This document shows, piece by piece, positions 1 through 64,000 of a stretch of DNA of 64,000 bases (positions are counted from its first letter, which is position 1; every line of letters starts with the position of its first letter). The stretch lies in contig NZ_CP061298.1 of the NCBI RefSeq assembly GCF_018687595.1, forward strand, positions 1,240,001 through 1,304,000, given 5' to 3'. Source of the DNA: Polynucleobacter paludilacus (lineage in GTDB: Bacteria > Pseudomonadota > Gammaproteobacteria > Burkholderiales > Burkholderiaceae). A model generated the notes under the pieces. That model saw nothing but the letters and a program-made list of their open reading frames with translations. It searched no databases and was not told the origin of the DNA. The position numbers and the translations under genes are program-made.

Positions 1-1274
1 TCAACATCAATGGCCAATACGGTAGCTTCCACTTCATCACCTTTTTTGTATTTCTTAACAGCTTCTTCGCCAGGCTCATTCCAAGAAATATCGGAAAGAT
101 GAACCAAACCATCGATGCCGCCAGGCAAGCCAATGAATACACCAAAGTCAGTAATTGACTTGATTGCACCGCTTAACTTGTCACCCTTTTGATGGGCGCG
201 TGAGAATTCTTCCCATGGATTGGCTTTGCACTGCTTGATGCCTAAGCTAATACGACGCTTATCTTCATCAATATCCAACACCATGACTTCAACTTCAGTA
301 CCCAAGGCCGTTGCTTTACTTGGAGCAACGTTCTTATTGGTCCAATCCATTTCAGAAACGTGTACCAAGCCTTCGATACCAGATTCGATTTCAACGAATG
401 CACCGTAATCAGTCAAGTTGGTTACCTTGCCGAATAAACGGGTGTTTGGTGGATAACGACGAGCGATACCTACCCATGGATCATCGCCAAGCTGTTTCAC
501 ACCAAGAGACACACGATTCTTCTCTTGATCGAACTTCAAAATCTTAGCGGTCACTTCTTGACCAACAGTCAACATTTCGCTTGGGTGACGCACACGACGC
601 CATGCCAAATCGGTAATGTGCAAGAGGCCATCGATACCGCCGAGGTCAACGAATGCGCCGTAGTCAGTAATGTTCTTAACCAGGCCAGTCACTACTGCGC
701 CTTCTTTTAGGTTAGACATCAACTCAGCACGCTCTTTACCTTGGCTGGCTTCAACAACCGCACGACGTGACAACACGACGTTGTTACGCTTACGGTCTAA
801 CTTGATAACCTTGAACTCCATGGTTTTGCCCTCATAAGGGCTGGTGTCTTTAATGGGACGAGTGTCAACGAGTGAGCCAGGCAAGAATGCGCGGATACCG
901 TTCACCATCACCGTCAAGCCGCCTTTAACCTTACCGGTAACCGTACCAGTGACAATCTCAGCTTGCTCGAGTGCTTTTTCTAGATTCATCCATGACGCTA
1001 AGCGTTTTGCTTTATCGCGGGAGAGGATGGTGTCGCCGTAGCCGTTTTCAAGGGCATCGATCGCAACAGAAACGAAATCGCCGGGGCTTACTTCAATTTC
1101 GCCAGCGTCGTTATGGAATTCTTCAACAGGAATAAACGCTTCAGACTTCAAACCAGCGTTAACAACAACGAAGTTATGGTCGATGCGGAGGACTTCAGCC
1201 GAAATAACTTGGCCGGTCTTCATATTCGATCGGGTTAATGATTCTTCAAATAGTTCTGCAAATGATTCAGACAT
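1..1274 (-). CDS. rpsA: 30S ribosomal protein S1 (partial, C-terminus outside window)
   Basis: RNA-binding protein of the small ribosomal subunit that unfolds and docks mRNA for initiation. Reading leftward from the ATG at 1274 gives [13 protein letters not shown], then about 424 residues with no stop up to the window edge. Successive S1 (OB-fold) repeats are visible, with recurring elements such as [35 protein letters not shown] and [18 protein letters not shown], each followed by a GLVHISE/GLLHITD-type strand. The last one or two repeats lie beyond base 1. It sits just upstream of cmk's downstream end, in the usual cmk-rpsA order. Identification is firm; only the truncation is due to the window. 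Confidence 0.97.
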
Positions 1275-1400
1275 GTATGTTCACTTTGTGCCGCCAGAAG
1301 GCCTGACGGGTTAGGTTGTAAAAGTCTCAAGAAACACGCTTATTAAGAAATCGCGTTGTGGAGTTTCCGAAGACGCCAAAAAACTACTGCATTCAACTAC

Positions 1401-2063
1401 TTACGCGGATGCCGATTGATACCAAGCCAACACCGTTTGAACTGCTTGATCGATCGATAAATTGGATGTTTCAAGCACTTGCGCACCTTGTGCAAGAACT
1501 AATGGAGCGGTGCCTCGACTACTGTCTCTGGCATCGCGCTCCTGTAAATCTTGCAGCAAGTCCTCTAGTCTAGCAGAAATTCCCTTAGCTATCAATTGCT
1601 TATAACGACGCTCGGCCCTAGCTGAGGCACTGGCAGTCAGAAAAACCTTCAATTTAGCGTCTGGAAAGATGATGCTGGCCATATCCCGGCCGTCTGCGAC
1701 TAAACCTGGTTTTTGCCTAAAACTACGCTGAAGACCCACTAAAGCACCCCGAACGGCTGGCTGAGTAGCTATGTTTGAGGCTCGCAGCCCATTAGCCTCA
1801 GTCCGGATGGCTTCAGTTACCTTCTCGTCCCCGAGGAAAATTTGGCCATCTCTAAAGCTAATTTGAAGTTTTTCTGCCAATTGACCCAAAGCAGGGGCAT
1901 TGTTGACATCAATGCCCTGCTTTTCACTGGCCAGTGCAACTAGACGATATAGGGCGCCACTATCCAAATAATGAAAGCCCAACTCCTGAGCTACCAAAGA
2001 TGCAACCGTCCCTTTACCAGAGGCTGTGGGTCCATCGATGGCGATAACGGGGGGCAAATTCAT
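1401..2063 (-). CDS. cmk: Cytidylate kinase
   Basis: Transfers phosphate from ATP to CMP/dCMP in the cytoplasm for pyrimidine nucleotide recycling. The 220-residue product is of normal family length. It has the P-loop GPTASGKGT near residue 11, the YLDSGALYR segment that replaces the DTGAMYR of other members, and the [11 protein letters not shown] nucleotide-binding motif, followed by the lid region rich in Arg ([10 protein letters not shown]). It begins 6 bases after the aroA stop and lies upstream of rpsA, the usual beta-proteobacterial arrangement, so it is probably read as the tail of the aromatic amino acid operon. Confidence 0.97.
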
Positions 2064-2069
2064 AGCAAA

Positions 2070-3398
2070 CTAGGAAACAATCTTGGCAAATTCAGCAAAG
2101 TACGTAGGGAAAGTTTTTGCTACGCAATTGGGATCGTTGATCTTGAGAGTGTTGGGACCAAAAGCGGCCAGTGAAAAACACATTGCCATCCGGTGATCGT
2201 CATAAGTATCAATTCCTGCTGCAGGAGATTTCCAATCGGTCGGTTTGGCAGGTGCTTCTACCGTAATGTAATCTGCACCCTCTTCCACGATGGCGCCAAG
2301 CTTACGCAGTTCGGTTGCCATTGCTGCAATACGATCGGTTTCCTTAACGCGCCAACTGGCAATATTATTCAGACGCGTTTGTCCTTCAGCAAATAAAGCA
2401 GCCACTGCTAAGGTCATTGCTGCATCGGGAATCTCAGTGCAATCTAGAGTAATCCCTTTGAGCTTACCGCTTGCATTACTGACCCCAGCAACTTCGATCG
2501 ATTCATCTGTTGCAGTAATCTTGGCACCCATCTTTGCTAAGGCATCTGCAAAAGCCACATCACCCTGAATACTATTGGATCCTACACCCAAGACTTTCAA
2601 GGGGCCAGCACCAATGGCACCAAGCGCTAAGAAATAAGAGGCAGATGAAGCATCACCTTCGACGAGTAACTCGCCTGGACTGGAATAAACCTGCTCACTC
2701 TTTTTTGCGGGGATGACAAAGGTTTGCCCATCCGGGCAAGTCACTTTGACACCAAACCGTGCCATCAGCTTGAGTGTGATGTCGATATAAGGTCGAGAAA
2801 TCAGCTCTCCGATTACATCGATTCGAATCGGCTCTTTGGCTACCAGAGGTAATGCCATCAATAGCGCAGTTAAAAACTGACTTGACACATCACCCCGGAT
2901 CCTCACAACATCTCTAATCTGAATCGTCGCGGCACTAATTTGAATCGGTGGGTAGCCTTCTTGTTGCTCATAAGCAATCTCTGCACCGACTTGACGCAGG
3001 CCGTCAACCAAGTCCCCAATCGGCCGCTCATGCATGCGAGCCACGCCAGATAATCGGTAATCACCACCTTGCATCGCAAGTGCAGCAGTGAGTGGGCGAA
3101 TAGCAGTACCAGCATTGCCCATAAATAAGTCTGCATCTCTAACTGGGAACTGTCCGCCACAACCTTCGATCACACAGACTTGATTAGGTTGGTCGGTAAC
3201 GGATACACCCAATTTACGCAAAGCATTACGCATGACTTGAGTGTCATCCGCATCAAGCAAATTCTTGAGCGTGGTTTTTCCAGTGGAGAGGGCCGCTAAT
3301 AGTAAGGCTCGATTTGAAATACTCTTTGACCCAGGCAAAACGATCGTACCTGCTGCCTGAGTATATGGGCCAACATCAATACTCGCTAAAGCGCTCAT
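2070..3398 (-). CDS. aroA: 3-phosphoshikimate 1-carboxyvinyltransferase (EPSP synthase)
   Basis: Condenses shikimate 3-phosphate and phosphoenolpyruvate to EPSP, the sixth shikimate pathway step. The 442-residue protein carries [10 protein letters not shown] at residues 21-30 and [10 protein letters not shown] at 93-102. Gly96, Thr97 and Pro101 are all conserved, which is the class I, glyphosate-sensitive form by established numbering. The C-terminal half has [14 protein letters not shown] and WRVKETDRI. Its ATG overlaps the tyrA stop (ATGA), so the two genes are likely translationally coupled. Confidence 0.97.
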
Positions 3399-4267
3399 TC
3401 AAGTCCGTCCAGGTCTTGACGTGCTTTACTCGCCTTTGTAAATAGCTTTTCAATCCCCGCTCCATCATTCTCGGCAATCAATTTACGAAGATGTTGAAGG
3501 ATCGCTAAATACTGATCTAACTCTTTCAGAATAGAACTGCGGTTAGCCAAGCTAATATCACGCCACATTTCAGGACTAGAAGCTGCAATGCGAGTGAAGT
3601 CTTTAAAGCCTGCGCCAATATGACTTAATTTATCTGCAGCATCTTCAGAATTGATGACGCTGGTCATTAATGCATAAGCAAGAATGTGAGGCAGATGAGA
3701 GACAGCCGCATAAATAGCATCGTGTTGCACATTCGAAAGCATCTTCACTAGTGCGCCAACTGACTGCCAAAACTTCTCGACTAGCGCGATATCTTGCGGA
3801 GAATTTTCTTGTAAGGGGCAAATAATCACTTGCTTACCAAAGAACAAATCCGCTTTAGCAGCACTTGCACCATGCTGAGCGCCGCCGGCAATCGGATGCG
3901 CTGGTACAAACTGACATGCTTTTTTACCCAAGACCTCTTTGGCGGACAAGATCACATCGCCCTTGGTGCTGCCAGCATCAGTAATTAAAGTCTTAGAGGC
4001 AAGATGAGGCTCAATCGTTAGGAAGGTGGCGCGCATTTGGGCAACTGGCACACACAAGACCAGAAGATCCGATTGCTTAGCAGCATCAACTAAATCTACG
4101 ACGGCATCAATCGCACCCATCTTTAATGCGTGATCTAAATTTGACTGGCTTCGACCAACCCCAAGGATTTTTGACACAACGCCTGCTTGCTTAAGCGCTA
4201 AGCCAAGTGAAGCCCCAATCAGGCCTACGCCAACAATCGATACCACGCCGTAATTTGGTTTTGTCAT
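3395..4267 (-). CDS. tyrA: Prephenate dehydrogenase
   Basis: Oxidative decarboxylation of prephenate (or arogenate) to the tyrosine precursor. The product has a Rossmann motif [17 protein letters not shown] at the N-terminus and the catalytic-histidine segment [13 protein letters not shown], and lacks a chorismate mutase domain, so it is the monofunctional type. I take the ATG at 4267 rather than the GTG one codon upstream. The gene starts 4 bases after the hisC stop and its end overlaps aroA. Whether it prefers prephenate or arogenate cannot be read from the sequence. Confidence 0.93.
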
Positions 4268-4270
4268 CAC

Positions 4271-5386
4271 TTAACCCAGAATGGCCTTCATGGCATCGAT
4301 GAAGGCTGCATTTTCTTCGGGCAGGCCTATGGAAATTCTGAGCCACTGAGGCAAACCATAATTGGCGACTGGACGCACAATAATGCCGCGCTTGAGCAGA
4401 GCCAAATTCACCTTCGCTCCAGCATCTGCCTCGTTACCCACTTTCACCAAAACAAAATTACCTGCAGAAGGTAAGTAGCTCAATCCCATTTCCTCGAAAG
4501 CATCAGTTAATTGCAGGTAACCTGCACGATTAAGGTCATAGCCCTTTTGCAAGAACGTAGTATCTTGCAATGCTGCAATTGCAGCGGCTTGCGCCAAACT
4601 ATTTACATTAAAAGGTTGGCGAATGCGGTTCAGCAAATCGGTGAGGGCAGGTTGAGCAATGCCGTAACCAATCCGCAGTCCTGCCAAACCATAGGCCTTA
4701 GAAAAACTGCGTGAGACGATTAAGTTCGGAAAACGTTTAACCCAAGCGATTGCATCGTACTGCTGCTCAGGCAACAGATACTCGTTGTAAGCTTCGTCAA
4801 GCACGACAATGACATTATCAGGAACCTGCTCCAGAAATGCCTCAATCTCTTGCGCGCTTAAGTAGCTGCCAGTTGGATTATTGGGATTAGCCATAAATAC
4901 CAATTTTGCTTTTGCACCTGAAGTCTGAATGGCTTTGAGCATTGCCTCTAGATTATGGCCATAGTACGGAGTTGCAGCAACTTCTATTGCGCGCGCCCCA
5001 ACTGCCTGAGTAGCCAATGGATAAACTGCAAAGGCATGCTTAGAGAAAATAATTTCATCATCGGTATCCGCAACTGCTCGCGCAGTGAGCTCAAGAATGT
5101 CATTACTACCATTGCCGAGTGTGATCCAGTTTGTTGGAATACCTAGTCGCTTCGATAAAACGTTCTTAAGCTCAAAACCGTTGGAGTCGGGATAACGACC
5201 TAAGTCACTAGCTGCCTTAAGCATCGCATCGTGAGCCGACTGAGGCATGCCTAGAGGATTTTCATTGGATGCAAGCTTAATAATCTTGCTCTCGTCTAAA
5301 CCATATTCGCGCGCAACCTCACTAATCGGTCTACCACCGACATAAGGCGCAATTGCCTGAATGTGTTTTAAACCGAAAGAACTCAT
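4271..5386 (-). CDS. hisC: Histidinol-phosphate/aromatic aminotransferase
   Basis: PLP-dependent class I/II aminotransferase of about 371 residues. Visible motifs are MANPNNPTGSYLS (pyridoxal ring contact), VVLDEAYNEYL, and SRSFSKAYGLAGLRIGYG with the PLP lysine. The ATG at 5386 is chosen because the open frame upstream only begins with TTG inside the pheA stop region. Its position between pheA and tyrA suggests its main role here may be transamination of phenylpyruvate, 4-hydroxyphenylpyruvate or prephenate rather than, or as well as, histidinol-phosphate synthesis. This is inferred from context. Confidence 0.9.
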   Translation of the reverse strand: MSSFGLKHIQAIAPYVGGRPISEVAREYGLDESKIIKLASNENPLGMPQSAHDAMLKAASDLGRYPDSNGFELKNVLSKRLGIPTNWITLGNGSNDILELTARAVADTDDEIIFSKHAFAVYPLATQAVGARAIEVAATPYYGHNLEAMLKAIQTSGAKAKLVFMANPNNPTGSYLSAQEIEAFLEQVPDNVIVVLDEAYNEYLLPEQQYDAIAWVKRFPNLIVSRSFSKAYGLAGLRIGYGIAQPALTDLLNRIRQPFNVNSLAQAAAIAALQDTTFLQKGYDLNRAGYLQLTDAFEEMGLSYLPSAGNFVLVKVGNEADAGAKVNLALLKRGIIVRPVANYGLPQWLRISIGLPEENAAFIDAMKAILG

Positions 5387-5388
5387 AA

Positions 5389-6471
5389 TCAAATGGCTGA
5401 GCGGGGATAGGAGCCGAGTTTTTTATAGAACGCAGCCGTGTCTTGAAGCTCAATTAGAGCCTTAGCAACTTTGTCTTCATCTGCATGGCCAGCCACATCA
5501 ATAAAGAAGTGATACTCCCAAGTTCCCTTGCGCGCAGGACGGGACTCAAAACGATTCATCGAAACACCGTGCTTTGCCAAGGGAGCAAGCAAACGATGGA
5601 CGGCACCAGGCTGGTTATCAACAGATAGCACGAGCGAAGTTTGATCATTACCTGTTGCTTGACATACGTAGTTGCCAATTACTACAAAGCGAGTGCGATT
5701 GTGAGGGTCATCCTGAATTTGTGATGCCACGGCTTGTAAGCTGTATGCAATTTGCGCAGGCTCACCGGCAATGGCTGCCAAAGTGGGATCTGCTGCAGCC
5801 ATGCGCGCAGCTTCAGCATTACTACTCACTGCTTGGCGTTTTAACTGAGGGGCGTGCTCACTCAACCACTGTTGACATTGTGCAAGCGCTTGAGCATGGG
5901 CACAGACAGTAGTAACCCCATCCAAGCTTCCACTCTTCGTTAACAAATGATGACGAATAGGCAAAACGACTTCACCGCTGATTTGCAGAGGGGCATCGAG
6001 TAACAAATCGAGCGTACGAGAAACGGCACCTTCGCTAGAGTTTTCCACTGGTACAACGCCAAATTGAGCAGCACCCTTCTCTACCGCCTTAAAAACCTCA
6101 TCAATGCTGACGCAAGGCAAACCGGCAACAGAATGACCGAAATAAGTTTGTGCGGCCTGCTCAGAAAAAGTACCAACCGGACCAAGGTAAGCAATCGTTT
6201 GTCGAGCCTCTAAAGCGCGGCAAGCGGACATCACCTCACGCCAGATCGCAGCAATACCATCAGGCAATAAAGGACCCTGATTGATCTCTTGCAGTTTTGC
6301 TACGACTTGGCGCTCACGCTCAGGCCGAAATACTGGAGAGGCAAATCCACCTTTGATATGACCCACTTCTTGTGCAGCTTGAGCACGCTGTGAGAGAAGA
6401 TCCAAAATCTTGGCATCTAAATCATCGATCTTGTCACGCAAGGGCGCAAGTCGCTGTTCTTCAGTACTCAT
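5389..6471 (-). CDS. pheA: Bifunctional chorismate mutase/prephenate dehydratase
   Basis: Converts chorismate to prephenate and then to phenylpyruvate. The 360-residue protein has three parts. An AroQ-type mutase helix bundle covers about residues 1-90 (LRDKIDDLDAKILDLLSQR). A dehydratase domain covers about 95-275, with YLGPVGTFSEQA, VPVENSSEGAV and the catalytic NRTRFVVIG. An ACT regulatory domain follows about 285-355 with the ESRPARKGTWEY phenylalanine-binding motif, so feedback inhibition by phenylalanine is expected. The start abuts the serC stop (one-base overlap). Confidence 0.96.
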   Translation of the reverse strand: MSTEEQRLAPLRDKIDDLDAKILDLLSQRAQAAQEVGHIKGGFASPVFRPERERQVVAKLQEINQGPLLPDGIAAIWREVMSACRALEARQTIAYLGPVGTFSEQAAQTYFGHSVAGLPCVSIDEVFKAVEKGAAQFGVVPVENSSEGAVSRTLDLLLDAPLQISGEVVLPIRHHLLTKSGSLDGVTTVCAHAQALAQCQQWLSEHAPQLKRQAVSSNAEAARMAAADPTLAAIAGEPAQIAYSLQAVASQIQDDPHNRTRFVVIGNYVCQATGNDQTSLVLSVDNQPGAVHRLLAPLAKHGVSMNRFESRPARKGTWEYHFFIDVAGHADEDKVAKALIELQDTAAFYKKLGSYPRSAI

Positions 6472-7568
6472 TAAGCCCGCCTTTCAAAATCCTGCATAAA
6501 TTCAACCAAGGCTTTTACACCCTCTATAGGCATTGCATTGTAGATACTTGCTCGCATTCCACCAACTGCTTTATGACCTCTCAGCGCTACCAAACCAGCA
6601 GCATGAGATTGCGCCAGAAATTCAGCGTTCAGGGCCTCATCTTTCAAGAAGAAGGTGACATTCATTCTAGAGCGATAAGGTTTTGCAATGCGATTCTCGT
6701 ACAGAGCGCTTTGATCAATGCATTGATAAAGTACATCTGCCTTTGCTTGATTCTGTTTGGCAATCGCTTTAACACCGCCCTGCTTCAGCAACCACTTAAA
6801 GCTCAGACCCGCCATATAAATCGCAAACGTGGGGGGCGTATTTAACATCGATTGATTGGCGGCTTCTTTTGCCCAATCCCAAACCGATGGCGTGATTGGC
6901 ATGCTGTGACCCAAAAGATCTTTACGGACGATCACAATCGTGACACCTGAGGGCCCAATATTCTTTTGCGCACCCGCAAATAGCACTCCGTATTGGCTTA
7001 CATCCATCTCTTTGGATAAGATATTGCTTGATACGTCCGCGACTAAAGGCACATTACCAACATCTGGCACCTGGTCAAATTCCACGCCACCAATGGTTTC
7101 GTTAGCGCAGATATGCACGTATGCGGCATCACTCGAAAGATTCCAGGATGAGCGCGGTGGAATCGTGGTGAAGTGCTCTGCCTCTGAAGAAGCGGCTAGA
7201 TGAGCTGCTCCGTATTTCTGAGCCTCTTTCAAGGACTTCTCAGACCAAATACCGGTAACGATGAAATCTGCTTTAGGCCCACTCTTGCTCAGACCCATGA
7301 GATTCATTGGGATCGCAGCATTTTGTCCAATACCACCACCTTGCAAAAGCAAGATCTCATATTGATCTGGAATACTCATCAAAGTACGCAGATCGTGCAA
7401 TGTCTCTTCATACACCGCCATAAACTCTTTACTGCGGTGGCTGATCTCCATGACACTAGTTCCAAGACCATGCCAGTTGAGCATTTCATCTGCAGCCTGC
7501 TTCAGAATCTCTTCGGGAAGAGTGGCGGGGCCCGCAGCGAAATTAAAAATGCGGCGGTCAAACGTCAT
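6471..7568 (-). CDS. serC: Phosphoserine aminotransferase
   Basis: PLP enzyme that makes 3-phosphoserine from 3-phosphohydroxypyruvate and also acts in pyridoxine synthesis. The 365-residue protein has the typical N-terminus FNFAAGPATLPEEIL, the GTSVMEISHRSKEF segment, and the PLP lysine in FAGAQKNIGPSGVTIVIVR. It lies between gyrA (34 bp upstream) and pheA (overlapping), the gyrA-serC-pheA order usual in beta-proteobacteria. Confidence 0.97.
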   Translation of the reverse strand: MTFDRRIFNFAAGPATLPEEILKQAADEMLNWHGLGTSVMEISHRSKEFMAVYEETLHDLRTLMSIPDQYEILLLQGGGIGQNAAIPMNLMGLSKSGPKADFIVTGIWSEKSLKEAQKYGAAHLAASSEAEHFTTIPPRSSWNLSSDAAYVHICANETIGGVEFDQVPDVGNVPLVADVSSNILSKEMDVSQYGVLFAGAQKNIGPSGVTIVIVRKDLLGHSMPITPSVWDWAKEAANQSMLNTPPTFAIYMAGLSFKWLLKQGGVKAIAKQNQAKADVLYQCIDQSALYENRIAKPYRSRMNVTFFLKDEALNAEFLAQSHAAGLVALRGHKAVGGMRASIYNAMPIEGVKALVEFMQDFERRA

Positions 7569-7601
7569 GATGGTGTCGACTAGTCTGTATTCGATGCCAG
7601 C

Positions 7602-10310
7602 TTAGGCATCACTAGCAGTATCGCTAGCAGCATCACCGACATCGCCAGCATCAATCGAATCATCTTCCGCGAGATCATCCTCGTCATCTGAATCGCTTTC
7701 AGCAATCCTCTGCAAGCCAGATAAACGAGTCCCCTCATCTACGTTGATGAGTGTGACACCTTGCGTTGAGCGACCCATCTCTCTGATTTCAGAGACACGC
7801 GTCCGCACTAAGACACCACCCGTAGTAATCAACATGATTTGATCTTCAGGAGAAACGAGAGCAGCAGCAACAACTTTGCCGTTACGCTCTGATGTCTGAA
7901 TGGCGATCATGCCCTTAGTACCGCGACCATGACGGGTATATTCAGCGATTGGCGTCCGCTTGCCATAACCATTTTCAGTTGCAGTCAAGACGCTTCCAGG
8001 AGTCGCAATGGCTTCAGCATCTGCCACGCTAATCTGCGCGCCCTCTGCCACTTCCGCAGGAGCTACTAGCATTGCAATCACTTGCTGACCTTCACCTAAG
8101 TTCATACCGCGCACGCCTCGAGCAGTCCGACCCATTGGACGAACGTCATTCTCATCAAAGCGCACCGCCTTACCAGCATCAGAGAACAACATGACATCGT
8201 GTTGGCCATCAGTAATTGCTGCGCCCACCAAGAAATCGCCCTCATTCAAATCAACCGCAATAATGCCGGCCTTGCGTGGGTTAGAGAAGTCAGATAAACG
8301 GGTCTTCTTAACGGTACCTAAGCTGGTTGCCATAAAGACGTACTGATCATCCTGATAGCCTTTAATTGGCAGAATCACAGTGATCTTCTCGCCTTCAATC
8401 AGCGGGAACATATTGACGATGGGCTTACCTCTTGAGGTGCGACTACCTTGAGGTACTTCCCAGACTTTGAGCCAATACATGCGACCGCGATCAGAAAAAC
8501 ACAAAATTGTGTCGTGTGTATTTGCTACGAATAAAGTATCGATCCAGTCTTCATCTTTGGTTGCTGCAGCTTGCTTACCGCGACCACCGCGCTTCTGCGC
8601 ACGATACTCACTGAGCGGCTGACTCTTCATATATCCAGTGTGTGAAAGAGTGACAACCATATCTTGCGGTGTAATGAGATCTTCAGTGAAGAGCTCAGTT
8701 GCATTCATCTCAATAAATGAGCGACGACCGTTGTCACTACCCGCGATGCCGAACTCGGCTTGCACTTCTTTCAATTCGCTTTCGATGACCTGAGTGACTC
8801 GCTCTGATTTAGCCAATAAGTCGAGCAAGTCAGCAATCTCAGACATGACGTCTTTGTACTCAGAAACAATCTTGTCTTGCTCTAAGCCAGTCAAACGTTG
8901 CAAACGCATTTGCAGAATTTCTTGTGCTTGGCTATCAGATAAGCGATAGAGGCCACTGCTCTGCATGCCGTATTCAGGCAAGAGGCCATCAGGCCGATAA
9001 GCATTACGACCGCCTGGGGTATCTGTCTCTGCACGCGCCAACATCTCACGCACCATCGAGGAATCCCAATTCTTGCCCATCAACTCTGTCTTTGCTTCCA
9101 CCGGGTTGGCAGCAGCCTTGATGATCGCAATGAATTCATCAATGTTTGCTAATGCGACAGCTAAGCCCTCGAGCACATGACCACGCTCTCGCGCTTTACG
9201 AAGTTCAAAAATCGTGCGACGGGTAACGACTTCACGACGATGCTGCAAGAAATACTCCAACATCTGCTTCAAGTTCAACAGGCGTGGCTGGTTATCAACC
9301 AAGGCCACCATGTTCATACCGAAGTTATCTTGTAACTGCGTACTCTTATATAAATTATTCAGAACAACTTCAGGTACTTCGCCACGCTTGAGCTCAATCA
9401 CAACGCGCATTCCAGATTTGTCGGACTCATCCCGCAAATCAGAAATACCTTCGACTTTTTTCTCATTCACTAACTCAGCAATGCGCTCGAGCAAGTTCTT
9501 CTTATTGACTTGATAAGGCAACTCATCAACGATGATGGCTTGACGCGAACCCTTATCAATATCTTCAAAGTGGGTCTTCGCACGCATGACAACGCGCCCG
9601 CGACCGGTGCGATAACCCTCACGTACACCTTGAACACCATAAATAATTCCGGCAGTAGGGAAATCTGGCGCTGGGATGATCTCAATCAACTCATCAATGG
9701 TGCAATCCGGGTTGTGCAAGACGTGTAAACAGGCCTGAACCACCTCATCCAAGTTATGAGGGGGGATATTGGTTGCCATACCTACCGCAATGCCTGAGCT
9801 GCCGTTAATGAGCAAATTGGGCACTTTGGCCGGCAGAATCAGGGGCTCGCGCTCGCTACCGTCGTAATTTGGCCCAAAATCGACCGTTTCCTTATCCAAA
9901 TCAGCCAATAGGTCATGGGCGATTTTGCGCAAGCGGATCTCGGTATACCGCATCGCAGCAGCGTTATCCCCGTCCACGGAGCCAAAGTTACCCTGGCCGT
10001 CAACTAACATATAGCGTAGAGAGAAATCTTGGGCCATCCGGACAATGGTGTCATACACCGCAGAATCGCCATGGGGATGGTATTTACCGATTACATCGCC
10101 AACTATACGGGCAGATTTTTTGTAAGCACGGTTCCAATCGTTGTTTAATTCATACATCGCAAATAAGACCCGGCGGTGTACTGGCTTGAGGCCATCACGC
10201 ACGTCTGGCAAGGCTCTGCCGACAATGACGCTCATAGCGTAGTCCAAATAGGACCGCCGCATTTCGTCTTCTAGGGATATTGGTAGTGTTTCTTTAGCGG
10301 CTTGTTCCAT
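7602..10310 (-). CDS. gyrA: DNA gyrase subunit A
   Basis: Breakage-reunion subunit of the enzyme that introduces negative supercoils. The 902-residue protein carries the catalytic tyrosine at 122 ([10 protein letters not shown]) and the quinolone-determining region [15 protein letters not shown], with Ser83 and Asp87 both wild type, so no resistance change is seen at those sites. The C-terminal beta-pinwheel contains the GyrA box QKRGGRGK. The protein ends in a very acidic tail (from about residue 870, rich in Asp, Ser and Glu). The serC start lies 34 bp downstream of its stop. Confidence 0.98.
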
Positions 10311-10470
10311 TTAGAAATAATATCATTTTGATGACGGAAGACCCCTATGCTAAGATTCTGTCAGTTTGTACGAAATTGAGATGTGTCGCTTTGCGGTGTT
10401 TTTGCTTCAAAGTAGGGCGAATTACATTTAAGTTTGACTTTAATTAAAAAGAGATTTTTGAGGACTAAAA

Positions 10471-11040
10471 ATGAACAAAACCCTAAAACTGTTGCTCGCT
10501 TCTGTTATTACCGTTTCTGCAACCGCAGCAATGGCATCTGATAACTGGCAAAACGGCGACGGCTCCCTGAACTGGAAAAACGGCGACGGTACATTGTGCT
10601 GGCGTGATAACAACTGGACACCTGCAACTGCAGCTAAAGGTTGCGATGGCGCATTGCAAGAAGGCCATTCCGCTGCTGGCGTTAGCCAAAGCAAGATCAC
10701 TTTGCAAGCTGATACCCTCTATGATTTCAACAAGTCTGACTTGAAACCTGAAGGTAAGGCTACTTTGGACAAGATCGCTGCTGATCTCTCCAAGATTAAG
10801 TTGGAAGTCATCATCGCTGTTGGTAACACAGATAGCGTTGGTACAGATGCATACAACATGGCCCTCGGTCAGCGTCGTGCGCAGTCTGTTAAGACTTACC
10901 TCGTAAGCAAGGGTGTTGACGCAAGCCGCATCTACACAGAATCCAAAGGCAAGAGCAATCCAGTTGCAAGCAATGCAACTGCTGAAGGCCGCGCTAAGAA
11001 CCGCCGCACCGACATCGAAGTTGTTGGTACAGCTAAGTAA
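10471..11040 (+). CDS. OmpA family outer-membrane/peptidoglycan-binding protein
   Basis: 189 residues: a signal peptide (about 1-22, MNKTLKLLLASVITVSATAA), then a short N-terminal block with two near-identical units NWQNGDGSL and NWKNGDGTL plus a Cys-containing third unit (about 25-60). A C-terminal OmpA domain follows (about 70-187) with LYDFNKSDLKPEG, GNTDSVGTDAYN and GRAKNRRTDIEV, whose Asp and Arg bind diaminopimelate in the family. The eight-stranded barrel of classical OmpA is missing. A good ribosome site (TGAGGA) precedes the ATG and a strong terminator follows. Probably an abundant wall-anchoring protein. Confidence 0.9.
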   Translation: MNKTLKLLLASVITVSATAAMASDNWQNGDGSLNWKNGDGTLCWRDNNWTPATAAKGCDGALQEGHSAAGVSQSKITLQADTLYDFNKSDLKPEGKATLDKIAADLSKIKLEVIIAVGNTDSVGTDAYNMALGQRRAQSVKTYLVSKGVDASRIYTESKGKSNPVASNATAEGRAKNRRTDIEVVGTAK

Positions 11041-11054
11041 TCTGCTTCAAACCT

Positions 11055-11083
11055 AAAAAAGCCCGGTTCTGCCGGGCTTTTTT
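11055..11083 (+). terminator. Rho-independent terminator after ompA-like gene
   Basis: Twelve-base inverted repeat AAAAAAGCCCGG/CCGGGCTTTTTT around a five-base loop, ending in a T run. It lies 14 bp after the ompA-like stop and 20 bp before ubiG, so it isolates the OmpA-like transcript. Confidence 0.92.
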
Positions 11084-11103
11084 ATTTCCGCTATATTCGT
11101 AAC

Positions 11104-11799
11104 ATGAACGTTGATCAATCTGAAATCGCTAAATTTAGCGCCCTAGCCCATCGCTGGTGGGACCCCAATAGTGAATTTAAGCCCTTGCATGCAATTAATC
11201 CGTTGCGCCTGGATTGGATTCAATCCTTCGGCAGTTTGGCGGGAAAGAAAGTGTTAGATGTTGGCTGTGGCGGCGGAATCCTGGCGGAATCTATGGCGCA
11301 GTCTGGGGCTGATACCACCGGCATTGACCTCTCTGAAAAAGCGCTCAAAGTTGCTGAATTACATGCCCTCGAGGTTGGCGCCAAACTCAGCTATCGCGCC
11401 ATCTCAGCAGAGGCGCTGTCCAGTGAAAATGCTGGTCAATATGATGTTGTGACCTGCATGGAGATGCTTGAGCATGTGCCGGATCCCGCATCGGTCGTCA
11501 GGGCCTGCGCCACACTAGCCAAGCCTGGCGGCACCCTTTTCTTCAGCACCTTGAATCGCAATCCCAAATCCTATTTATTTGCCATCCTCGGGGCGGAATA
11601 CCTACTTCGCTTGCTCCCCAAAGGGACTCACGAATACGCTAAATTCATCAAGCCATCTGAGTTGATTGCCTTTACTCGTGAGGCAGAATTAGAACTGCTC
11701 GGAATGAAAGGGATGAGCTACAACCCACTTACCCAAGTCTATTCGCTAGGGAGCGATATGGATGTCAATTACATGATTGCTGTTCGCAAATGCAATTGA
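11104..11799 (+). CDS. ubiG: Ubiquinone biosynthesis O-methyltransferase
   Basis: SAM-dependent methyltransferase that performs both O-methylations of ubiquinone synthesis. The 231-residue protein has motif [17 protein letters not shown], the acidic SAM-binding GIDLSEKAL, and [15 protein letters not shown] typical of UbiG. The N-terminus ([23 protein letters not shown]) is diagnostic for the family. Its end overlaps gph, the common ubiG-gph pair. Confidence 0.96.
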
Positions 11800-12470
11800 T
11801 GCAAAGCCCTTATCAGGGGGTCTTTTTTGACTTGGATGGCACCCTAGCAGATACCGCACCTGATTTAGTTGCCGCCGCAAATCAATTACTCATTGCCCGC
11901 AAGCAGGCTGCACTGCCATATGAACTATTACGCCCTCGAGCCTCTGCAGGCGCCCGCGGTCTCATCGCAGGTGCTTTTGGGATAGACCCGGAGCATCCCG
12001 ACTTCAATCTCTTGCGAGATGAATTTTTTACCAACTATGAAAATGCCCTACTAGTAAATAGTGTTTTATTCGAAGGCATTGATGAGTTACTCAACCAACT
12101 TGATCAAGCTAATCTACCGTGGGGCATTGTGACCAATAAGTCGGAACGCTTTACGCATCCCCTGACTGAACAGATGGGCTTGCGTCAGCGAGCAGCGTCA
12201 ACGGTATCAGGCGACACTACTCCTCATGCCAAACCCCATCCCGCCCCCATCCTGCATGCTGCCAAGCTAGCCAAGATTGATCCGACTAAAGGACTCTATG
12301 TCGGCGATGATATTCGGGATGTTGTGGCAGGCAAGGCAGCCGGCATGAAGACTGTAGCTGCAGCCTATGGTTACTGCGGCTGCGCAGAACCCCCCGAAAC
12401 TTGGGGAGCAGACTTTTTAGTTAAAACCCCACATGAATTATTTGAAATCATCTTTCCAGCTCACTCATAG
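11790..12470 (+). CDS. gph: Phosphoglycolate phosphatase (HAD superfamily)
   Basis: HAD hydrolase that dephosphorylates 2-phosphoglycolate. The 226-residue protein has motif [17 protein letters not shown], motif [10 protein letters not shown], and motif [19 protein letters not shown]. The frame opens at the ATG at 11790, inside ubiG; an ATG at 11799 in a TGATG stop-start overlap is an equally plausible coupled start. Exact substrate is inferred from the ubiG-gph pairing and the DLDGTL..DTAPDL sequence. Confidence 0.88.
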
Positions 12471-12493
12471 GACTTTAGTAAAAGTAACGAGCT

Positions 12494-12516
12494 TTTTTAG
12501 GCGGTCCGCCTTAAAA
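12494..12516. promoter_or_regulatory. Dyad overlapping predicted ssrA promoter
   Basis: An odd-centred palindrome (TTTTTAGGCGG-T-CCGCCTTAAAA, centre at 12505, one mismatched pair) lies between gph and the tmRNA gene. The right arm runs into TAAAAT at 12512-12517, which fits a -10 box for ssrA about 24 bp before the mature 5' end. No clear -35 is seen. It may be a regulatory dyad or a weak hairpin. Confidence 0.4.
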
Positions 12517-12540
12517 TAGACCCTCTTATGCATTAACTCC

Positions 12541-12899
12541 GGGGTCGACATGGTTTCGACGTGGATTACAAAGCATCAAGGGCATACCGAGGACCCGTTA
12601 TCTCGTAAATCAATGGGAATGTAATAACTGCTAACGACGAACGTTACGCACTAGCCGCTTAATTGCGGTTGCCCCTGAACTGATTCTCTCTTGGGTCAGC
12701 TAGCGAAAGCTAGATCAGGGTCATTTACAAGAGATAAGACTATCTCGTGTCACGTGGGATAGTACGAAAACTTAGTGAATCGTCAACGAGGAACGTGTCA
12801 GTCCGTGCCTAGTTGGTTAAATTAAATGATATGACTAAGTATGTAGAACTTGTTGTGGAGGATTTGCGGACGCGGGTTCGATTCCCGCCGACTCCACCA
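12541..12899 (+). ncRNA. ssrA: Transfer-messenger RNA (tmRNA)
   Basis: 359-nt one-piece tmRNA that rescues stalled ribosomes. The 5' GGGGTCG pairs with 3' CGACTCC before A and the encoded CCA. The start GGGGTCGACATGGTTTCGACG and the T-arm GCGGGTTCGATTCCCGC are typical of tmRNA. The resume codon opens the tag frame at 12630-12662, reading GCT AAC GAC GAA CGT TAC GCA CTA GCC GCT TAA = ANDERYALAA, ending in the Leu-Ala-Ala degron recognised by ClpXP. Beta-proteobacterial tags are usually ANDERFALAA. Confidence 0.98.
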
Positions 12900-12907
12900 T
12901 TTAAAGC

Positions 12908-12935
12908 AAACCCCTCTGAAGCTAGAGGGGTTTGT
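12908..12935 (+). terminator. Rho-independent terminator after ssrA
   Basis: Perfect 11-bp stem CAAACCCCTCT/AGAGGGGTTTG with a six-base loop, directly after the tmRNA CCA end and followed by TCTTTT. It also separates ssrA from the convergent methyltransferase gene. Confidence 0.9.
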
Positions 12936-12966
12936 CTTTTGCTCTCGATCTTTTTTAGTTTACGCT

Positions 12967-14133
12967 TTACTTTAAAGAGAGTCGCCACAGCGATGTCACT
13001 TCTTTGCTGCGAGCAGTATGCAATGCATCTGCTTGATCAAACACTTTTTGATGATGCGGCCTTGTATCTATTCGATGGATGACTTTCATTCCGGCCTCAT
13101 CAAACCAAAGCTCTAACTCTCTCCGACTACGTAATCCTAAATGTTCGGCTAGATCAGACAAGACTAACCAAGCCTCCCCTTCAGGCAACAAATGATCTTT
13201 GAGTTGCGATAAGAATCCTTTGAGCATTTGACTGTTGGGATCGTAGACCGCGCCCTCTATTGATGAACTCGGCCTAGCGGGCAGCCAAGGAGGATTACAA
13301 ACAATCAGCGCCGCCTTACTGGGGGGGAATACGCCCGTCTTGAGTAACTCAATCTGCCCAGCAAACTCTGATCGATCGATATTATCTTTTGCGCAATCCA
13401 GTGCTCTTGGATCCAAATCTGTCGCAATGATCTTTACTACACCTCTGCTTGCTAGTATGATGGATAAGATCCCGGTTCCCACGCCAATATCGAAGGCAAT
13501 CGCGTTTTTACTCAGCGCTTTAGGTAAAGGTGCCTGGTTTACTAAATCAATATATTCACCCCGTATTGGTGAAAACACACCATAGTGAGGATGGATATAA
13601 AACGCTTTCTCTGCGCTCAAGGCAGGAATGAGAACACCTTTCTTTCGCCATTCATGTGCGCCCACCACACCCAACAACTCACGCAATGAGACTAAGTAAG
13701 AAGACTGAGTATTGCCATAAGCCTCTTGGCAAGCCTGGGCAATATCGGGCGCCCGCCTCAAATGAATGTGGTGATCGGCATTACATTCAATCAGGAGCAT
13801 ACCTAAAATACGAGCTCGTTGAGATTGCGCCAGACGATGCAAATTAAAAAGATCAAGCGGGCCTTGATTAGGCTCTTTTTTGACCCGCTGTGATTTTTTA
13901 GAAGGCTTATCCAGCCTGCGGGCTAGTGCTTGTAAAAGCTGACGGGCATTCTGAAAATCTCCGCGCCATAGAATGGCGGTCCCCTCGCAAGCCATTCGAT
14001 AAGCAGCATCTGCAGTCAGAGTGTCATCGCCAATCACCAATTTTTGGTGAGGTCGAATCCCATTTTCGGAGCGCCAAAAGGCAGAGTGGCTAACACCATC
14101 CTCTTCCCAGCTGATGGATTGATCGGGGCTCAA
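12967..14133 (-). CDS. Class I SAM-dependent methyltransferase (NPPW type)
   Basis: 388 residues. The C-terminal half holds a methyltransferase fold with SAM motif I AFDIGVGTGILSIILASRG (about residue 213), IIATDLDPRALDCAKDNID, and the catalytic-site tetrad NPPW (VCNPPWLPA) found in enzymes that methylate amide or exocyclic amino nitrogens (HemK/PrmC, RlmG/RsmC types). The N-terminal 190 residues resemble no family I can name. The first in-frame start is TTG at 14133, 9 bases after the upstream stop; no internal ATG precedes the conserved part. The substrate (glutamine in a protein, or rRNA) cannot be settled here. Confidence 0.75.
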   Translation of the reverse strand: MSPDQSISWEEDGVSHSAFWRSENGIRPHQKLVIGDDTLTADAAYRMACEGTAILWRGDFQNARQLLQALARRLDKPSKKSQRVKKEPNQGPLDLFNLHRLAQSQRARILGMLLIECNADHHIHLRRAPDIAQACQEAYGNTQSSYLVSLRELLGVVGAHEWRKKGVLIPALSAEKAFYIHPHYGVFSPIRGEYIDLVNQAPLPKALSKNAIAFDIGVGTGILSIILASRGVVKIIATDLDPRALDCAKDNIDRSEFAGQIELLKTGVFPPSKAALIVCNPPWLPARPSSSIEGAVYDPNSQMLKGFLSQLKDHLLPEGEAWLVLSDLAEHLGLRSRRELELWFDEAGMKVIHRIDTRPHHQKVFDQADALHTARSKEVTSLWRLSLK

Positions 14134-14141
14134 GGGTGGAG

Positions 14142-14696
14142 TCAGTGATCTTCGGGGGTAACGTCTAAAGCGATCAGAAAGCGCGAGACCATGTTGTAGG
14201 CAGCAATCACGCTCACTAACTCAACTACTGCAGTATTTCCCAGCTCTACATGTAAGCGCTTCATTAACTCTGGATCAACTTTGATATTGCGAGTCATCTG
14301 CAAGGTGAGCTCAGCAGCATCTTGCTCAATTGGACTAAATAATGGTTTCGGGAAACTTGCTTGTCCCAACAAACGGAGCGCATCCACTTGCTCTTGTGTC
14401 CCACCAGCCGCTTTGAAGGGTGGCGCATGATGAATGAATTCGTATTCAGCGCCATTCAAAACAGCTACTCCACACATCCCAAGTTCACGTAACTTGGGAT
14501 CCAAGGAAAGGTGATTGCGGATTGCCCCGATGTAATGATTCCAGCCCTCAGCAATCGGCACACTATGCAAGAGCATGCGATCTAAATTAATAAACTTTCC
14601 ACCGCGTCGTTTCCGAATGGCAGCAACCAATTCTGCAGGTTCAGACAAATCCATCGGCTGGTAGTCAATTAGTCGCTGAGAGCGTTCCTTACTCAT
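14142..14696 (-). CDS. Carboxymuconolactone decarboxylase family protein
   Basis: About 184 residues resembling the all-helical CMD/AhpD-like fold (LLHSVPIAEGWNHYIGAIR and ELGMCGVAVLNGAEYEFIHH). The family's peroxidase members have a Cys-x-x-Cys pair; here only one cysteine is present (LGMCGVAVLNG), so AhpD-type disulfide chemistry is unlikely and a decarboxylase, lactone hydrolase or unknown role is more likely. I choose the ATG at 14696; a GTG at 14708 is possible. It lies 21 bp downstream of a Bug binding protein and probably shares its transcript. Confidence 0.7.
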   Translation of the reverse strand: MSKERSQRLIDYQPMDLSEPAELVAAIRKRRGGKFINLDRMLLHSVPIAEGWNHYIGAIRNHLSLDPKLRELGMCGVAVLNGAEYEFIHHAPPFKAAGGTQEQVDALRLLGQASFPKPLFSPIEQDAAELTLQMTRNIKVDPELMKRLHVELGNTAVVELVSVIAAYNMVSRFLIALDVTPEDH

Positions 14697-14717
14697 TGGC
14701 TTTATCACTCAAATAAT

Positions 14718-15716
14718 TTATTGGGTTTCTTTAATATTGTTCTCAATAACAAACTTACCCCAGATTGCAATTTGTTTGCCAACGAAATCACCTAATACCT
14801 CAGGGCTACCACCCACGATTTGAATACCCTGGGCTTTAAACTTATCAGACACCGCAGGATTCTTGAGAGCCTTGTTGAGCGCTACATTCATCGCTTTCAC
14901 AATCGCAGGTGGTGTCTTGCCTGGAGCTAACAAACCCCACCAAGCAGGCGCATTGAAGCCCGGAAAACCACTTTCAGCAACCGTTGGAACATTAGGTAAT
15001 TCAGGAGAGCGCTTGGCGGTTGTAATCACTAATGGCACAACTCCGCCGTTTTCAATATGGGGCATTACCAAGAATTGGGAACCAACACCCAAAGGTACCT
15101 GACCGCCTAAGACGTCTTGCATTAAAGGGCCGCCGCCACGGTACGGTACGTGGATCCAATCAAAACCTGCCGTTTTGGCTAAACGGGCCATGGCCAAATG
15201 TCCAAGACTACCAATCCCAATTGAGCCATAACTAAATTTCTTGCCTGCTTTTGACTCTTCAACCAATTGCTTGAAACTCTTGATCCCTGATTGTTTGCTG
15301 GCCACAAGGACCATTGGGGAAGTTCCAATCAAGCCAACGGGAGCAATATCTTTAATCGTGTCATAGGGGAGCTTATCTTTGAGACTGGGATTGACGCCGT
15401 GAGTATCAAAGACCACCGCGAAGGTATAACCATCTGGTTCTGCCCGAGTCATTGCGGAAGTTCCAATGACGCCAGATGCACCACCCACGTTATCTACGAT
15501 AACGCTCTGCTTCAATTCTGCCTGAAGCGCTGGCGCCAAAATACGAGCCACCTGGTCAACTGACCCCCCTGCTGGGAACACTGCAATTAAACGGATTGGC
15601 TTCTGGGTAGGCCAAGTACCAACCCCAGGATCTGCAGCTAGCACGAGGCTGCTCATACCGCACAAAATAAGGCCCATCGATAGGGCTCGAGTGATTTGAT
15701 TAAATAGGTGTCTCAT
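14718..15716 (-). CDS. Bug family (TctC-type) solute-binding protein
   Basis: 332-residue periplasmic binding protein of the tripartite tricarboxylate transporter class. It has a signal peptide of about 27 residues ending in LVLAA. The family hallmarks follow: PIRLIAVFPAGGSVDQVARILAP, VDNVGGASGVIGTSAM, DGYTFAVVFDTHGVNPSL and IHVPYRGGGPLMQDVLGGQ. The start has a strong GGAGGAG ribosome site. No TctA/TctB membrane genes are nearby, which is common for Bug proteins. The ligand, probably a carboxylic acid, is unknown. Confidence 0.92.
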   Translation of the reverse strand: MRHLFNQITRALSMGLILCGMSSLVLAADPGVGTWPTQKPIRLIAVFPAGGSVDQVARILAPALQAELKQSVIVDNVGGASGVIGTSAMTRAEPDGYTFAVVFDTHGVNPSLKDKLPYDTIKDIAPVGLIGTSPMVLVASKQSGIKSFKQLVEESKAGKKFSYGSIGIGSLGHLAMARLAKTAGFDWIHVPYRGGGPLMQDVLGGQVPLGVGSQFLVMPHIENGGVVPLVITTAKRSPELPNVPTVAESGFPGFNAPAWWGLLAPGKTPPAIVKAMNVALNKALKNPAVSDKFKAQGIQIVGGSPEVLGDFVGKQIAIWGKFVIENNIKETQ

Positions 15717-15802
15717 GACAGGTCTCCTCCACTTAAGGACATAAGATTACCACTCCCAGAGCTCCTTGTTTGATAATAGGGGGTGTAGCAGAGACTAAAG
15801 CC

Positions 15803-16573
15803 ATGAAACCCATTCTGAACATTGCCGCCTATTTATTTGTCAGCCTCGATGAGCTCGACGCGTTACGCGCGCTCATGCTTCAGGAGTGTAATGAGCGACA
15901 TTTAAAAGGGACCATTTTGCTGACTGGTGAGGGCATCAATCTATTTCTTGCTGGTGCAGAGCTAGAGATGAGTGGCTTCTTAAAATGGCTACGTAGCGAC
16001 TCCCGCTTTGCTGCTATCGAGGCAAAAGAGAGCTGGTCAGATGAGCAGCCCTTTAAAAAAATGCTGATCAAACTCAAAAGCGAGATTATTCGCATGAATC
16101 ACCCGAGCATTCAGCCAGAAAAGGGTCGAGCTAATTTTATTGCCCCCCAGAAATTAAAAGAATGGCTAGATCGTGGTACTGATGATTTGGGACGGCCAGT
16201 CGTCATGCTCGATACGCGGAATGCATTCGAAATTGACTACGGCACTTTTGAAAATGCCCTGCACTTCAATATTGAAAAGTTCACCGAATTTCCAGAGGCG
16301 ATTACGAAACACAAAGAAGAATTGCTAGACAAAACGATAGTGAGTTTCTGTACTGGTGGCATTCGCTGCGAGAAATCTGGCTTGTATATGCGTGAGATCG
16401 GCATGGAGCACACCTACCAGTTGGAAGGTGGAATTCTGAAATACTTTGAAGAAGTTGGTGCAGCCCATTACGAGGGGTCCTGCTTTGTGTTTGATGAACG
16501 TGAGGCACTCGAGCCGAGTTTGGACATCATTCCACCCGAGCACTCAATTCGTAAAAAAATTCAAGCTGGCTAA
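15803..16573 (+). CDS. trhO: tRNA uridine(34) hydroxylase, rhodanese-domain (TrhO/YceA)
   Basis: Oxygen-dependent hydroxylase of U34 in tRNA, first step of 5-oxyacetyl-type wobble modification (known for E. coli YceA). About 256 residues from the ATG at 15803 (MKPILNIAAYLFVSL); the longer frame from 15770 has no support. N-terminal part: LTGEGINLFLAG; C-terminal rhodanese domain: VVMLDTRNAFEIDYGTF, and the active-site cysteine in SFCTGGIRCEKSGLYM. The protein ends soon after the domain, giving the normal family length. Confidence 0.9.
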   Translation: MKPILNIAAYLFVSLDELDALRALMLQECNERHLKGTILLTGEGINLFLAGAELEMSGFLKWLRSDSRFAAIEAKESWSDEQPFKKMLIKLKSEIIRMNHPSIQPEKGRANFIAPQKLKEWLDRGTDDLGRPVVMLDTRNAFEIDYGTFENALHFNIEKFTEFPEAITKHKEELLDKTIVSFCTGGIRCEKSGLYMREIGMEHTYQLEGGILKYFEEVGAAHYEGSCFVFDEREALEPSLDIIPPEHSIRKKIQAG

Positions 16574-16585
16574 TTCATAGACTCA

Positions 16586-16888
16586 CTACGCCGACTTACC
16601 CACCAAATCAAAGTGCTCTACCACTGGTGGTTTCAGAAAAAATGGCCCCACAATCGAGCGCCACTCCGTGAAGGCAGGAGATCCCCGAAAGTCTACGGTG
16701 TGATTCTCGAGAGTGTCCCAATAGTTCATGAGTAAATAGCGGCCTGGGCTTTCCTGGCTGTGATTCACTTTAAAGCCTTGAAACCCCTTAGCCTTCGAAA
16801 TCACGGTGTGGATACCCCGCAAAATAGCCTCTTCAAACTCTTTTTGCTGACTTGGATCAATTTCAATATCGGCGACTTCCAAAATCAT
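16586..16888 (-). CDS. Antibiotic biosynthesis monooxygenase (ABM) domain protein
   Basis: 100-residue single-domain protein of the dimeric ferredoxin-like ABM fold: ILEVADIEIDPSQQKEFEEAI, a central strand GFQGFKVNHS, then YLLMNYWDTLENHTVDFRGSPAFTEWRSIV. Members range from quinone-forming monooxygenases to proteins of unknown role. It is convergent with trhO and divergent from a Bug gene, so it may belong with the catabolic locus, but no substrate can be named. ATG with GGGAA upstream. Confidence 0.75.
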   Translation of the reverse strand: MILEVADIEIDPSQQKEFEEAILRGIHTVISKAKGFQGFKVNHSQESPGRYLLMNYWDTLENHTVDFRGSPAFTEWRSIVGPFFLKPPVVEHFDLVGKSA

Positions 16889-16969
16889 GGCGATTCCCTT
16901 ATTGATGTGAGACTAAATAGTAGAATTCCTACACAACAACATATTAATCCAAACCTAAGGATGCGAGAC

Positions 16970-17965
16970 ATGTCTAAATATTGCAATCGGCTGCTGCCGA
17001 TTTTTTTGTCCTCATTAGCACTGGCGAGTAGCTCACTATTTTTCAGCCCTGTCGCGCATAGTCAAAGTGCTTACCCCACAAAACCGATTCGACTGATTGC
17101 GCCAGTATCTGCTGGCGGCGGATTAGATAATATTGCCAGGGCAGTCGCAGAACGCTTATCCAAGAATTTGGGGCAAAGCGTCATTGTTGATAACCTTTCT
17201 GGCGGTGGTGGTGCGATCGCAGCCATTACCACCGCAAAAGCCAATCCAGATGGTTACACCTTGATGATTGCCTATGTTGGAACACACGGTACAAACCCAG
17301 CAGTTCGCAAGCTAAATTACGATGCGATTAAGGACTTCAGCCCAATCGGCATGATTGGAGCAACCCCCAATGTCCTCATCATTAATCCTCAGGTGCCTGC
17401 AAAAACACTGAGTGAATTTATTGCCTATGCAAAAAAGAATCCATCTAAGCTCAGCTATGGCAGCTCCGGTCCAGGCACGCTGACCCATTTATCTATGGAA
17501 GAATTCAAGATGTCTACTGGGATCTTTATGGTCCACATCCCTTATCGCGGCATTGCGCCCGCCTTTACTGACTTAATCGGCGGTCAAACTGATGCCATGT
17601 TCCCAGGCTTGTTTGCAGCACTGCCCTATATTAAAACCGATCGGGTACGCCCCCTAGCCGTCAGCGGCCTCAAACGCAGTCCAGCGGACCCCTCGATCCC
17701 AACCTTTAAAGAATTAGGCTATCCCGGCTTTGAAGGTCAGCAATGGTATGGCATTGCGGGTCCTGCGAATATGCCGCCAGCAATCATTGCTAAATTAAAT
17801 GCCGAGCTCAATAAAGCATTGGCTAGTCCTGAGTTTGCAGACAAAATGTCTGCTGAGGCAATGACTTTAATGCCAATGTCTCCTCAGCAATTTGGCTCTT
17901 ATATTAAAGATGACATTGCACGCTGGAGCAAGGTAGCCAAAGACCGTCACATCGAAATCGAATAA
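16970..17965 (+). CDS. Bug family (TctC-type) solute-binding protein
   Basis: 331 residues from the ATG at 16970 (AAGG 9 bp upstream); the in-frame extension to 16760 runs antisense to the ABM gene and is not real. A signal peptide ends near AHSQSAYP. Family signatures are YPTKPIRLIAPVSAGGGLDN, VDNLSGGGGAIAAITTAK, DGYTLMIAYVGTHGTNPAV and VHIPYRGIAPAFTDLIGGQ. It starts an apparent operon with the MmgE/PrpD and D-2-hydroxyacid dehydrogenase genes, so it probably captures the compound those enzymes metabolise. Confidence 0.92.
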   Translation: MSKYCNRLLPIFLSSLALASSSLFFSPVAHSQSAYPTKPIRLIAPVSAGGGLDNIARAVAERLSKNLGQSVIVDNLSGGGGAIAAITTAKANPDGYTLMIAYVGTHGTNPAVRKLNYDAIKDFSPIGMIGATPNVLIINPQVPAKTLSEFIAYAKKNPSKLSYGSSGPGTLTHLSMEEFKMSTGIFMVHIPYRGIAPAFTDLIGGQTDAMFPGLFAALPYIKTDRVRPLAVSGLKRSPADPSIPTFKELGYPGFEGQQWYGIAGPANMPPAIIAKLNAELNKALASPEFADKMSAEAMTLMPMSPQQFGSYIKDDIARWSKVAKDRHIEIE

Positions 17966-17996
17966 TCATCCCACTCTTTATTTTTTAGGAATTCTT

Positions 17997-19370
17997 ATGT
18001 CACAAGTTATCGCCGCCGCAGCCGATTTGAATGCTCCACCAGTCACCAAAACCCTAGCGGAGTTTGTCAGCACTCACCCATCTCAAGGATGGTCTGCAGA
18101 GGTTGAGCATGAGGCTCACCGTACTTTTTTAAATTGGTTAGGTTGCGCAATTGGTGCAGCCCAGCACGAGAGCGTTACATCTTCGCTGGCAGCTGTTCAA
18201 GAGTTTCAACCAGCGCCTCAAGCCTCCATCCTGGGGCGCAAAGAGCGCGTGGATATGGGTGGCGCTGCTTTGGTGAATGGCATTAGCTCACATACTTTCG
18301 ACTTTGATGACACACACCTCAAGACCGTCATTCATCCAGCTGGTCCAGTAGCCTCTGCCATCTTGGCGCTTGGTGAACACATCAATACCAATGGTCGTCA
18401 AATCATTGATGCGATGGTTCTCGGTATCGATGTGGAATGTCGAGTGGGTAATGCGATGTATCCCGATCACTACCATCGTGGCTGGCATATTACTGGCTCA
18501 ACTGGCATGCTTGGTTCAGCAGCAGCATGTGCACGTATTTTGGGTTTAGACACTCATAAAACCATCATGGCTTTAGGTATTGCCGCCTCACAACCGATTG
18601 GTATGCGCGAGCAATTTGGAACGATGACTAAACCCTTTCATCCTGGTGCAGCCGCACGCGCAGGACAAATGTCAGCCCTCTTAGCGAAACACGGCTTTAC
18701 CGCAAGCTTACGTGCATTAGAGGCTGGTCGAGGATATATGCAAACTGTTTCCACCAAAAATGATTGGTCAGAAATTGATCGCGACCTCGGCAAGTCTTTT
18801 GAAATCTCACTCAATACCTACAAACCCTTCGCTTGCGGTATTGTGATTCATCCTGCAATTGATGCTTGCGCACAATTGCGTGCCCAAGGAGTTAAAGCGG
18901 ATGATGTAGAGCGGATTGAGCTGCGTGTTCACCCACTCGTGCTTGAACTTACCGGCAAGAAAACCCCAAAAACGGGTTTAGAAGGAAAATTCAGCGTCTA
19001 TCACGGCTGTGCAATGGGTCTCATGTTTGGCCAAGCCGGTGAAGGTGAATATGACGATGACCTCGTCAATAGGGCTGACGTTGTAGCACTGAGAGCAAAA
19101 GTCAATGCCACTACTGATACCAATATTAGCGAAGCCTCTGTTGATGTCACGGCGATTCTGAAGGACGGCAAAGAAGTTCATGTCTTTGTAAAGAATGCCA
19201 TTGGCTCTGTTGAAAACCCCATGAGCGACGCTAACCTTGAGCAAAAATTTACCAGTCTGGCTGAACCAATTATTGGTAAACAAAAAACGGTTCAATTGAT
19301 TTCAGCGCTTTGGAATCTCAGCAAAGCCACCGATCTCAAACAAATCATTCAACTCTCTACACCAGATTAA
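17997..19370 (+). CDS. MmgE/PrpD family protein
   Basis: 457-residue member of the 2-methylcitrate dehydratase/iminodisuccinate epimerase/aconitate decarboxylase family. Visible family features are TFLNWLGCAIGAA near the N-terminus, ALVNGISSHTFDFDDTHLKTVIHPAGP (positions about 93-119, with the conserved Asp-Asp-Thr-His), and KPFACGIVIHPAIDA. It lies 31 bp after the Bug gene with its own AGGA site. The family's substrate cannot be read from sequence; no prpBC genes are near, so methylcitrate cycle function is unlikely. Confidence 0.88.
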   Translation: MSQVIAAAADLNAPPVTKTLAEFVSTHPSQGWSAEVEHEAHRTFLNWLGCAIGAAQHESVTSSLAAVQEFQPAPQASILGRKERVDMGGAALVNGISSHTFDFDDTHLKTVIHPAGPVASAILALGEHINTNGRQIIDAMVLGIDVECRVGNAMYPDHYHRGWHITGSTGMLGSAAACARILGLDTHKTIMALGIAASQPIGMREQFGTMTKPFHPGAAARAGQMSALLAKHGFTASLRALEAGRGYMQTVSTKNDWSEIDRDLGKSFEISLNTYKPFACGIVIHPAIDACAQLRAQGVKADDVERIELRVHPLVLELTGKKTPKTGLEGKFSVYHGCAMGLMFGQAGEGEYDDDLVNRADVVALRAKVNATTDTNISEASVDVTAILKDGKEVHVFVKNAIGSVENPMSDANLEQKFTSLAEPIIGKQKTVQLISALWNLSKATDLKQIIQLSTPD

Positions 19371-19374
19371 AGCA

Positions 19375-20358
19375 ATGACTGAAACTACCAAACCGACCAT
19401 TGTGATTCTGGGTGACTACGAAAAAGCCTTACGTCGTTTCTCATCCTGGGATCAACTTGACCAACGTGCGAGCCTCACCATTCATCACGAGCCTTTGCGA
19501 GATGAAGCCTTATATGAGGCAGTAAAAGATGCAGATGCGATAGCGATCGTGCGTGACCGCTCGCCCTTCAATGAGGCAATGATTGCGCGTTTACCAAAAC
19601 TCAAGTTTCTGATGTTTACCGGGGAGCGCAATGGCACACTCGAGGCAGCGGCATTAGTAAAAAGAAATATCCCTATGGCATGCACCCATGGAGGCCCATC
19701 AAAAGAGACCACTGCTGAGCTCACATGGGCCGTCATCTTGGGCGCCTCTAAGCGCTTAATTGAACAAAATCATTTAATCGCCACAGGGGGCTGGAGAGAT
19801 TCTTTATCGCTCGTTCCGATGCTATCAGGCGAGCGTCTTGGCATTATGGGTTTAGGTGCAATTGGTAGTCGAGTAGCAAGAGTAGGCGCAGCATTCGGCA
19901 TGGAGGTAGTCACCTGGAGTCCACGCATGACACCAGAAAGAGCTGCAGCAGAAAATGCGAAGTCAGTTAGCTTGGAAGAATTGCTCAGCACCTCCAAAGT
20001 GGTTACGATGCATTTGGTTGCTGGTCCAGGCACGAAAGGCCTCATTAGCGCAGAACAATTAGCACTAATGCGCCCAGATTCAATCTTGGTTAACACCTCG
20101 CGTGCGGCACTCATTAATATGGCCGATCTGCAAAAAGCATTAGTCGCTGGCAGGCCAGGACAAGCTGCGGTAGATGTCTTCGATCTCGAGCCACTTCCTC
20201 AACATGATCCCCTCCGCAATACCCCCAACTTACTGGTCACACCCCATTTGGGTTTTATTGCAGAGCCGATTTTTGAGACTTTCTCCAAAGGCATCACTGA
20301 AACTTTAGAAGCTTGGTTAGATCAGAAGCCAGTACCCATGCCCTTCAAGCCACAATAA
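19375..20358 (+). CDS. D-2-hydroxyacid dehydrogenase family protein
   Basis: 327-residue NAD(P)-dependent dehydrogenase. The NAD site is GIMGLGAIGSRVARVGAAFG. The catalytic triad segments are VNTSRAALIN (Arg), DVFDLEPLP (Glu) and VTPHLGFIAEP (His). The first 110 residues include MACTHGGPSKETTAELTW, typical of the phosphoglycerate dehydrogenase-like group. It starts 4 bp after the PrpD-like stop and so is co-translated with it; the pair plus the Bug protein suggests breakdown of a hydroxy or keto dicarboxylic acid. Confidence 0.9.
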   Translation: MTETTKPTIVILGDYEKALRRFSSWDQLDQRASLTIHHEPLRDEALYEAVKDADAIAIVRDRSPFNEAMIARLPKLKFLMFTGERNGTLEAAALVKRNIPMACTHGGPSKETTAELTWAVILGASKRLIEQNHLIATGGWRDSLSLVPMLSGERLGIMGLGAIGSRVARVGAAFGMEVVTWSPRMTPERAAAENAKSVSLEELLSTSKVVTMHLVAGPGTKGLISAEQLALMRPDSILVNTSRAALINMADLQKALVAGRPGQAAVDVFDLEPLPQHDPLRNTPNLLVTPHLGFIAEPIFETFSKGITETLEAWLDQKPVPMPFKPQ

Positions 20359-20370
20359 TTTTTAATCCCC

Positions 20371-20907
20371 TTGAAAACCCTCACGCCCCTCCAACTTTTT
20401 ATCGGCTTTTCGAGGATCGGTCTGTCGGGGTTTGGGGGAGTGCTGCCTTGGGCAAGACGCACCATTGTGGAAGAGGAAAAGTGGCTCAGCTCTGAAGAAT
20501 TTAGTGCCATGCTCGGCATCTGCCAAATTGTTCCAGGCCCGAATGTGACGAATTTAGCGGTTTGTGTGGGTTCCAGATTTTGCGGGGTAACTGGGGCAAT
20601 CGCTGCCGTTTTAGGCCTCTCTCTCGGGCCAATTTGTATCGTCATCTTATTGGCCTTACTCTATAACCACTTTCGTGATTTAGAGTCTGTGCGTGGCATC
20701 TTAAGAGGCATCTCTGCAGTAGGGGTCGGATTGATTGCCTCTACCGGATTTAAGATGCTCAAAGACGAATTCCACTATCCGCCCAGTTTGCTGGTAGTCG
20801 TTGTGGTGATGATTGCAGCAAGCTTTTTTCACCTCGGTTTAGGTTGGGTTGTATTACTAGCATCACCAGTAGCATTTTTCTTAGCGTGGCATAAAGCAAA
20901 AAGATAA
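20371..20907 (+). CDS. Chromate transporter, N-terminal half-size (CHR family)
   Basis: 178-residue membrane protein with the first CHR-domain signature: GFSRIGLSGFGGVLPWARR, then ICQIVPGPNVTNLAV (the PGP motif). Several hydrophobic helices follow. The start is TTG at 20371 with no clear ribosome site, 12 bp after the dehydrogenase stop. It overlaps the next gene (TAATG), which encodes the second half. Such short paired CHR proteins work as heterodimers in known cases; chromate or another oxyanion is the likely substrate. Confidence 0.85.
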   Translation: MKTLTPLQLFIGFSRIGLSGFGGVLPWARRTIVEEEKWLSSEEFSAMLGICQIVPGPNVTNLAVCVGSRFCGVTGAIAAVLGLSLGPICIVILLALLYNHFRDLESVRGILRGISAVGVGLIASTGFKMLKDEFHYPPSLLVVVVVMIAASFFHLGLGWVVLLASPVAFFLAWHKAKR

Positions 20908-21428
20908 TGTCAACGCTGATCACCCTGTTCCTGAAGTTTTCGGCCTTCTCTCTGATTGCCTTTGGGGGAGTCAATGCCCTGCTTCCCGTCTTACTGGAAC
21001 TAGCTGTACATCAAGAGCATTGGTTAGATCTGCAAACCTTCTCGGATTACTTTGCAATTGCTCAGGCCGCTCCCGGCCCCAATTTTATGACGGTTACCCT
21101 CATTGGGTGGCATGTGAGCGGATTGCTGGGCGCATTTATGGCCACCTTTGCCATTATTTGGCCTGCTGGGATTTTGGTGTTCTTCTTGCAACGCTTTATC
21201 TTGAAGATGCAAGATCCCATGAAGAAGAAGGTGGTGCAATATGCCGCTGCTACTTTGGCGATTGGTTTAGTGCTCTCTTCGGCTCTCGAAATCGCCTTAC
21301 AGATTAATCATGACTTGATGGCCTACCTATTAAGTGGACTCACCATTGCGATTGTTTTATTGACACGCTGGCATCCCTTGTATCTGATTGCTCTAGGCGC
21401 ACTACTCGGCGGGCTTGGTTTTATCTAG
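20907..21428 (+). CDS. Chromate transporter, C-terminal half-size (CHR family)
   Basis: 173 residues with the second CHR repeat: [33 protein letters not shown] (PGP motif again) and a run of hydrophobic helices. Translation is coupled to the preceding half by a one-base stop/start overlap. The 3' end overlaps the convergent crcB gene by 8 bp. Confidence 0.86.
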
Positions 21429-21804
21429 AAAATAAGGCCTGAAAAGTCATAATGCCGAGGAAGGTCAGTGTCAAGGAGCCTACCAAATGAATGACTGCTG
21501 TTCCGAGCGCCCAAGTGAACTCACCACGCTGCATAAAGCCAACTACTTCGGCAGAGAAACTGGAGAATGTCGTTAGGCCGCCCAGAAAACCCGTAACGAC
21601 TAATAGGCGCCACTCAGGAGAGAGGCTTGGGTTATTGCCAAAAAAGGCAACCGCTAAACCAATCAGGTAGCCGCCGAGCATGTTCGACAGCAGAGTGCCC
21701 ATCGGAATCACTGAAGGTGAATTAATCGTCCAAAAGTTAAAGCCCGCTCTGAGCAAAGCACCAAAGCCAGCACCAACGAAGATTGCGCAAACGGATAGCC
21801 ACAT
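21421..21804 (-). CDS. crcB: Fluoride channel CrcB/Fluc
   Basis: 127-residue, four-helix fluoride channel that works as an antiparallel dimer. Typical elements are [30 protein letters not shown] (the conserved Asn facing the pore) and [15 protein letters not shown] (the TTFSxF central break). It starts 7 bp after the extradiol dioxygenase stop; I see no fluoride riboswitch before it or before the upstream gene. Confidence 0.93.
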
Positions 21805-21811
21805 AATTGGT

Positions 21812-22588
21812 CTATTGTAAATAAAAGCTGAGCATACTAATTGAACTCATTTCAATACCATCTACTAGGAGCTCAACCCGCTCTCCTTTGGCCTGTAATG
21901 CGAGGGTATAGAGTGCGGGCCAATAGTGCTCTGAGCTTGGAATAGATAAGTGCGCAGCCTCGCCAAATTGCTCCCATTCAATTAACTGCTGATGCTGATT
22001 GGCCTGGATTTGAGAAATGAAAAACTGATTAAAGGATTCTGCCCAAGGATAAGGTTTTGCATCACTCTGCCAGTCGATCGTGCGCAAATTATGAACTACG
22101 TTACCACTGCCAATAATGAGAATATTTTCATCACGCAAAATTTGTAGCTGCTTTGCCAAATCGTAATGTGCTTGTGCGTTCATTGCGCCGTTCAGACTAA
22201 GCTGCACAACTGGAACATCTGCCTTGGGAAAAAGATATTTCAGAACAGACCAAGCACCATGATCGATACCCCATTCATGCTCTTCAAGAACTACTGGCAT
22301 GCTGAGTAATTCTTGGATACGGTCTGCTAATGCTGGACTACCAGGAGCGGGATACTGAATCTTGAAAAGCGCCTCTGGAAAGCCACCAAAGTCATGAATA
22401 GTTTTGGGCGCAGACATCGCCGTCACCCAAATACCTCTGGTTACCCAATGCGCTGAAATCATCAAAATCGCATCGGGTCGTTTAAGCGACTTACCTAAAT
22501 TGGCCCAAGCATCGGTATAACGATTGGGCTCAAGGGCATACATTGGACTACCATGACCCACAAAGATTGCAGGCTGACGGTGAGTCAT
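21812..22588 (-). CDS. ygiD: DODA-type extradiol ring-opening dioxygenase
   Basis: 258 residues of the class III extradiol dioxygenase family (4,5-DOPA dioxygenase/YgiD). Metal-binding and active-site segments are [45 protein letters not shown] and [18 protein letters not shown]. The family acts on catechols with a zinc or iron ion. No aromatic pathway genes lie beside it, so the natural substrate is unknown. It probably leads a two-gene transcript with crcB. Confidence 0.85.
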
Positions 22589-22610
22589 ATGAGGAATCTA
22601 AATGCTACTT

Positions 22611-22748
22611 TTAACCGAAAACGTAGCCGATATGGGCGGCAACCAGAGCAAATAAAATCGCCAAGCTAGTAGCGATTGCCAACATCACCACCAGGGTGAT
22701 GATCTTTTTATTGATCACTTCTTTGGGTTCGTTTTGCCATTCATTCAT
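22611..22748 (-). CDS. Small single-helix membrane protein
   Basis: 45-residue frame from an ATG: a polar start MNEWQNEPKEVINKKII and one hydrophobic helix from about residue 18 to 44 ending YVFG. Codon use and the clean hydrophobic helix favour a real gene. It resembles no family I can name. It lies 22 bp upstream of the dioxygenase gene on the same strand and could be co-transcribed with it. Confidence 0.5.
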   Translation of the reverse strand: MNEWQNEPKEVINKKIITLVVMLAIATSLAILFALVAAHIGYVFG

Positions 22749-22791
22749 ACCAAATCCTTAGTAAATACAGTATTAATGGATTAATTATCCA

Positions 22792-22962
22792 CTATCGGCC
22801 CCGACCAGCCTTACGCATCATCCCCTTACCCCCACCAAAACCAGCCTGAGGGCGTCCGCCGCCAGCTTGTGGGCCCTTGGAGGGCTGAGGACGCAAGGCA
22901 GGCTTAGCGACCACAACGGGCTTAGCAGGCACTTTTGCTACGGGTTTTTTATCATCAGTCAC
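22792..22962 (-). CDS. Small basic, Pro/Gly/Lys-rich protein
   Basis: 56-residue frame with a GTG start at 22962, preceded by a good GGAG site. It begins VTDDKKPVAKVPAKP, is rich in Lys, Pro and Ala in the first half, and ends in a Gly/Arg stretch (AGGGRPQAGFGGGKGMMRKA). It has no hydrophobic helix. The composition suggests a nucleic-acid-binding or disordered protein. The start is divergent from and nearly touches the M50 protease gene. I do not recognise a family. Confidence 0.5.
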   Translation of the reverse strand: MTDDKKPVAKVPAKPVVVAKPALRPQPSKGPQAGGGRPQAGFGGGKGMMRKAGRGR

Positions 22963-22990
22963 AATGGTCTCCTATCGATATCATATTGCC

Positions 22991-23653
22991 ATGATTACTG
23001 ACTATTCTATCCAAGCTATCGCAATTAATGCGATTCCCTTAATTTTTGCCATTACGATCCATGAAGCTGCGCACGGCTATGCCGCCCGCTACTTCGGTGA
23101 TAACACCGCCTACGTCCTCGGACGAGTCAGCCTGAACCCAGCAAAACATATTGACCCAATAGGCACTGTTTTAGTCCCTTTAATGCTCATCTTGGCTGGC
23201 TCACCCTTCTTGGTAGGCTATGCCAAGCCAGTACCAGTCCGCTTTGACCGCCTACGTCACCCCAAAACAGACTCAATTTGGGTAGCCCTGGCAGGACCAG
23301 GAGCAAACTTGATTCAGGCCATTATCTGGGCCATGGCTTGGGTGGTGATTCAGGGGCTCGGTATTCAGGAAGCCTTTCTGACAGGCATGGCTCAAGCAGG
23401 AGTGATGTGGAATATCGGCCTTCTCGTGTTTAACCTATTTCCGCTTCCACCCTTAGATGGCGGTCGCATTCTGTCAGGCCTACTCCCCACCCGTCAATCC
23501 CTAGCTTTCGATCGATTAGAGCGCTGGGGATTCTTTATTGTTTTGGCTCTGGTATTCACGGGCATTATTGGCGAACTGTGGATGCAGCCTCTCAGTAATC
23601 TATTCTTGCGTCTGATTGATCTCCTGATGACACCTTTGCGGATGATTTTCTAA
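22991..23653 (+). CDS. Site-2 protease family (M50) membrane metalloprotease
   Basis: About 220 residues. The zinc site HEAAH is within IFAITIHEAAHGYAARYFGD near the N-terminus, and the third ligand is in FPLPPLDGGRILSGL. Four to six hydrophobic helices. It is the short form without PDZ domain, similar to SpoIVFB/Rip-type small proteases. The ATG at 22991 is chosen because the upstream ATG at 22964 overlaps the ribosome site of the divergent gene. The substrate is unknown; no sigma or anti-sigma gene is nearby. Confidence 0.85.
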   Translation: MITDYSIQAIAINAIPLIFAITIHEAAHGYAARYFGDNTAYVLGRVSLNPAKHIDPIGTVLVPLMLILAGSPFLVGYAKPVPVRFDRLRHPKTDSIWVALAGPGANLIQAIIWAMAWVVIQGLGIQEAFLTGMAQAGVMWNIGLLVFNLFPLPPLDGGRILSGLLPTRQSLAFDRLERWGFFIVLALVFTGIIGELWMQPLSNLFLRLIDLLMTPLRMIF

Positions 23654-23662
23654 TTGAACTCG

Positions 23663-24868
23663 ATGTCGCCTAGCAAGGGCTTTAAAACCATCCTGCTGTA
23701 TCGCGTTGGCAATACCCTGAGCTACCAAATCATGATGGTTGCGGTGGGATGGCACCTCTATGAAATCACTCATAGTGTCGTCTCCTTAGGCTTGGTTGGT
23801 CTTGCTGAGCTTGTACCCTACTTTGTATTCGCCCTGTACTCGGGGCATGCAGTTGATCACTACTCTCGAAAAAAGATTGCTGCTGTAGCGTGTTGCATTC
23901 ACATGAGTGTGGCTTTGTTTCTTACAGCAATTGCATTGGGTTGGTTAAGCCCTCCGGTCCCCCTGATCTACACCGCAGTGGCTTTGATTGGAGTTGGCCG
24001 CGCTGTGATGAGACCCGCCTACCAAGCTTTATTTGGACAAGTCATTCCACGTGAACATTTAGCTCGCTATACAGCCTATGCCTCTTCTGCGTTTCAGATC
24101 TGTGTCGTAGCCGGCCCTGGATTAGGTGGACTATTAATTGGTTTTGCTGGGCTTGAGTGGACCTATCTTGTAGCGGCTATTGCCGGCGCAATTGGTTTGT
24201 ATGGTGTCAGCTTAATTAAGGTTAAACAAGAAAATACCGGTAATCTTTCCGGAAACTTTTTGAAGAGTTTTCTGGAAGGCTTTCATTATGTGAAGGGGCA
24301 TGAGCTCATTCTCAGCACTATGGCCTTGGATATGTTTGCCGTTTTATTTGGTGGCGCAGTTTCGATATTGCCTGCTTTTGTTAAAGAAGTTTTACATGCT
24401 GGGCCTGAGATTTTGGGCATCTTGCGTGCTGCGCCTGCAGCGGGTGCGGTCATCACTGGAATTTATTTAGCAAGCAGGCCTCTCGTGATGGATTCAGGAA
24501 AATATTTACTGCTTGCTGTCGCTGGATTTGGTTTGGCCATCATTGCTTTTGGTCTCTCCAATAGCTTGTGGGTCTGCGCATTTTTCCTATTTATTTCAGG
24601 ATGCTGTGACTCAGTCTCCGTGGTCATTCGTGGCAGCATTATTCAGCTCACCACCCCAGATCATATGCGCGGCAGAATTGGCGCAATTAACGGGATCTTC
24701 ATTGGGTCCTCTAATGAGCTGGGGGCTTTAGAGTCTGGAATCGCTGCAAGCTTGATGGGCCTAGTTCCCTCTATCATCTTCGGCGGAATTGCCACTATTG
24801 CCGTAGTCATGATTACCTCCAAACTAGCCCCACAATTACGTAAATTGCATATTCGGGATCTTTCCTAA
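23663..24868 (+). CDS. MFS transporter (EntS-like)
   Basis: About 401 residues, twelve hydrophobic segments. The cytoplasmic loop motif GHAVDHYSRKKIA between helices 2 and 3 and the RGRIGAINGIFIGSSNELG segment are typical of the MFS_3/EntS exporter group. The frame may start at TTG 23654 or ATG 23663, directly after the protease stop, so the two are probably one transcript. The substrate is not predictable. Confidence 0.85.
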   Translation: MSPSKGFKTILLYRVGNTLSYQIMMVAVGWHLYEITHSVVSLGLVGLAELVPYFVFALYSGHAVDHYSRKKIAAVACCIHMSVALFLTAIALGWLSPPVPLIYTAVALIGVGRAVMRPAYQALFGQVIPREHLARYTAYASSAFQICVVAGPGLGGLLIGFAGLEWTYLVAAIAGAIGLYGVSLIKVKQENTGNLSGNFLKSFLEGFHYVKGHELILSTMALDMFAVLFGGAVSILPAFVKEVLHAGPEILGILRAAPAAGAVITGIYLASRPLVMDSGKYLLLAVAGFGLAIIAFGLSNSLWVCAFFLFISGCCDSVSVVIRGSIIQLTTPDHMRGRIGAINGIFIGSSNELGALESGIAASLMGLVPSIIFGGIATIAVVMITSKLAPQLRKLHIRDLS

Positions 24869-24940
24869 GACAAGGAATTTAGAAGTATGATTTATCCCAT
24901 TCAATTTCATCTGACACCCTATCTCTGATTTGGAGCACCT

Positions 24941-25867
24941 ATGACCTTTACCCTCCACCCCTCCAGCTTGCCTGCAGTGTTATCACCAGTCCTGACTCCT
25001 TTTATGGCCGATGGCAATGTCGATCATCAGCGCCTGTTAAAGCACTGTCAGTGGCTAGCAAGTAATGGTGTTGGCCACGCATTATTTGGGACCAACTCTG
25101 AGGCAAACTCGATGTCGGCTCGTCAAAAAATGGAGGCGTTAACCAAGCTGATTGAAGGGGGTATAGATCCTGCCCACATTATGAGTGGTACCGGTGCCAC
25201 TTCTATCGATGCCGCAGTCAGCATGACGAATCATGCACTAGCACATCATTGCGCTGCCGTCCTCATGATTCCGCCGTTCTATTACAAAGATGTTTCGGAT
25301 GATGGATTGTTTGCGTATTTTTCTGAAGTGATTCAAAAGGTTGGCAACTCTGCTTTACAACTGTATTTTTATAACATTCCTGCCGTCACCAAAGTCACAT
25401 TGAGTCTCTCTTTACTAGATCGCTTGGTAAGGACCTATCCAAAAACCATCGTAGGTATGAAAGATAGTTCCGGAGACTGGGCTTATACAGAATCCGTGAT
25501 TAAGCTCTTGGCGCCCCATGGCTTTAGAGTCTATGCCGGTAATGAAGCTTTCTTATTGCGCACCATGAAAACAGGTGGCGCTGGTTGCATCTCTGCGACT
25601 GTAAATATGAATCCAAAGGCAATAGCCACACTTGCTGCAAATTGGCAAGACGGTAATGCTGCCGAGCAGCAAGCTGCCTTAGATCGAGTTCGCTCTGTAT
25701 TTGATAAGTACCAAATGATTGCTGGCATGAAAACAGCGCTCGCCTTTTTTAGCAAAGATCCTGATTGGCTTCGGGTACGTCCGCCACTCATGCAATTGAG
25801 TGCAGATCAGCAAGGGCAATTGATGAGTGAATTAAAAGCGATTCATTTTGACATGCCAGGTCTGTAA
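24941..25867 (+). CDS. Dihydrodipicolinate synthase/N-acetylneuraminate lyase family aldolase
   Basis: 308-residue TIM-barrel class I aldolase. The Schiff-base lysine is in TIVGMKDSSGDW and the catalytic tyrosine in LQLYFYNIPAVT. The usual GTTGE substrate loop reads FGTNSEANSMS here, so the second Thr is Asn and the acid group is shifted; it is therefore unlikely to be the lysine-pathway DapA. It probably splits or joins pyruvate and another aldehyde or keto acid. It stands alone on the plus strand. Confidence 0.85.
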   Translation: MTFTLHPSSLPAVLSPVLTPFMADGNVDHQRLLKHCQWLASNGVGHALFGTNSEANSMSARQKMEALTKLIEGGIDPAHIMSGTGATSIDAAVSMTNHALAHHCAAVLMIPPFYYKDVSDDGLFAYFSEVIQKVGNSALQLYFYNIPAVTKVTLSLSLLDRLVRTYPKTIVGMKDSSGDWAYTESVIKLLAPHGFRVYAGNEAFLLRTMKTGGAGCISATVNMNPKAIATLAANWQDGNAAEQQAALDRVRSVFDKYQMIAGMKTALAFFSKDPDWLRVRPPLMQLSADQQGQLMSELKAIHFDMPGL

Positions 25868-25892
25868 TTTAGCGCTCGCCTAACAAATAGTT

Positions 25893-25910
25893 TCTACTAG
25901 CTTTAGTAGA
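25893..25910. repeat. Short hairpin just before M23 peptidase start
   Basis: Seven-base inverted repeat TCTACTA/TAGTAGA with a four-base loop, ending 10 bp before the GTG start of the M23 gene. It would hide the place where a ribosome site is expected. Function not known. Confidence 0.35.
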
Positions 25911-25920
25911 TAATGGTGTT

Positions 25921-27390
25921 GTGAAAAAAATTGCACTTTATAGGCCCCGTTTTCAGCGGCTGAAGATCATTAGCATTGCTCTGCTAATTGCACTGCAGAT
26001 CCCAGGCTTTGAGCTCATCGCCCACGCCAGTGCACAAAGCAACCAAAATAATAAAACTGTGCAAATTCGTAAACGTGCAGGCTCTCAAAATACACGGTCT
26101 GTCGGACTGAAGGATAGCGCCACTTCTAAATCGAATAGCCTAAGCCCTAGCCTCATTGACGATAGTTCGACCCAAAACTTTGCCGGTGATGCTGCTGATA
26201 ATTTGGACTATCGTGTTACTAGGGGTTGCTTGCGTCGCAGTCTTAACGACGATAATTTACCTGCGAGCATAGGTATAGAAGACCGCGCTTTCTCTGAGTT
26301 TTTTAGGAATCAAACTAGAAGCTTTTTTGATCATATGCGAGGTAATTGCGTTCCTTATGCAGTTGCCCTTGGTAAACGTAATCGCTTTGAATCGCTGAGC
26401 GTCATGAATGGTCCTGTACAGGACAATAAGACCGAAGTTTGGACCTTTACGCCATCTGCTGTTGGGGGATTTTTGATTCAGCAAGACTACCTCAAGGATG
26501 AGTCGAAGCGCTTTGTGGAAATTCAAATTCCTTTGCGAAATGTTTTATACGACCCCAATAAAGTCAGTGACAAACTACCAGTCGAGCTAGTCTGGGATCT
26601 GAATGCATTAATTAAGCAAATTTATCCCGAGACAAGCAATGCCCTTGAAAATACCGATAGCGTGGTCAGGCTGATCATCGACTTTGGCGATCGAGAGCGC
26701 TGGGCACAAATTTGGGCCGCTGAAATCATCAATCCCGCCAACGGTGAAGTCTATGCAAGCGCCTACTGGTTAGACCGAGGCGACATTCCCGGGGGCTTCT
26801 TTACTGCAAGTGGTGAACCTCTTGAGCATTCGTTCTGGACCAATCCACTGAGCTATCGCCGCATCTCACGTGGTGTCGGCATGGTACCCGCAGGCAGAAG
26901 AAAAAGCGCCAAACCTACTGCCGCGAATACGAAAGCTGCTGTTGCAGCTGCCGCTAACTCTGAGCCTAAGCCTGGCTCAAGCAAGCAACGTTATCGGCCA
27001 CATATGGGTATTGACTATGCGGCGCCGATTGGAACACCCGTCTTCAGCGTGGCTACTGGCAAAGTCATTCAACTCGGTTTTAGTGGCGCCTTTGGTAATC
27101 TCATCATTCTTGAGCACCCCGGAAGCTACCGTACCTACTATGCCCATCTCAGTAGCTTCAACCCAGAACTCGAGTTAGGCAATGAGGTCCGTCGTGGCTT
27201 TGAGATTGGCACTGTTGGCATTACCGGAAGATCAACTGGACCTCACCTACACTTTGAGTTACGCAAAGATGGAGTCTATGTCGACCCCTATAGCGCAAAG
27301 ACCCAACTGAATCTCTGGCTCATGCGCGATATCGATAGCGGTCAACTCACCCGAGAAATTCTTTTACTCGGTAGCGTACTGAAAAACTAA
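25921..27390 (+). CDS. M23 family metallopeptidase
   Basis: 489-residue exported protein, probably a peptidoglycan endopeptidase or an activator of wall hydrolases. An N-terminal hydrophobic stretch (about 15-37) is followed by a Ser/Asn-rich linker, a middle domain of about 250 residues, and a LytM domain from about 358: RPHMGIDYAAPIGTP (zinc His and Asp), YRTYYAHLSSF, and TGPHLHFELRKDG (catalytic HLHFE). All zinc and catalytic residues are present, so it should be active. The start is GTG with no clear ribosome site. Confidence 0.88.
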   Translation: MKKIALYRPRFQRLKIISIALLIALQIPGFELIAHASAQSNQNNKTVQIRKRAGSQNTRSVGLKDSATSKSNSLSPSLIDDSSTQNFAGDAADNLDYRVTRGCLRRSLNDDNLPASIGIEDRAFSEFFRNQTRSFFDHMRGNCVPYAVALGKRNRFESLSVMNGPVQDNKTEVWTFTPSAVGGFLIQQDYLKDESKRFVEIQIPLRNVLYDPNKVSDKLPVELVWDLNALIKQIYPETSNALENTDSVVRLIIDFGDRERWAQIWAAEIINPANGEVYASAYWLDRGDIPGGFFTASGEPLEHSFWTNPLSYRRISRGVGMVPAGRRKSAKPTAANTKAAVAAAANSEPKPGSSKQRYRPHMGIDYAAPIGTPVFSVATGKVIQLGFSGAFGNLIILEHPGSYRTYYAHLSSFNPELELGNEVRRGFEIGTVGITGRSTGPHLHFELRKDGVYVDPYSAKTQLNLWLMRDIDSGQLTREILLLGSVLKN

Positions 27391-27400
27391 TCTTGCTAGA

Positions 27401-27841
27401 TTAGCCCAGCACTAGCACTGGCAGTTTGGTATGCACAATGACATCATGCGTTTCGCTACCAAGCAATACGCCCGAAATTCCGGTGCGCTTATGTGAAGCC
27501 ATCACAATCACGTCGGCTTTCGCCTTTTTAGCAGCATCCAAAATACCCTGAGCCAGAGAAATATCGAGAGCATGAATGGTGTTCACTTTAATTCCAGCGC
27601 CCAATTGGGTCTGCGCTTGCTTGAATACATTTTTTGCATAAGCTTCGCAAGCTTGCTTATGCTCTTTGGTGGTAATCATGTACCCCATAGTGCTATCTGA
27701 GTAAGCTAAGGGCGGAGTTGGGTCGGAAACATAAACCAAGGTCACCGCAGCGCCATCGGATTTGGCTAATTGAGCAACTTTCTTGAGAGATTTTTTGCTG
27801 ATCTCTGAACCGTCTACTGGAACCAATAATTGCTTAAACAT
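27401..27841 (-). CDS. Universal stress protein (UspA family)
   Basis: 146 residues from the ATG at 27841 (GGGGG ribosome site 4 bp upstream). It has the Usp fold start MFKQLLVPVDGSEIS and the nucleotide-binding signature GISGVLLGSETHDVIVHTKLP, the G-x2-G-x9-G(S/T) form that binds ATP. A stand-alone gene, convergent with the M23 gene. Confidence 0.92.
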   Translation of the reverse strand: MFKQLLVPVDGSEISKKSLKKVAQLAKSDGAAVTLVYVSDPTPPLAYSDSTMGYMITTKEHKQACEAYAKNVFKQAQTQLGAGIKVNTIHALDISLAQGILDAAKKAKADVIVMASHKRTGISGVLLGSETHDVIVHTKLPVLVLG

Positions 27842-27938
27842 ATTACCCCCTAGTTTACTCACTTTCGTGAAGTTGGCACTTTTTCTAATTCCATCATAAT
27901 GCTATTTATCGATTCAAACCCTCACAAAGGTAACTTAA

Positions 27939-28340
27939 ATGCTCAAGTATTTTTTACTCTATCTTGCGTTTCTCGTATCACTCGTTTCAATCGACTTGGT
28001 ATGGCTATTAGGAATCGCTAAAAACCTCTATCGAGATGAAATGGGTAGCCTAATGGCAACGGAGCCCAAACTCTGGGCCGGGCTAGCTTTTTATGTTTTA
28101 TACGCTCTTGGGGCCTGTATTTTTGTAGTCATTCCTGCGATATCGAAGCAATCCTTATCGAATGCCCTGCTTTATGGCGCCCTCTTCGGCTTTTTTTGCT
28201 ACATGACCTATGACTTAACCAATCTGGCCGTTATTCGGGACTTCCCAACTCGCTTAGCCTTCATTGATATTGCTTGGGGTAGCTTGGTCACTGCGGCAGT
28301 ATCCGGTCTGATTTATAAGCTAGCGGAGTGGGCAAAATAA
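27939..28340 (+). CDS. DUF2177 family membrane protein
   Basis: 133 residues with four hydrophobic helices. It begins with LLYLAFLVSLVSIDLVWL, and the stretch YGALFGFFCYMTYDLTNLA with IAWGSLVTA is typical of DUF2177. Function unknown in the family. It has an AAAGG ribosome site and lies between a Usp gene (divergent) and an MFS gene (convergent). Confidence 0.8.
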   Translation: MLKYFLLYLAFLVSLVSIDLVWLLGIAKNLYRDEMGSLMATEPKLWAGLAFYVLYALGACIFVVIPAISKQSLSNALLYGALFGFFCYMTYDLTNLAVIRDFPTRLAFIDIAWGSLVTAAVSGLIYKLAEWAK

Positions 28341-28355
28341 AGCGCATACCCCGCT

Positions 28356-29588
28356 TCAAATGGGCCGACTAGCCCAGCCTCTGCGTCGCTCATACAGAAC
28401 AAACAGCACACCCCACATCACAATCGAAGCATAAGCCCAAATCCATGCATGGGGTGAGCTTCTTGATCCGCTCACATCTAGTACAAAACCAAAAATGGCT
28501 GGACCGAGTAAACCGCCCCCAAATCCCATTAGGGAATGAAGTCCCATTGCGGCACCCTTAATGTCTGCTCGGGCACTTATCACTAAACCAGCGGTTAGGG
28601 TCGCCGAATCGGCCATAATAAAAATGGCATGTGCAACAGCCAGCATCACGATCAGCCACCAACTTTGACCCGTTGAAGCTGCCAGCGATATTCCGAGCAC
28701 AGCACTAATCAGCATCACCATACAGACCCATTTTTGGCGTCCGATACGCAATGCAATCTCATTTCCCAAAATGGATGCGGGTACCGCAAAGAAATTGACG
28801 ATCCCTGCTAGGGTGGTAGCCGCGATGAGAAAGTTGTGTCCCGCATCAGCTGCACAAAAACCAAAAAAGGCTACCAACCAACTACGCGAGGCAAAGAGCT
28901 CTAAAGTGTGTGCGGTATAACCCAAAATAAATCCTGCAGCATTGCGATCTTGTAAAACCAACTTCCACTTCGCCACAGGAAAAATATCCTGTAATCGTAA
29001 ATGAATAGGCCCATGCCACTGAGCAGATGCCAAGGGCGGAATACAACAGAACACAATCGCTGTTGCAGCTAGCGGCGCTAAGGCAATCCACGCAAACACT
29101 GCATGCCAGCCGTAGGCCGAATTAATCCAACCAGAGCACAAATAAGAAAGTCCAGTACCTATTCCAAAAAAAGCGGTATAGAAGGCGATGTGTCTGGTGA
29201 GTTCACCACCTTGAATGCGATCAGATAGAATTTTTAAACCAGGCATATAGGTCGCTGCGAGTCCCGCCCCATTCAATGCCATCCAAAAGAGTGCAGTAAA
29301 AAAATCGTTAGCGAAGAAAGCCATACCGAATAGGCCGCAACTTGCTAATATGCCACCACAAAAATACACCTTACGCGCATCGATGCGATCTGTCAGTGCC
29401 GTAGCGAGCGGGACAGCCAGCATATAGCCAAAGAAAAAGGCGCTTGCAATCAAGCCGGATTGCAGATTACTGAGATGCCACTCCTCTTGCAAGGGAGTGA
29501 GGACTACTGCGTAGCAAGCAAAACCGAGTAAAGCGCAGACCTGCGCTAAGAGCATAAAGGGGGTGTAAGCTACAGAACTGATGCGCAC
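28356..29588 (-). CDS. MFS transporter
   Basis: 410 residues, twelve hydrophobic segments, with the loop motif VPLATALTDRIDARKVYFCG and a second-half helix 'VISARADIKGAAMGLHS'. It starts 15 bp after the 2-oxoglutarate dioxygenase stop and is probably co-transcribed with it, which suggests it exports (or imports) the product or substrate of that enzyme. The substrate itself is unknown. Confidence 0.85.
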   Translation of the reverse strand: MRISSVAYTPFMLLAQVCALLGFACYAVVLTPLQEEWHLSNLQSGLIASAFFFGYMLAVPLATALTDRIDARKVYFCGGILASCGLFGMAFFANDFFTALFWMALNGAGLAATYMPGLKILSDRIQGGELTRHIAFYTAFFGIGTGLSYLCSGWINSAYGWHAVFAWIALAPLAATAIVFCCIPPLASAQWHGPIHLRLQDIFPVAKWKLVLQDRNAAGFILGYTAHTLELFASRSWLVAFFGFCAADAGHNFLIAATTLAGIVNFFAVPASILGNEIALRIGRQKWVCMVMLISAVLGISLAASTGQSWWLIVMLAVAHAIFIMADSATLTAGLVISARADIKGAAMGLHSLMGFGGGLLGPAIFGFVLDVSGSRSSPHAWIWAYASIVMWGVLFVLYERRRGWASRPI

Positions 29589-29603
29589 AAAAATGAACTG
29601 TTT

Positions 29604-30350
29604 TTACTGCTGGGCCTGCTGAGGAGAATCCTGGAACCCATTTGAACGATAAGTCAACACTAAAGTATCGCGATGGCCATGCGCAGCCAGCGGCTGAATC
29701 GGAGTTGATTCATGAATCATTTTTTCATCATTCATTAGCAACAGAGACCAAGGCTGCAATAACGTAAAACGTAGGCCAGCAGAACCATTTGCCTCAAAGA
29801 TACGGGTTTCACCACCCTTAATACCCACTCGATTCAATAAGAACACTGCGACAAAATCAACTCCATCGCGATGCGCACCCTCAGGTGTTGGACGACCAAT
29901 TCCATCAGTGGTATCAATCCGAAATTGGTGCGCCTCTACAAACCAGGTTTTAACTGGCTTCAAACCACTTAATGTCTTTGCAATGCCTAGCAAAATTGAC
30001 TGCCATGCAGCAGACTTCGCTAAATCAGCTTCAATAGGCTCAAACCATCTCTCAATTCCACCATGAAGCGCGTTATAAGTGACTGACTGCCAGTGAGCGC
30101 GATGTGGAACCCTCTCTATCTGCTCACCAGTGATTTCATAACTGGCATGACGGCGATAGCGATAGCGACCACCATCCTTTAAATAGGGATCTCTGGGCAT
30201 CTCATCCCAAAAGTGATTAAGGGCATTGAGCTCAATCGCGTCAACATGACATAACTCAGACACCGTTTCGGCTGAGATCACGGCATATCCATTCGTTTTG
30301 AGCGACTGGACAATCTCCTGGCGTGGAGTTAATAAGGGAGCTAATGACAT
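29604..30350 (-). CDS. 2-oxoglutarate/Fe(II) dioxygenase family protein
   Basis: 248 residues matching the 2OG-Fe dioxygenase family that includes BsmA and free-amino-acid hydroxylases such as L-isoleucine dioxygenase. The iron ligands are seen as His-x-Asp in PEGAHRDGVDFVAV and the distal His in EKMIHESTPI; the 2-oxoglutarate-binding Arg is likely in HRDTLVLTYRSNG. The N-terminal third has no known motif. Likely a hydroxylase acting on a small molecule, but the substrate is unknown. Confidence 0.82.
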   Translation of the reverse strand: MSLAPLLTPRQEIVQSLKTNGYAVISAETVSELCHVDAIELNALNHFWDEMPRDPYLKDGGRYRYRRHASYEITGEQIERVPHRAHWQSVTYNALHGGIERWFEPIEADLAKSAAWQSILLGIAKTLSGLKPVKTWFVEAHQFRIDTTDGIGRPTPEGAHRDGVDFVAVFLLNRVGIKGGETRIFEANGSAGLRFTLLQPWSLLLMNDEKMIHESTPIQPLAAHGHRDTLVLTYRSNGFQDSPQQAQQ

Positions 30351-30400
30351 TGTCCTATTTTAGGCTAATGCGCTAACGATGGTAGCTTCTAAACGCTAAA

Positions 30401-31525
30401 ATGGGGGCTAACATCATGCAGCCAGCCCACCATCTTCTCGATTTTCTGCGCCAAGATCAACGATCTTCTTTACTCTTATGGTTGCTGACCTATCTCATTG
30501 CAATTGCTAGTGCAGCGATCGCCCAGCTTCTCCATACCCCGCTGCCCTGGATGCTGGGACCCCTCTTTGTTCTGGCCTTAATTGGCTCACTTGGCATTCC
30601 TCTGCAAGCACCACCCCTTGGCAGAAGCATGGGGCAGTGGTCTTTAGGGATTGCGATTGGGCTTTATTTTTCGCCAAGTGCAGTTGTCAATATTGGACAT
30701 GACCTCCCCTTTATTGCCATCGCCTGTGTGGTCTCAACCATCTTACTAGCCTTTGGCACGTGGATGTTATGGCGCTTCTTTCATATTCCGCTTCGAACAG
30801 CCTTCTTTGCCTCTGCCCTTGGTGGCGCATCTGAAATGACTGTGCTGGCAGAGCGACATGAGCAAAGAGCGGACTTGGTTGCGGCTGCGCACTCTCTCAG
30901 ATTACTGTTGATCCTGGCGATTATTCCTGGGATCTTTCAGATTTATGGAGTGCCTGGCAATCTCGATTTTCAATCTCTCCACTTGCCAATCTCATACTCC
31001 GGAATGGGTTTACTCTTGCTCTGCTCCTCGATTGGTATTGCCGGCTTTCATTTTCTAAAGCTACCCAATGCATTTCTATTGGGGCCCCTAGCCGTCAGCG
31101 CGATCGTCACTGCATGTGGAGTTGAGTGGACCGCTTGGCCAAAAGAGCTTTCCAATGCAGGGCAGCTTTTAATCGGCGTTGGCCTAGGTATACGTTTTAC
31201 CCGAGAGTTTGTTATTCATGCCAAAAAATTAGCAATCGGCGTCACTATTTACACCCTTCTTGCCTGCGTCATTAGTGTGCTATTTTCATTGGCAATTGCT
31301 GGCCCATCAGGTCTTGATATTGAATCACTGATTCTGAGTACTGTTCCTGGTGGCATGTCAGAGATGGGGATCACTGCGAAGAACTTTCACCTGAACGTCC
31401 CCGCTGTTGCCGTCTTTCACGTTCTGCGTATGGCTTTCGTGATTCTCTCCGCAGAATTATTTTTTCATCAAGTCTTAGGTAGACTTGAACGTAAATTTGA
31501 CCTACATATTGATTACCCAAGATAA
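30401..31525 (+). CDS. AbrB family membrane protein
   Basis: 374-residue integral membrane protein with about ten hydrophobic helices in two repeats, of the family often mis-titled AbrB regulator or ammonia monooxygenase. Repeat signatures are PLPWMLGPLFVLALIGSLG and LPNAFLLGPLAVSAIVTACG, each followed by a glycine-rich segment; LGGASEMTVLAERHEQ and PGGMSEMGITAKNFHL mirror one another. It is not the DNA-binding AbrB. Probably a transporter of unknown substrate. It may start at 30401 or at the ATG at 30416. Confidence 0.8.
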   Translation: MGANIMQPAHHLLDFLRQDQRSSLLLWLLTYLIAIASAAIAQLLHTPLPWMLGPLFVLALIGSLGIPLQAPPLGRSMGQWSLGIAIGLYFSPSAVVNIGHDLPFIAIACVVSTILLAFGTWMLWRFFHIPLRTAFFASALGGASEMTVLAERHEQRADLVAAAHSLRLLLILAIIPGIFQIYGVPGNLDFQSLHLPISYSGMGLLLLCSSIGIAGFHFLKLPNAFLLGPLAVSAIVTACGVEWTAWPKELSNAGQLLIGVGLGIRFTREFVIHAKKLAIGVTIYTLLACVISVLFSLAIAGPSGLDIESLILSTVPGGMSEMGITAKNFHLNVPAVAVFHVLRMAFVILSAELFFHQVLGRLERKFDLHIDYPR

Positions 31526-31560
31526 GATGATCTTTATGTATCCTCATCAGAAAGATTGTT

Positions 31561-32322
31561 ATGAGCACAACTCACACTAAAGTTGCACTAGTCACGGGCG
31601 CAGGTGCTGGCATCGGCAAAGCTGCGGCTAAAGCATTACTCCAAGGCGGTTATCAAGTAGTGCTGACGGGGCGGAATCTCGATAGGCTAAAGCAAGCGAT
31701 GATCGATATTGGTGGTAGTTCAGAAAACTGTTTGGCTGTGGCATGTGATGTTGGCAAGCCAGAGCAAGTGAAGAATTTATTCAAAGCACTTAAAGAACGC
31801 TTTGGTCGTATTGATGTACTTTTCAATAACGCGGGTATGGGAGCACCAGCAATTCCCATGGAAGATCTCAGTTACGAGCAATGGATGAATGTGCTTCATG
31901 CCAACCTATCTGGCGCCTTTCTGTGCTCCCAAGAGGCCATCCGAATGATGAAGACTCAGTCTCCACAAGGCGGCAGAATTATTAACAACGGTTCGATCTC
32001 TGCTCATGCACCCCGCCCACTATCAGCCCCCTATACCGCAACGAAACATGCGATTACGGGTCTGACTAAAACCATTGCCTTAGATGGTCGCCCTTTCAAT
32101 ATCGCATGTGGGCAAATTGATATTGGCAATGCCGCGACTGAAATGACAGAGCCGATGGCTGCGGGCATTTTGCAAGCAGATCAATCGGTTAAGGCTGAGC
32201 CAAGAATGGATGTGGATCATGTAGGGAAAGCCGTGCTGCATATGGCGCAGCTACCGCTTGAGAGCAATATTTTGTCGATGACCATTATGGCTACCAACAT
32301 GCCTTATGTTGGTAGAGGGTAG
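31561..32322 (+). CDS. Short-chain dehydrogenase/reductase (SDR)
   Basis: 253-residue Rossmann oxidoreductase: NAD(P) site [23 protein letters not shown], catalytic Ser in [11 protein letters not shown] and YTATKHA (Tyr-x3-Lys). Classical SDR length. Located between the AbrB-type membrane protein and the convergent ccm operon; substrate unknown. Confidence 0.9.
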
Positions 32323-32330
32323 TAAAAAAA

Positions 32331-33515
32331 TTACTGCTGGACCTGATCAACAGTCAGACGAATGTTGCTGGAGCCGACTTTCACAGTCTGCTGACCGGAG
32401 AGCAGGTCGCCTGCTTCGGCTTTAGCCATGCCTGTTTTAGAAATACGTACTTCAACCGTTACCTCAGACTGCTGAGATATGAGTGCCGCAGGATTCATCG
32501 CCAAAGAATCATCTAAGGTAAATCGGATGGGGAAAGCGCTCACTGGTGTCTTAAGAACAGCTACTGGCATTCTTTCACCAGGCTTGCGAGCAATAACCAT
32601 GAGTAGCTCATCAGGCTTGATACGCGAGGCCAACTCTGGCGTGATTGTGATGACTCCACTAACGCCTTTGCCAGCAACAGCCAGAGGGACTGGCAGATGT
32701 CCTTTAGCCCTCGCCTCCGCGATCGAATTCAAGACTGCACGCGCTTCCTCTGACTGAGGTGGCAACTGTTTAACTATCTTCTCCCAATTCTGGACTGCCA
32801 GCTGAAATTGATTCGTGCTGAATGCATCACTACCAGCCAACCACAAGGCCAATAGATTATTGGGGTCGAGTTTGAGCGCCTGCGCAATGAGTTGATGGGG
32901 TTTGCCAGCAAAGTTACCGCTAGCATTGGTCGCCAAGAGATCGGCATAGTCAGCCAATAGTTCAGCTTGATTATCGAGATAGGGGCCAGCACGCTCATAT
33001 GCTTTGAGAGCATCGGCATTTCGTCCCATCACACGATAGGATCGAGCTAACATTGCCCAGCCCTTGAGGTTAGTAGGATCTTTCTCCAGCTTAGCAGCAA
33101 ATTCACTGACCATTTTCTCAACATCGGCTTGTGAGACCTGATGCTTGGCATTTTCTTCTGCCACCTTAACGGCATCGCCTTGATAAAAATAGATGCCAGA
33201 TGAGAGCAGAAATATCGACAGGCACACAAAAGTAATCGTTTTTTTAATTGATCCAAAACTCGCTTGATCATCAACTTCTTGGGTATCTTGAAATAAACGT
33301 TGTCGCAATTCAGCATGCGCCATCTCATAGTTTGTAGCATCCATCTCACCAGCTTGACGATCCAGTTCGAGCTTATCAAGCTCCTCTCGATAGATTGCTG
33401 CATTCATCTGGCGACGGGAAGTATTGGCTGCCTGCTTTCTAAAAAATAGCGGGCGCAAGAGGAAGGCAAGGCTGAGCAATAAAATACACAGTGCTGGAAT
33501 CAAAAAAAACATCAT
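32331..33515 (-). CDS. ccmI: Cytochrome c biogenesis protein CcmI
   Basis: 394-residue chaperone that presents apocytochrome c to the haem ligation complex. Two N-terminal membrane helices (about 1-20 and 95-112) flank a Leu-rich cytoplasmic loop (REELDKLELDRQAGEMD). A periplasmic TPR region follows (about 140-270, with LKGWAMLARSYRVMGRNADAL) and a beta-rich C-terminus. It is the last gene of the ccm operon; its ATG overlaps the ccmH stop. Confidence 0.92.
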   Translation of the reverse strand: MMFFLIPALCILLLSLAFLLRPLFFRKQAANTSRRQMNAAIYREELDKLELDRQAGEMDATNYEMAHAELRQRLFQDTQEVDDQASFGSIKKTITFVCLSIFLLSSGIYFYQGDAVKVAEENAKHQVSQADVEKMVSEFAAKLEKDPTNLKGWAMLARSYRVMGRNADALKAYERAGPYLDNQAELLADYADLLATNASGNFAGKPHQLIAQALKLDPNNLLALWLAGSDAFSTNQFQLAVQNWEKIVKQLPPQSEEARAVLNSIAEARAKGHLPVPLAVAGKGVSGVITITPELASRIKPDELLMVIARKPGERMPVAVLKTPVSAFPIRFTLDDSLAMNPAALISQQSEVTVEVRISKTGMAKAEAGDLLSGQQTVKVGSSNIRLTVDQVQQ

Positions 33516-33997
33516 GGACGAGCATCCTTTTTGAATTCGGTTTCCACTGTATTTAAGAGCACATCAAGACGACGATTTTCTTCATCCGAAAGTGTCTTGC
33601 TATCCATGCTGGTATTTCTCTGACGTAAATACATCAGCAAGCCGATGATTCCAATCAACAGAATCGTAAAAGGTCCGAGCCAAAGTAGCCAGGTAGTTGG
33701 CTTGACTGGGGGTCGGTAGAGTACAAAGTCGCCATAACGATCCACCATATACTGTCTAATCTCCACATTGCTCTTACCGGCCTTAATCATGGTGCGAATC
33801 TGCGCACGTAAGTCATTAGCCAAGTCAGAACGAGATCCTGCCAAGGATTCATTTTGGCAAACCAAACAGCGCATTTCTTCTGAGATGGTAATCAGTCTTT
33901 GCTCTACCGCAGGATCTTCTGCCAGAGGGGCAGCCTCATTGGCCATCAGCCCATGACAAGCAAATATCAGCAGCAGGGTGGATATGAAAGTCCTCAT
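33512..33997 (-). CDS. ccmH: Cytochrome c biogenesis protein CcmH
   Basis: 161-residue thiol oxidoreductase of cytochrome c maturation. It has a signal peptide, the redox pair in RCLVCQNESLAGS, the conserved YGDFVLYRPPVK stretch and a C-terminal membrane anchor (WLLWLGPFTILLIGIIGLLM). It reduces the apocytochrome haem-binding cysteines together with CcmG. It overlaps both neighbours by ATGA junctions. Confidence 0.95.
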   Translation of the reverse strand: MRTFISTLLLIFACHGLMANEAAPLAEDPAVEQRLITISEEMRCLVCQNESLAGSRSDLANDLRAQIRTMIKAGKSNVEIRQYMVDRYGDFVLYRPPVKPTTWLLWLGPFTILLIGIIGLLMYLRQRNTSMDSKTLSDEENRRLDVLLNTVETEFKKDARP

Positions 33998-34524
33998 GAT
34001 TGATTAAGCTCTGCAATCAAAGGAGAAATTTTCTCTTTCAGAATTTCTGGAGTAATCGGACCAATATTTTTATACCGAATCACGCCGGCTTTATCAATGA
34101 CATAAGTCTCGGGCACCCCATACACACCATAATCAATTCCGACACGCCCATTGCCATCAAAAGCACTCAGAGTGTAAGGATTACCCTCCCGCAATAACAT
34201 GGTCATGGCATCTGCTCTTTGGTCTTTGTAATCAAGGCCAATGATCGGCAAGGTTTTTGTCTTACTAAATTCAATTAAGAGGGGATGCTCTTCGCGGCAA
34301 GCTACGCACCAAGAAGCCCAGACATTGAGCATCCACACCCTCCCTTTCATACTTTCTGGAGAGAACATTTTTTGAGGCTCAGCCAGCTGCCCAATCTCAA
34401 AATTGGGTGCAGGCTTGCCAATGAGCGGAGATGGTACTTCACGGGGATCGCGACTGAGTCCAATCGCCAAGAAAGCGACCAGAAAAATAAAAAGAATCAG
34501 GGGGATTAATAGTCTAGGATTCAT
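33994..34524 (-). CDS. ccmG: Thiol:disulfide interchange protein CcmG/DsbE
   Basis: 176-residue membrane-anchored thioredoxin-like protein. An N-terminal helix is followed by a thioredoxin fold with active site WASWCVACREEHP. The pair between the cysteines is Val-Ala, not the Pro-Thr usual in E. coli. The cis-proline region is GVPETYVIDKAG. It keeps CcmH and apocytochromes reduced. Overlaps the ccmF end by 11 bp. Confidence 0.94.
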   Translation of the reverse strand: MNPRLLIPLILFIFLVAFLAIGLSRDPREVPSPLIGKPAPNFEIGQLAEPQKMFSPESMKGRVWMLNVWASWCVACREEHPLLIEFSKTKTLPIIGLDYKDQRADAMTMLLREGNPYTLSAFDGNGRVGIDYGVYGVPETYVIDKAGVIRYKNIGPITPEILKEKISPLIAELNQS

Positions 34525-36436
34525 ACTTCGCCCTCAGCTTTGAACGATATCGCTTATCTGATATTGCAATTACCCCGCCCAGCGCCATCAGTAAACAACC
34601 ACCCCAAATCCAATCTACAAATGGCTTGTAATAGACCCTGACGGCCCAAGATTGATCTGGGAGCTCTTCACCAAGAGAAACGTAAATATCGCGAGTTAGA
34701 CCAGCATTGATAGCAGCTTCGGTCATCGGCATCGTCGATGAAAAATAATTACGCTTCTCTGGATAGAGTGTGGTCTCCAGTTTGCCTTTACGACTCACCT
34801 CGAAAGTTCCGCGGGTGGCTTTGTAATTTGGTCCTGACACAGCGCCAATGCCCTGCATCTGAATTTGATAAGCGCCTACTGTCACCGTATCACCTGAAGA
34901 CATCTTTACGTCCCGCTCTTCTTGATACGCGCCAACCATGGTGACACCAATCACAAAGATTGCAATGCCCAGGTGGGCAAACTGCATACCAATAAAGGAG
35001 CGCGTGGGCTTGCCGGTTTTGAATTGACGCATTACTTGCTGAATACCAGAGCCAATAATCCAAAAAGCCAGAAGAAAGCCCAAGCTAGCCAGCCATGTGA
35101 ACTCACCCATCACCGTTGGAATGAGAGCGGCTGCAATCACTGCCAGCAAGGCGGCAATCCAAAGACGCTTAATCACCACAAGCAAATTAGTATTTTTCCA
35201 ATTCGTCCATGGGCCAATACCCATCAATACGAGCAAAGGAATCATGATAGGAACAAAGACGGCATTGAAGTATGGGGGCCCTACAGAAATCTTGCCAAGG
35301 TTTAAAGCATCAATCAAGAGGGGATAGAGTGTCCCCAGTAAAACAGAAGCTGCTGCAGTAACCAAGAAGACATTCCCGAGCAAAATCATGGTCTCACGAG
35401 CAGTCAGGGTAAATTGCGCACCTGTTGCACGTTTTGGGGCTCGGATTGCATACAGAGTTAAAGATGAGCCTACCACCAGAGATAAGAGAATCAGAATAAA
35501 AATGCCGCGTCTGGGATCCGTTGCAAATGCATGCACTGAAGTGAGCACACCCGAGCGCACTAAAAAGGTTCCAAGTAGGGATAAAGAAAAGGCTGTGATA
35601 GCCAGCAGAACAGTCCAACTCTTAAAGACGCCCCGCTTTTCAGTGACCGCTAGAGAATGCAGTAAAGCCGTGCCGACTAGCCATGGAATGAAAGAGGCAT
35701 TTTCAACGGGATCCCAGAACCACCAGCCACCCCAACCTAATTCGTAATACGCCCACCAAGACCCCAGCGCAATACCCAGTGTCAGAAAAATCCAAGCAGC
35801 TGTGGTCCAAGGACGCGACCAACGCGCCCAAGCAGCATCTAAACGATTGGAGAGCAAGGAAGCAATTGCAAAGGCAAAGGCAACTGAGAAACCTACGTAG
35901 CCCATATACAGCATGGGCGGATGGAAGACCAAGCCAGGATCTTGCAACAAAGGATTGAGAGAGCGACCTTCTTGTGCAGCAGGTAACAATCTTTCAAAAG
36001 GATTAGAAGTAGCGATTACAAACAAGAGCAGTCCACTGGATACCAGACCAAGCACCCCAATCACCCGTGCAACCATAAACTCATCAAGCGCGTCAGAAAG
36101 TTGCGCAACTAAAAAGGTCCAGGTACTCAGCAACAAGAGCCACAACAAAAGCGAACCTTCGTGTCCGCCCCAAACTGCACCGAAGCGATAGACTGTTGGT
36201 AATTGGGTATTCGAGTGCTCAGCAACATAGAGCACTGAAAAGTCATTGACATAAAAACTCCATGCCAAACTCCCAAACGCAAAAGCCAATAACACGAAAA
36301 CCGTCTGCGCTGCTGGCTTGGCTAGAACTAACCACTCTCGTCGGCCCTGATAAGCTCCGAGCAAAGGCAATACCCCTTGGACCAAGGCGATACAAAAAGC
36401 CAAAATCAAAGCATAGTGCCCTAGCTCAGGAATCAT
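34514..36436 (-). CDS. ccmF: Haem lyase subunit CcmF
   Basis: 640-residue multi-pass membrane protein that ligates haem to apocytochrome c. The WWD haem-handling motif is [20 protein letters not shown]. It has about fifteen hydrophobic segments and a periplasmic domain near residues 510-600. Normal family length. Overlaps ccmE upstream by ATGA. Confidence 0.96.
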
Positions 36437-36885
36437 TTCTGTACTTCCTGTTTTTGCGCCTGTTCTAGTGCATGTTTTGCTTCTGGTGGCATATAGTTTT
36501 CATCATGCTTGGCGAGCACTTCACTAGCCACAAATTCACCACTCTGATTTAAGCGTCCTTGTACAACAGCGCCCTTACCCTCTTTAAACAAATCGGGAAG
36601 AATGCCGGTATAGCTGACTGGGATGTCTTTAACCAGATCAGTCACTACAAAGTGGACGGTGATGCCATCGCGTCTCAACGAAGCACTTTTTACTAATCCG
36701 CCAATACGAAAGGTCTGAGATTGAGGCGCTTTACCATTAGCAACATCACTCGGTGTGACATAGAGGGCGATATTACTATTCAGAGCATTCAGGATCAGGA
36801 GTGCAGCAACTCCAATGACGATCAGCGCGCCAATAATGAATAAGGCTCGCTTATGGCGCGGCTTCATATTGCTTTGAAGGCTCAC
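36433..36885 (-). CDS. ccmE: Haem chaperone CcmE
   Basis: 150-residue periplasmic haem carrier anchored by one helix (about 14-33). The covalent haem-binding His127 and Tyr131 lie in [13 protein letters not shown]. The OB-fold core shows [12 protein letters not shown] and [11 protein letters not shown]. The start is GTG, overlapping the ccmD stop (GTGA). Confidence 0.96.
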
Positions 36886-37070
36886 TGTCGACTCTCTTGA
36901 TGATACTGGTCGGCAAGTAATGCTTGTTTGAGTCTACGCAATATGGACTTACGCTGTGAGCGCACCATGAGCACTTCTATGAAAAAAGCAATGGCGCAGA
37001 GGCCAAAGCTACTCCAGACATAAAGTGCGTAGCCACCCATGGCTAGAAATTCACTGGCACTATTCCACAT
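36882..37070 (-). CDS. ccmD: Haem exporter protein CcmD
   Basis: 62-residue single-helix membrane protein ([23 protein letters not shown]), followed by a basic tail ([10 protein letters not shown]). It helps release holo-CcmE from the CcmABC complex. It is placed between ccmC and ccmE with one-base and four-base overlaps, which together with its length settles the call. Confidence 0.93.
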
Positions 37071-37831
37071 TAGCCCTTAACCTCTTTCAAATTCTGCACC
37101 CAATCCGTATGAGACTCTCGCTCCAAGATGATGACTCGTACTCGCATCAGCGTCATGGCGATTGCATACATCCAAAAACACAGAGCCATGAGTAACATTC
37201 CCCACAGCATGGTGTGCGCCATCGAAGAAGATTTCGTCATCGAGACTGAAGCGCCTTGATGCAGAGTATTCCACCACTTCACCGAGAAATAAATGATCGG
37301 CACGTTAACAACACCAACTAATGCAAGAATTGCTCCCGCTTTATCAGCACGACGTACTTGATCGATGGAAGCCTGCAAAGCAATGAAGCCAAGATATAAA
37401 AAGAAAAGGATCAGCTCAGAAGTCAGACGAGCATCCCAAACCCACCATGCCCCCCACATTGGCTTGCCCCAAAATGCACCTGTCCACAGAGACAGAAAAG
37501 CCATGACAGCCCCAATCGGTGCTATAGCTTGCGCCATCATGGCTGAAAGTCGAGTATTAAAGACCAAACCAATCCCAGCCCATGCGGCCATGATCATGTA
37601 CAAAAACATCGACATCCAGGATGCGGGGACATGGACAAAGATAATGCGATAACCTTGACCTTGCACTGCATCTACTGGCGCAACAAAAAAACTCACCCAC
37701 AGTCCAGCCAAACCAAATGCAACAGTCAAAACCCAGAAAAAAGGAATGAGTTTTCCGGCCACAGGATAAAAAGCACTGGGGCTGGCAAGCCTAAACCAAT
37801 TAAGCCAGGATTTGTTAGTCAGATCGTTCAT
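37070..37831 (-). CDS. ccmC: Haem exporter protein CcmC
   Basis: 253-residue membrane protein with six helices that loads haem onto CcmE. WWD domain: WGAWWVWDARLTSELILFFL. The conserved haem-ligand histidine is in IIFVHVPASWMSM. Six bases separate it from ccmB. Confidence 0.96.
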   Translation of the reverse strand: MNDLTNKSWLNWFRLASPSAFYPVAGKLIPFFWVLTVAFGLAGLWVSFFVAPVDAVQGQGYRIIFVHVPASWMSMFLYMIMAAWAGIGLVFNTRLSAMMAQAIAPIGAVMAFLSLWTGAFWGKPMWGAWWVWDARLTSELILFFLYLGFIALQASIDQVRRADKAGAILALVGVVNVPIIYFSVKWWNTLHQGASVSMTKSSSMAHTMLWGMLLMALCFWMYAIAMTLMRVRVIILERESHTDWVQNLKEVKG

Positions 37832-37836
37832 CGAAA

Positions 37837-38502
37837 TTATTCAATCGCAATTCTAAGGGCAGCAGCACTAACCCAAGGGACAAATGCTAAAGCCAAAATC
37901 AATAAGGCGCCTAGGAGTGAAAAATGCCCAGCGACATCAAGCCCAACGCTTTTGGCATATACCGCACCGGCTCCAAAGATGAGCACCGGGATATAAAGGG
38001 GTAATACCAGCAGACTCATGAGCGCCCCACCGCCCCGCACCCCCAAGGTCAATGCAGCGCCAATCGACCCAATCAAGGAAAGTACTGGAGTGCCCAATAA
38101 TAGGGTCAGCAATAGGGTTTCTAAAGAAGCACTGTCTAGATCAAACTGCAAGCCAATCATTGGCGCCAATATCAACAGTGGTAATCCACAAACCAGCCAG
38201 TGAGCCGTGATCTTTCCCAAAACGAGTACGACGAATGAGCGTGGTGATAAAGCCAATTGCTCCAAGGTTCCATCTTGATAGTCACTTGCAAAGAGTCTTT
38301 GTAAACCCAATAAGGTAGCCAATAAAGCCGACACCCAAATCACACCGGGAGCAATCTTACGCAACAAAGCAGCATCCGCTCCAATACCCAGGGGAAATAA
38401 GCTAGTCACAATCACAAAGAAAAATAAAGCGGTCAGCACTTCACTCTTACGGCGCATGACTAACAATAAATCCCGCTGAACAATCATGAAGAAAGCGTTC
38501 AT
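37837..38502 (-). CDS. ccmB: Haem exporter protein CcmB
   Basis: 221-residue ABC permease with six hydrophobic helices. FASDYQDGTLEQLALSP is a typical CcmB loop. Partner of the CcmA ATPase. The ATG overlaps the ccmA stop. Confidence 0.95.
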   Translation of the reverse strand: MNAFFMIVQRDLLLVMRRKSEVLTALFFFVIVTSLFPLGIGADAALLRKIAPGVIWVSALLATLLGLQRLFASDYQDGTLEQLALSPRSFVVLVLGKITAHWLVCGLPLLILAPMIGLQFDLDSASLETLLLTLLLGTPVLSLIGSIGAALTLGVRGGGALMSLLVLPLYIPVLIFGAGAVYAKSVGLDVAGHFSLLGALLILALAFVPWVSAAALRIAIE

Positions 38503-39143
38503 AGTTGCAAAGCCCGTAATCCAGCAATGCTGATCTCTTGATGGCCAGTGAATACAGTAATTCCGCCTTGAGATAGATGCTGCTCAATGAGCTCAACTAA
38601 TAATTGCACACCATTAAAGTCGAGTGCATTGAAAGGCTCATCCAATACCCATAGAGGCGCTCTGCGCATTGCAATCCGCGCTAGTACTATCCGTTTTTTT
38701 TGACCTGCTGATAAATAATGCACTGGCAGATCTTCCCGTCCCCGCAAGCCAAATTGCGACAAGCATTGCAACGCAGCCTTGTGACTGAAGTCGACTTTAC
38801 CAAGCGCCGCATACATCATGAGATTTTCCAAGGCACTCAAATCTTCTTTTAAGGCATCACGATGTCCTAGGAAGCAAAGCCCTTGATGAAAATCTTCTAG
38901 ACCGTTTTTGATATTCGCTGCATTCCAGATGACCTCGCCCTGCTCTGGCTGCGCAAGTCCAACCAATAACCGGAGGAGGCTGGTTTTACCAACGCCGTTC
39001 TCACCTTTCACATGCAAACAATCGCCTGAACTCAAAGTAAAACCCAGATTGGCAAAAAGTGTTTGCTCGCCTCGCACGCAGCTCAGATCCCTCGCTTGCA
39101 AGCTCTGGGGTGTAAAAGGGGGATGAGAAATATAGGCTGTCAT
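38499..39143 (-). CDS. ccmA: Haem exporter ATP-binding protein CcmA
   Basis: 214-residue ABC ATPase that powers release of holo-CcmE. Walker A GENGVGKTSLLRLL, signature LSAGQKKRIVLARI, Walker B LWVLDEPFNALD, and the H-loop in VFTGHQEIS. It is the first gene of the ccmABCDEFGHI operon; the promoter should lie in the 128 bp before it, beyond the yceI terminator. Confidence 0.95.
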   Translation of the reverse strand: MTAYISHPPFTPQSLQARDLSCVRGEQTLFANLGFTLSSGDCLHVKGENGVGKTSLLRLLVGLAQPEQGEVIWNAANIKNGLEDFHQGLCFLGHRDALKEDLSALENLMMYAALGKVDFSHKAALQCLSQFGLRGREDLPVHYLSAGQKKRIVLARIAMRRAPLWVLDEPFNALDFNGVQLLVELIEQHLSQGGITVFTGHQEISIAGLRALQL

Positions 39144-39228
39144 GGAACTATGGCTTGAAACAAACTTTGGAGAATATTGTCTTTTATTTCAAGTATTTAA
39201 AGAATTATAGACGCAAGCTCTGGATATG

Positions 39229-39252
39229 AAAAACCACCCGCAGGTGGTTTTT
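39229..39252 (-). terminator. Rho-independent terminator downstream of yceI genes
   Basis: Ten-base stem AAAAACCACC/GGTGGTTTTT with a four-base loop, 19 bp after the first yceI stop. It separates the yceI transcript from the ccm promoter on the same strand. Confidence 0.85.
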
Positions 39253-39271
39253 TGGCTTGAGCTAGCCAGAC

Positions 39272-39847
39272 TTATTCAGCCTTTACAGCCTCAATCGCAA
39301 TTGCGATGGTAACTTCATCGCCAACATTTGGAACGTACTTGGCCATATTGAAATCACTACGCTTTACTTTGGTCTCAGCATTGGCGCCGCAGACATCTTT
39401 ACCAGACATAGGGTGCTTTTTGCACTCAAAATGGGTAATCGCCAAAGTGACTGGCTTGCTTACACCCTTCAAAGTCAACACGCCCTTCAATGCACTAGGT
39501 TTGTCACCTTTGAATACCATCTGATCAGCTTGGAAGGTTGCGGTTGGGAACTGAGTAGTTGATAAAAAATCTTCGCCCTGGATGTGTCCATTAAATACAT
39601 TGGAACCAGTATCAACTGACTTGGTATCAATCGTAATATCAGCACTTCCTTTTTTAGCAGCCTGATCAATTGTTACTGTGCCGGTAACCGTATTGAAACG
39701 GCTAGTCTGAACCGAGAAGCCGAGGTGGTTATAAGAGAACTGCGCGAATGTATGGTTTGGCTCAGCCGTGTAAGTAGCTGGAGCAGCAAATGCTGCAACT
39801 GTTAAACCGAGAGTTGCCAAAAGGGCAACGAGTAATTTAGATTTCAT
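39272..39847 (-). CDS. YceI family periplasmic protein (copy 1)
   Basis: 191 residues: signal peptide of about 21 residues, then the YceI lipocalin-like barrel, with YTAEPNHTFAQFSYNHLGFS, IDTKSVDTGSNVFNGHIQ and FPTATFQADQM. Known members bind long isoprenoids in the barrel. A second copy lies 27 bp upstream. Two cysteines late in the protein (HFECKKHPMSGKDVCGAN) could form a disulfide. Confidence 0.92.
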   Translation of the reverse strand: MKSKLLVALLATLGLTVAAFAAPATYTAEPNHTFAQFSYNHLGFSVQTSRFNTVTGTVTIDQAAKKGSADITIDTKSVDTGSNVFNGHIQGEDFLSTTQFPTATFQADQMVFKGDKPSALKGVLTLKGVSKPVTLAITHFECKKHPMSGKDVCGANAETKVKRSDFNMAKYVPNVGDEVTIAIAIEAVKAE

Positions 39848-39874
39848 TGATTTCTCCGTGATTAAAAAACACTA

Positions 39875-40450
39875 CTAATTAGAATTTAATACTAAATGGA
39901 CTTTAACGGGCACCTCATTCGCAACCGCAGAGGTATCGGCCCAATTGCCTGCTCCCAAACCATAATCCAGTCTAAGTAACTGAAATGACGAATCAAAGAT
40001 GACCTGCTTGCCCTGCACCTGGTAGGTTACTACCATCGTTAATGGCATTGCCTTGCCCTTAATCGATAACTTGCCAGCAATCTCGAGTCGATTATTGCCT
40101 AAGTTCTTCACTGAATCACTCACAAAGTTGGCTGTTGGAAAACTTTTGGTATTGAACCAATCCTTGCCTCTAGCCTCTTCTTGCAAATCGTCGCCACCCG
40201 CATTAAAGCTAGCAATCTCAATCACTAAATTGGCTTTGGCTTTTTCTGCTTGGTCGGGATTGAAATCCACCTTGCCAGAAAACTTGCTAAAGCCACCATT
40301 GAGATTAGAGCCCATCAACTTCGTTGTAAAGGTAATCTTACTTTTGACCGCATCGATAGAATTAAATTCAGCTGCCTGGGCGGGCAATGTAATTCCACAT
40401 AAGAATAAGGAAGTACTGAATACCGCTAAAACAGTAAAAAACTTTTTCAT
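39875..40450 (-). CDS. YceI family periplasmic protein (copy 2)
   Basis: 191 residues: signal peptide of about 26 residues (FSTSLFLCGITLPAQA), then SIDAVKSKITFTTKLMGSNL, VEIASFNAGGDDL and KSFPTANFVSDSV, the YceI core. It is only distantly similar to copy 1, so the two have different jobs. The ATG overlaps the b561 stop (ATGA), coupling it to the cytochrome. Confidence 0.9.
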   Translation of the reverse strand: MKKFFTVLAVFSTSLFLCGITLPAQAAEFNSIDAVKSKITFTTKLMGSNLNGGFSKFSGKVDFNPDQAEKAKANLVIEIASFNAGGDDLQEEARGKDWFNTKSFPTANFVSDSVKNLGNNRLEIAGKLSIKGKAMPLTMVVTYQVQGKQVIFDSSFQLLRLDYGLGAGNWADTSAVANEVPVKVHLVLNSN

Positions 40451-41004
40451 GATGCATTCTTTTTATTCGATGACTTACAGAATGACATTCGAGTAATGAG
40501 GCCATCCTTATCAATAAATTGATGCTTCAAAGCTGCTAAGACATGCAGACCCACTAAGATCATTAAACCATCTGCTAGAAAAGCATGTAAATCCTCTAAC
40601 TGCTCAGCGAGGGATTTATCTTTTGACACCAAGTCTGGCAGCTCGAATAGGCCAAAATAGTTCACTGTATAGCCATGAGCAGAGCTCATTAACCAACCCA
40701 CCACAGGAATGGAGAACATCAAAATATACAAAGCCCAATGCGTGAAGACCATGGTGCGCTCTTGCCACTTTGGCATCACGATATGGAGCTCAGGTGCTGG
40801 ATGAGTCAGGCGCCAAACGATACGCAATAAGACTAAAAATAAGATTGTGATTCCGATCCACTTATGCCAACTAAAACTCACAATTCGATCTGGGCCCAAG
40901 GGCATATCTACAGCGAGCGTGCCAATAGTCCAGACCACAATAATTAAAACTGCCATTACCCAGTGAATGAGAATGGCTGGAGTGGTGTAGCGTACCTGTT
41001 TCAT
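40447..41004 (-). CDS. cybB: Cytochrome b561
   Basis: 185-residue four-helix di-haem membrane cytochrome. Candidate haem-ligand histidines: IHWVMAV (helix 1), SWHKWIGI (helix 2), THWALYI (helix 3) and LVGLHVLAALKHQF (helix 4). Probable quinol-linked electron carrier. Translationally coupled to the YceI copy 2, a pairing seen widely. Confidence 0.88.
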   Translation of the reverse strand: MKQVRYTTPAILIHWVMAVLIIVVWTIGTLAVDMPLGPDRIVSFSWHKWIGITILFLVLLRIVWRLTHPAPELHIVMPKWQERTMVFTHWALYILMFSIPVVGWLMSSAHGYTVNYFGLFELPDLVSKDKSLAEQLEDLHAFLADGLMILVGLHVLAALKHQFIDKDGLITRMSFCKSSNKKNAS

Positions 41005-41010
41005 TATTAT

Positions 41011-41652
41011 TTATTCCTTTGGCTTGCTACTTTGCTGAGCCTTCTTGGGCAATGAAGCCAAAGTACTTGCATCATTTAATTGCTGGTCGACTAAATAAAG
41101 TGTGCCACCGTAATTGGCTTGCAAATCATAGCCAGATAACCCGACGGTATAAAACGTAATATCGGGATTAAAGGAGCGAATTGTGCCGCCCGAACCTGCG
41201 GAGAAATTTGCAGCGATATCAATACCGCCTTTCTGGCCATCTATCGAAGTCAGCAAAAACTCATCAATTGATCCAGGGGTTTTAAAGAAGGCGATTTGAT
41301 ATTGATCTTGATAGCCTGCACCGACACCCTCTCCAGTTTTTAGGGCATTCATGAAGATCGGTTCTTTGCGGCGTTTATCAAAGAGCACTCCTTGCCCTCT
41401 TGCTACCACCACCAAAACTACATTGATATTCGTTGTACTAAATACAGCGTATCCAGCAGATTTAGCAGCGAGATCTTTTACCTTGGGATTCTGCTTAATC
41501 AGTGAGTCTAGGCCGGTTTGCGCCATCTTCAATCTGGCTTCGCGCATCTGATTAATCTGCGCTGGAGTCAGCGGCTCTCCATTCTTGCCAGTAGATTGGC
41601 AGCCTGCCAAAAACATCGATAAAACCAATAAGAAGGTAGTCAGTTTTTTCAT
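41011..41652 (-). CDS. SYLF-domain lipoprotein (YSC84-like)
   Basis: About 213 residues. The signal sequence MKKLTTFLLVLSMFLAGC has a lipobox (LAGC), so it is anchored to a membrane by lipid. The body has DLAAKSAGYAVFSTTNINVVL, GEGVGAGYQDQYQIAFF and NFSAGSGGTI, a pattern like the lipid-binding SYLF/YSC84 domain. The family assignment is from pattern only. An ATG at 41664 would add 4 residues. It is 7 bp upstream of cybB. Confidence 0.65.
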   Translation of the reverse strand: MKKLTTFLLVLSMFLAGCQSTGKNGEPLTPAQINQMREARLKMAQTGLDSLIKQNPKVKDLAAKSAGYAVFSTTNINVVLVVVARGQGVLFDKRRKEPIFMNALKTGEGVGAGYQDQYQIAFFKTPGSIDEFLLTSIDGQKGGIDIAANFSAGSGGTIRSFNPDITFYTVGLSGYDLQANYGGTLYLVDQQLNDASTLASLPKKAQQSSKPKE

Positions 41653-41676
41653 AATCCTAATCATTGCATCAATATA

Positions 41677-42159
41677 TTAATAAACCCCAGGAATCAGTTT
41701 AGCAGTGCGTCTTTGATACCCAGCATACTCAGGGTATACCTGCCCCATCCAATACTCCTCCTTCCTAGACTTCACCTCAAAGAAAATCATTACAGCAATG
41801 AACTCAACCAGAGTCAATGTAGCTTGAGTATGCAAAAACCAAGCTAAAGCCATCAAAATCACCCCCAAGTAGATTGGATGGCGGACATGGGCATATAGGC
41901 CAGTTTGAACGAGTTCACCATGCTCTATTGGCATAGGCAAAGGCGTAAGATTTTTCTTCAGCTGTATGGCTGCCACAATGGCAATCAGGAGCCCAAGCGG
42001 AAAGAGGAGCAAAGCAATCATCTTCAAGATCTTGCTTACAGTCGGAGAAAAGGGGAGAATGCCCCACCAATCCGCTGGCCCCAGAAAAAGTATCCCCAAA
42101 AGAACAGCCTGAATCAAAACGTAAGTAGCGCCATTTTGGAATAATTTTTTAATATTCAT
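41677..42159 (-). CDS. Isoprenylcysteine methyltransferase-like membrane protein
   Basis: 160 residues with four to five helices. The C-terminal signature YAHVRHPIYLGVILMALAWFL and the late EEYWMGQVYPEYAGYQRRT match the ICMT/PEMT family of SAM-dependent membrane methyltransferases. Bacterial members have unknown substrates. First gene of the five-gene cluster with the SYLF lipoprotein, b561 and two YceI proteins. Confidence 0.82.
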   Translation of the reverse strand: MNIKKLFQNGATYVLIQAVLLGILFLGPADWWGILPFSPTVSKILKMIALLLFPLGLLIAIVAAIQLKKNLTPLPMPIEHGELVQTGLYAHVRHPIYLGVILMALAWFLHTQATLTLVEFIAVMIFFEVKSRKEEYWMGQVYPEYAGYQRRTAKLIPGVY

Positions 42160-42182
42160 AAAGCTCCTTCAATCTAGAAATA

Positions 42183-42212
42183 AAAAAGCCCCACTGGATT
42201 GCGAGGCTTTTT
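42183..42212 (-). terminator. Rho-independent terminator downstream of quinone oxidoreductase
   Basis: Stem AAAAAGCC/GGCTTTTT with a 14-base loop, 22 bp after the oxidoreductase stop and just before the ICMT-like gene on the same strand. Confidence 0.7.
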
Positions 42213-42234
42213 ATATCTACAAACTCTTTAGTGC

Positions 42235-43215
42235 CTAAGGAATCATGATGATGGCACCGGACACTTTTCTTCCTTCTGCAGCTCGGTGAGCATCGGCAGC
42301 TTGCTCAAGCGGAAACTGAGCGCCAATTTGAACTTTGACCGCGCCACTCTGAATTGCATCAAACACATCTTTTGCATTTTCTTGAAGCAAGGCAGCTGTT
42401 GCATTATGAGGAAAGACGGATGGTCTAGTTAAAAACAAGCAGCCCTTCTTGTTCAAAATCTCTGGATTGATATCTGGCGCAGGACCAGAAGCAGCACCAA
42501 AGAGCGCCACCGTTCCAAAAGGCGCGGTGCAATCTAAAGATCCTAAGAAAGTAGTCTTGGCAACAGAGTCATAAACAACATTAGCCTTACGACCACCAGT
42601 CGCCTTAATAACCTCCTCTACCCAATTGGGCTTGGAGTAGTCCACAACCGCATCACAGCCCGCTGCCTTTGCTGCAGCAAACTTCGCTTCAGAGCCAACA
42701 GTGCCCACTACAAAAGCTCCTAAGGCCTTAGCCCAGCCTGCCAAAATCTGTCCTACACCACCTGCAGCAGCATGAACTAATACGACATCACCTGCTTTGA
42801 CTTTATATGTTTTCTTCACCAAGTACTGCGCTGTCATTGCCTTGAAAAATACGGCAGCAGCCACTTCATTAGAAACACCCTCAGGGATATGAACTAATTT
42901 TTCAGCAGAGACATTACGTAAGCTGGTATACGCACCAATGCCGGCATTGATGTACATCACGCGATCGCCGACCTTGAAACCATTTACATCTTGACCAAGC
43001 GCTTCCACTACACCAGCAGCCTCATGACCTAAACCCGTTGGTAACTCTAAAGGGTACATACCCGAGCGCTGGTAGATATCAATGAAGTTAAAGCCAACCG
43101 CGGTCTGACGAATTTGTACTTCACCTGCTGCGGGAGCGGGAAGCTCCTTGTCAATCAATTCAATTACTTCAGCACCACCATGCTTTGCAAGACTAACCAT
43201 TCGAGCTGTTGCCAC
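42235..43215 (-). CDS. qor: NADPH:quinone oxidoreductase (zinc-less MDR family)
   Basis: 326-residue medium-chain reductase. VGFNFIDIYQRSGMYPL and GLGHEAAGVVEALG in the GroES-like part, VHAAAGGVGQILAGWAKALG for NADPH. The structural and catalytic zinc cysteines of alcohol dehydrogenases are missing. It makes one-electron reduction of quinones in known members. Single gene. Confidence 0.9.
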   Translation of the reverse strand: MATARMVSLAKHGGAEVIELIDKELPAPAAGEVQIRQTAVGFNFIDIYQRSGMYPLELPTGLGHEAAGVVEALGQDVNGFKVGDRVMYINAGIGAYTSLRNVSAEKLVHIPEGVSNEVAAAVFFKAMTAQYLVKKTYKVKAGDVVLVHAAAGGVGQILAGWAKALGAFVVGTVGSEAKFAAAKAAGCDAVVDYSKPNWVEEVIKATGGRKANVVYDSVAKTTFLGSLDCTAPFGTVALFGAASGPAPDINPEILNKKGCLFLTRPSVFPHNATAALLQENAKDVFDAIQSGAVKVQIGAQFPLEQAADAHRAAEGRKVSGAIIMIP

Positions 43216-43269
43216 ACATCACCTCATTATTATTTTGTTAAGAAAATATCATAGCGCAAGACTCTCGTC

Positions 43270-43971
43270 CTACTGTGCTAAATCAAATACCAAGACCTCA
43301 GCATTACGTCCATTGCTGAGTTGAATTTCATGCTCTTGAGCGAGATAAGCTGCATCACCACCTTGAAGCACTTTGCCGTTGACAGAGAGCTCGCCCTTGA
43401 CCAAATGAACATAGGCCTTACGAGCTGGATCTATTGTCAAGCTAGCCAACTCAGCTCCATCAAATAAGCCAGCATATAACTTCGCATCGGCATGAATCAC
43501 AACAGAATCTTTTTCTCCATTAGTCGAGGCCACTAAACGCAATTTGCCGCGCTTTTCTATCTCTGGAACCGTTTTTTGCTCATAGCCCGGAGGAATGCCT
43601 TTTACATTTGGCTCAATCCAAATCTGCAGGAGATGCGTTTGCTTACCTTCAGCATGGTTGAACTCACTATGTACTACCCCAGTGCCGGCACTCATTCTTT
43701 GCACATCACCAGGAGGGATTCCTTTGATATTGCCCATACTATCTTTGTGAGCCAATTCACCTTCAACGACATAACTAATAATTTCCATGTCGCGATGGCC
43801 ATGATCGCCAAAACCACGTCCAGCCTCAATCCAGTCCTCATTAATGACTCTTAAATTACCCCAACCCATAAATTGAGGATCGTAATAGTTAGCAAAAGAG
43901 AAGGAGTGGAAGCTTTTTAACCAGCCGTGGTCTGCATAACCCCGTTCAGCCGATTTACGAATATTGATCAT
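43270..43971 (-). CDS. Pirin family protein (YhhW-like)
   Basis: About 233 residues from the ATG at 43971 (AAGG before it). Two cupin barrels: the first has the metal site GFGDHGHRDMEIISYVVEGE and RMSAGTGVVHSEFNH with the His/Glu ligands, the second is degenerate. Members act as quercetin dioxygenases in vitro. Function here unknown. Confidence 0.88.
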   Translation of the reverse strand: MINIRKSAERGYADHGWLKSFHSFSFANYYDPQFMGWGNLRVINEDWIEAGRGFGDHGHRDMEIISYVVEGELAHKDSMGNIKGIPPGDVQRMSAGTGVVHSEFNHAEGKQTHLLQIWIEPNVKGIPPGYEQKTVPEIEKRGKLRLVASTNGEKDSVVIHADAKLYAGLFDGAELASLTIDPARKAYVHLVKGELSVNGKVLQGGDAAYLAQEHEIQLSNGRNAEVLVFDLAQ

Positions 43972-44070
43972 TTGGTTAACCTTAAAACATGTTATTTCAG
44001 TGAACAACTATCCTACACTAAGGGCCAAAATCTGGCTGAGTCAGGCCTAGGGAGGCTATCAGCACCCCCA

Positions 44071-44094
44071 CAATCTCCCGACATCATCGGATTG
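44071..44094. repeat. Bulged hairpin upstream of unknown gene
   Basis: Inverted repeat CAAT(CTC)CCGA-CATCA-TCGGATTG: eight paired bases with a three-base bulge, about 60 bp before the 140-residue unknown gene. It might be an operator or leader hairpin; nothing else supports a function. Confidence 0.3.
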
Positions 44095-44154
44095 TCATAA
44101 TTCGATGGGAAACTTGGACCATATTCGATACCACAACCGATCGGGAGTGATGAG

Positions 44155-44577
44155 ATGCTCTACCAAATTATTCCTCTTGAAATGGGCTCCCTCGTTGAGC
44201 GCGAGATTTATCGCAAATCCAATATGGAGATCAAATGTGGCCTAGTCTGGAAGCTGGGATCCGTAATCACTCCACATAAGCCCACTTTCCTCAAAACCTA
44301 TAATCCTGCTGTTGGTATTTGCCTTGAGGATCTCAAGGGCGCAGAAATCAGCGATACCTATAACGGCGAAAAAGTGATTTATTTTTCAGAAACCGTTCCT
44401 GAAGATCTGCAAGAAGAGTTAACCGATATTTTTTATGGCATCTCCCACAAATACTCCGGTCCGCATCAAGCTGTTTTTGAGGACTTGGATTGGTCTCTTG
44501 AAAAAGTAGAATCCTTCATCTTTGGACAGCTGGAAGTAAAAGAATTAAAAGAAGAGGATTTGGCTGCCTATAAATAA
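44155..44577 (+). CDS. Uncharacterised 140-residue protein
   Basis: I do not recognise a family. It has no signal or membrane helix, so it is cytoplasmic. Features: a strand-rich start MLYQIIPLEMGSLVEREIYRK, then CGLVWKLGSVITPHKPTFLK, ending in an acidic, helical tail (QLEVKELKEEDLAAYK). It has a GGGAG ribosome site, its own promoter space of 146 bp, and is followed 82 bp later by the FMN glutamate synthase-like gene on the same strand. Real coding is likely from length and amino acid composition. Confidence 0.75.
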   Translation: MLYQIIPLEMGSLVEREIYRKSNMEIKCGLVWKLGSVITPHKPTFLKTYNPAVGICLEDLKGAEISDTYNGEKVIYFSETVPEDLQEELTDIFYGISHKYSGPHQAVFEDLDWSLEKVESFIFGQLEVKELKEEDLAAYK

Positions 44578-44659
44578 GCAGTAGCAATTGGTTTTCTAAA
44601 ATCAGTAGTCGTGCTATCGTCTTCTCGACGTACACCCTAACGCCCATCCCTATATCAAT

Positions 44660-46270
44660 ATGACTCGCTACTTTGTTTGGAACGCCTCGGTATTTCTCAG
44701 CATTCTGTTTGCATACTTACTGTTATCAGACCGCCAGACTCCCCTCATTTGGTATGGTCTCATTCTCTTTTCGATTCTCAGCATCATTGGCGCTCTCGAC
44801 CAAATCCAAAAGAAGCACGCCATTCTCCGCAACTATCCCGTCATAGGGCATTTGCGATTTTGGCTCGAATTTATCCGACCTGAAATTCGGCAGTACTTTG
44901 TCGAGTCCGATAGCGAAAAACTCCCCTTCTCACGTAATCAACGGGCCTTGGTTTACCAGCGCTCTAAAAATTTATCCGATCAACGTCCATTTGGCACGAT
45001 CGATGATGTCTATAAACCGGGCTATGAGTGGCTGAATTATTCCAATGCGCCAATTACCGATGAGCTTCCAGATGACATCAGAATAGAGGTTGGGCAACAG
45101 AGTTGCTCTAAGCCCTATTCCATATCGCTATTTAATATCTCAGCGATGAGTTTTGGCTCCCTCTCAGCCAATGCAGTTCTTGCTTTAAATAAAGGCGCCA
45201 AGCTCGGTGGCTTTGCGCAAGATACTGGTGAGGGCTCAGTCTCCCCGTATCACAAGGTCTACGACGGCGATCTCATCTGGGAAATTGGCTCAGGCTACTT
45301 TGGCTGTCGTCAAGCAGATGGCCACTTCGATATTGAGAGGTTCACTCAAGTTGCCACAAATCCCCAAATCAAAATGATTGAGATCAAGTTATCTCAAGGC
45401 GCCAAACCAGGTCATGGTGGTATTTTGCCTGCAGCCAAAATTACGCCAGAAATCGCTCTCACCAGGGATGTTCCGATGGGAGTCGATTGTGTTTCACCAA
45501 GCAGGCATACGGCCTTTAATACCCCAGTTCAGATGTTGGAGTTTTTCTCTTTGCTGCGTGAAAAATCCGGTGGTAAGCCAGTAGGCTTCAAACTCTGCAT
45601 TGGTAAACCTGAGGATTGGTTTGCCATTCTGAAGGCCATGATCGACACCCAATTAACGCCAGACTTTATCGTAGTAGACGGCAGCGAAGGTGGCACAGGC
45701 GCTGCACCTGTTGAGTTTATTGATCATATCGGCATGCCAATGCGCGATAGCTTGCGCCTTATCCATGAAACCCTGATAGGTGCCAATTTACGATCTCGCA
45801 TCAAACTTGGCGCCGCAGGCAAAATCATCTCCGCTTTTGATATTGTGCGCGCTTGTGCGATCGGTGCAGATTGGTGTAACTCAGCACGCGGCTTCATGTT
45901 TGCCATTGGTTGCATTCAGTCACGCACCTGCAATACGGATATGTGCCCCACTGGAGTGGCAACTCAAAACACCCAAAGACAAAAAGCGCTGGATCCCGTT
46001 GATAAAGGAACCCGAGTCTACCAATTCCATAAAAATACAATGCATGCGCTTAGAGAAATTCTGGCTGCGGCAGCCATTCGACATCCCTCAGAGTTAAAGC
46101 CAGATCACATCATGCGCCGGGATGAAAATGGGATTACTCAACCCTTCTCAAAACATTTACTTCATATTCAGGCAGGATCTTTATTGCAAAGTGATCCAAG
46201 CAATGCATTTACAGGTGAGTATGCTTATCTGATCAATGCTTGGAATGCGGCGAATGCGAAGAACTGGTAG
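44660..46270 (+). CDS. FMN-binding glutamate synthase-like protein
   Basis: 536 residues. Two N-terminal membrane helices (about 8-23, 27-46) are followed by the TIM-barrel FMN domain of glutamate synthase: NISAMSFGSLSANAVLALN, GGFAQDTGEGSVSPYH, IKLSQGAKPGHGGILPAAK, VDGSEGGTGAAPVEF and CNTDMCPTGVATQ, whose cysteines form part of a 3Fe-4S site. The glutaminase domain and the small GltD subunit are absent, so it is not a normal glutamate synthase. Membrane anchoring suggests a different reaction; unknown. Confidence 0.85.
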   Translation: MTRYFVWNASVFLSILFAYLLLSDRQTPLIWYGLILFSILSIIGALDQIQKKHAILRNYPVIGHLRFWLEFIRPEIRQYFVESDSEKLPFSRNQRALVYQRSKNLSDQRPFGTIDDVYKPGYEWLNYSNAPITDELPDDIRIEVGQQSCSKPYSISLFNISAMSFGSLSANAVLALNKGAKLGGFAQDTGEGSVSPYHKVYDGDLIWEIGSGYFGCRQADGHFDIERFTQVATNPQIKMIEIKLSQGAKPGHGGILPAAKITPEIALTRDVPMGVDCVSPSRHTAFNTPVQMLEFFSLLREKSGGKPVGFKLCIGKPEDWFAILKAMIDTQLTPDFIVVDGSEGGTGAAPVEFIDHIGMPMRDSLRLIHETLIGANLRSRIKLGAAGKIISAFDIVRACAIGADWCNSARGFMFAIGCIQSRTCNTDMCPTGVATQNTQRQKALDPVDKGTRVYQFHKNTMHALREILAAAAIRHPSELKPDHIMRRDENGITQPFSKHLLHIQAGSLLQSDPSNAFTGEYAYLINAWNAANAKNW

Positions 46271-46275
46271 GCGAC

Positions 46276-46818
46276 TTAACGCTTGTAGAAACTGAGGGTT
46301 ACCTCACCCAGGTAAATGCCAAACTTGCTCATTTGGGCTTTATTGAGCATCACTTTGGGGGTCACCAAATACATCCAGTCATTGAACTGCACGTTATAAA
46401 CATCTTTATCGACTGGCAGCGCTAAGGTATAGGTCCAATTGAGGGCATTGCCCGCAGACTCACCAATAGCTTCACCGACCACATCATCTGCCTTACCAAT
46501 ATATTTCCCTGGTGCTACCTCGGTTAACTTCCAAATTCGCTTTTGCTTTGTCCCGTCAGCGTATTCAAAGCTTTCATCAAGAGTACCCACCTTTATGCCA
46601 TCAATTACTTCCCAACGGCATTGCATGAGCACGGTGAAACGCTTAACGACTTCCCCACTGCGGTCAGTAAATATCCCATAAGCATCTAGAGTGCCATTAA
46701 AGTATTCGGATAAATCAAGCGTTGGCTTCTGATTGGCATAGTCGGTTACTTGAGGGCCTGCACAAGCAGACAAGAAACAGATGAGGCAGATCGCTAATAC
46801 TCGGTAGCAGATTTTCAT
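46276..46818 (-). CDS. DUF3833 family lipoprotein
   Basis: 180 residues from the ATG at 46818, which overlaps the upstream stop (ATGA). Signal peptide with lipobox LSAC near residue 19. The body has LDLSEYFNGTLDAYGIFTDRSG, CRWEVIDGI and DGTKQKRIWKLTEV, and NDWMYLV, as in DUF3833. Function unknown; the family often lies near genes for altered fatty acids. Coupled to a chalcone isomerase-like gene. Confidence 0.82.
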   Translation of the reverse strand: MKICYRVLAICLICFLSACAGPQVTDYANQKPTLDLSEYFNGTLDAYGIFTDRSGEVVKRFTVLMQCRWEVIDGIKVGTLDESFEYADGTKQKRIWKLTEVAPGKYIGKADDVVGEAIGESAGNALNWTYTLALPVDKDVYNVQFNDWMYLVTPKVMLNKAQMSKFGIYLGEVTLSFYKR

Positions 46819-47372
46819 GGTGTGCAAGGCTCACTAAATAAAGGGGACAGACAATTCTGCCCCAGTAAAGTTTTGCGCAATTTAGGCGAGCTGGTTTTGT
46901 CGGAAAACCAAACTCCAAAAAAGGCTTTAGAGAAATCCTCTCCCGGAACTTGAGCTAAGGGCTTTTGGTTTAACAGAAAAGTAGTGCCTTGTTTTGGGAC
47001 ATAGACTGCAGTCAACATCGTGCCAGGCTCTACATTCGGGAAAATTTTTGCCAACTCTTTGCCCCATACCTCTGCTTGCCTTTCAGGGATCCCGGTCTTG
47101 ACCATTTCGTCAGCGGTACGATTTGCCAAAATGTCTCCAGAAATGGAACGTTGGTAGCGAATCTCTAAAGCAAACTCACTTGCATTAGGAGCCGCACTTC
47201 GATAGAGAGTGGCATCATAAATAGGTAAGCCCCAATACGTTAATCGACCAGTGCTCTGAATCTTGGCTTGATTAAGCAACTTATCCATATATTGAGCTTC
47301 ATCAGCGTAGCTAGATCCGATTGCAGTAAATAGCAACAAGGCAGCACACGAGGCTTTGAAAAACGCTTTCAT
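46815..47372 (-). CDS. Chalcone isomerase-like periplasmic protein
   Basis: 185 residues: signal peptide of about 23 residues, then a chalcone isomerase-fold body (TGRLTYWGLPIYDATLYRS, EIRYQRSISGDILANRTADEM, VEPGTMLTAVYVPKQG, FFGVWFSDKTSSPKLRKTLLG). In bacteria this fold binds fatty acids and rarely has isomerase activity. It precedes and overlaps the DUF3833 gene. Confidence 0.84.
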   Translation of the reverse strand: MKAFFKASCAALLLFTAIGSSYADEAQYMDKLLNQAKIQSTGRLTYWGLPIYDATLYRSAAPNASEFALEIRYQRSISGDILANRTADEMVKTGIPERQAEVWGKELAKIFPNVEPGTMLTAVYVPKQGTTFLLNQKPLAQVPGEDFSKAFFGVWFSDKTSSPKLRKTLLGQNCLSPLFSEPCTP

Positions 47373-47417
47373 ACAGCCATCTTATTGCAAAAGGGTGTAC
47401 GACGTATTACGGCCTAA

Positions 47418-48101
47418 CTATAGTGTTTCTAAGACCTCTGTTAAGGATTTGCCTTCGTAATTAGGCTTTTCGCCAATCTCCTCAAATGGATGACCAAGGC
47501 GATTGACCCAAAAAACATCAAAGCCAAACCATTTAGCGGCAAGCGCATCCCAAGCGTTGCTCGATACAAATAAGACTTCTTGCTTTTGGATCGGAAAGGC
47601 TTTTAATAACAATTCATAAGCTTGCGGTGCAGTTTTAAATAAGCGCACTTCTTCAACCGTAACCACTTGATCCAGGTAAGGCTTGAGACCGTTACTCTCA
47701 ACCACGGTAGCCAGCATCTCACGACTTCCATTCGACAGAATCGCTGTTGCAATCCCCTTTTCTTTGATAGCCTTGAGCACACTTAGGCTATCCGCAAATC
47801 CAGTGAGCTTGGCATACTGATCCATCAAGCGTTTCTCACTTGCGGCGGATAGCTCAAGATCCATTCGCTTGCAGACGTAACGCAGAGAGCGAATCGTCAA
47901 ATCCCAAAATGGAATGTAGTATTTGCTCCCACTAGGATTGGGATCACTCATTGTGACTAAACGGGTGTACTCAATTTGGCGATCCCGCCACATCAAGGCA
48001 AGCGCTGCACCATGACCGGGGAATAATTCTTCTGCCAATACTCCCATTGAGTAAACATCGAACAAGGTGCCGTAGGCATCAAAAGCAATGAGTTTGTACA
48101 T
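47418..48101 (-). CDS. Haloacid dehalogenase type II
   Basis: 227 residues from the ATG at 48101. HAD fold: nucleophile Asp in LIAFDAYGTLFDVYS, ILSNGSREML, and FVSSNAWDALAAKWFGFDVFWVNR, which is typical of L-2-haloacid dehalogenases. Catalytic Arg in MWRDRQIEYTRL. Releases halide from 2-haloacids in known members; whether halogenated substrates are its target here is unknown. Confidence 0.88.
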   Translation of the reverse strand: MYKLIAFDAYGTLFDVYSMGVLAEELFPGHGAALALMWRDRQIEYTRLVTMSDPNPSGSKYYIPFWDLTIRSLRYVCKRMDLELSAASEKRLMDQYAKLTGFADSLSVLKAIKEKGIATAILSNGSREMLATVVESNGLKPYLDQVVTVEEVRLFKTAPQAYELLLKAFPIQKQEVLFVSSNAWDALAAKWFGFDVFWVNRLGHPFEEIGEKPNYEGKSLTEVLETL

Positions 48102-48132
48102 AAACAATTAATTATTGCCGTTTTTATTTTGC

Positions 48133-49401
48133 TTAAGCATGTTTGTGCAATCGATTATGGACTGCCAATAATGCTAGAAGAGAAATGGTTGCCGCAGTCG
48201 AGAGGTAGTAGCCCACAAACTCTAGGCCGCAGTTTGTCGCCAACCAAGTAGCGATATAAGGAGCTAATGAGGCGCCCAAGATACCGGCTAGCGTAAATGA
48301 CAGTGATGAACCGGTATAACGCACGGTGGTTGGAAACAACTGACCTAGAGCAGTCCCGAGTGGGCCGTAAGTAAAGCCCATCAATAACAAGCCAATCGCT
48401 AAAAATATAACAGTGCTTAGCCAACTTCCTGAAGTAAAGAGCGGTGCGAATACGAGACCAAATACGAAGGCTGCCAGCATCGTCACAATGAGTACCTTGC
48501 CGCAACCAAACTTGTCAGATAAAACTCCAGAAACGGGCACCCCAATTGCGAAGAACAGCACTCCAATCATTTGCGCAATTAGAAAACTCGAGCGAGGGTA
48601 ATGCAGAACAGAAGTGCCCCAGCTCAAGGTAAATACTGTCATCAAATAGAAGACGGCGAAGGTTGTAATTGATAGCAAAGTTGCCCAAAACAAGGTAGCA
48701 GTATGTTTTGTGAGGACCTCCATCATCGGCATTTGCACGCGTTGATTTTTCTGAATAGCCTCCAAAAATGCAGGGGTCTCTTCAATCTTCAAACGCACAT
48801 ACAAGCCGACAAATACCAAGACCGCACTCGCGAGAAATGGAATGCGCCAGCCAAAATCAAAGAACTGCTCATCTGTTAAGTTTTTACTCAGAATCAGGAA
48901 AGTTCCGCTCGACAATAAGAAACCAATTGGCGCCCCCATTTGCGGGAACATGCCATACCAAGCTCGCTTACCTGCGGGTGCATTCTCTGTAGCTAGCAAA
49001 ACCGCTCCACCCCACTCACCTCCTAGGCCCAAGCCCTGGCCGAAGCGAAACAACGCCAATAAAATCGGAGCCAAGATACCAATCGAGGCATAGGTGGGCA
49101 ATAAACCAATCGCCACAGTAGAAGGGCCCATCGTCATCAGTGCAGCTACTAGCGTTGCTTTACGTCCAATACGATCGCCAAAGTGTCCAAATAAAGCGGC
49201 GCCGATGGGGCGCGCAAAGAAAGCCAGTGCAAAGGTGGCTAAGGACTGAAGTACAGCCGTGTTTGCATCACTCGATGGAAAGAAGAGTTTTGGGAAAACT
49301 AAAACGGCTGCTGTGGCATAAATGTAAAAGTCAAAAAACTCAATCGTGGTGCCAATTAAGCTAGCCGTTAATACGCGTGTTGCTGAATTCTTTTGGCTCA
49401 C
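48133..49401 (-). CDS. MFS transporter, metabolite:H+ symporter type (ProP/ShiA-like)
   Basis: 422 residues, twelve helices. It has FFDFYIYATAAVLVFPKLFF and GHFGDRIGRKATL between helices 2 and 3, GLGLGGEWGGAVLLATENAP near helix 4, all typical of the MHS family (carboxylic acids, betaine, shikimate). GTG start with GGAG 6 bp upstream. 32 bp before the dehalogenase gene, so it may import the haloacid or a related organic acid. Confidence 0.87.
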   Translation of the reverse strand: MSQKNSATRVLTASLIGTTIEFFDFYIYATAAVLVFPKLFFPSSDANTAVLQSLATFALAFFARPIGAALFGHFGDRIGRKATLVAALMTMGPSTVAIGLLPTYASIGILAPILLALFRFGQGLGLGGEWGGAVLLATENAPAGKRAWYGMFPQMGAPIGFLLSSGTFLILSKNLTDEQFFDFGWRIPFLASAVLVFVGLYVRLKIEETPAFLEAIQKNQRVQMPMMEVLTKHTATLFWATLLSITTFAVFYLMTVFTLSWGTSVLHYPRSSFLIAQMIGVLFFAIGVPVSGVLSDKFGCGKVLIVTMLAAFVFGLVFAPLFTSGSWLSTVIFLAIGLLLMGFTYGPLGTALGQLFPTTVRYTGSSLSFTLAGILGASLAPYIATWLATNCGLEFVGYYLSTAATISLLALLAVHNRLHKHA

Positions 49402-49592
49402 CCTTGTCTCCTATTTTTATTTTTTATTGCTAGCCTCATAGGCCAATCGTCTGCAAAATCATAGCATTGGGATAAAACGTAGATTGTGATCGAACCCCCT
49501 CCAAAACCCGTAATCGCTAGACCTTTAGGAATTCAGAACCATGATTTTGGAGTACATTACAAGGAATCAGTGTGAGTTAAATACCCATCAAA

Positions 49593-50210
49593 ATGAACCA
49601 GACCCCATCCATAGCCCCTCTGCGGAATTTCATTACGAATATGACTCGCTTGGTTGAAACCACTCAAGATGAAACCGTCTTGCTCGCAGAAAGTAAGCAA
49701 CTTCTCGCAAACCTGATTCAAAGTGACTCCTGGTTACCTGAGTTTTGTACTGTGCCCCACCCGGAGTTCTATCAGCAATACTTGCTGCATGCTGATCCAC
49801 TCGAGCGGTTTTCAGTGGTAAGTTTTGTGTGGGGTCCGGGACAAAAAACCCCGATTCATGATCACTGCACCTGGGGCTTAATTGGCATGCTCAGGGGCGC
49901 AGAAAAGGGACAGCGTTACCAATTCGACAACACTGGCAAGTTGGTAGTAGATGGGCCAGAGACCACCCTCAAACCAGGCGATATTGATGCAGTGAGCCCT
50001 CACATTGGTGACATTCATGTGGTGAGTAATGCCTTTGACGACCAGACCTCCATCAGCATCCATGTGTATGGAGGCAATATTGGCGCTATCCAACGGCATG
50101 TCTATGGGCTAGATACCGGTGAAATCAAACACTTTGTATCTGGATACTCATCAACCCAAACCCCCAATTTATGGGATCGCTCAGCCGAAGTGAGGGCCCA
50201 AATTCGCTAA
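49593..50210 (+). CDS. Cysteine dioxygenase family thiol dioxygenase
   Basis: 205-residue cupin with non-haem iron. The three-His site is visible as PIHDHCTWGLIGML and DIHVVSNAF. The N-terminal helix bundle and HPEFYQQYLLHADPLERF fit bacterial 3-mercaptopropionate/cysteine dioxygenases. The reaction is thiol to sulfinate using oxygen. I cannot decide between cysteine and 3-mercaptopropionate. Confidence 0.88.
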   Translation: MNQTPSIAPLRNFITNMTRLVETTQDETVLLAESKQLLANLIQSDSWLPEFCTVPHPEFYQQYLLHADPLERFSVVSFVWGPGQKTPIHDHCTWGLIGMLRGAEKGQRYQFDNTGKLVVDGPETTLKPGDIDAVSPHIGDIHVVSNAFDDQTSISIHVYGGNIGAIQRHVYGLDTGEIKHFVSGYSSTQTPNLWDRSAEVRAQIR

Positions 50211-50328
50211 AAACCTGTAAAAACAGACCTTTAGTAACTACCCATACTTATTGCTATCATGCAATATTCATCAAAAAGGCTCATAATAGCTAAGTATTAA
50301 CCCTAATACGCTAAATAAGGAGCCTTAA

Positions 50329-50490
50329 ATGACACAATTATTGAGTCTCTGGAATGAGGTTTTTGCCCAACAAAGCAAGACCGCCAATCTTGAGCAATTT
50401 ATTAACAGCCACAACCCCGCCTCTGAGCACGATGTTGAAGAGCTCACACGTGACTATTTATTTCACTACAGCACTGTACGGGGCCTCTAA
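50329..50490 (+). CDS. Small uncharacterised protein, 53 residues
   Basis: Frame with a strong AAGGAG ribosome site 6-7 bp before the ATG. It starts MTQLLSLWNEVFAQQSKTAN and ends RDYLFHYSTVRGL. It is amphipathic and acidic in the middle (PASEHDVEELTRDY), with no membrane helix. The next tiny frame begins 2 bp later. I do not recognise the family. Confidence 0.6.
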   Translation: MTQLLSLWNEVFAQQSKTANLEQFINSHNPASEHDVEELTRDYLFHYSTVRGL

Positions 50491-50492
50491 TC

Positions 50493-50588
50493 ATGAAATC
50501 ATTTAATTCATTTTTACAAGATCTACTGGCTTCTTATAAGGCCGCCAAAGAATGGCAAGAAAAAAATCTGCGCTCTGTGCTTGTCTAA
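50493..50588 (+). CDS. Small uncharacterised protein, 31 residues
   Basis: Thirty-one residues starting MKSFNSFLQDLLASYKAAKE, amphipathic helix with basic and aromatic residues (KEWQEKNLRSVLV), no membrane helix. Begins 2 bp after the 53-residue frame, so it is likely translated from the same message. A terminator (50630-50659) follows. Too short to be certain; the tandem arrangement and ribosome site are the support. Confidence 0.45.
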   Translation: MKSFNSFLQDLLASYKAAKEWQEKNLRSVLV

Positions 50589-50629
50589 AAGAGCAGTTCA
50601 GATTCTCTTAGCAGATTCTTGAGAGATAA

Positions 50630-50659
50630 AAAAATACCAACCTGTGGGTTGGTATTTTT
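50630..50659. terminator. Bidirectional terminator between small genes and cydB
   Basis: Thirteen-base perfect stem AAAAATACCAACC/GGTTGGTATTTTT with a TGTG loop. T runs on both strands, so it can end both the plus-strand small-gene transcript and the minus-strand cydAB transcript. Confidence 0.9.
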
Positions 50660-50685
50660 ATTTACAACTCCCTGCATCTGGCAAC

Positions 50686-51699
50686 TTAGTAATAACTGAG
50701 GGGCTCTGTTTTTCCCCAAAAGATTTTGTAGGAATAAATGGTGTAGCCAATGATGGTTGGCAGCACAACAATTGCACCCCAAAATATCATCCACAAAGAA
50801 TCTGTTGCAGAAGCTGCTTCCCAGATGGTCATTTTGCCGACGACAATATAAGGGAACATGCTGTAAGCGATTCCTAAGAAGGCCAACACAAAAATGGTGA
50901 CGCTCAGCGCAAATGGAAGCCAGACAGGCGCAGGTTTATCTCTTTGCATTTTTACTAAATACAAATCAATTAAAACAAAACAGGCCAGCGATAACACTGG
51001 AAATGGCAACAAATAAAAGATGTTCGGGAAAGTAAACCACTTTGCCGCAATCTCAGCACTAAAAAATGGAGTGGCTATAGAGATAATGCCTACTCCCAGG
51101 GCTGTCAACCACAAGCATTTTCTGGCCCAAGCTACTGCCTTGCGCTGAAGCTCTCCAGAGGTTTTCATGATCAGCCAGCCCGCTCCCAATAGGGCATAGC
51201 CAGCGGGTAAACACAATGCGACGATGAATGCGAATAACCAGCCCAAGCCTCCAGAGTCAAAGCCGATCACTTCTCTGCCCACCATAACACCTTGGGATGC
51301 GGCGGCCAAGAAGCTGCCAAAAAAGAATAGGAAATTCCAGACCGCTTTTTGACTGAGATGTGCCTTTGCCCGGAAGTCAAAAGAAACGCCGCGCAGAATG
51401 AGTCCAGCAAGCATGATGCCAACGGGTAAATAGAGCTCAGTCAAAATAATGCCATGCGCCATTGGGAAGGCGATCAAGAGCACGCCAACGCCCAGCACTA
51501 ACCAGGTTTCATTTGCGTCCCAAAATGGGCCGATTGAAGAAATCATGATGTCTTTTTCTTCATCTGTTGCCTGATTAAGCAAAATGCCGACGCCTAAGTC
51601 ATAACCGTCGAGGACAACATAGGCCACCATGGCAATACCCATGGCCACCAAAAAGAAAAGGGGCAGCCAGCCTGCAGGTTCTAGTAGATTGGGAATCAT
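50686..51699 (-). CDS. cydB: Cytochrome bd ubiquinol oxidase subunit II
   Basis: 337-residue membrane subunit with eight hydrophobic helices. Family segments are YVVLDGYDLGVGILL near residue 27, FWDANETWLVLGVGVLLIAFP and ILRGVSFDFRAKA. Follows cydA by 8 bp. No cydX-like small gene follows. Confidence 0.95.
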   Translation of the reverse strand: MIPNLLEPAGWLPLFFLVAMGIAMVAYVVLDGYDLGVGILLNQATDEEKDIMISSIGPFWDANETWLVLGVGVLLIAFPMAHGIILTELYLPVGIMLAGLILRGVSFDFRAKAHLSQKAVWNFLFFFGSFLAAASQGVMVGREVIGFDSGGLGWLFAFIVALCLPAGYALLGAGWLIMKTSGELQRKAVAWARKCLWLTALGVGIISIATPFFSAEIAAKWFTFPNIFYLLPFPVLSLACFVLIDLYLVKMQRDKPAPVWLPFALSVTIFVLAFLGIAYSMFPYIVVGKMTIWEAASATDSLWMIFWGAIVVLPTIIGYTIYSYKIFWGKTEPLSYY

Positions 51700-51707
51700 A
51701 TTTTTCT

Positions 51708-53060
51708 TTAAGCTCCGATAGGACGGTTAACTAAGTTTGGCCTTGCGTCATCGGCAGCTTTTACGGGACTAGTCTGACGGGCCAAATAGAACACCACCCA
51801 GATATAAGAAAGGATCAGGCCGAGATATAAGGTCAAATACATCACCAAGGTTCCTAAAATCATATTAGTTGGTAGTTTGGTAACAGCATCAGCCGTTTTT
51901 AGAACTCCCGTGACCAAGAAGGGTTGTCTGCCCACTTCTGTCACATACCAACCAGCTACGACACCAACCCATCCAGAAAAACTCATTGCGCTTAGGGTCT
52001 TTAAAAGCCATCTTGGTAGTTCTTGTTTTTTTCTCACAAGGTAGAAACCCACAAATGCTGTGAGCAACATTAACATTCCAATTCCAACCATGATGCGAAA
52101 AGCAAAGAAAACCGGTTTGACTGGAGGATGCTTATCAGGGAAGGCATCCAAGCCTTGAACCTCACCATCCCAAGAGTGTGTCAGATACAAGGATGCCAGT
52201 TTTGGTACAGCAACTTCATACTTGTTTGCCTTGCTAGCCTCATCTGGGACTGCAAACAAGACTGCATCAGCCCCTCTGGTGGTTTGCCAAATACCTTCCA
52301 TTGCCGCTACCTTAGCAGGCTGATATTCCAGAGTATTTAAGCCATGCATATCGCCCAAGACAATTTGCAAGGGGGCCAGTACTACAGCAACTGTCATAGA
52401 TAGCTTAATCAATGCTCGGCTACCAGCAAGATTAATACCTCGCAAGTATCGATAGGCAGAGATACCGGCAATTAAAAAGGTTACCGTCAAGAATGAAGCC
52501 GTCATCATATGGAAGAGGCGATATGGCATGGAGGGATTGAAAACAATCTCAAGCCAATTGGTCGCATGCGCTTGACCATTGATCATTTCAAAGCCCTGCG
52601 GGGTTTGCATCCAAGAATCTAAAACGATGATCCAAAAGGCCGACAGCGAAGTTCCAAAGGCAACGAGGAAGGTGGCAACAGTATGAGCTCGTTGTGAAAC
52701 CCGTTTCGCTCCGAAGAGCATGATCCCCAAAAAGGTCGCCTCAAGAAAAAAGGCTGACAACACTTCATAACCCAGCAAGGGTCCGGCGATATTACCCACC
52801 GTTTGCATATATCCTGGCCAATTCGTGCCGAACTGAAAGCTCATCGTAATGCCGCTCACAACGCCCAAGGCAAAGGTTAAGGCAAATATTTTGACCCAGA
52901 ACTGGTAAGCCTCGCTCCATTCGGAATGGCCAGTCTTATTAAATTTGATCTTGAAATACAACAGAGCCCAGGCTAATGCTATGGAGATAGTTGGAAAAAG
53001 AATATGAAAAGTAATGTTGGCAGCAAATTGAATTCTGCTCAAAATAAGTGCATCAAGCAT
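51708..53060 (-). CDS. cydA: Cytochrome bd ubiquinol oxidase subunit I (short Q-loop)
   Basis: 450-residue subunit that carries haems b558, b595 and d. His19 (ANITFHILFPT), His184 (YRLFHMMTASF) and the Met in FRIMVGIG are the expected ligands; Glu99 and Glu107 (GYEVLSAFFLEATF) line the proton path. The periplasmic Q-loop is short compared with the 522-residue E. coli protein, the cyanide-insensitive (CIO) type. GRQPFLVTGVLKTADAVT is present. It is the first gene of cydAB. Confidence 0.95.
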   Translation of the reverse strand: MLDALILSRIQFAANITFHILFPTISIALAWALLYFKIKFNKTGHSEWSEAYQFWVKIFALTFALGVVSGITMSFQFGTNWPGYMQTVGNIAGPLLGYEVLSAFFLEATFLGIMLFGAKRVSQRAHTVATFLVAFGTSLSAFWIIVLDSWMQTPQGFEMINGQAHATNWLEIVFNPSMPYRLFHMMTASFLTVTFLIAGISAYRYLRGINLAGSRALIKLSMTVAVVLAPLQIVLGDMHGLNTLEYQPAKVAAMEGIWQTTRGADAVLFAVPDEASKANKYEVAVPKLASLYLTHSWDGEVQGLDAFPDKHPPVKPVFFAFRIMVGIGMLMLLTAFVGFYLVRKKQELPRWLLKTLSAMSFSGWVGVVAGWYVTEVGRQPFLVTGVLKTADAVTKLPTNMILGTLVMYLTLYLGLILSYIWVVFYLARQTSPVKAADDARPNLVNRPIGA

Positions 53061-53172
53061 CGTATTACCCCTTATTTTTATCTTGTCCTTTCATTATGCT
53101 CTTCGGACATGGGTAAAACAATTGCTTGATCAGATTACTCAACTACCTTTATTGCTGTGAGGGGAATGTGCT

Positions 53173-54618
53173 CTAGCGGGCCCTAGAGCGGTATTCCTTG
53201 GCAGCTGCATTTTGAGCGATTACCTTCTCACGGAAATTAGCGACTAATGTTTTTTGGTGAGTGCTTCTATGGGTCTTAAGCCAATAAAGCACTCCGAGCA
53301 GAACAAACCAAATAGGTAAAACGTATAGTGCAACACGAGTATCTTCACTCAGTGTTAGCGCATAGAGAACAATTGCAAAAAATACAAACGCTACATAGGG
53401 CATCACCTTGCTCAGAGGCATTTTGTACTCAGACTCATCGTGAGCTTGGGGTAGTCGTCTGCAGTAGGCCAAGTAAGCCAGCAAAATCATAGTCCAGATA
53501 AAGATGAAGATAATGGCTGCTACGCTACTCACAATTTCAAAAGCCGCCATCATGGACTGTGTAGTCGTTAACAATACAGTCGCCAACATAATCAGCGCAG
53601 TTCCCAAAAAGATACCGCCGGATGGAATCTTGAAGGCAGTCAGCTTACCAAATACCGCTGGGGCATGGTGTTGCTTAGCCAGGCCATACAACATCCGTGA
53701 AGTGGCATAGATGCCGCTATTACTCGATGAGGTGGCAGAACTAATCACCACCAAGTTCACAAGCGATGCAGCACTGACCATGCCAATCAAAGAAAACATA
53801 CCAACAAAAGGACTTTCATTCGGGGAAATATCAGTCCAAGGGGTGACCATCATCAAAATCACGATTGTGCCAATATAGAAAATGATAATCCGCATGGGTA
53901 TCTTGTGAATCGCATCAGGCAACATGACTTTAGGATTGCGGGTCTCCGCCATCATCGTGCCGATAATTTCCATTCCAGCATAAGCAAAAATGGTCATTTG
54001 TAGACCGGCCAGCAATCCCGAAATTCCATGAGGAAAAAAGCCACCGTAAGACCACAGATTACTCACTTGCGCTTTCACTCCAGAAGGAGATACAAAACCG
54101 GTGGCGCACAAATAAATACCTAAACCAATCAGGCCAATAATGGCCATGACTTTAATTATGGCCATCCAAAATTCAAGCTCACCAAATGCTTTCACTGTTA
54201 ATAGATTTAAGGTCAGCAATAAGAGAATCAAGACCACTGCCGAAATCCAATGCGGCAAATCGGGGAACCAAAATGAAACATAGCCAGTGATCGCAATAAT
54301 TTCAGCAATCGCCGCCACAATCCAGACAAACCAATAAGACCAACCCACAAAAAATCCTGCTGCAGGCCCCAAGATATCTTCTGAAAAATCAACAAAGGAT
54401 TTGTAAGCCAGGTTATGCAGCAATAACTCGCCCATCGCCCGCATTACGAAATACAGAATCAGCCCAGTAATGGCATAGATAAAGATGATTCCAGGTCCAG
54501 CCAAAGAAATAGTTTTGCCTGAGCCCATAAACAGGCCGGTGCCAATACATCCACCAATGGCAATCATTTCGATATGGCGTTGATTCAGACCACGCTCTAG
54601 CTCACTACTCTTTTCCAT
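53173..54618 (-). CDS. Amino acid permease (APC family)
   Basis: About 481 residues, twelve helices. RGLNQRHIEMIAIGGCIGTGLFMGSG at the start is the classic AAT-family N-terminus (AroP, GabP, CycA, ProY). FAYAGMEIIGTMMAETRNP follows. The ATG at 54618 is preferred to the TTG upstream. Which amino acid it carries is unknown. Confidence 0.9.
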   Translation of the reverse strand: MEKSSELERGLNQRHIEMIAIGGCIGTGLFMGSGKTISLAGPGIIFIYAITGLILYFVMRAMGELLLHNLAYKSFVDFSEDILGPAAGFFVGWSYWFVWIVAAIAEIIAITGYVSFWFPDLPHWISAVVLILLLLTLNLLTVKAFGELEFWMAIIKVMAIIGLIGLGIYLCATGFVSPSGVKAQVSNLWSYGGFFPHGISGLLAGLQMTIFAYAGMEIIGTMMAETRNPKVMLPDAIHKIPMRIIIFYIGTIVILMMVTPWTDISPNESPFVGMFSLIGMVSAASLVNLVVISSATSSSNSGIYATSRMLYGLAKQHHAPAVFGKLTAFKIPSGGIFLGTALIMLATVLLTTTQSMMAAFEIVSSVAAIIFIFIWTMILLAYLAYCRRLPQAHDESEYKMPLSKVMPYVAFVFFAIVLYALTLSEDTRVALYVLPIWFVLLGVLYWLKTHRSTHQKTLVANFREKVIAQNAAAKEYRSRAR

Positions 54619-54695
54619 ATGAGACAACTTATGTTGGGTGTTAATAATAAAAAGACTATATCAAAGATAACTTTGGCTGCAGAGCATGTGCTTAT

Positions 54696-55349
54696 CTAGA
54701 TCAGTAGATGCCCAGTCTTCACAAAGATCGTACAGCCTTCTTGACTAAAGGGCTGGTGCAAGCTCATATGGGGACTTCTAATCCATGAACCGGTTGGATA
54801 GCGCCCGTGCTCATCCTCAAACACGCCATCAATGACAAAGATTTCTTCACCACCAAAATGCTTATGTGGATTGAAGTAGGTTTGCGGCGCCCAACGAACT
54901 AAAGTCGATCCACTACCTTGCCGCATGAGTGGCATCACATGAAGACCGGGAACCATGCCTTGATACCAAGGGGCTGTTTTGGTATCGACGATCTCTCGCT
55001 CCACTTGATCGGGACCAAGATGTCGCAACTTCACAAAGAGAGTGCACCCAGCATCGCTAAATGGTGCATGAGAAGAGCTCGGTGGATTCATGATGTAAGT
55101 CCCAGCGGAATAATCGCCAGTCTCATCGCTAAATACTCCATCTAAAACAAATATCTCTTCACCAAATTCATGACTATGGGTTGGAAACTTGGATCCTGGT
55201 TGATAGCGAACTATGGAAGTCGCTTTCGCCAGCTCGTCACCCATACGATCCAGCATGCGTCTCTCCACCCCCAATTCGGGACTTGGGATCCACGGTAAGT
55301 CGTGATGATTTATCACAACTCTCTGACTGTAATCAGCGTTGATATTCAT
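54696..55349 (-). CDS. Two-cupin ChrR-like protein
   Basis: 217 residues made of two similar cupin halves. The first has PTHSHEFGEEIFVLDGVFSD (about residues 56-75) and the second NPHKHFGGEEIFVIDGVFED, each with the His/Glu metal ligands followed by AGTYIMNPPSSSHAPF or TGSWIRSPHMSLHQPF. The halves resemble the C-terminal cupin of the anti-sigma factor ChrR, without its zinc-binding N-terminal domain, so it is unlikely to be an anti-sigma factor itself. It could store, sense or oxidise a small molecule. Confidence 0.82.
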   Translation of the reverse strand: MNINADYSQRVVINHHDLPWIPSPELGVERRMLDRMGDELAKATSIVRYQPGSKFPTHSHEFGEEIFVLDGVFSDETGDYSAGTYIMNPPSSSHAPFSDAGCTLFVKLRHLGPDQVEREIVDTKTAPWYQGMVPGLHVMPLMRQGSGSTLVRWAPQTYFNPHKHFGGEEIFVIDGVFEDEHGRYPTGSWIRSPHMSLHQPFSQEGCTIFVKTGHLLI

Positions 55350-55454
55350 TTAGTTCATTTCAGATATTTAAAAACTTCACAAAGCATAGCAAGCAAAATG
55401 AATGTGTGCCCAAAAGACAAAACCCCCACCATTGCTGATGAGGGTTTGCTTTTC

Positions 55455-55499
55455 TGGTGGGCCCACCAGGACTTGAACCTGGGACCAAAGGATTATGAG
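55455..55499 (-). other. 3' half of tRNA with CAU anticodon (attachment-site-like remnant)
   Basis: On the minus strand this reads CTCATAA (anticodon loop, CAU), TCCTT (3' anticodon stem), TGGTC (variable loop), CCAGG-TTCAAGT-CCTGG (complete T arm), TGGGCCC (acceptor), A, then CCA. Homology to a tRNA stops exactly at the 5' edge of the anticodon loop: the base before it is T, not the A needed to pair. The D arm and 5' anticodon stem are missing. This is the pattern left by tyrosine integrases that recombine at the anticodon loop and duplicate the 3' end of the tRNA gene. It is not a working tRNA. Confidence 0.85.
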
Positions 55500-55556
55500 A
55501 GCAGACATCCAAGATAGACCCTTATAAACAGGGGCTCTGCGGGTGGTCAGTGTCGG

Positions 55557-55580
55557 TGTGTAAGCAAATGTGTAAGCAAA
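55557..55580. repeat. Tandem 12-bp direct repeat TGTGTAAGCAAA x2
   Basis: Two perfect adjacent copies of TGTGTAAGCAAA, 58 bp from the tRNA half. Short direct repeats of this kind next to a tRNA attachment site resemble integrase arm-binding sites; this role is inferred. Confidence 0.75.
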
Positions 55581-55614
55581 TTCGTGGATTTAAAGGAAGC
55601 GTGGGATCACTCTT

Positions 55615-55629
55615 TGGTTTTCAAAACCA
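55615..55629. repeat. Short inverted repeat TGGTTTT-C-AAAACCA
   Basis: Seven-base perfect dyad around one central base. First of three dyads lying within 100 bp. Possibly a protein-binding site. Confidence 0.5.
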
Positions 55630-55636
55630 CAGGAAT

Positions 55637-55671
55637 TTTGGAACAACCATCTAGCACTTCGTTGCTCCAAA
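55637..55671. repeat. Interrupted hairpin TTTGGAACAAC...GTTGCTCCAAA
   Basis: Eleven-position stem with a single A/C mismatch and a 13-base loop. It could be a structured RNA or single-stranded DNA recombination site; function unknown. Confidence 0.5.
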
Positions 55672-55691
55672 GTACATTTTGAATGATTTGT

Positions 55692-55714
55692 AAGTGTTAC
55701 TTAAAGTAACGCTT
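55692..55714. repeat. Inverted repeat AAGTGTTACTT-A-AAGTAACGCTT
   Basis: Eleven-base dyad (one G/T wobble) with a single central base, the shape of an operator for a dimeric regulator. Lies about 90 bp from the end of the YeeE-like gene. Confidence 0.55.
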
Positions 55715-55761
55715 GTTTAACCAACGACCGCTACCGACCCAAAGCAGTCATAAAAAGAAAA

Positions 55762-55781
55762 AAACCGCCCGAAGGCGGTTT
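55762..55781 (-). terminator. Rho-independent terminator of the sox cluster
   Basis: Stem AAACCGCC/GGCGGTTT with CGAA loop; read on the minus strand it is followed by TTTTCTTTTTA. It lies 19 bp after the last gene of the sox cluster, so this is the transcript end. Confidence 0.85.
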
Positions 55782-55800
55782 AGATCTAACGTAAATTGGA

Positions 55801-56289
55801 TTAATGGTTATGCCCTGAATTACCCATAGGCATATTCTGCTGCATTTGCTGAGGCATCTGCCCTCCAACCATTGGCATGTTCCCACCATTCATAGGCATT
55901 TGCTTTTGCATCTGCTTAATTTGTGCAGGAGTCATGTTGCCCATCATCTGTTGGTGCATTTGCATCATTTGTGAATGCATTGAAGGATCACATTGCTCAT
56001 ACCTTGCATTGCCACTCATTTGATGAGTGTCAGCACCTTTATAGCCAAGTAATGATGGGTCTAACATTCCCGAAATCATAGCGATATGCCCAAATACTAG
56101 GAATAAGGCAACGCCGATCGCTAAGAACCACTGCCTCAGGCGTTTCCAGCTGGCAATAATGAAAACATCAGTAATGGCGCCCATACTGCAAAAACCTGTT
56201 TTTTGCATCACCATGCCCAACGCAAAAGTAATGGCAAAAGTTGCCCAAAGAACAGACTTGCCTAAAGAGGAAATATCAACAACATCCAT
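55801..56289 (-). CDS. Truncated YeeE/YedE (SoxT-like) protein with Met/Gln-rich tail
   Basis: 162 residues. Residues 1-75 match the start of a YeeE/YedE sulfur-compound transporter: helix at about 12-29, then the signature KTGFCSMGAITDVF (Cys34), then a helix at about 52-75 (WFLAIGVALFLVFGHIAM). Full-length members have many more helices; these are absent. From residue 88 the protein becomes a hydrophilic tail with 17 Met and 15 Gln in 75 residues plus His and Gly, ending NSGHNH. It is the last gene of the sox cluster. The tail looks like a metal-binding or disordered region. Whether it is a functional new form or a decayed SoxT is unknown. Confidence 0.75.
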   Translation of the reverse strand: MDVVDISSLGKSVLWATFAITFALGMVMQKTGFCSMGAITDVFIIASWKRLRQWFLAIGVALFLVFGHIAMISGMLDPSLLGYKGADTHQMSGNARYEQCDPSMHSQMMQMHQQMMGNMTPAQIKQMQKQMPMNGGNMPMVGGQMPQQMQQNMPMGNSGHNH

Positions 56290-56309
56290 GGTGATTAGAT
56301 TCAGAAAAA

Positions 56310-56627
56310 TTAAGGTTTAAATTTATAAAACTGTTTATTCAGGTAGGCAGTTACATCAGCCTCGTCCTCCGGAAAAAGATCCAGGCGCAATTCAGTATTG
56401 CAACGCTCTACCATCGACTTTAGTTTTGGAAGAGAGTTCACCTTGCCATCAGATCGCGTGTAAATCATGTCGCCATTACCAAAGCCTGTTTTCTTTGCAT
56501 GGCAGGCGTAGCACTTCTGCTGATCAATTGCTTTCCCATTTTCTAGGTTTGCACTCGCAAAACTAGAGCTAGCAATAGAGATCAAGGCCAATACAAAAGA
56601 CCTACGAATAAATGCGGTGAATGTCAT
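56310..56627 (-). CDS. Small monohaem cytochrome c
   Basis: 105 residues: signal peptide of about 26 residues (ALISIASSSFASA), one haem site CYACH at about residue 39, then YLNKQFYKFKP at the end. The sequence has a second Cys (MVERCNTEL) and no clear Met ligand after it, so the sixth ligand is uncertain. It lies within the sox cluster, so it is probably an electron carrier for sulfur oxidation. Confidence 0.82.
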   Translation of the reverse strand: MTFTAFIRRSFVLALISIASSSFASANLENGKAIDQQKCYACHAKKTGFGNGDMIYTRSDGKVNSLPKLKSMVERCNTELRLDLFPEDEADVTAYLNKQFYKFKP

Positions 56628-56686
56628 TACAAATCAGTGATTTATGGCTAAAACCACCATTTTAGAGCTAAGTGACTAATTTCGCC

Positions 56687-57643
56687 CTATTCGGCCTGAA
56701 TGGATAGATAAACGTTATACGCATTCATGCGGTTGGCCGATCTAAATAAAAGCATACCTTCGTATTCAGACCAATCCACCTGTTGATAAGCCTCTTCAAA
56801 GGGATCCATATTAATTGCTGCTGCTGACATAGATTCTCTTAAGTATTTAAGGTAAGCGCGAGTAAAGCCGATATCCTCAACTGGCTTGACAGAGTACGCT
56901 CCATGACCTGGAATGACGACATTGGGGTTGAGCTTTTCAATTTCATCCAAAGCCAGTAACCAGCCTTTGCTATCAGCGTTACCCACAAAAGGAATTCGCC
57001 CACGAAATACTAAATCTCCAGCAAAAAGCACTTTTTCTGAGGGCACATACACTATGAGATCTTCTGGAGTGTGGGCAGGACCAACCCTAGTGATCAAAAA
57101 TTCTACTCCGCCAATATTCAATCTCTTTTTTTCATCAATCCAGACATCAGCTGATATCAGCCTTGTATTTGCATTAACCCAAGGAGCAAAATCAATGCGA
57201 GAAGCGATAAGACGTTGTTTTGCTGTTTCAGAAGACAGGTAATTTCTGCCCTCACCCTGAGCATAAATGCTTGCACCAATTTTCTTAAACTCCTGTAATC
57301 CATAAACATGATCAGCGTGATAGTGACTCACAATCACTGCCACAACTTTTTGATTGGTGATCTTCTTAATTTCGGCTAAGAGCTTCTGGGCAAGTATTGG
57401 TGATCCCAAAGCATCCATCACCACTACACCCTCTGGCGTGATCACAAAACCAGCGTTAGAAATAAAGTTCTGATTTGCACTGCTTCCCATTTCGGGGCGC
57501 CCCTGGACAAAATAGGTATGAGGAGCAACTTGTATTGGCTTGAGCTGGACATTATCTGGCGCTCCAGCGGACTGCGCAAAAGCGGCCCCCAAAAAGATAA
57601 GGGACCCAAGAATCCCCGTCCAAGCGCGGATGAAACAAATCAT
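56687..57643 (-). CDS. Periplasmic metallo-beta-lactamase-fold hydrolase (SoxH-like)
   Basis: 318 residues with a signal peptide (about 1-25). Zinc-site motif HYHADH at 107-112, further ligands in GPAHTPEDL, FAGDLVFRGRIPF and PGHGAYS. The family includes SoxH and quinoprotein relay hydrolases found beside sulfur and methanol oxidation genes. The natural reaction is not known. It lies in the sox cluster between the DsrE-like gene and the small cytochrome. Confidence 0.85.
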   Translation of the reverse strand: MICFIRAWTGILGSLIFLGAAFAQSAGAPDNVQLKPIQVAPHTYFVQGRPEMGSSANQNFISNAGFVITPEGVVVMDALGSPILAQKLLAEIKKITNQKVVAVIVSHYHADHVYGLQEFKKIGASIYAQGEGRNYLSSETAKQRLIASRIDFAPWVNANTRLISADVWIDEKKRLNIGGVEFLITRVGPAHTPEDLIVYVPSEKVLFAGDLVFRGRIPFVGNADSKGWLLALDEIEKLNPNVVIPGHGAYSVKPVEDIGFTRAYLKYLRESMSAAAINMDPFEEAYQQVDWSEYEGMLLFRSANRMNAYNVYLSIQAE

Positions 57644-57655
57644 GACAAAAACTGC

Positions 57656-58093
57656 TTATGGCTTAATGTAGGCAAAGCCATCCTTATATTGAAGATCCGC
57701 AACCCGCACCACTCCAGATGGCGTGAAATCAGCATCGAGAATAAATTGATCTTTCTTAAGATTGCGATTTTTTAAAGTAATTTCACATACTTCAAATTTG
57801 ACGCCACGAGACTTCAATGCCCCAATCAGTGGTGCGTACTCGATATTATTTTTCTTGTCTTTAGCACCTTCCATCAATAAATCAACGCCATTGGCATGGG
57901 TGACGACAATGATGGTGGTATCAGGGGCCGTATCCAAATGGTTACGAATATTACGCAACCCCTTTAGACCTTGTGATTCAGCATCATCAATGTGATAAAC
58001 CACTTTTGTTGCGCCTGTGTGCTGTGCAAATGCCATTGAACCAAGACCAAAAGTCAATATGGTGGCAAGAAATAAGTTGATGAGTTTTTTCAT
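57656..58093 (-). CDS. Exported DsrE-like protein
   Basis: About 145 residues from the ATG at 58093 (AAGG 8 bp upstream). Signal peptide MKKLINLFLATILTFGLG..AFA, then a DsrE/DsrF-like fold: TKVVYHIDDAESQGLKGLRNI, TIIVVTHANGVDLLM, and a single Cys in GVKFEVCEITLKNR. DsrE proteins carry sulfur as persulfide on a Cys; export here suggests a role in periplasmic sulfur handling with SoxB. Starts 24 bp after the soxB stop. Confidence 0.82.
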   Translation of the reverse strand: MKKLINLFLATILTFGLGSMAFAQHTGATKVVYHIDDAESQGLKGLRNIRNHLDTAPDTTIIVVTHANGVDLLMEGAKDKKNNIEYAPLIGALKSRGVKFEVCEITLKNRNLKKDQFILDADFTPSGVVRVADLQYKDGFAYIKP

Positions 58094-58117
58094 CTCATTG
58101 ACCTTCAAATAAGGGGG

Positions 58118-59848
58118 TTAAATAGGAGCCATACCAGGGTTGTTAGCAACCCCTTTAACAACGGGCTCATTGAGTTTCACTGCTTTGACAACCTTCACAT
58201 CTTTTAGGTGACGTTCAATCACATCCCAAATTGGCTCACCACCAGCGTTTTTAGCCTCTTCACTTACAGGCGCCCAACCGGCAACCTTATAGGTCTTGCT
58301 AGCTTCGATAGCTTTCCCATTCAGACGCATATCAGAGATGCGGTTTCCAGCACTTTGGACGGGATCGATGGTGTATTGCATGCCGCCAACACGCACCATA
58401 TCGCCGCCCTGTTGGTAATAAGGGTCTGGGTTAAATAAATTATCAGCCACATCCTCTAGGATCGTCTTAATCATTTCACCACTCATATTCGTTACTGTGG
58501 TGTAGGGATAAGTAATGGCAGTTTGGTCGAGAAGATTTTCGCGAGTAATCGCTTGGCCAGGTAGCAGGCTTGTTCCCCAGCGGAACCCTGGTGAAAATGC
58601 AATCTCCGCATTTTTCTGAGACATCAAACCATCTAAGATTAATTGATCAAAGCTGCCATTGAAATTACCGCGACGGTAGAGCAGACCATCGGTAGTTGCT
58701 AATTTTTCATTTAGCTTGGCTTCATAGGGTGCCCTTACCTTAGCAATCAACTTTGACATCGCAGGGTCAGCAGGAATCATATTGGAGAAGATGGGCAATA
58801 GCTTGTAACGAAAATCTACTGGCTTTCCACCTTTGACATCAAAATCTAATACGCCTAAGAACTTACTGTTAGAGCCAGCATTAGTAACTAGGGTTACACC
58901 TCCAGAATTCTTAACCTTTACTGGGATAGGAACGCCGTCATGAGTATGGCCGCCCATAATTGCATCTAAACCACTCACACGGGAAGCCATCTTCAAATCA
59001 ACATCCATACCATTGTGAGAAAGCAAGACGACTACTTTAGCGCCCTTAGCTTTAACCTCATTGATTGTTTTTTGAAGATTTTCTTCCTGAATACCAAAGG
59101 TCCAATCAGGCGTGAAGTAACGGGGGTTTGCAATTGGGGTATAGGGGAATGCCTGTCCAATAATGGCAACTTGAATGCCATTTTGTACTTTCATAACATA
59201 TGGATTAAAAACAGAATCGCCAAAATCTGCCGTCTTAATATTTTGCGCAATAAACGAAACTTTACCTTTGAAATCGCCGTTTACGATCTCCATTACACGC
59301 TTTTCACCCAGAGTCATTTCCCAGTGAGGCGTCATTACGTCAACACCCAATGCAAGTGCTGCATCAACCATATCCTGGCCATTAGTCCAGAGGGCTGTAC
59401 CTGATCCCTGCCAAGTATCTCCTCCATCAAGCAATAACGCACCAGGGCGATTTGCCTTCATTTGTTTAATGAGGGTTGCCATGTGAGCAAAGCCACCCAT
59501 CTTGCCGTAATTCTGTGCTGCAGCGACATAGTCTAAGTATGTAAAAGCGTGCGCATCACGAGTGTCCGGGGCAATACCATTTGCCTTTAAAAAGTATTCG
59601 CCTACTAGGTGCGGTGTTTTGCCTTCTTGCGAACCAATCCCAATATTTACATTAGGTTCACGGAAGTAAATTGGCAATAACTGAGCATGGCAGTCTGTGA
59701 AATGCAAAAAATGGACGTTACCAAATTTAGGCAAATCATAAAATTTTTGCGCATTACTTTGAGCGCTTACAAAATTAGATTGGAGGCTCATCCCTCCTGC
59801 AGATGCTATAGCTAAAGCTTGCAAAAAATCGCGACGACTTAATGACAT
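58118..59848 (-). CDS. soxB: Thiosulfohydrolase SoxB
   Basis: 576-residue periplasmic enzyme that removes the terminal sulfone of SoxYZ-bound thiosulfate as sulfate. It has a Tat signal with SRRDFLQ at 4-10. The di-manganese phosphoesterase motifs are visible: HFTDCHAQLLP (Asp52, His54), LLDGGDTWQGSGT, LLSHNGMDVD and MGGHTHDGVPI. The 5'-nucleotidase-like C-terminal domain is complete, so it should be active. Normal SoxB length. Confidence 0.96.
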   Translation of the reverse strand: MSLSRRDFLQALAIASAGGMSLQSNFVSAQSNAQKFYDLPKFGNVHFLHFTDCHAQLLPIYFREPNVNIGIGSQEGKTPHLVGEYFLKANGIAPDTRDAHAFTYLDYVAAAQNYGKMGGFAHMATLIKQMKANRPGALLLDGGDTWQGSGTALWTNGQDMVDAALALGVDVMTPHWEMTLGEKRVMEIVNGDFKGKVSFIAQNIKTADFGDSVFNPYVMKVQNGIQVAIIGQAFPYTPIANPRYFTPDWTFGIQEENLQKTINEVKAKGAKVVVLLSHNGMDVDLKMASRVSGLDAIMGGHTHDGVPIPVKVKNSGGVTLVTNAGSNSKFLGVLDFDVKGGKPVDFRYKLLPIFSNMIPADPAMSKLIAKVRAPYEAKLNEKLATTDGLLYRRGNFNGSFDQLILDGLMSQKNAEIAFSPGFRWGTSLLPGQAITRENLLDQTAITYPYTTVTNMSGEMIKTILEDVADNLFNPDPYYQQGGDMVRVGGMQYTIDPVQSAGNRISDMRLNGKAIEASKTYKVAGWAPVSEEAKNAGGEPIWDVIERHLKDVKVVKAVKLNEPVVKGVANNPGMAPI

Positions 59849-59895
59849 AAGATTCCTTCTATGAAAACAGGCCTATCGGCCTGTCTTTCATTTAT

Positions 59896-60534
59896 TTATT
59901 GATTAACTGGTGAAGTTGGATCCAATAGCAATGCCATCAAATCTTGAATTTGCTGCTCATTCAAGAGCTTAAAATGAGCAAACCGAGGCATATTGCTACA
60001 AGCGTTATATGCCTTTGAATTATTGATCCGATTCCAGGTATAAACCACTAACTCTTGAGAGTTACCGCGTAACTTTCCATAGTTCCAAAGAGAAGGCCCA
60101 ATCGTTCCATAAGAAATTTCTTTCTTATCGATTTGATGGCAGTTATAACAACCGCCGCCAATTGGAGTATCAGCTTTGTCAGTCCAAGTGGCACCACGAC
60201 CGCTTTGGGCAATCGCTTCACCCTTTTTCCAGTCACCAATGTACTTGCCATCAGATGGCTGCTTAATATCATCCATATTGATTTTTTGGATCTTTTCACG
60301 CATCCCTTGGGCTTTTTCACTACTAGCAAATACAGGGTCAGAGCAAAACTTTTGTGTTTCATCTTGTTGAATGCGATCTAAACCAGCAATACCCTCAGCC
60401 CTAAAACCATCCTTCATCATTTTGTTAAATTTAGGATCATTTTGTTGTTGAGCAAAGACACTACCCTGCGTTAAAACCAGAGTTAAAGCTATTCCGGTAA
60501 AAGCGAAGATGGATTTAATGTTCTTAGTTTTCAT
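59896..60534 (-). CDS. soxX: Sulfur oxidation c-type cytochrome SoxX
   Basis: 212 residues: signal peptide of about 29 residues, a helical N-terminal extension, and the haem motif CYNCH at 129-133. The distal ligand is Met182 in NMPRFAHF. It forms the SoxAX complex that joins thiosulfate to SoxY. It lies 19 bp after soxA. Confidence 0.93.
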   Translation of the reverse strand: MKTKNIKSIFAFTGIALTLVLTQGSVFAQQQNDPKFNKMMKDGFRAEGIAGLDRIQQDETQKFCSDPVFASSEKAQGMREKIQKINMDDIKQPSDGKYIGDWKKGEAIAQSGRGATWTDKADTPIGGGCYNCHQIDKKEISYGTIGPSLWNYGKLRGNSQELVVYTWNRINNSKAYNACSNMPRFAHFKLLNEQQIQDLMALLLDPTSPVNQ

Positions 60535-60553
60535 TTTCTCTATCTCTTATCCA

Positions 60554-61366
60554 TTAACGCTTCAAACCAGGGGTCTCTACTATTCCACCATTGGCATTCT
60601 TCGCCATATACATAGATAACGCTATGGTGACATCGGAGGCATAAATTGGGAATGGGAAGCGCTGTTGACGATAGCAATCATTTAAACGTTGTTGCATGGT
60701 CCAAAATTGGCCGCTAGATACGCGATATGCAGGCCAAGAACCCCATCCCATCGCTGCGCCCTTCTGAGTCGTCAAATTGGGGAGATCCTGCAAGCGAATG
60801 CGTTTACCATTTTCTCCATGACACGATGCACATGAGAAGTCCATAGGGCCGCCTTCGAAATAAAATGCACGCTTACCGAGCTCATACATCTCTTTTTCTT
60901 TTGGGTGATTGGTGCTGACATTAATCTTTTCACCTTTAGACAAAGTGACGACGTAAGCAACAATAGCCTCCATGTCCTTTTTGGGGCCCACTTGAAATGG
61001 TGCATCAATCATTTCTTTTGGGTTACGACCTTGCAAGTTCTGCATACAAGTCATCAAGCGCGACTCAAGATCTTGGACCTTATTTGTATCTTTAAAGTAG
61101 TGTGGCAACTGTGCCGCTGCACCCTTAACAACCCCTGGCCCAAGACCTAGGTCACACTTCTCCAGTGTGGCATTCTTTGGGCCAGCAGGTGTTTTCCATA
61201 AATCTTCACCTGCCGCCTCATAAAGCTCGGATGGATTTCCATCAGCAATCATTTCGCGATATTTTGCGATTTCATCCGTTGCCGTTTGCGCAAAGACCAA
61301 AGATGAAAGCGATATGCTGGCTGCCAGTATTCCTAAGGTCAAGCCCAAGGTGAATTTACGCTGCAT
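60554..61366 (-). CDS. soxA: Sulfur oxidation c-type cytochrome SoxA (monohaem form)
   Basis: 270 residues: signal peptide of about 26. Only one haem motif, CASCH at 179-183; at the place of the first haem of di-haem SoxA there are just single cysteines, Cys71 (EKCDLG) and Cys107 (LMTCMQN), which probably form a disulfide. The active-site cysteine, which ligates the haem and carries sulfur, is Cys231 in QRLNDCYRQQRF. It conjugates thiosulfate to SoxY. The one-haem form occurs in other species. Confidence 0.94.
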   Translation of the reverse strand: MQRKFTLGLTLGILAASISLSSLVFAQTATDEIAKYREMIADGNPSELYEAAGEDLWKTPAGPKNATLEKCDLGLGPGVVKGAAAQLPHYFKDTNKVQDLESRLMTCMQNLQGRNPKEMIDAPFQVGPKKDMEAIVAYVVTLSKGEKINVSTNHPKEKEMYELGKRAFYFEGGPMDFSCASCHGENGKRIRLQDLPNLTTQKGAAMGWGSWPAYRVSSGQFWTMQQRLNDCYRQQRFPFPIYASDVTIALSMYMAKNANGGIVETPGLKR

Positions 61367-61410
61367 TTGTAACCCTTTCAGAACAATGAAGGCACTTAAA
61401 GATGTATTGC

Positions 61411-61719
61411 TTATGAAGCAGTTGCCTCATCAGTACGCTTATCACCCTTGTTGTCCACCCAATTCACAACAATCTTGTCGCCCTTAGCGCCCTTGTACTT
61501 AAAGTTCAAAAATGGGTCTTTGGAAACAGCTGGACCAAATTGGCCATTCAATACATCTTTACCATTTGCTTTCACATTAATGGTAGTGATATGCCATGCA
61601 GGGATGACTTTTCCGGCCGCATCTTTGCGCTGACCTGACTCCATGTCATGTTTCATTAAAATTTTTACATCCACAATTCCACCGTTCTCGGCTGCTCTAA
61701 CGCGCATTGGATCAGACAT
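61411..61719 (-). CDS. soxZ: Sulfur carrier complex subunit SoxZ
   Basis: 102 residues with an immunoglobulin-like SoxZ fold: VDVKILMKHDMESGQRKD, IPAWHITTINVKANGKDVL, and FLNFKYKGAKGDKIVVNWVDNKGD. It has no cysteine and no signal peptide; by family precedent it is exported as a complex with SoxY via the SoxY signal. 54 bp after soxY. Confidence 0.95.
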   Translation of the reverse strand: MSDPMRVRAAENGGIVDVKILMKHDMESGQRKDAAGKVIPAWHITTINVKANGKDVLNGQFGPAVSKDPFLNFKYKGAKGDKIVVNWVDNKGDKRTDEATAS

Positions 61720-61773
61720 ATGTTCCTCTTGTAATTAGTAATTAGTTAAATGTTTCGCTGGGCTCTTACGTGC

Positions 61774-62226
61774 TTAACCGCCACAACCGCCGAGAGTTAC
61801 CTTTACTTCTTTGACGGCCATACTCCACTTGCCATCTGCCTTTACCAATGCATAGACGTTAGAGGTTTGACCCATCTTGATACGGGTCGTCACAAAGGAC
61901 TCAGTTCCGGCAGGGATAAAAAATTGAGCAGCCAAGGCACTCGGGTTCTTTTCAACCAAGATTGCCATTTGATCAGCTTTGAGCGTAGTTGTAATGCCAA
62001 CCGGAACAACTGCACCGTTTTCTGCAATATCAGGAGCGTTCAAGGTAATGGCTGCTGATTTGTCGGGACTGCCAGCGCCTAAAATTTTGAAAACATCATC
62101 TAAGCCCTTGCCTTCAAAAGCGGCTTTATTCCACTCTTGTGCTTGCGCCAAACTAATAAGGCCTGCAGAAGCCATCAAGCCAAATACGGCTGAATACTTC
62201 AATACACTGCGTCGCTGCTGATTCAT
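61774..62226 (-). CDS. soxY: Sulfur carrier protein SoxY
   Basis: 150 residues. A Tat-type signal with Arg-Arg (NQQRRSVLK) is followed by the SoxY fold. It ends in the GGCGG swinging arm (146-150), whose Cys148 carries the sulfur substrate through the Sox cycle. AAAGGAG ribosome site 6 bp before the ATG. Central protein of the Sox system. Confidence 0.97.
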   Translation of the reverse strand: MNQQRRSVLKYSAVFGLMASAGLISLAQAQEWNKAAFEGKGLDDVFKILGAGSPDKSAAITLNAPDIAENGAVVPVGITTTLKADQMAILVEKNPSALAAQFFIPAGTESFVTTRIKMGQTSNVYALVKADGKWSMAVKEVKVTLGGCGG

Positions 62227-62303
62227 AAAAACTCCTTTATTAAGCTCTCTACGTGAATATATTACTTTCTAGTCAATCATTCTAGTTGTTGCTAGGGTAT
62301 GTC

Positions 62304-63386
62304 CTATTTCCCTCCAGACAGCACCCAAGTAACCAATGTCTTGCGATCCTCTTCCGATAATTGAGCCTGTGGAGGCATCGGAATGGCACCCCAAACCCCA
62401 GAGCCGCCATTCTTCACCTTAGCCATTAACTTGTCTAAAGCTCCGCTCTGACCTTGATACTTAGAAGCGATATCGGCAACAGAAGGACCAACTAACTTGC
62501 TGTTCATCGCATGACAGGCGGTACAGTTCTCGCTTTTAAACAATGCTGCGGGGCCCTTGCTAATTGCATGTGTCTCAGACGCATGTGCCAAACCTTCGCC
62601 TGCAGCTCCAGGTAACTTTGCCAAAGGTGGTTTAGTGGAGTCGGAGCCACGAAATGGGCCATATTGACGATTCTGCTCAGCAATATTTCCTTGAGCATTT
62701 CTTGCGTAATCAGGTAACTCAGAACCAATTTGCACAAATTGCACGCAGTTATGCATACATGCAGTTGCATGAACATCAGGAGTGCCTTTTGAATTCCACA
62801 TCCCGTGTTTTAAAGTCATGCCATTGCGGTTAGGCATCCGTTTTTGGACTTCAGCAATGTTGGTATTGCTCAGCACAAAGTCATCGGGAACAACTTCAGC
62901 CATACTGAGAAGATATGCCACTAAGGCAAAGGTATCGTCTGGTGTTAATGAGCGTGGTGCATTCCACGGCATGGCTCGATAAATGTAATCCCATAACGAG
63001 GAAACAGTAGCCACCTTCATGATGGTTGTTCTTTGAGGCTGCTTTCTATCGGATAGTGAGGCTACCCTACCCGTCTTAATATCATCTGCGCTTGTCCCAC
63101 CAATAATGGGTGTAAAGATTTCATTAGACTCACCGAAAGTTCCGTGACAAACAGAGCACTTAGATTCCCAAAGCTTCTGCCCTTGCTCTACTGAGCCAGA
63201 ACCCTTTGGAAGCCCCTTGAAGTCTGGTCGAACATCAATATCCCAAGCAGCAACTTCTGCTGGTGTAGCGACCCTACCAATGCCAGGAAAACGTGTACTA
63301 GAATTCTGGGCAACTGCAGAGCCAATCACAAAACACGTTGTTGCAACAAACAGAGTAGATTTTGCAAATTTAGCCAACTTGAACAT
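62304..63386 (-). CDS. soxD: Sulfur dehydrogenase cytochrome c subunit SoxD
   Basis: 360 residues from the ATG at 63386 (GGGGAGG 6 bp upstream, inside the end of soxC); the longer frame is rejected. It has a signal peptide of about 27 residues. Two haem motifs, CSVCH at 77-81 and CTACH at 288-292, sit in the two cytochrome domains, plus a Cys pair CMHNC at 210-214. It accepts electrons from the molybdenum subunit SoxC, which oxidises SoxY-bound persulfide. Confidence 0.94.
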   Translation of the reverse strand: MFKLAKFAKSTLFVATTCFVIGSAVAQNSSTRFPGIGRVATPAEVAAWDIDVRPDFKGLPKGSGSVEQGQKLWESKCSVCHGTFGESNEIFTPIIGGTSADDIKTGRVASLSDRKQPQRTTIMKVATVSSLWDYIYRAMPWNAPRSLTPDDTFALVAYLLSMAEVVPDDFVLSNTNIAEVQKRMPNRNGMTLKHGMWNSKGTPDVHATACMHNCVQFVQIGSELPDYARNAQGNIAEQNRQYGPFRGSDSTKPPLAKLPGAAGEGLAHASETHAISKGPAALFKSENCTACHAMNSKLVGPSVADIASKYQGQSGALDKLMAKVKNGGSGVWGAIPMPPQAQLSEEDRKTLVTWVLSGGK

Positions 63387-64000
63387 TGCTAACCTCCCCA
63401 TTAGTGCCAACCTTCCATGATTGAATAGCATTATTGTGATAGATCGAGCGAGTTCCACGGACATCTCTTAATAATTTGATGGATGGCTGAACATAGCCAG
63501 TATCGTCAATCGCGCGAGATTGCAAAATTGCAGGGGAGCCATCCCACACCCAATCAATATTGAAACGAGTAAGGGCCTTACTTAAGACTGGAGTCTCTAG
63601 GCGTGCTGTCTTCCAATTATTTCCACCATCAAAAGATACATCTACTCTTTTGACTTTGCCTCTTCCAGACCATGCCAAACCACTGACGTTATAGAACCCC
63701 TTATCGAGTAATTGCTGACCACCTGAAGGAGTAGTAATGACTGATTTACATTCTTGAATAGAGGTGTACTGACGTGCCATACCATCGGGCATGAGATCGT
63801 TGTAGTGGACCGCCTCATCTTTCGTTGCATATGGCATATCTCCAACCTCTAAGCGACGCAACCACTTCACCCAACTTACCCCCTGAACACCAGGAACTAC
63901 AAGGCGTAAAGGGAAGCCATTTTCAGGGCGTAGCATTTCACCATTCATACCCCAGGCGACGATTGCTTCATTCAATACATCACTTAAGTTTATGGTTCGA
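63370..64000 (-). CDS. soxC: Sulfur dehydrogenase molybdopterin subunit SoxC (partial)
   Basis: C-terminal 209 residues of a sulfite oxidase-like protein, reading from the window edge. It begins RTINLSDVLNEAIVAWGMNG, followed by RPENGFPLRLVVPGVQGVSW (the conserved Arg/Pro-rich motif of SoxC) and the C-terminal dimerisation domain with VDVSFDGGNNWKTARLETP. The frame continues through the window end without a stop, so the true start lies beyond 64000. The last 17 bp overlap soxD. Confidence 0.92.
   Translation of the reverse strand, partial: RTINLSDVLNEAIVAWGMNGEMLRPENGFPLRLVVPGVQGVSWVKWLRRLEVGDMPYATKDEAVHYNDLMPDGMARQYTSIQECKSVITTPSGGQQLLDKGFYNVSGLAWSGRGKVKRVDVSFDGGNNWKTARLETPVLSKALTRFNIDWVWDGSPAILQSRAIDDTGYVQPSIKLLRDVRGTRSIYHNNAIQSWKVGTNGEVSNVQVG

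Follow-up and report, generated by a model that had tools for sequence, protein, structure and literature searches.

The locus analyzed here raises the question of how the 3' half of a tRNA gene came to stand beside a sox gene cluster, and whether the two belong to one acquired segment. The window (the whole stretch of DNA analyzed, 64,000 nucleotides) covers 1240-1304 kb of the source genome (G000; 1,670,875 bases), and its numbering is carried past 64000 into the right flank as window-equivalent positions. Other G-numbers denote relatives, and the genus set comprised 186 genomes. A sequence-only reading of the window had proposed an integration junction at the tRNA half, with the sox genes inside or next to the integrated element. 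This proposal is supported by an intact tRNA gene 18.5 kb away, by matching motifs at the two ends, and by the sox cluster itself, which lies inside the segment bounded in this way. We conclude that the 18.5-kb sox segment is probably an integrated mobile unit that entered at the motif CTCATAA through the integrase of another element.

The tRNA half and the two ends of the segment

The half (55455-55499, minus strand) reads CTCATAATCCTTTGGTCCCAGGTTCAAGTCCTGGTGGGCCCACCA, includes CCA, and contains the 7-bp core CTCATAA of the anticodon loop (55493-55499, minus strand). Its last 43 bases matched the whole source genome at two places when up to three mismatches were allowed, and both matches were exact. 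The second match (G000:C1:1313984-1314026; window-equivalent 73984-74026) falls in an intact CAU tRNA gene identified by ARAGORN at G000:C1:1313984-1314060 (window-equivalent 73984-74060), which adjoins a gene for an rpoD-type sigma factor, followed by one for a dnaG-type primase (ORFs named by eye). The 45-bp half, whose cut at the 5' edge of the anticodon loop had been described from the letters, matches the corresponding half of this gene exactly, and the intact counterpart sought within about 100 kb was found well inside that distance. The repeat is longer than 45 bp because the tRNA terminator was duplicated too (55412-55454, minus strand). It spans 69 bp exactly, or 88 bp with one mismatch (55412-55499 versus 73941-74028), and its identity ends precisely at the 5' edge of the anticodon loop. 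A direct repeat of the tRNA 3' end is present at both boundaries, as in tRNA-targeted islands, and one end keeps the whole tRNA gene, as in such islands and at the border of tycheposons.

Of the 39 tRNAs of the source genome, 29 were read, and ARAGORN labeled three CAU tRNAs among them as Met: the initiator, an elongator-Met-like tRNA, and the one at the island border. By exclusion, and from known tRNA sequences, the border gene is most likely tRNA-Ile2(CAU), and the label tRNA-Met was rejected for it. The CAU anticodon given in the sequence-only reading stands, with Ile2 more likely than Met.

The other features of this boundary belong to a conserved 'B end' (55500-55720, minus strand), which finishes with ...TGTCTGCT before the core; many relatives have TTCTGCT at this place. 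Eighteen of 26 comparable B ends in relatives were 82-93% identical to it, on units with and without an integrase, and the remaining eight scored 70-80%, which is not separable from random stretches by the same measure (median 74%). Two of these eight, in G076 at 1687047 and in G006 at 1737539, could not be recognized as B ends, so these two borders were drawn from the core and the tRNA half. Matches to the B end, partial ones included, were found in 104 of the 186 genus genomes (E <= 0.001). Among named genomes, the exact B-end pattern gave 20 matches, with the source genome's own possibly excluded; 14 were in Polynucleobacter records and the other six in uncultured beta-proteobacterial, Burkholderiales, or Burkholderiaceae records. 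The B end was also considered as a known RNA; this was rejected, as it had no Rfam match at the gathering score and only weak matches at E up to 1.

The tandem 12-mer noticed beside the half is TGTGTAAGCAAA x2 (55557-55580, plus strand). Its presence was confirmed, but it is not an incidental repeat: it is an end motif of a genus-wide family and has an inverted counterpart, TTGCCTACACA, at the opposite ('A') end (window-equivalent 73893). Within 95 kb, comprising the window and the right flank, TGTGTARGCAA occurred only at 55557, at 55569, and inverted at 73893. We infer that the GCTTACACA/TGTGTARGC motifs are likely arm-type sites of an integrase. In addition, a 15-bp palindrome, GTTACTTAAAGTAAC, lies at 55696-55710, with its other copy at window-equivalent 73922-73936. 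In the same 95 kb, the palindrome GTTACTTWAAGTAAC was found at 55696 and 73922 only; with one mismatch allowed, it occupied just two places in the whole 1.67-Mb genome, one at each end of the island. On the B side, the arms lie 79 and 67 bp and the palindrome 211 bp before the core; on the A side, the distance from the core is 92 bp to the palindrome and 125 bp to the arm. Many of the regions read share the B-side spacings, most of them those of the arms, and the A-side spacing of 92 bp is found again in G017 and G076. The exact arm or palindrome was missing from the A side of some units (for example, G005 and some in G017, G076, and G088).

Cargo and origin of the sox genes

The island comprises 18,529 bp between the two cores and extends from 55455 to G000:C1:1314028 (window-equivalent 74028), so that 55455-64000 lies inside the window. 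Its GC content is 0.43, against 0.47-0.48 in the flanks. Just outside, the left flank carries a ChrR-type cupin gene (54696-55349, minus strand, family match). The cargo inside the window is encoded on the minus strand and begins with genes for a DUF6803 protein (55801-56289, family match), a 105-aa ORF without a Pfam match (56310-56627), a metallo-beta-lactamase-fold protein (56687-57643, family match), and a DsrE-family protein (57656-58108, family match). These are followed by soxB (58118-59848; TIGR04486, 873.8 bits), soxX (59896-60534; TIGR04485), soxA (60554-61366; TIGR04484), soxZ (61411-61719; TIGR04490), soxY (61774-62226; TIGR04488), a soxD-like c-type cytochrome gene (62304-63464), and soxC (63370-64000, continuing to window-equivalent 64725; TIGR04555). 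The cytochrome has two Cytochrom_C stretches and matched no NCBIfam model over its cut-off; it was named soxD because it stands beside soxC. Beyond the window, the remainder of soxC is joined by genes for a metallo-beta-lactamase protein, an SQR-like flavoprotein whose NCBIfam match falls short of the cut-off, a protein judged by eye to be TauE-like, HiPIP, a protein with a sub-threshold DUF1404 match, and finally SCO1, cbb3-like oxidase subunits, and a Crp-type regulator. No transfer genes were seen among the island proteins matched to families. The sox block is separated from the oxidase part by a stretch of about 600 bp without an assigned gene (window-equivalent 68160-68775), which lies between the HiPIP and DUF1404-like genes.

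SoxB was found in 177 of the 186 genus genomes. It had stops, was fragmentary, or was not found in a minority, namely G034, G036, G050, and G031, plus nine genomes without a match, several of which are incomplete. In three relatives compared (G037, G064, and G067), sox stands at one shared locus. The nearest relative among the loci compared was G067, with 90% identity over 13.7 kb of the left flank; its SoxB, at 827 kb, is only 75% identical to the island copy. The sequences of G067 and G000 around this ancestral locus are 93-95% identical, and a 4.06-kb stretch with the different, short sox cluster that G067 retains there is missing from G000. In contrast, the sox block of G064 shares 93.7% identity with the island's over 11.7 kb, whereas the genes beside it are only 66-78% identical to G000; it stands between the same neighbors, at an ordinary chromosomal locus. 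The comparison of these loci indicates that the ancestral cluster was lost in G000 and that the sox genes of the island are foreign. The island genes probably replaced the ancestral short cluster, and the segment likely arrived from another species through an integrase encoded elsewhere. G064 is related to the donor but need not be the donor itself, and this comparison does not account for the capture of the block into a unit, because G064 carries the block at an ordinary locus. These results suggest how a near-universal pathway of the genus came to be exchanged for another species' version.

The counterexample that would have spoken against an element, a relative with sox at this place and no sign of integration, did not appear: BLASTN comparison with 12 relatives gave no sox match at the border tRNA, with the G066 and G067 loci covered only in part. 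Six relatives (G020, G033, G035, G037, G063, and G081) have the tRNA gene beside rpoD without end motifs, as at an empty site. The cupin flank was present in two of these (G020 and G081), several kb from the tRNA, and the precise empty counterpart of the G000 junction, with the cupin gene as its flank, was seen in none of the six. G131, in which a second 5' half follows after 197 bp with no end motifs, was left out of the empty sites.

A hotspot of tandem units at the tRNA in the genus

This site is a genus-wide hotspot. The 45-mer of the half occurred with at most three mismatches in 123 of the 186 genomes, many of which had two to six copies. In the 15 regions read (G000 and 14 relatives), the tandem units had only CTCATAA in common, and the order of the arrays was tRNA 5' half, core, A end, cargo, B end, core, and then the next A end or the host 3' half. 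Twenty-seven units larger than 1 kb were tabulated from G000 and 13 relatives, 14 genomes picked for informative-looking loci rather than at random; six units had a full integrase and 21 had none. Three 225-bp steps were left out as parts of one end, and the fifteenth region (G033) held a single core and no unit. Unit sizes ranged from 1.5 to 32.6 kb. The cargo included aromatic ring hydroxylation and catechol cleavage (G066) and an aldehyde dehydrogenase with an FMN-reductase-type protein (G005) in units without an integrase, as well as nitrate assimilation (G101, by eye) and a type I Zorya system (ZorA, B, C, and D; G067, L161:508-8655, at the same tRNA) in integrase-bearing units. The site therefore offers these bacteria a predictable entry port for cargo, used for sox here and for aromatic catabolism, nitrate assimilation, and Zorya in relatives. 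Among the titles and abstract openings surveyed, none points to this site, and an earlier account of the locus as a genomic island is possible.

The integrase of the related units is a protein of about 450 aa that matches PHROG integrases (1.2e-31) and has no Pfam match up to E 0.1; its name comes from PHROGs and from a homologue over the PF00589 cut-off (G044:C1:346145). Because Pfam misses this protein and PF00589 by itself is insufficient, homology to the family integrase was searched as well. Integrase calls per unit were made by tblastn and HMM searches on the same regions, and they refer to this integrase family and PF00589. A second tyrosine recombinase, of about 190 aa, accompanied the larger integrase in five of the six integrase-bearing units (G067, G101, G076, G044, and G006). 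A PDB search with the integrase gave no relevant match. A phage origin was considered and rejected: in viral_contigs, no relative of the integrase could be confirmed and nothing matched the tandem arm motif exactly.

In the source genome, PF00589 had no match in the window or the island, which agrees with the earlier statement that the window holds no integrase; its five matches lie at about 280, 322, 680, 973, and 1609 kb. An integrase had also been expected between the tRNA and the half, and here the expectation failed: tblastn with seven recombinases from four related units found no recombinase remnant in the segment (best E 0.13), while the same queries recovered the G067 integrase. The segment thus has neither the own integrase of a tRNA-targeted island nor the tyrosine recombinase of a tycheposon. 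As G000 as a whole gave 0 matches to the family integrase, the unit may be immobile now; its present mobility, like its helper integrase, is putative.

The units differ in how they spare the tRNA. Three types of A end were seen most: a spare 3' half with terminator, ends with GAAAGAAG, and ends with CCAGAG. The first type, that of the G000 island, comes without a full replacement tRNA. The 5' half of the tRNA gave 128 matches in 120 genomes, of which 19 continue with CTCATAAGAA. Among these 19, a second, intron-free tRNA follows 225 bp on in three (G073, G085, and G109), an anticodon stem with an intron start follows about 235-285 bp on in 15, and neither was found at the thresholds used in one (G098). 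Whole replacement copies were read in G013, G066, G073, G085, and G101. CCAGAG ends bring no tRNA part; none of the 128 matches runs into one, and all seven CCAGAG-started units in the table stand behind a B end. A further 15 matches enter other sequences, and the two examined (G006 and one of G044) had an intron-containing copy. Units with neither a 3' half nor a replacement tRNA were seen only behind another unit. These end types suggest a rule, namely that a unit adjacent to the tRNA has to supply whatever keeps tRNA-Ile2 functional.

Intron-bearing replacement tRNAs were found inside element ends in G066, G067, G101, G013, and G078 (e.g., L145:13829-14050, minus strand). Of four loci searched, three, including L145 of G066, gave an Rfam Intron_gpI match for the intron, and its start was found in 56 of the 186 genomes. 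It splits CTCATAA after CTCAT, which would remove the core from the spare tRNA. From this position, the intron may shield the replacement tRNA from the next integration, which suggests a role of tRNA group I introns as protection against integrases. The Azoarcus-type group I intron in tRNA-Ile(CAU) likewise sits in the anticodon loop, and the tRNA is likely the same; the difference is that the intron-bearing tRNA described here lies inside an element end and replaces a host copy split by the element. A split tRNA-Ile2 was considered for G066 and G067, whose halves lie 21 and 33 kb apart, because neither ARAGORN nor the Rfam tRNA model detected an intact copy (tRNAs read: 36 of 36 in G066, 28 of 39 in G067, and 29 of 39 in G000). 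This idea was rejected, since a complete intron-containing copy stands about 190 nt inside the element end.

Mode of entry and comparison with known systems

Taken together, the G000 island works like a tRNA-targeted island, with a structure as expected from site-specific integration in the anticodon loop. Besides the B end and the core, the incoming circle would have contained a spare tRNA 3' half together with its terminator. A crossover in the core would then produce the order 5' half-core-(new 3' half)-cargo-B end-core-(old 3' half), and the tRNA gene would have stayed whole because the element's spare 3' half joined the host 5' half at the core. The integrase of about 450 aa of the related units, or a relative of it, may have acted in trans or during tandem accretion. 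The unit itself would either have had and lost its own integrase or always have been non-autonomous.

The main alternative, plausible although somewhat doubtful in our judgment, is a decayed autonomous island whose integrase once stood beside the A end and was deleted, leaving a fixed, immobile remnant of the CIME (cis-mobilizable element) type. The occurrence of the same end family on integrase-bearing units (G067, G101, and G076) fits such a course, as do the integrase remnants of 37 aa in one integrase-less G044 unit and of 49 aa beside the G017 array. However, the tblastn search described above detected no remnant in the G000 island, its A end belongs to the type that brings no full replacement tRNA, and loss in every one of the 21 of 27 units without an integrase would be less economical. 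CIMEs and tandem accretion are described in PMC5704250, CIMEs as decay products of ICEs or IMEs. Like CIMEs, the G000 unit keeps both att-like ends, with no integration or transfer gene found, and related units stand in tandem, sometimes beside an integrase-bearing one. In contrast, no conjugation gene was noticed here, units without an integrase outnumber the others among those read, and the end types vary in how the tRNA is preserved. The unit fits the CIME definition given in PMC5704250 except for derivation by decay, which would be putative here and of which the remnants in G044 and beside the G017 array were the only signs.

Entry of linear DNA by homologous recombination, through crossovers in the conserved flanks or the tRNA and with no site-specific step, is unlikely. 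Such exchange is a proposed route for replacement islands of the genus, and PMC5644125 describes recombination hotspots flanking those of P. asymbioticus, but it does not account for breaks exactly at the 7-bp core in unit after unit with unlike neighbors, for motifs at fixed distances at many ends, or for variation of the site by whole tandem units. An unrelated duplicated tRNA fragment with sox genes moved by ordinary rearrangement is very improbable: sox is not exotic in a genus with SoxB in 177 of 186 genomes, but the two-place palindrome and the inverted arm motifs mark exactly both ends, and the sox block resembles G064 far more than the neighboring genes do.

The preferred reading, integration of a mobile unit by another element's integrase, also invites comparison with other systems of cargo islands. 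Tycheposons, which PMC10872708 characterizes by a recombinase and a bordering tRNA, resemble the present units in forming cargo islands at a CAU tRNA, in the tyrosine recombinase of some units, and in metabolic cargo such as nitrate assimilation (G101, by eye). They differ in that most units read here have no recombinase, that the target here is the anticodon loop of the likely tRNA-Ile2, and that replacement tRNAs carry a group I intron. Integron cassette arrays and CALINs, as described in PMC11389934, likewise consist of tandem cargo units without a recombinase and with a common bounding site, whereas the present units have a 7-bp core in a tRNA, two different end types, likely arm sites, and sizes of 1.5-32.6 kb.

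A wider joint reading, which we put forward tentatively and regard as rather doubtful, is that an essential tRNA of Polynucleobacter serves as an integron-like platform for cassettes. Units, mostly without an integrase, would stack at the 7-bp core of tRNA-Ile2, and their movement in trans would depend on the integrase that a few of them carry. Units that split the tRNA would bring a spare, whose intron would break the core, so that splicing would restore the tRNA and the next integration would be blocked. Through this platform, one species would have exchanged its core sox cluster for that of another.

Two further observations concern sites elsewhere in these genomes. In G073, B ends at C1:683584-684548 and 857658 lie far from the rpoD-side tRNA, one of them beside a degenerate tRNA half, and the element family may therefore have secondary sites. 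In G000, another tyrosine recombinase (G000:C1:680756-681181) lies about 700 bp from a tRNA at 681890-681973, and this pair at about 681 kb possibly marks a second island.
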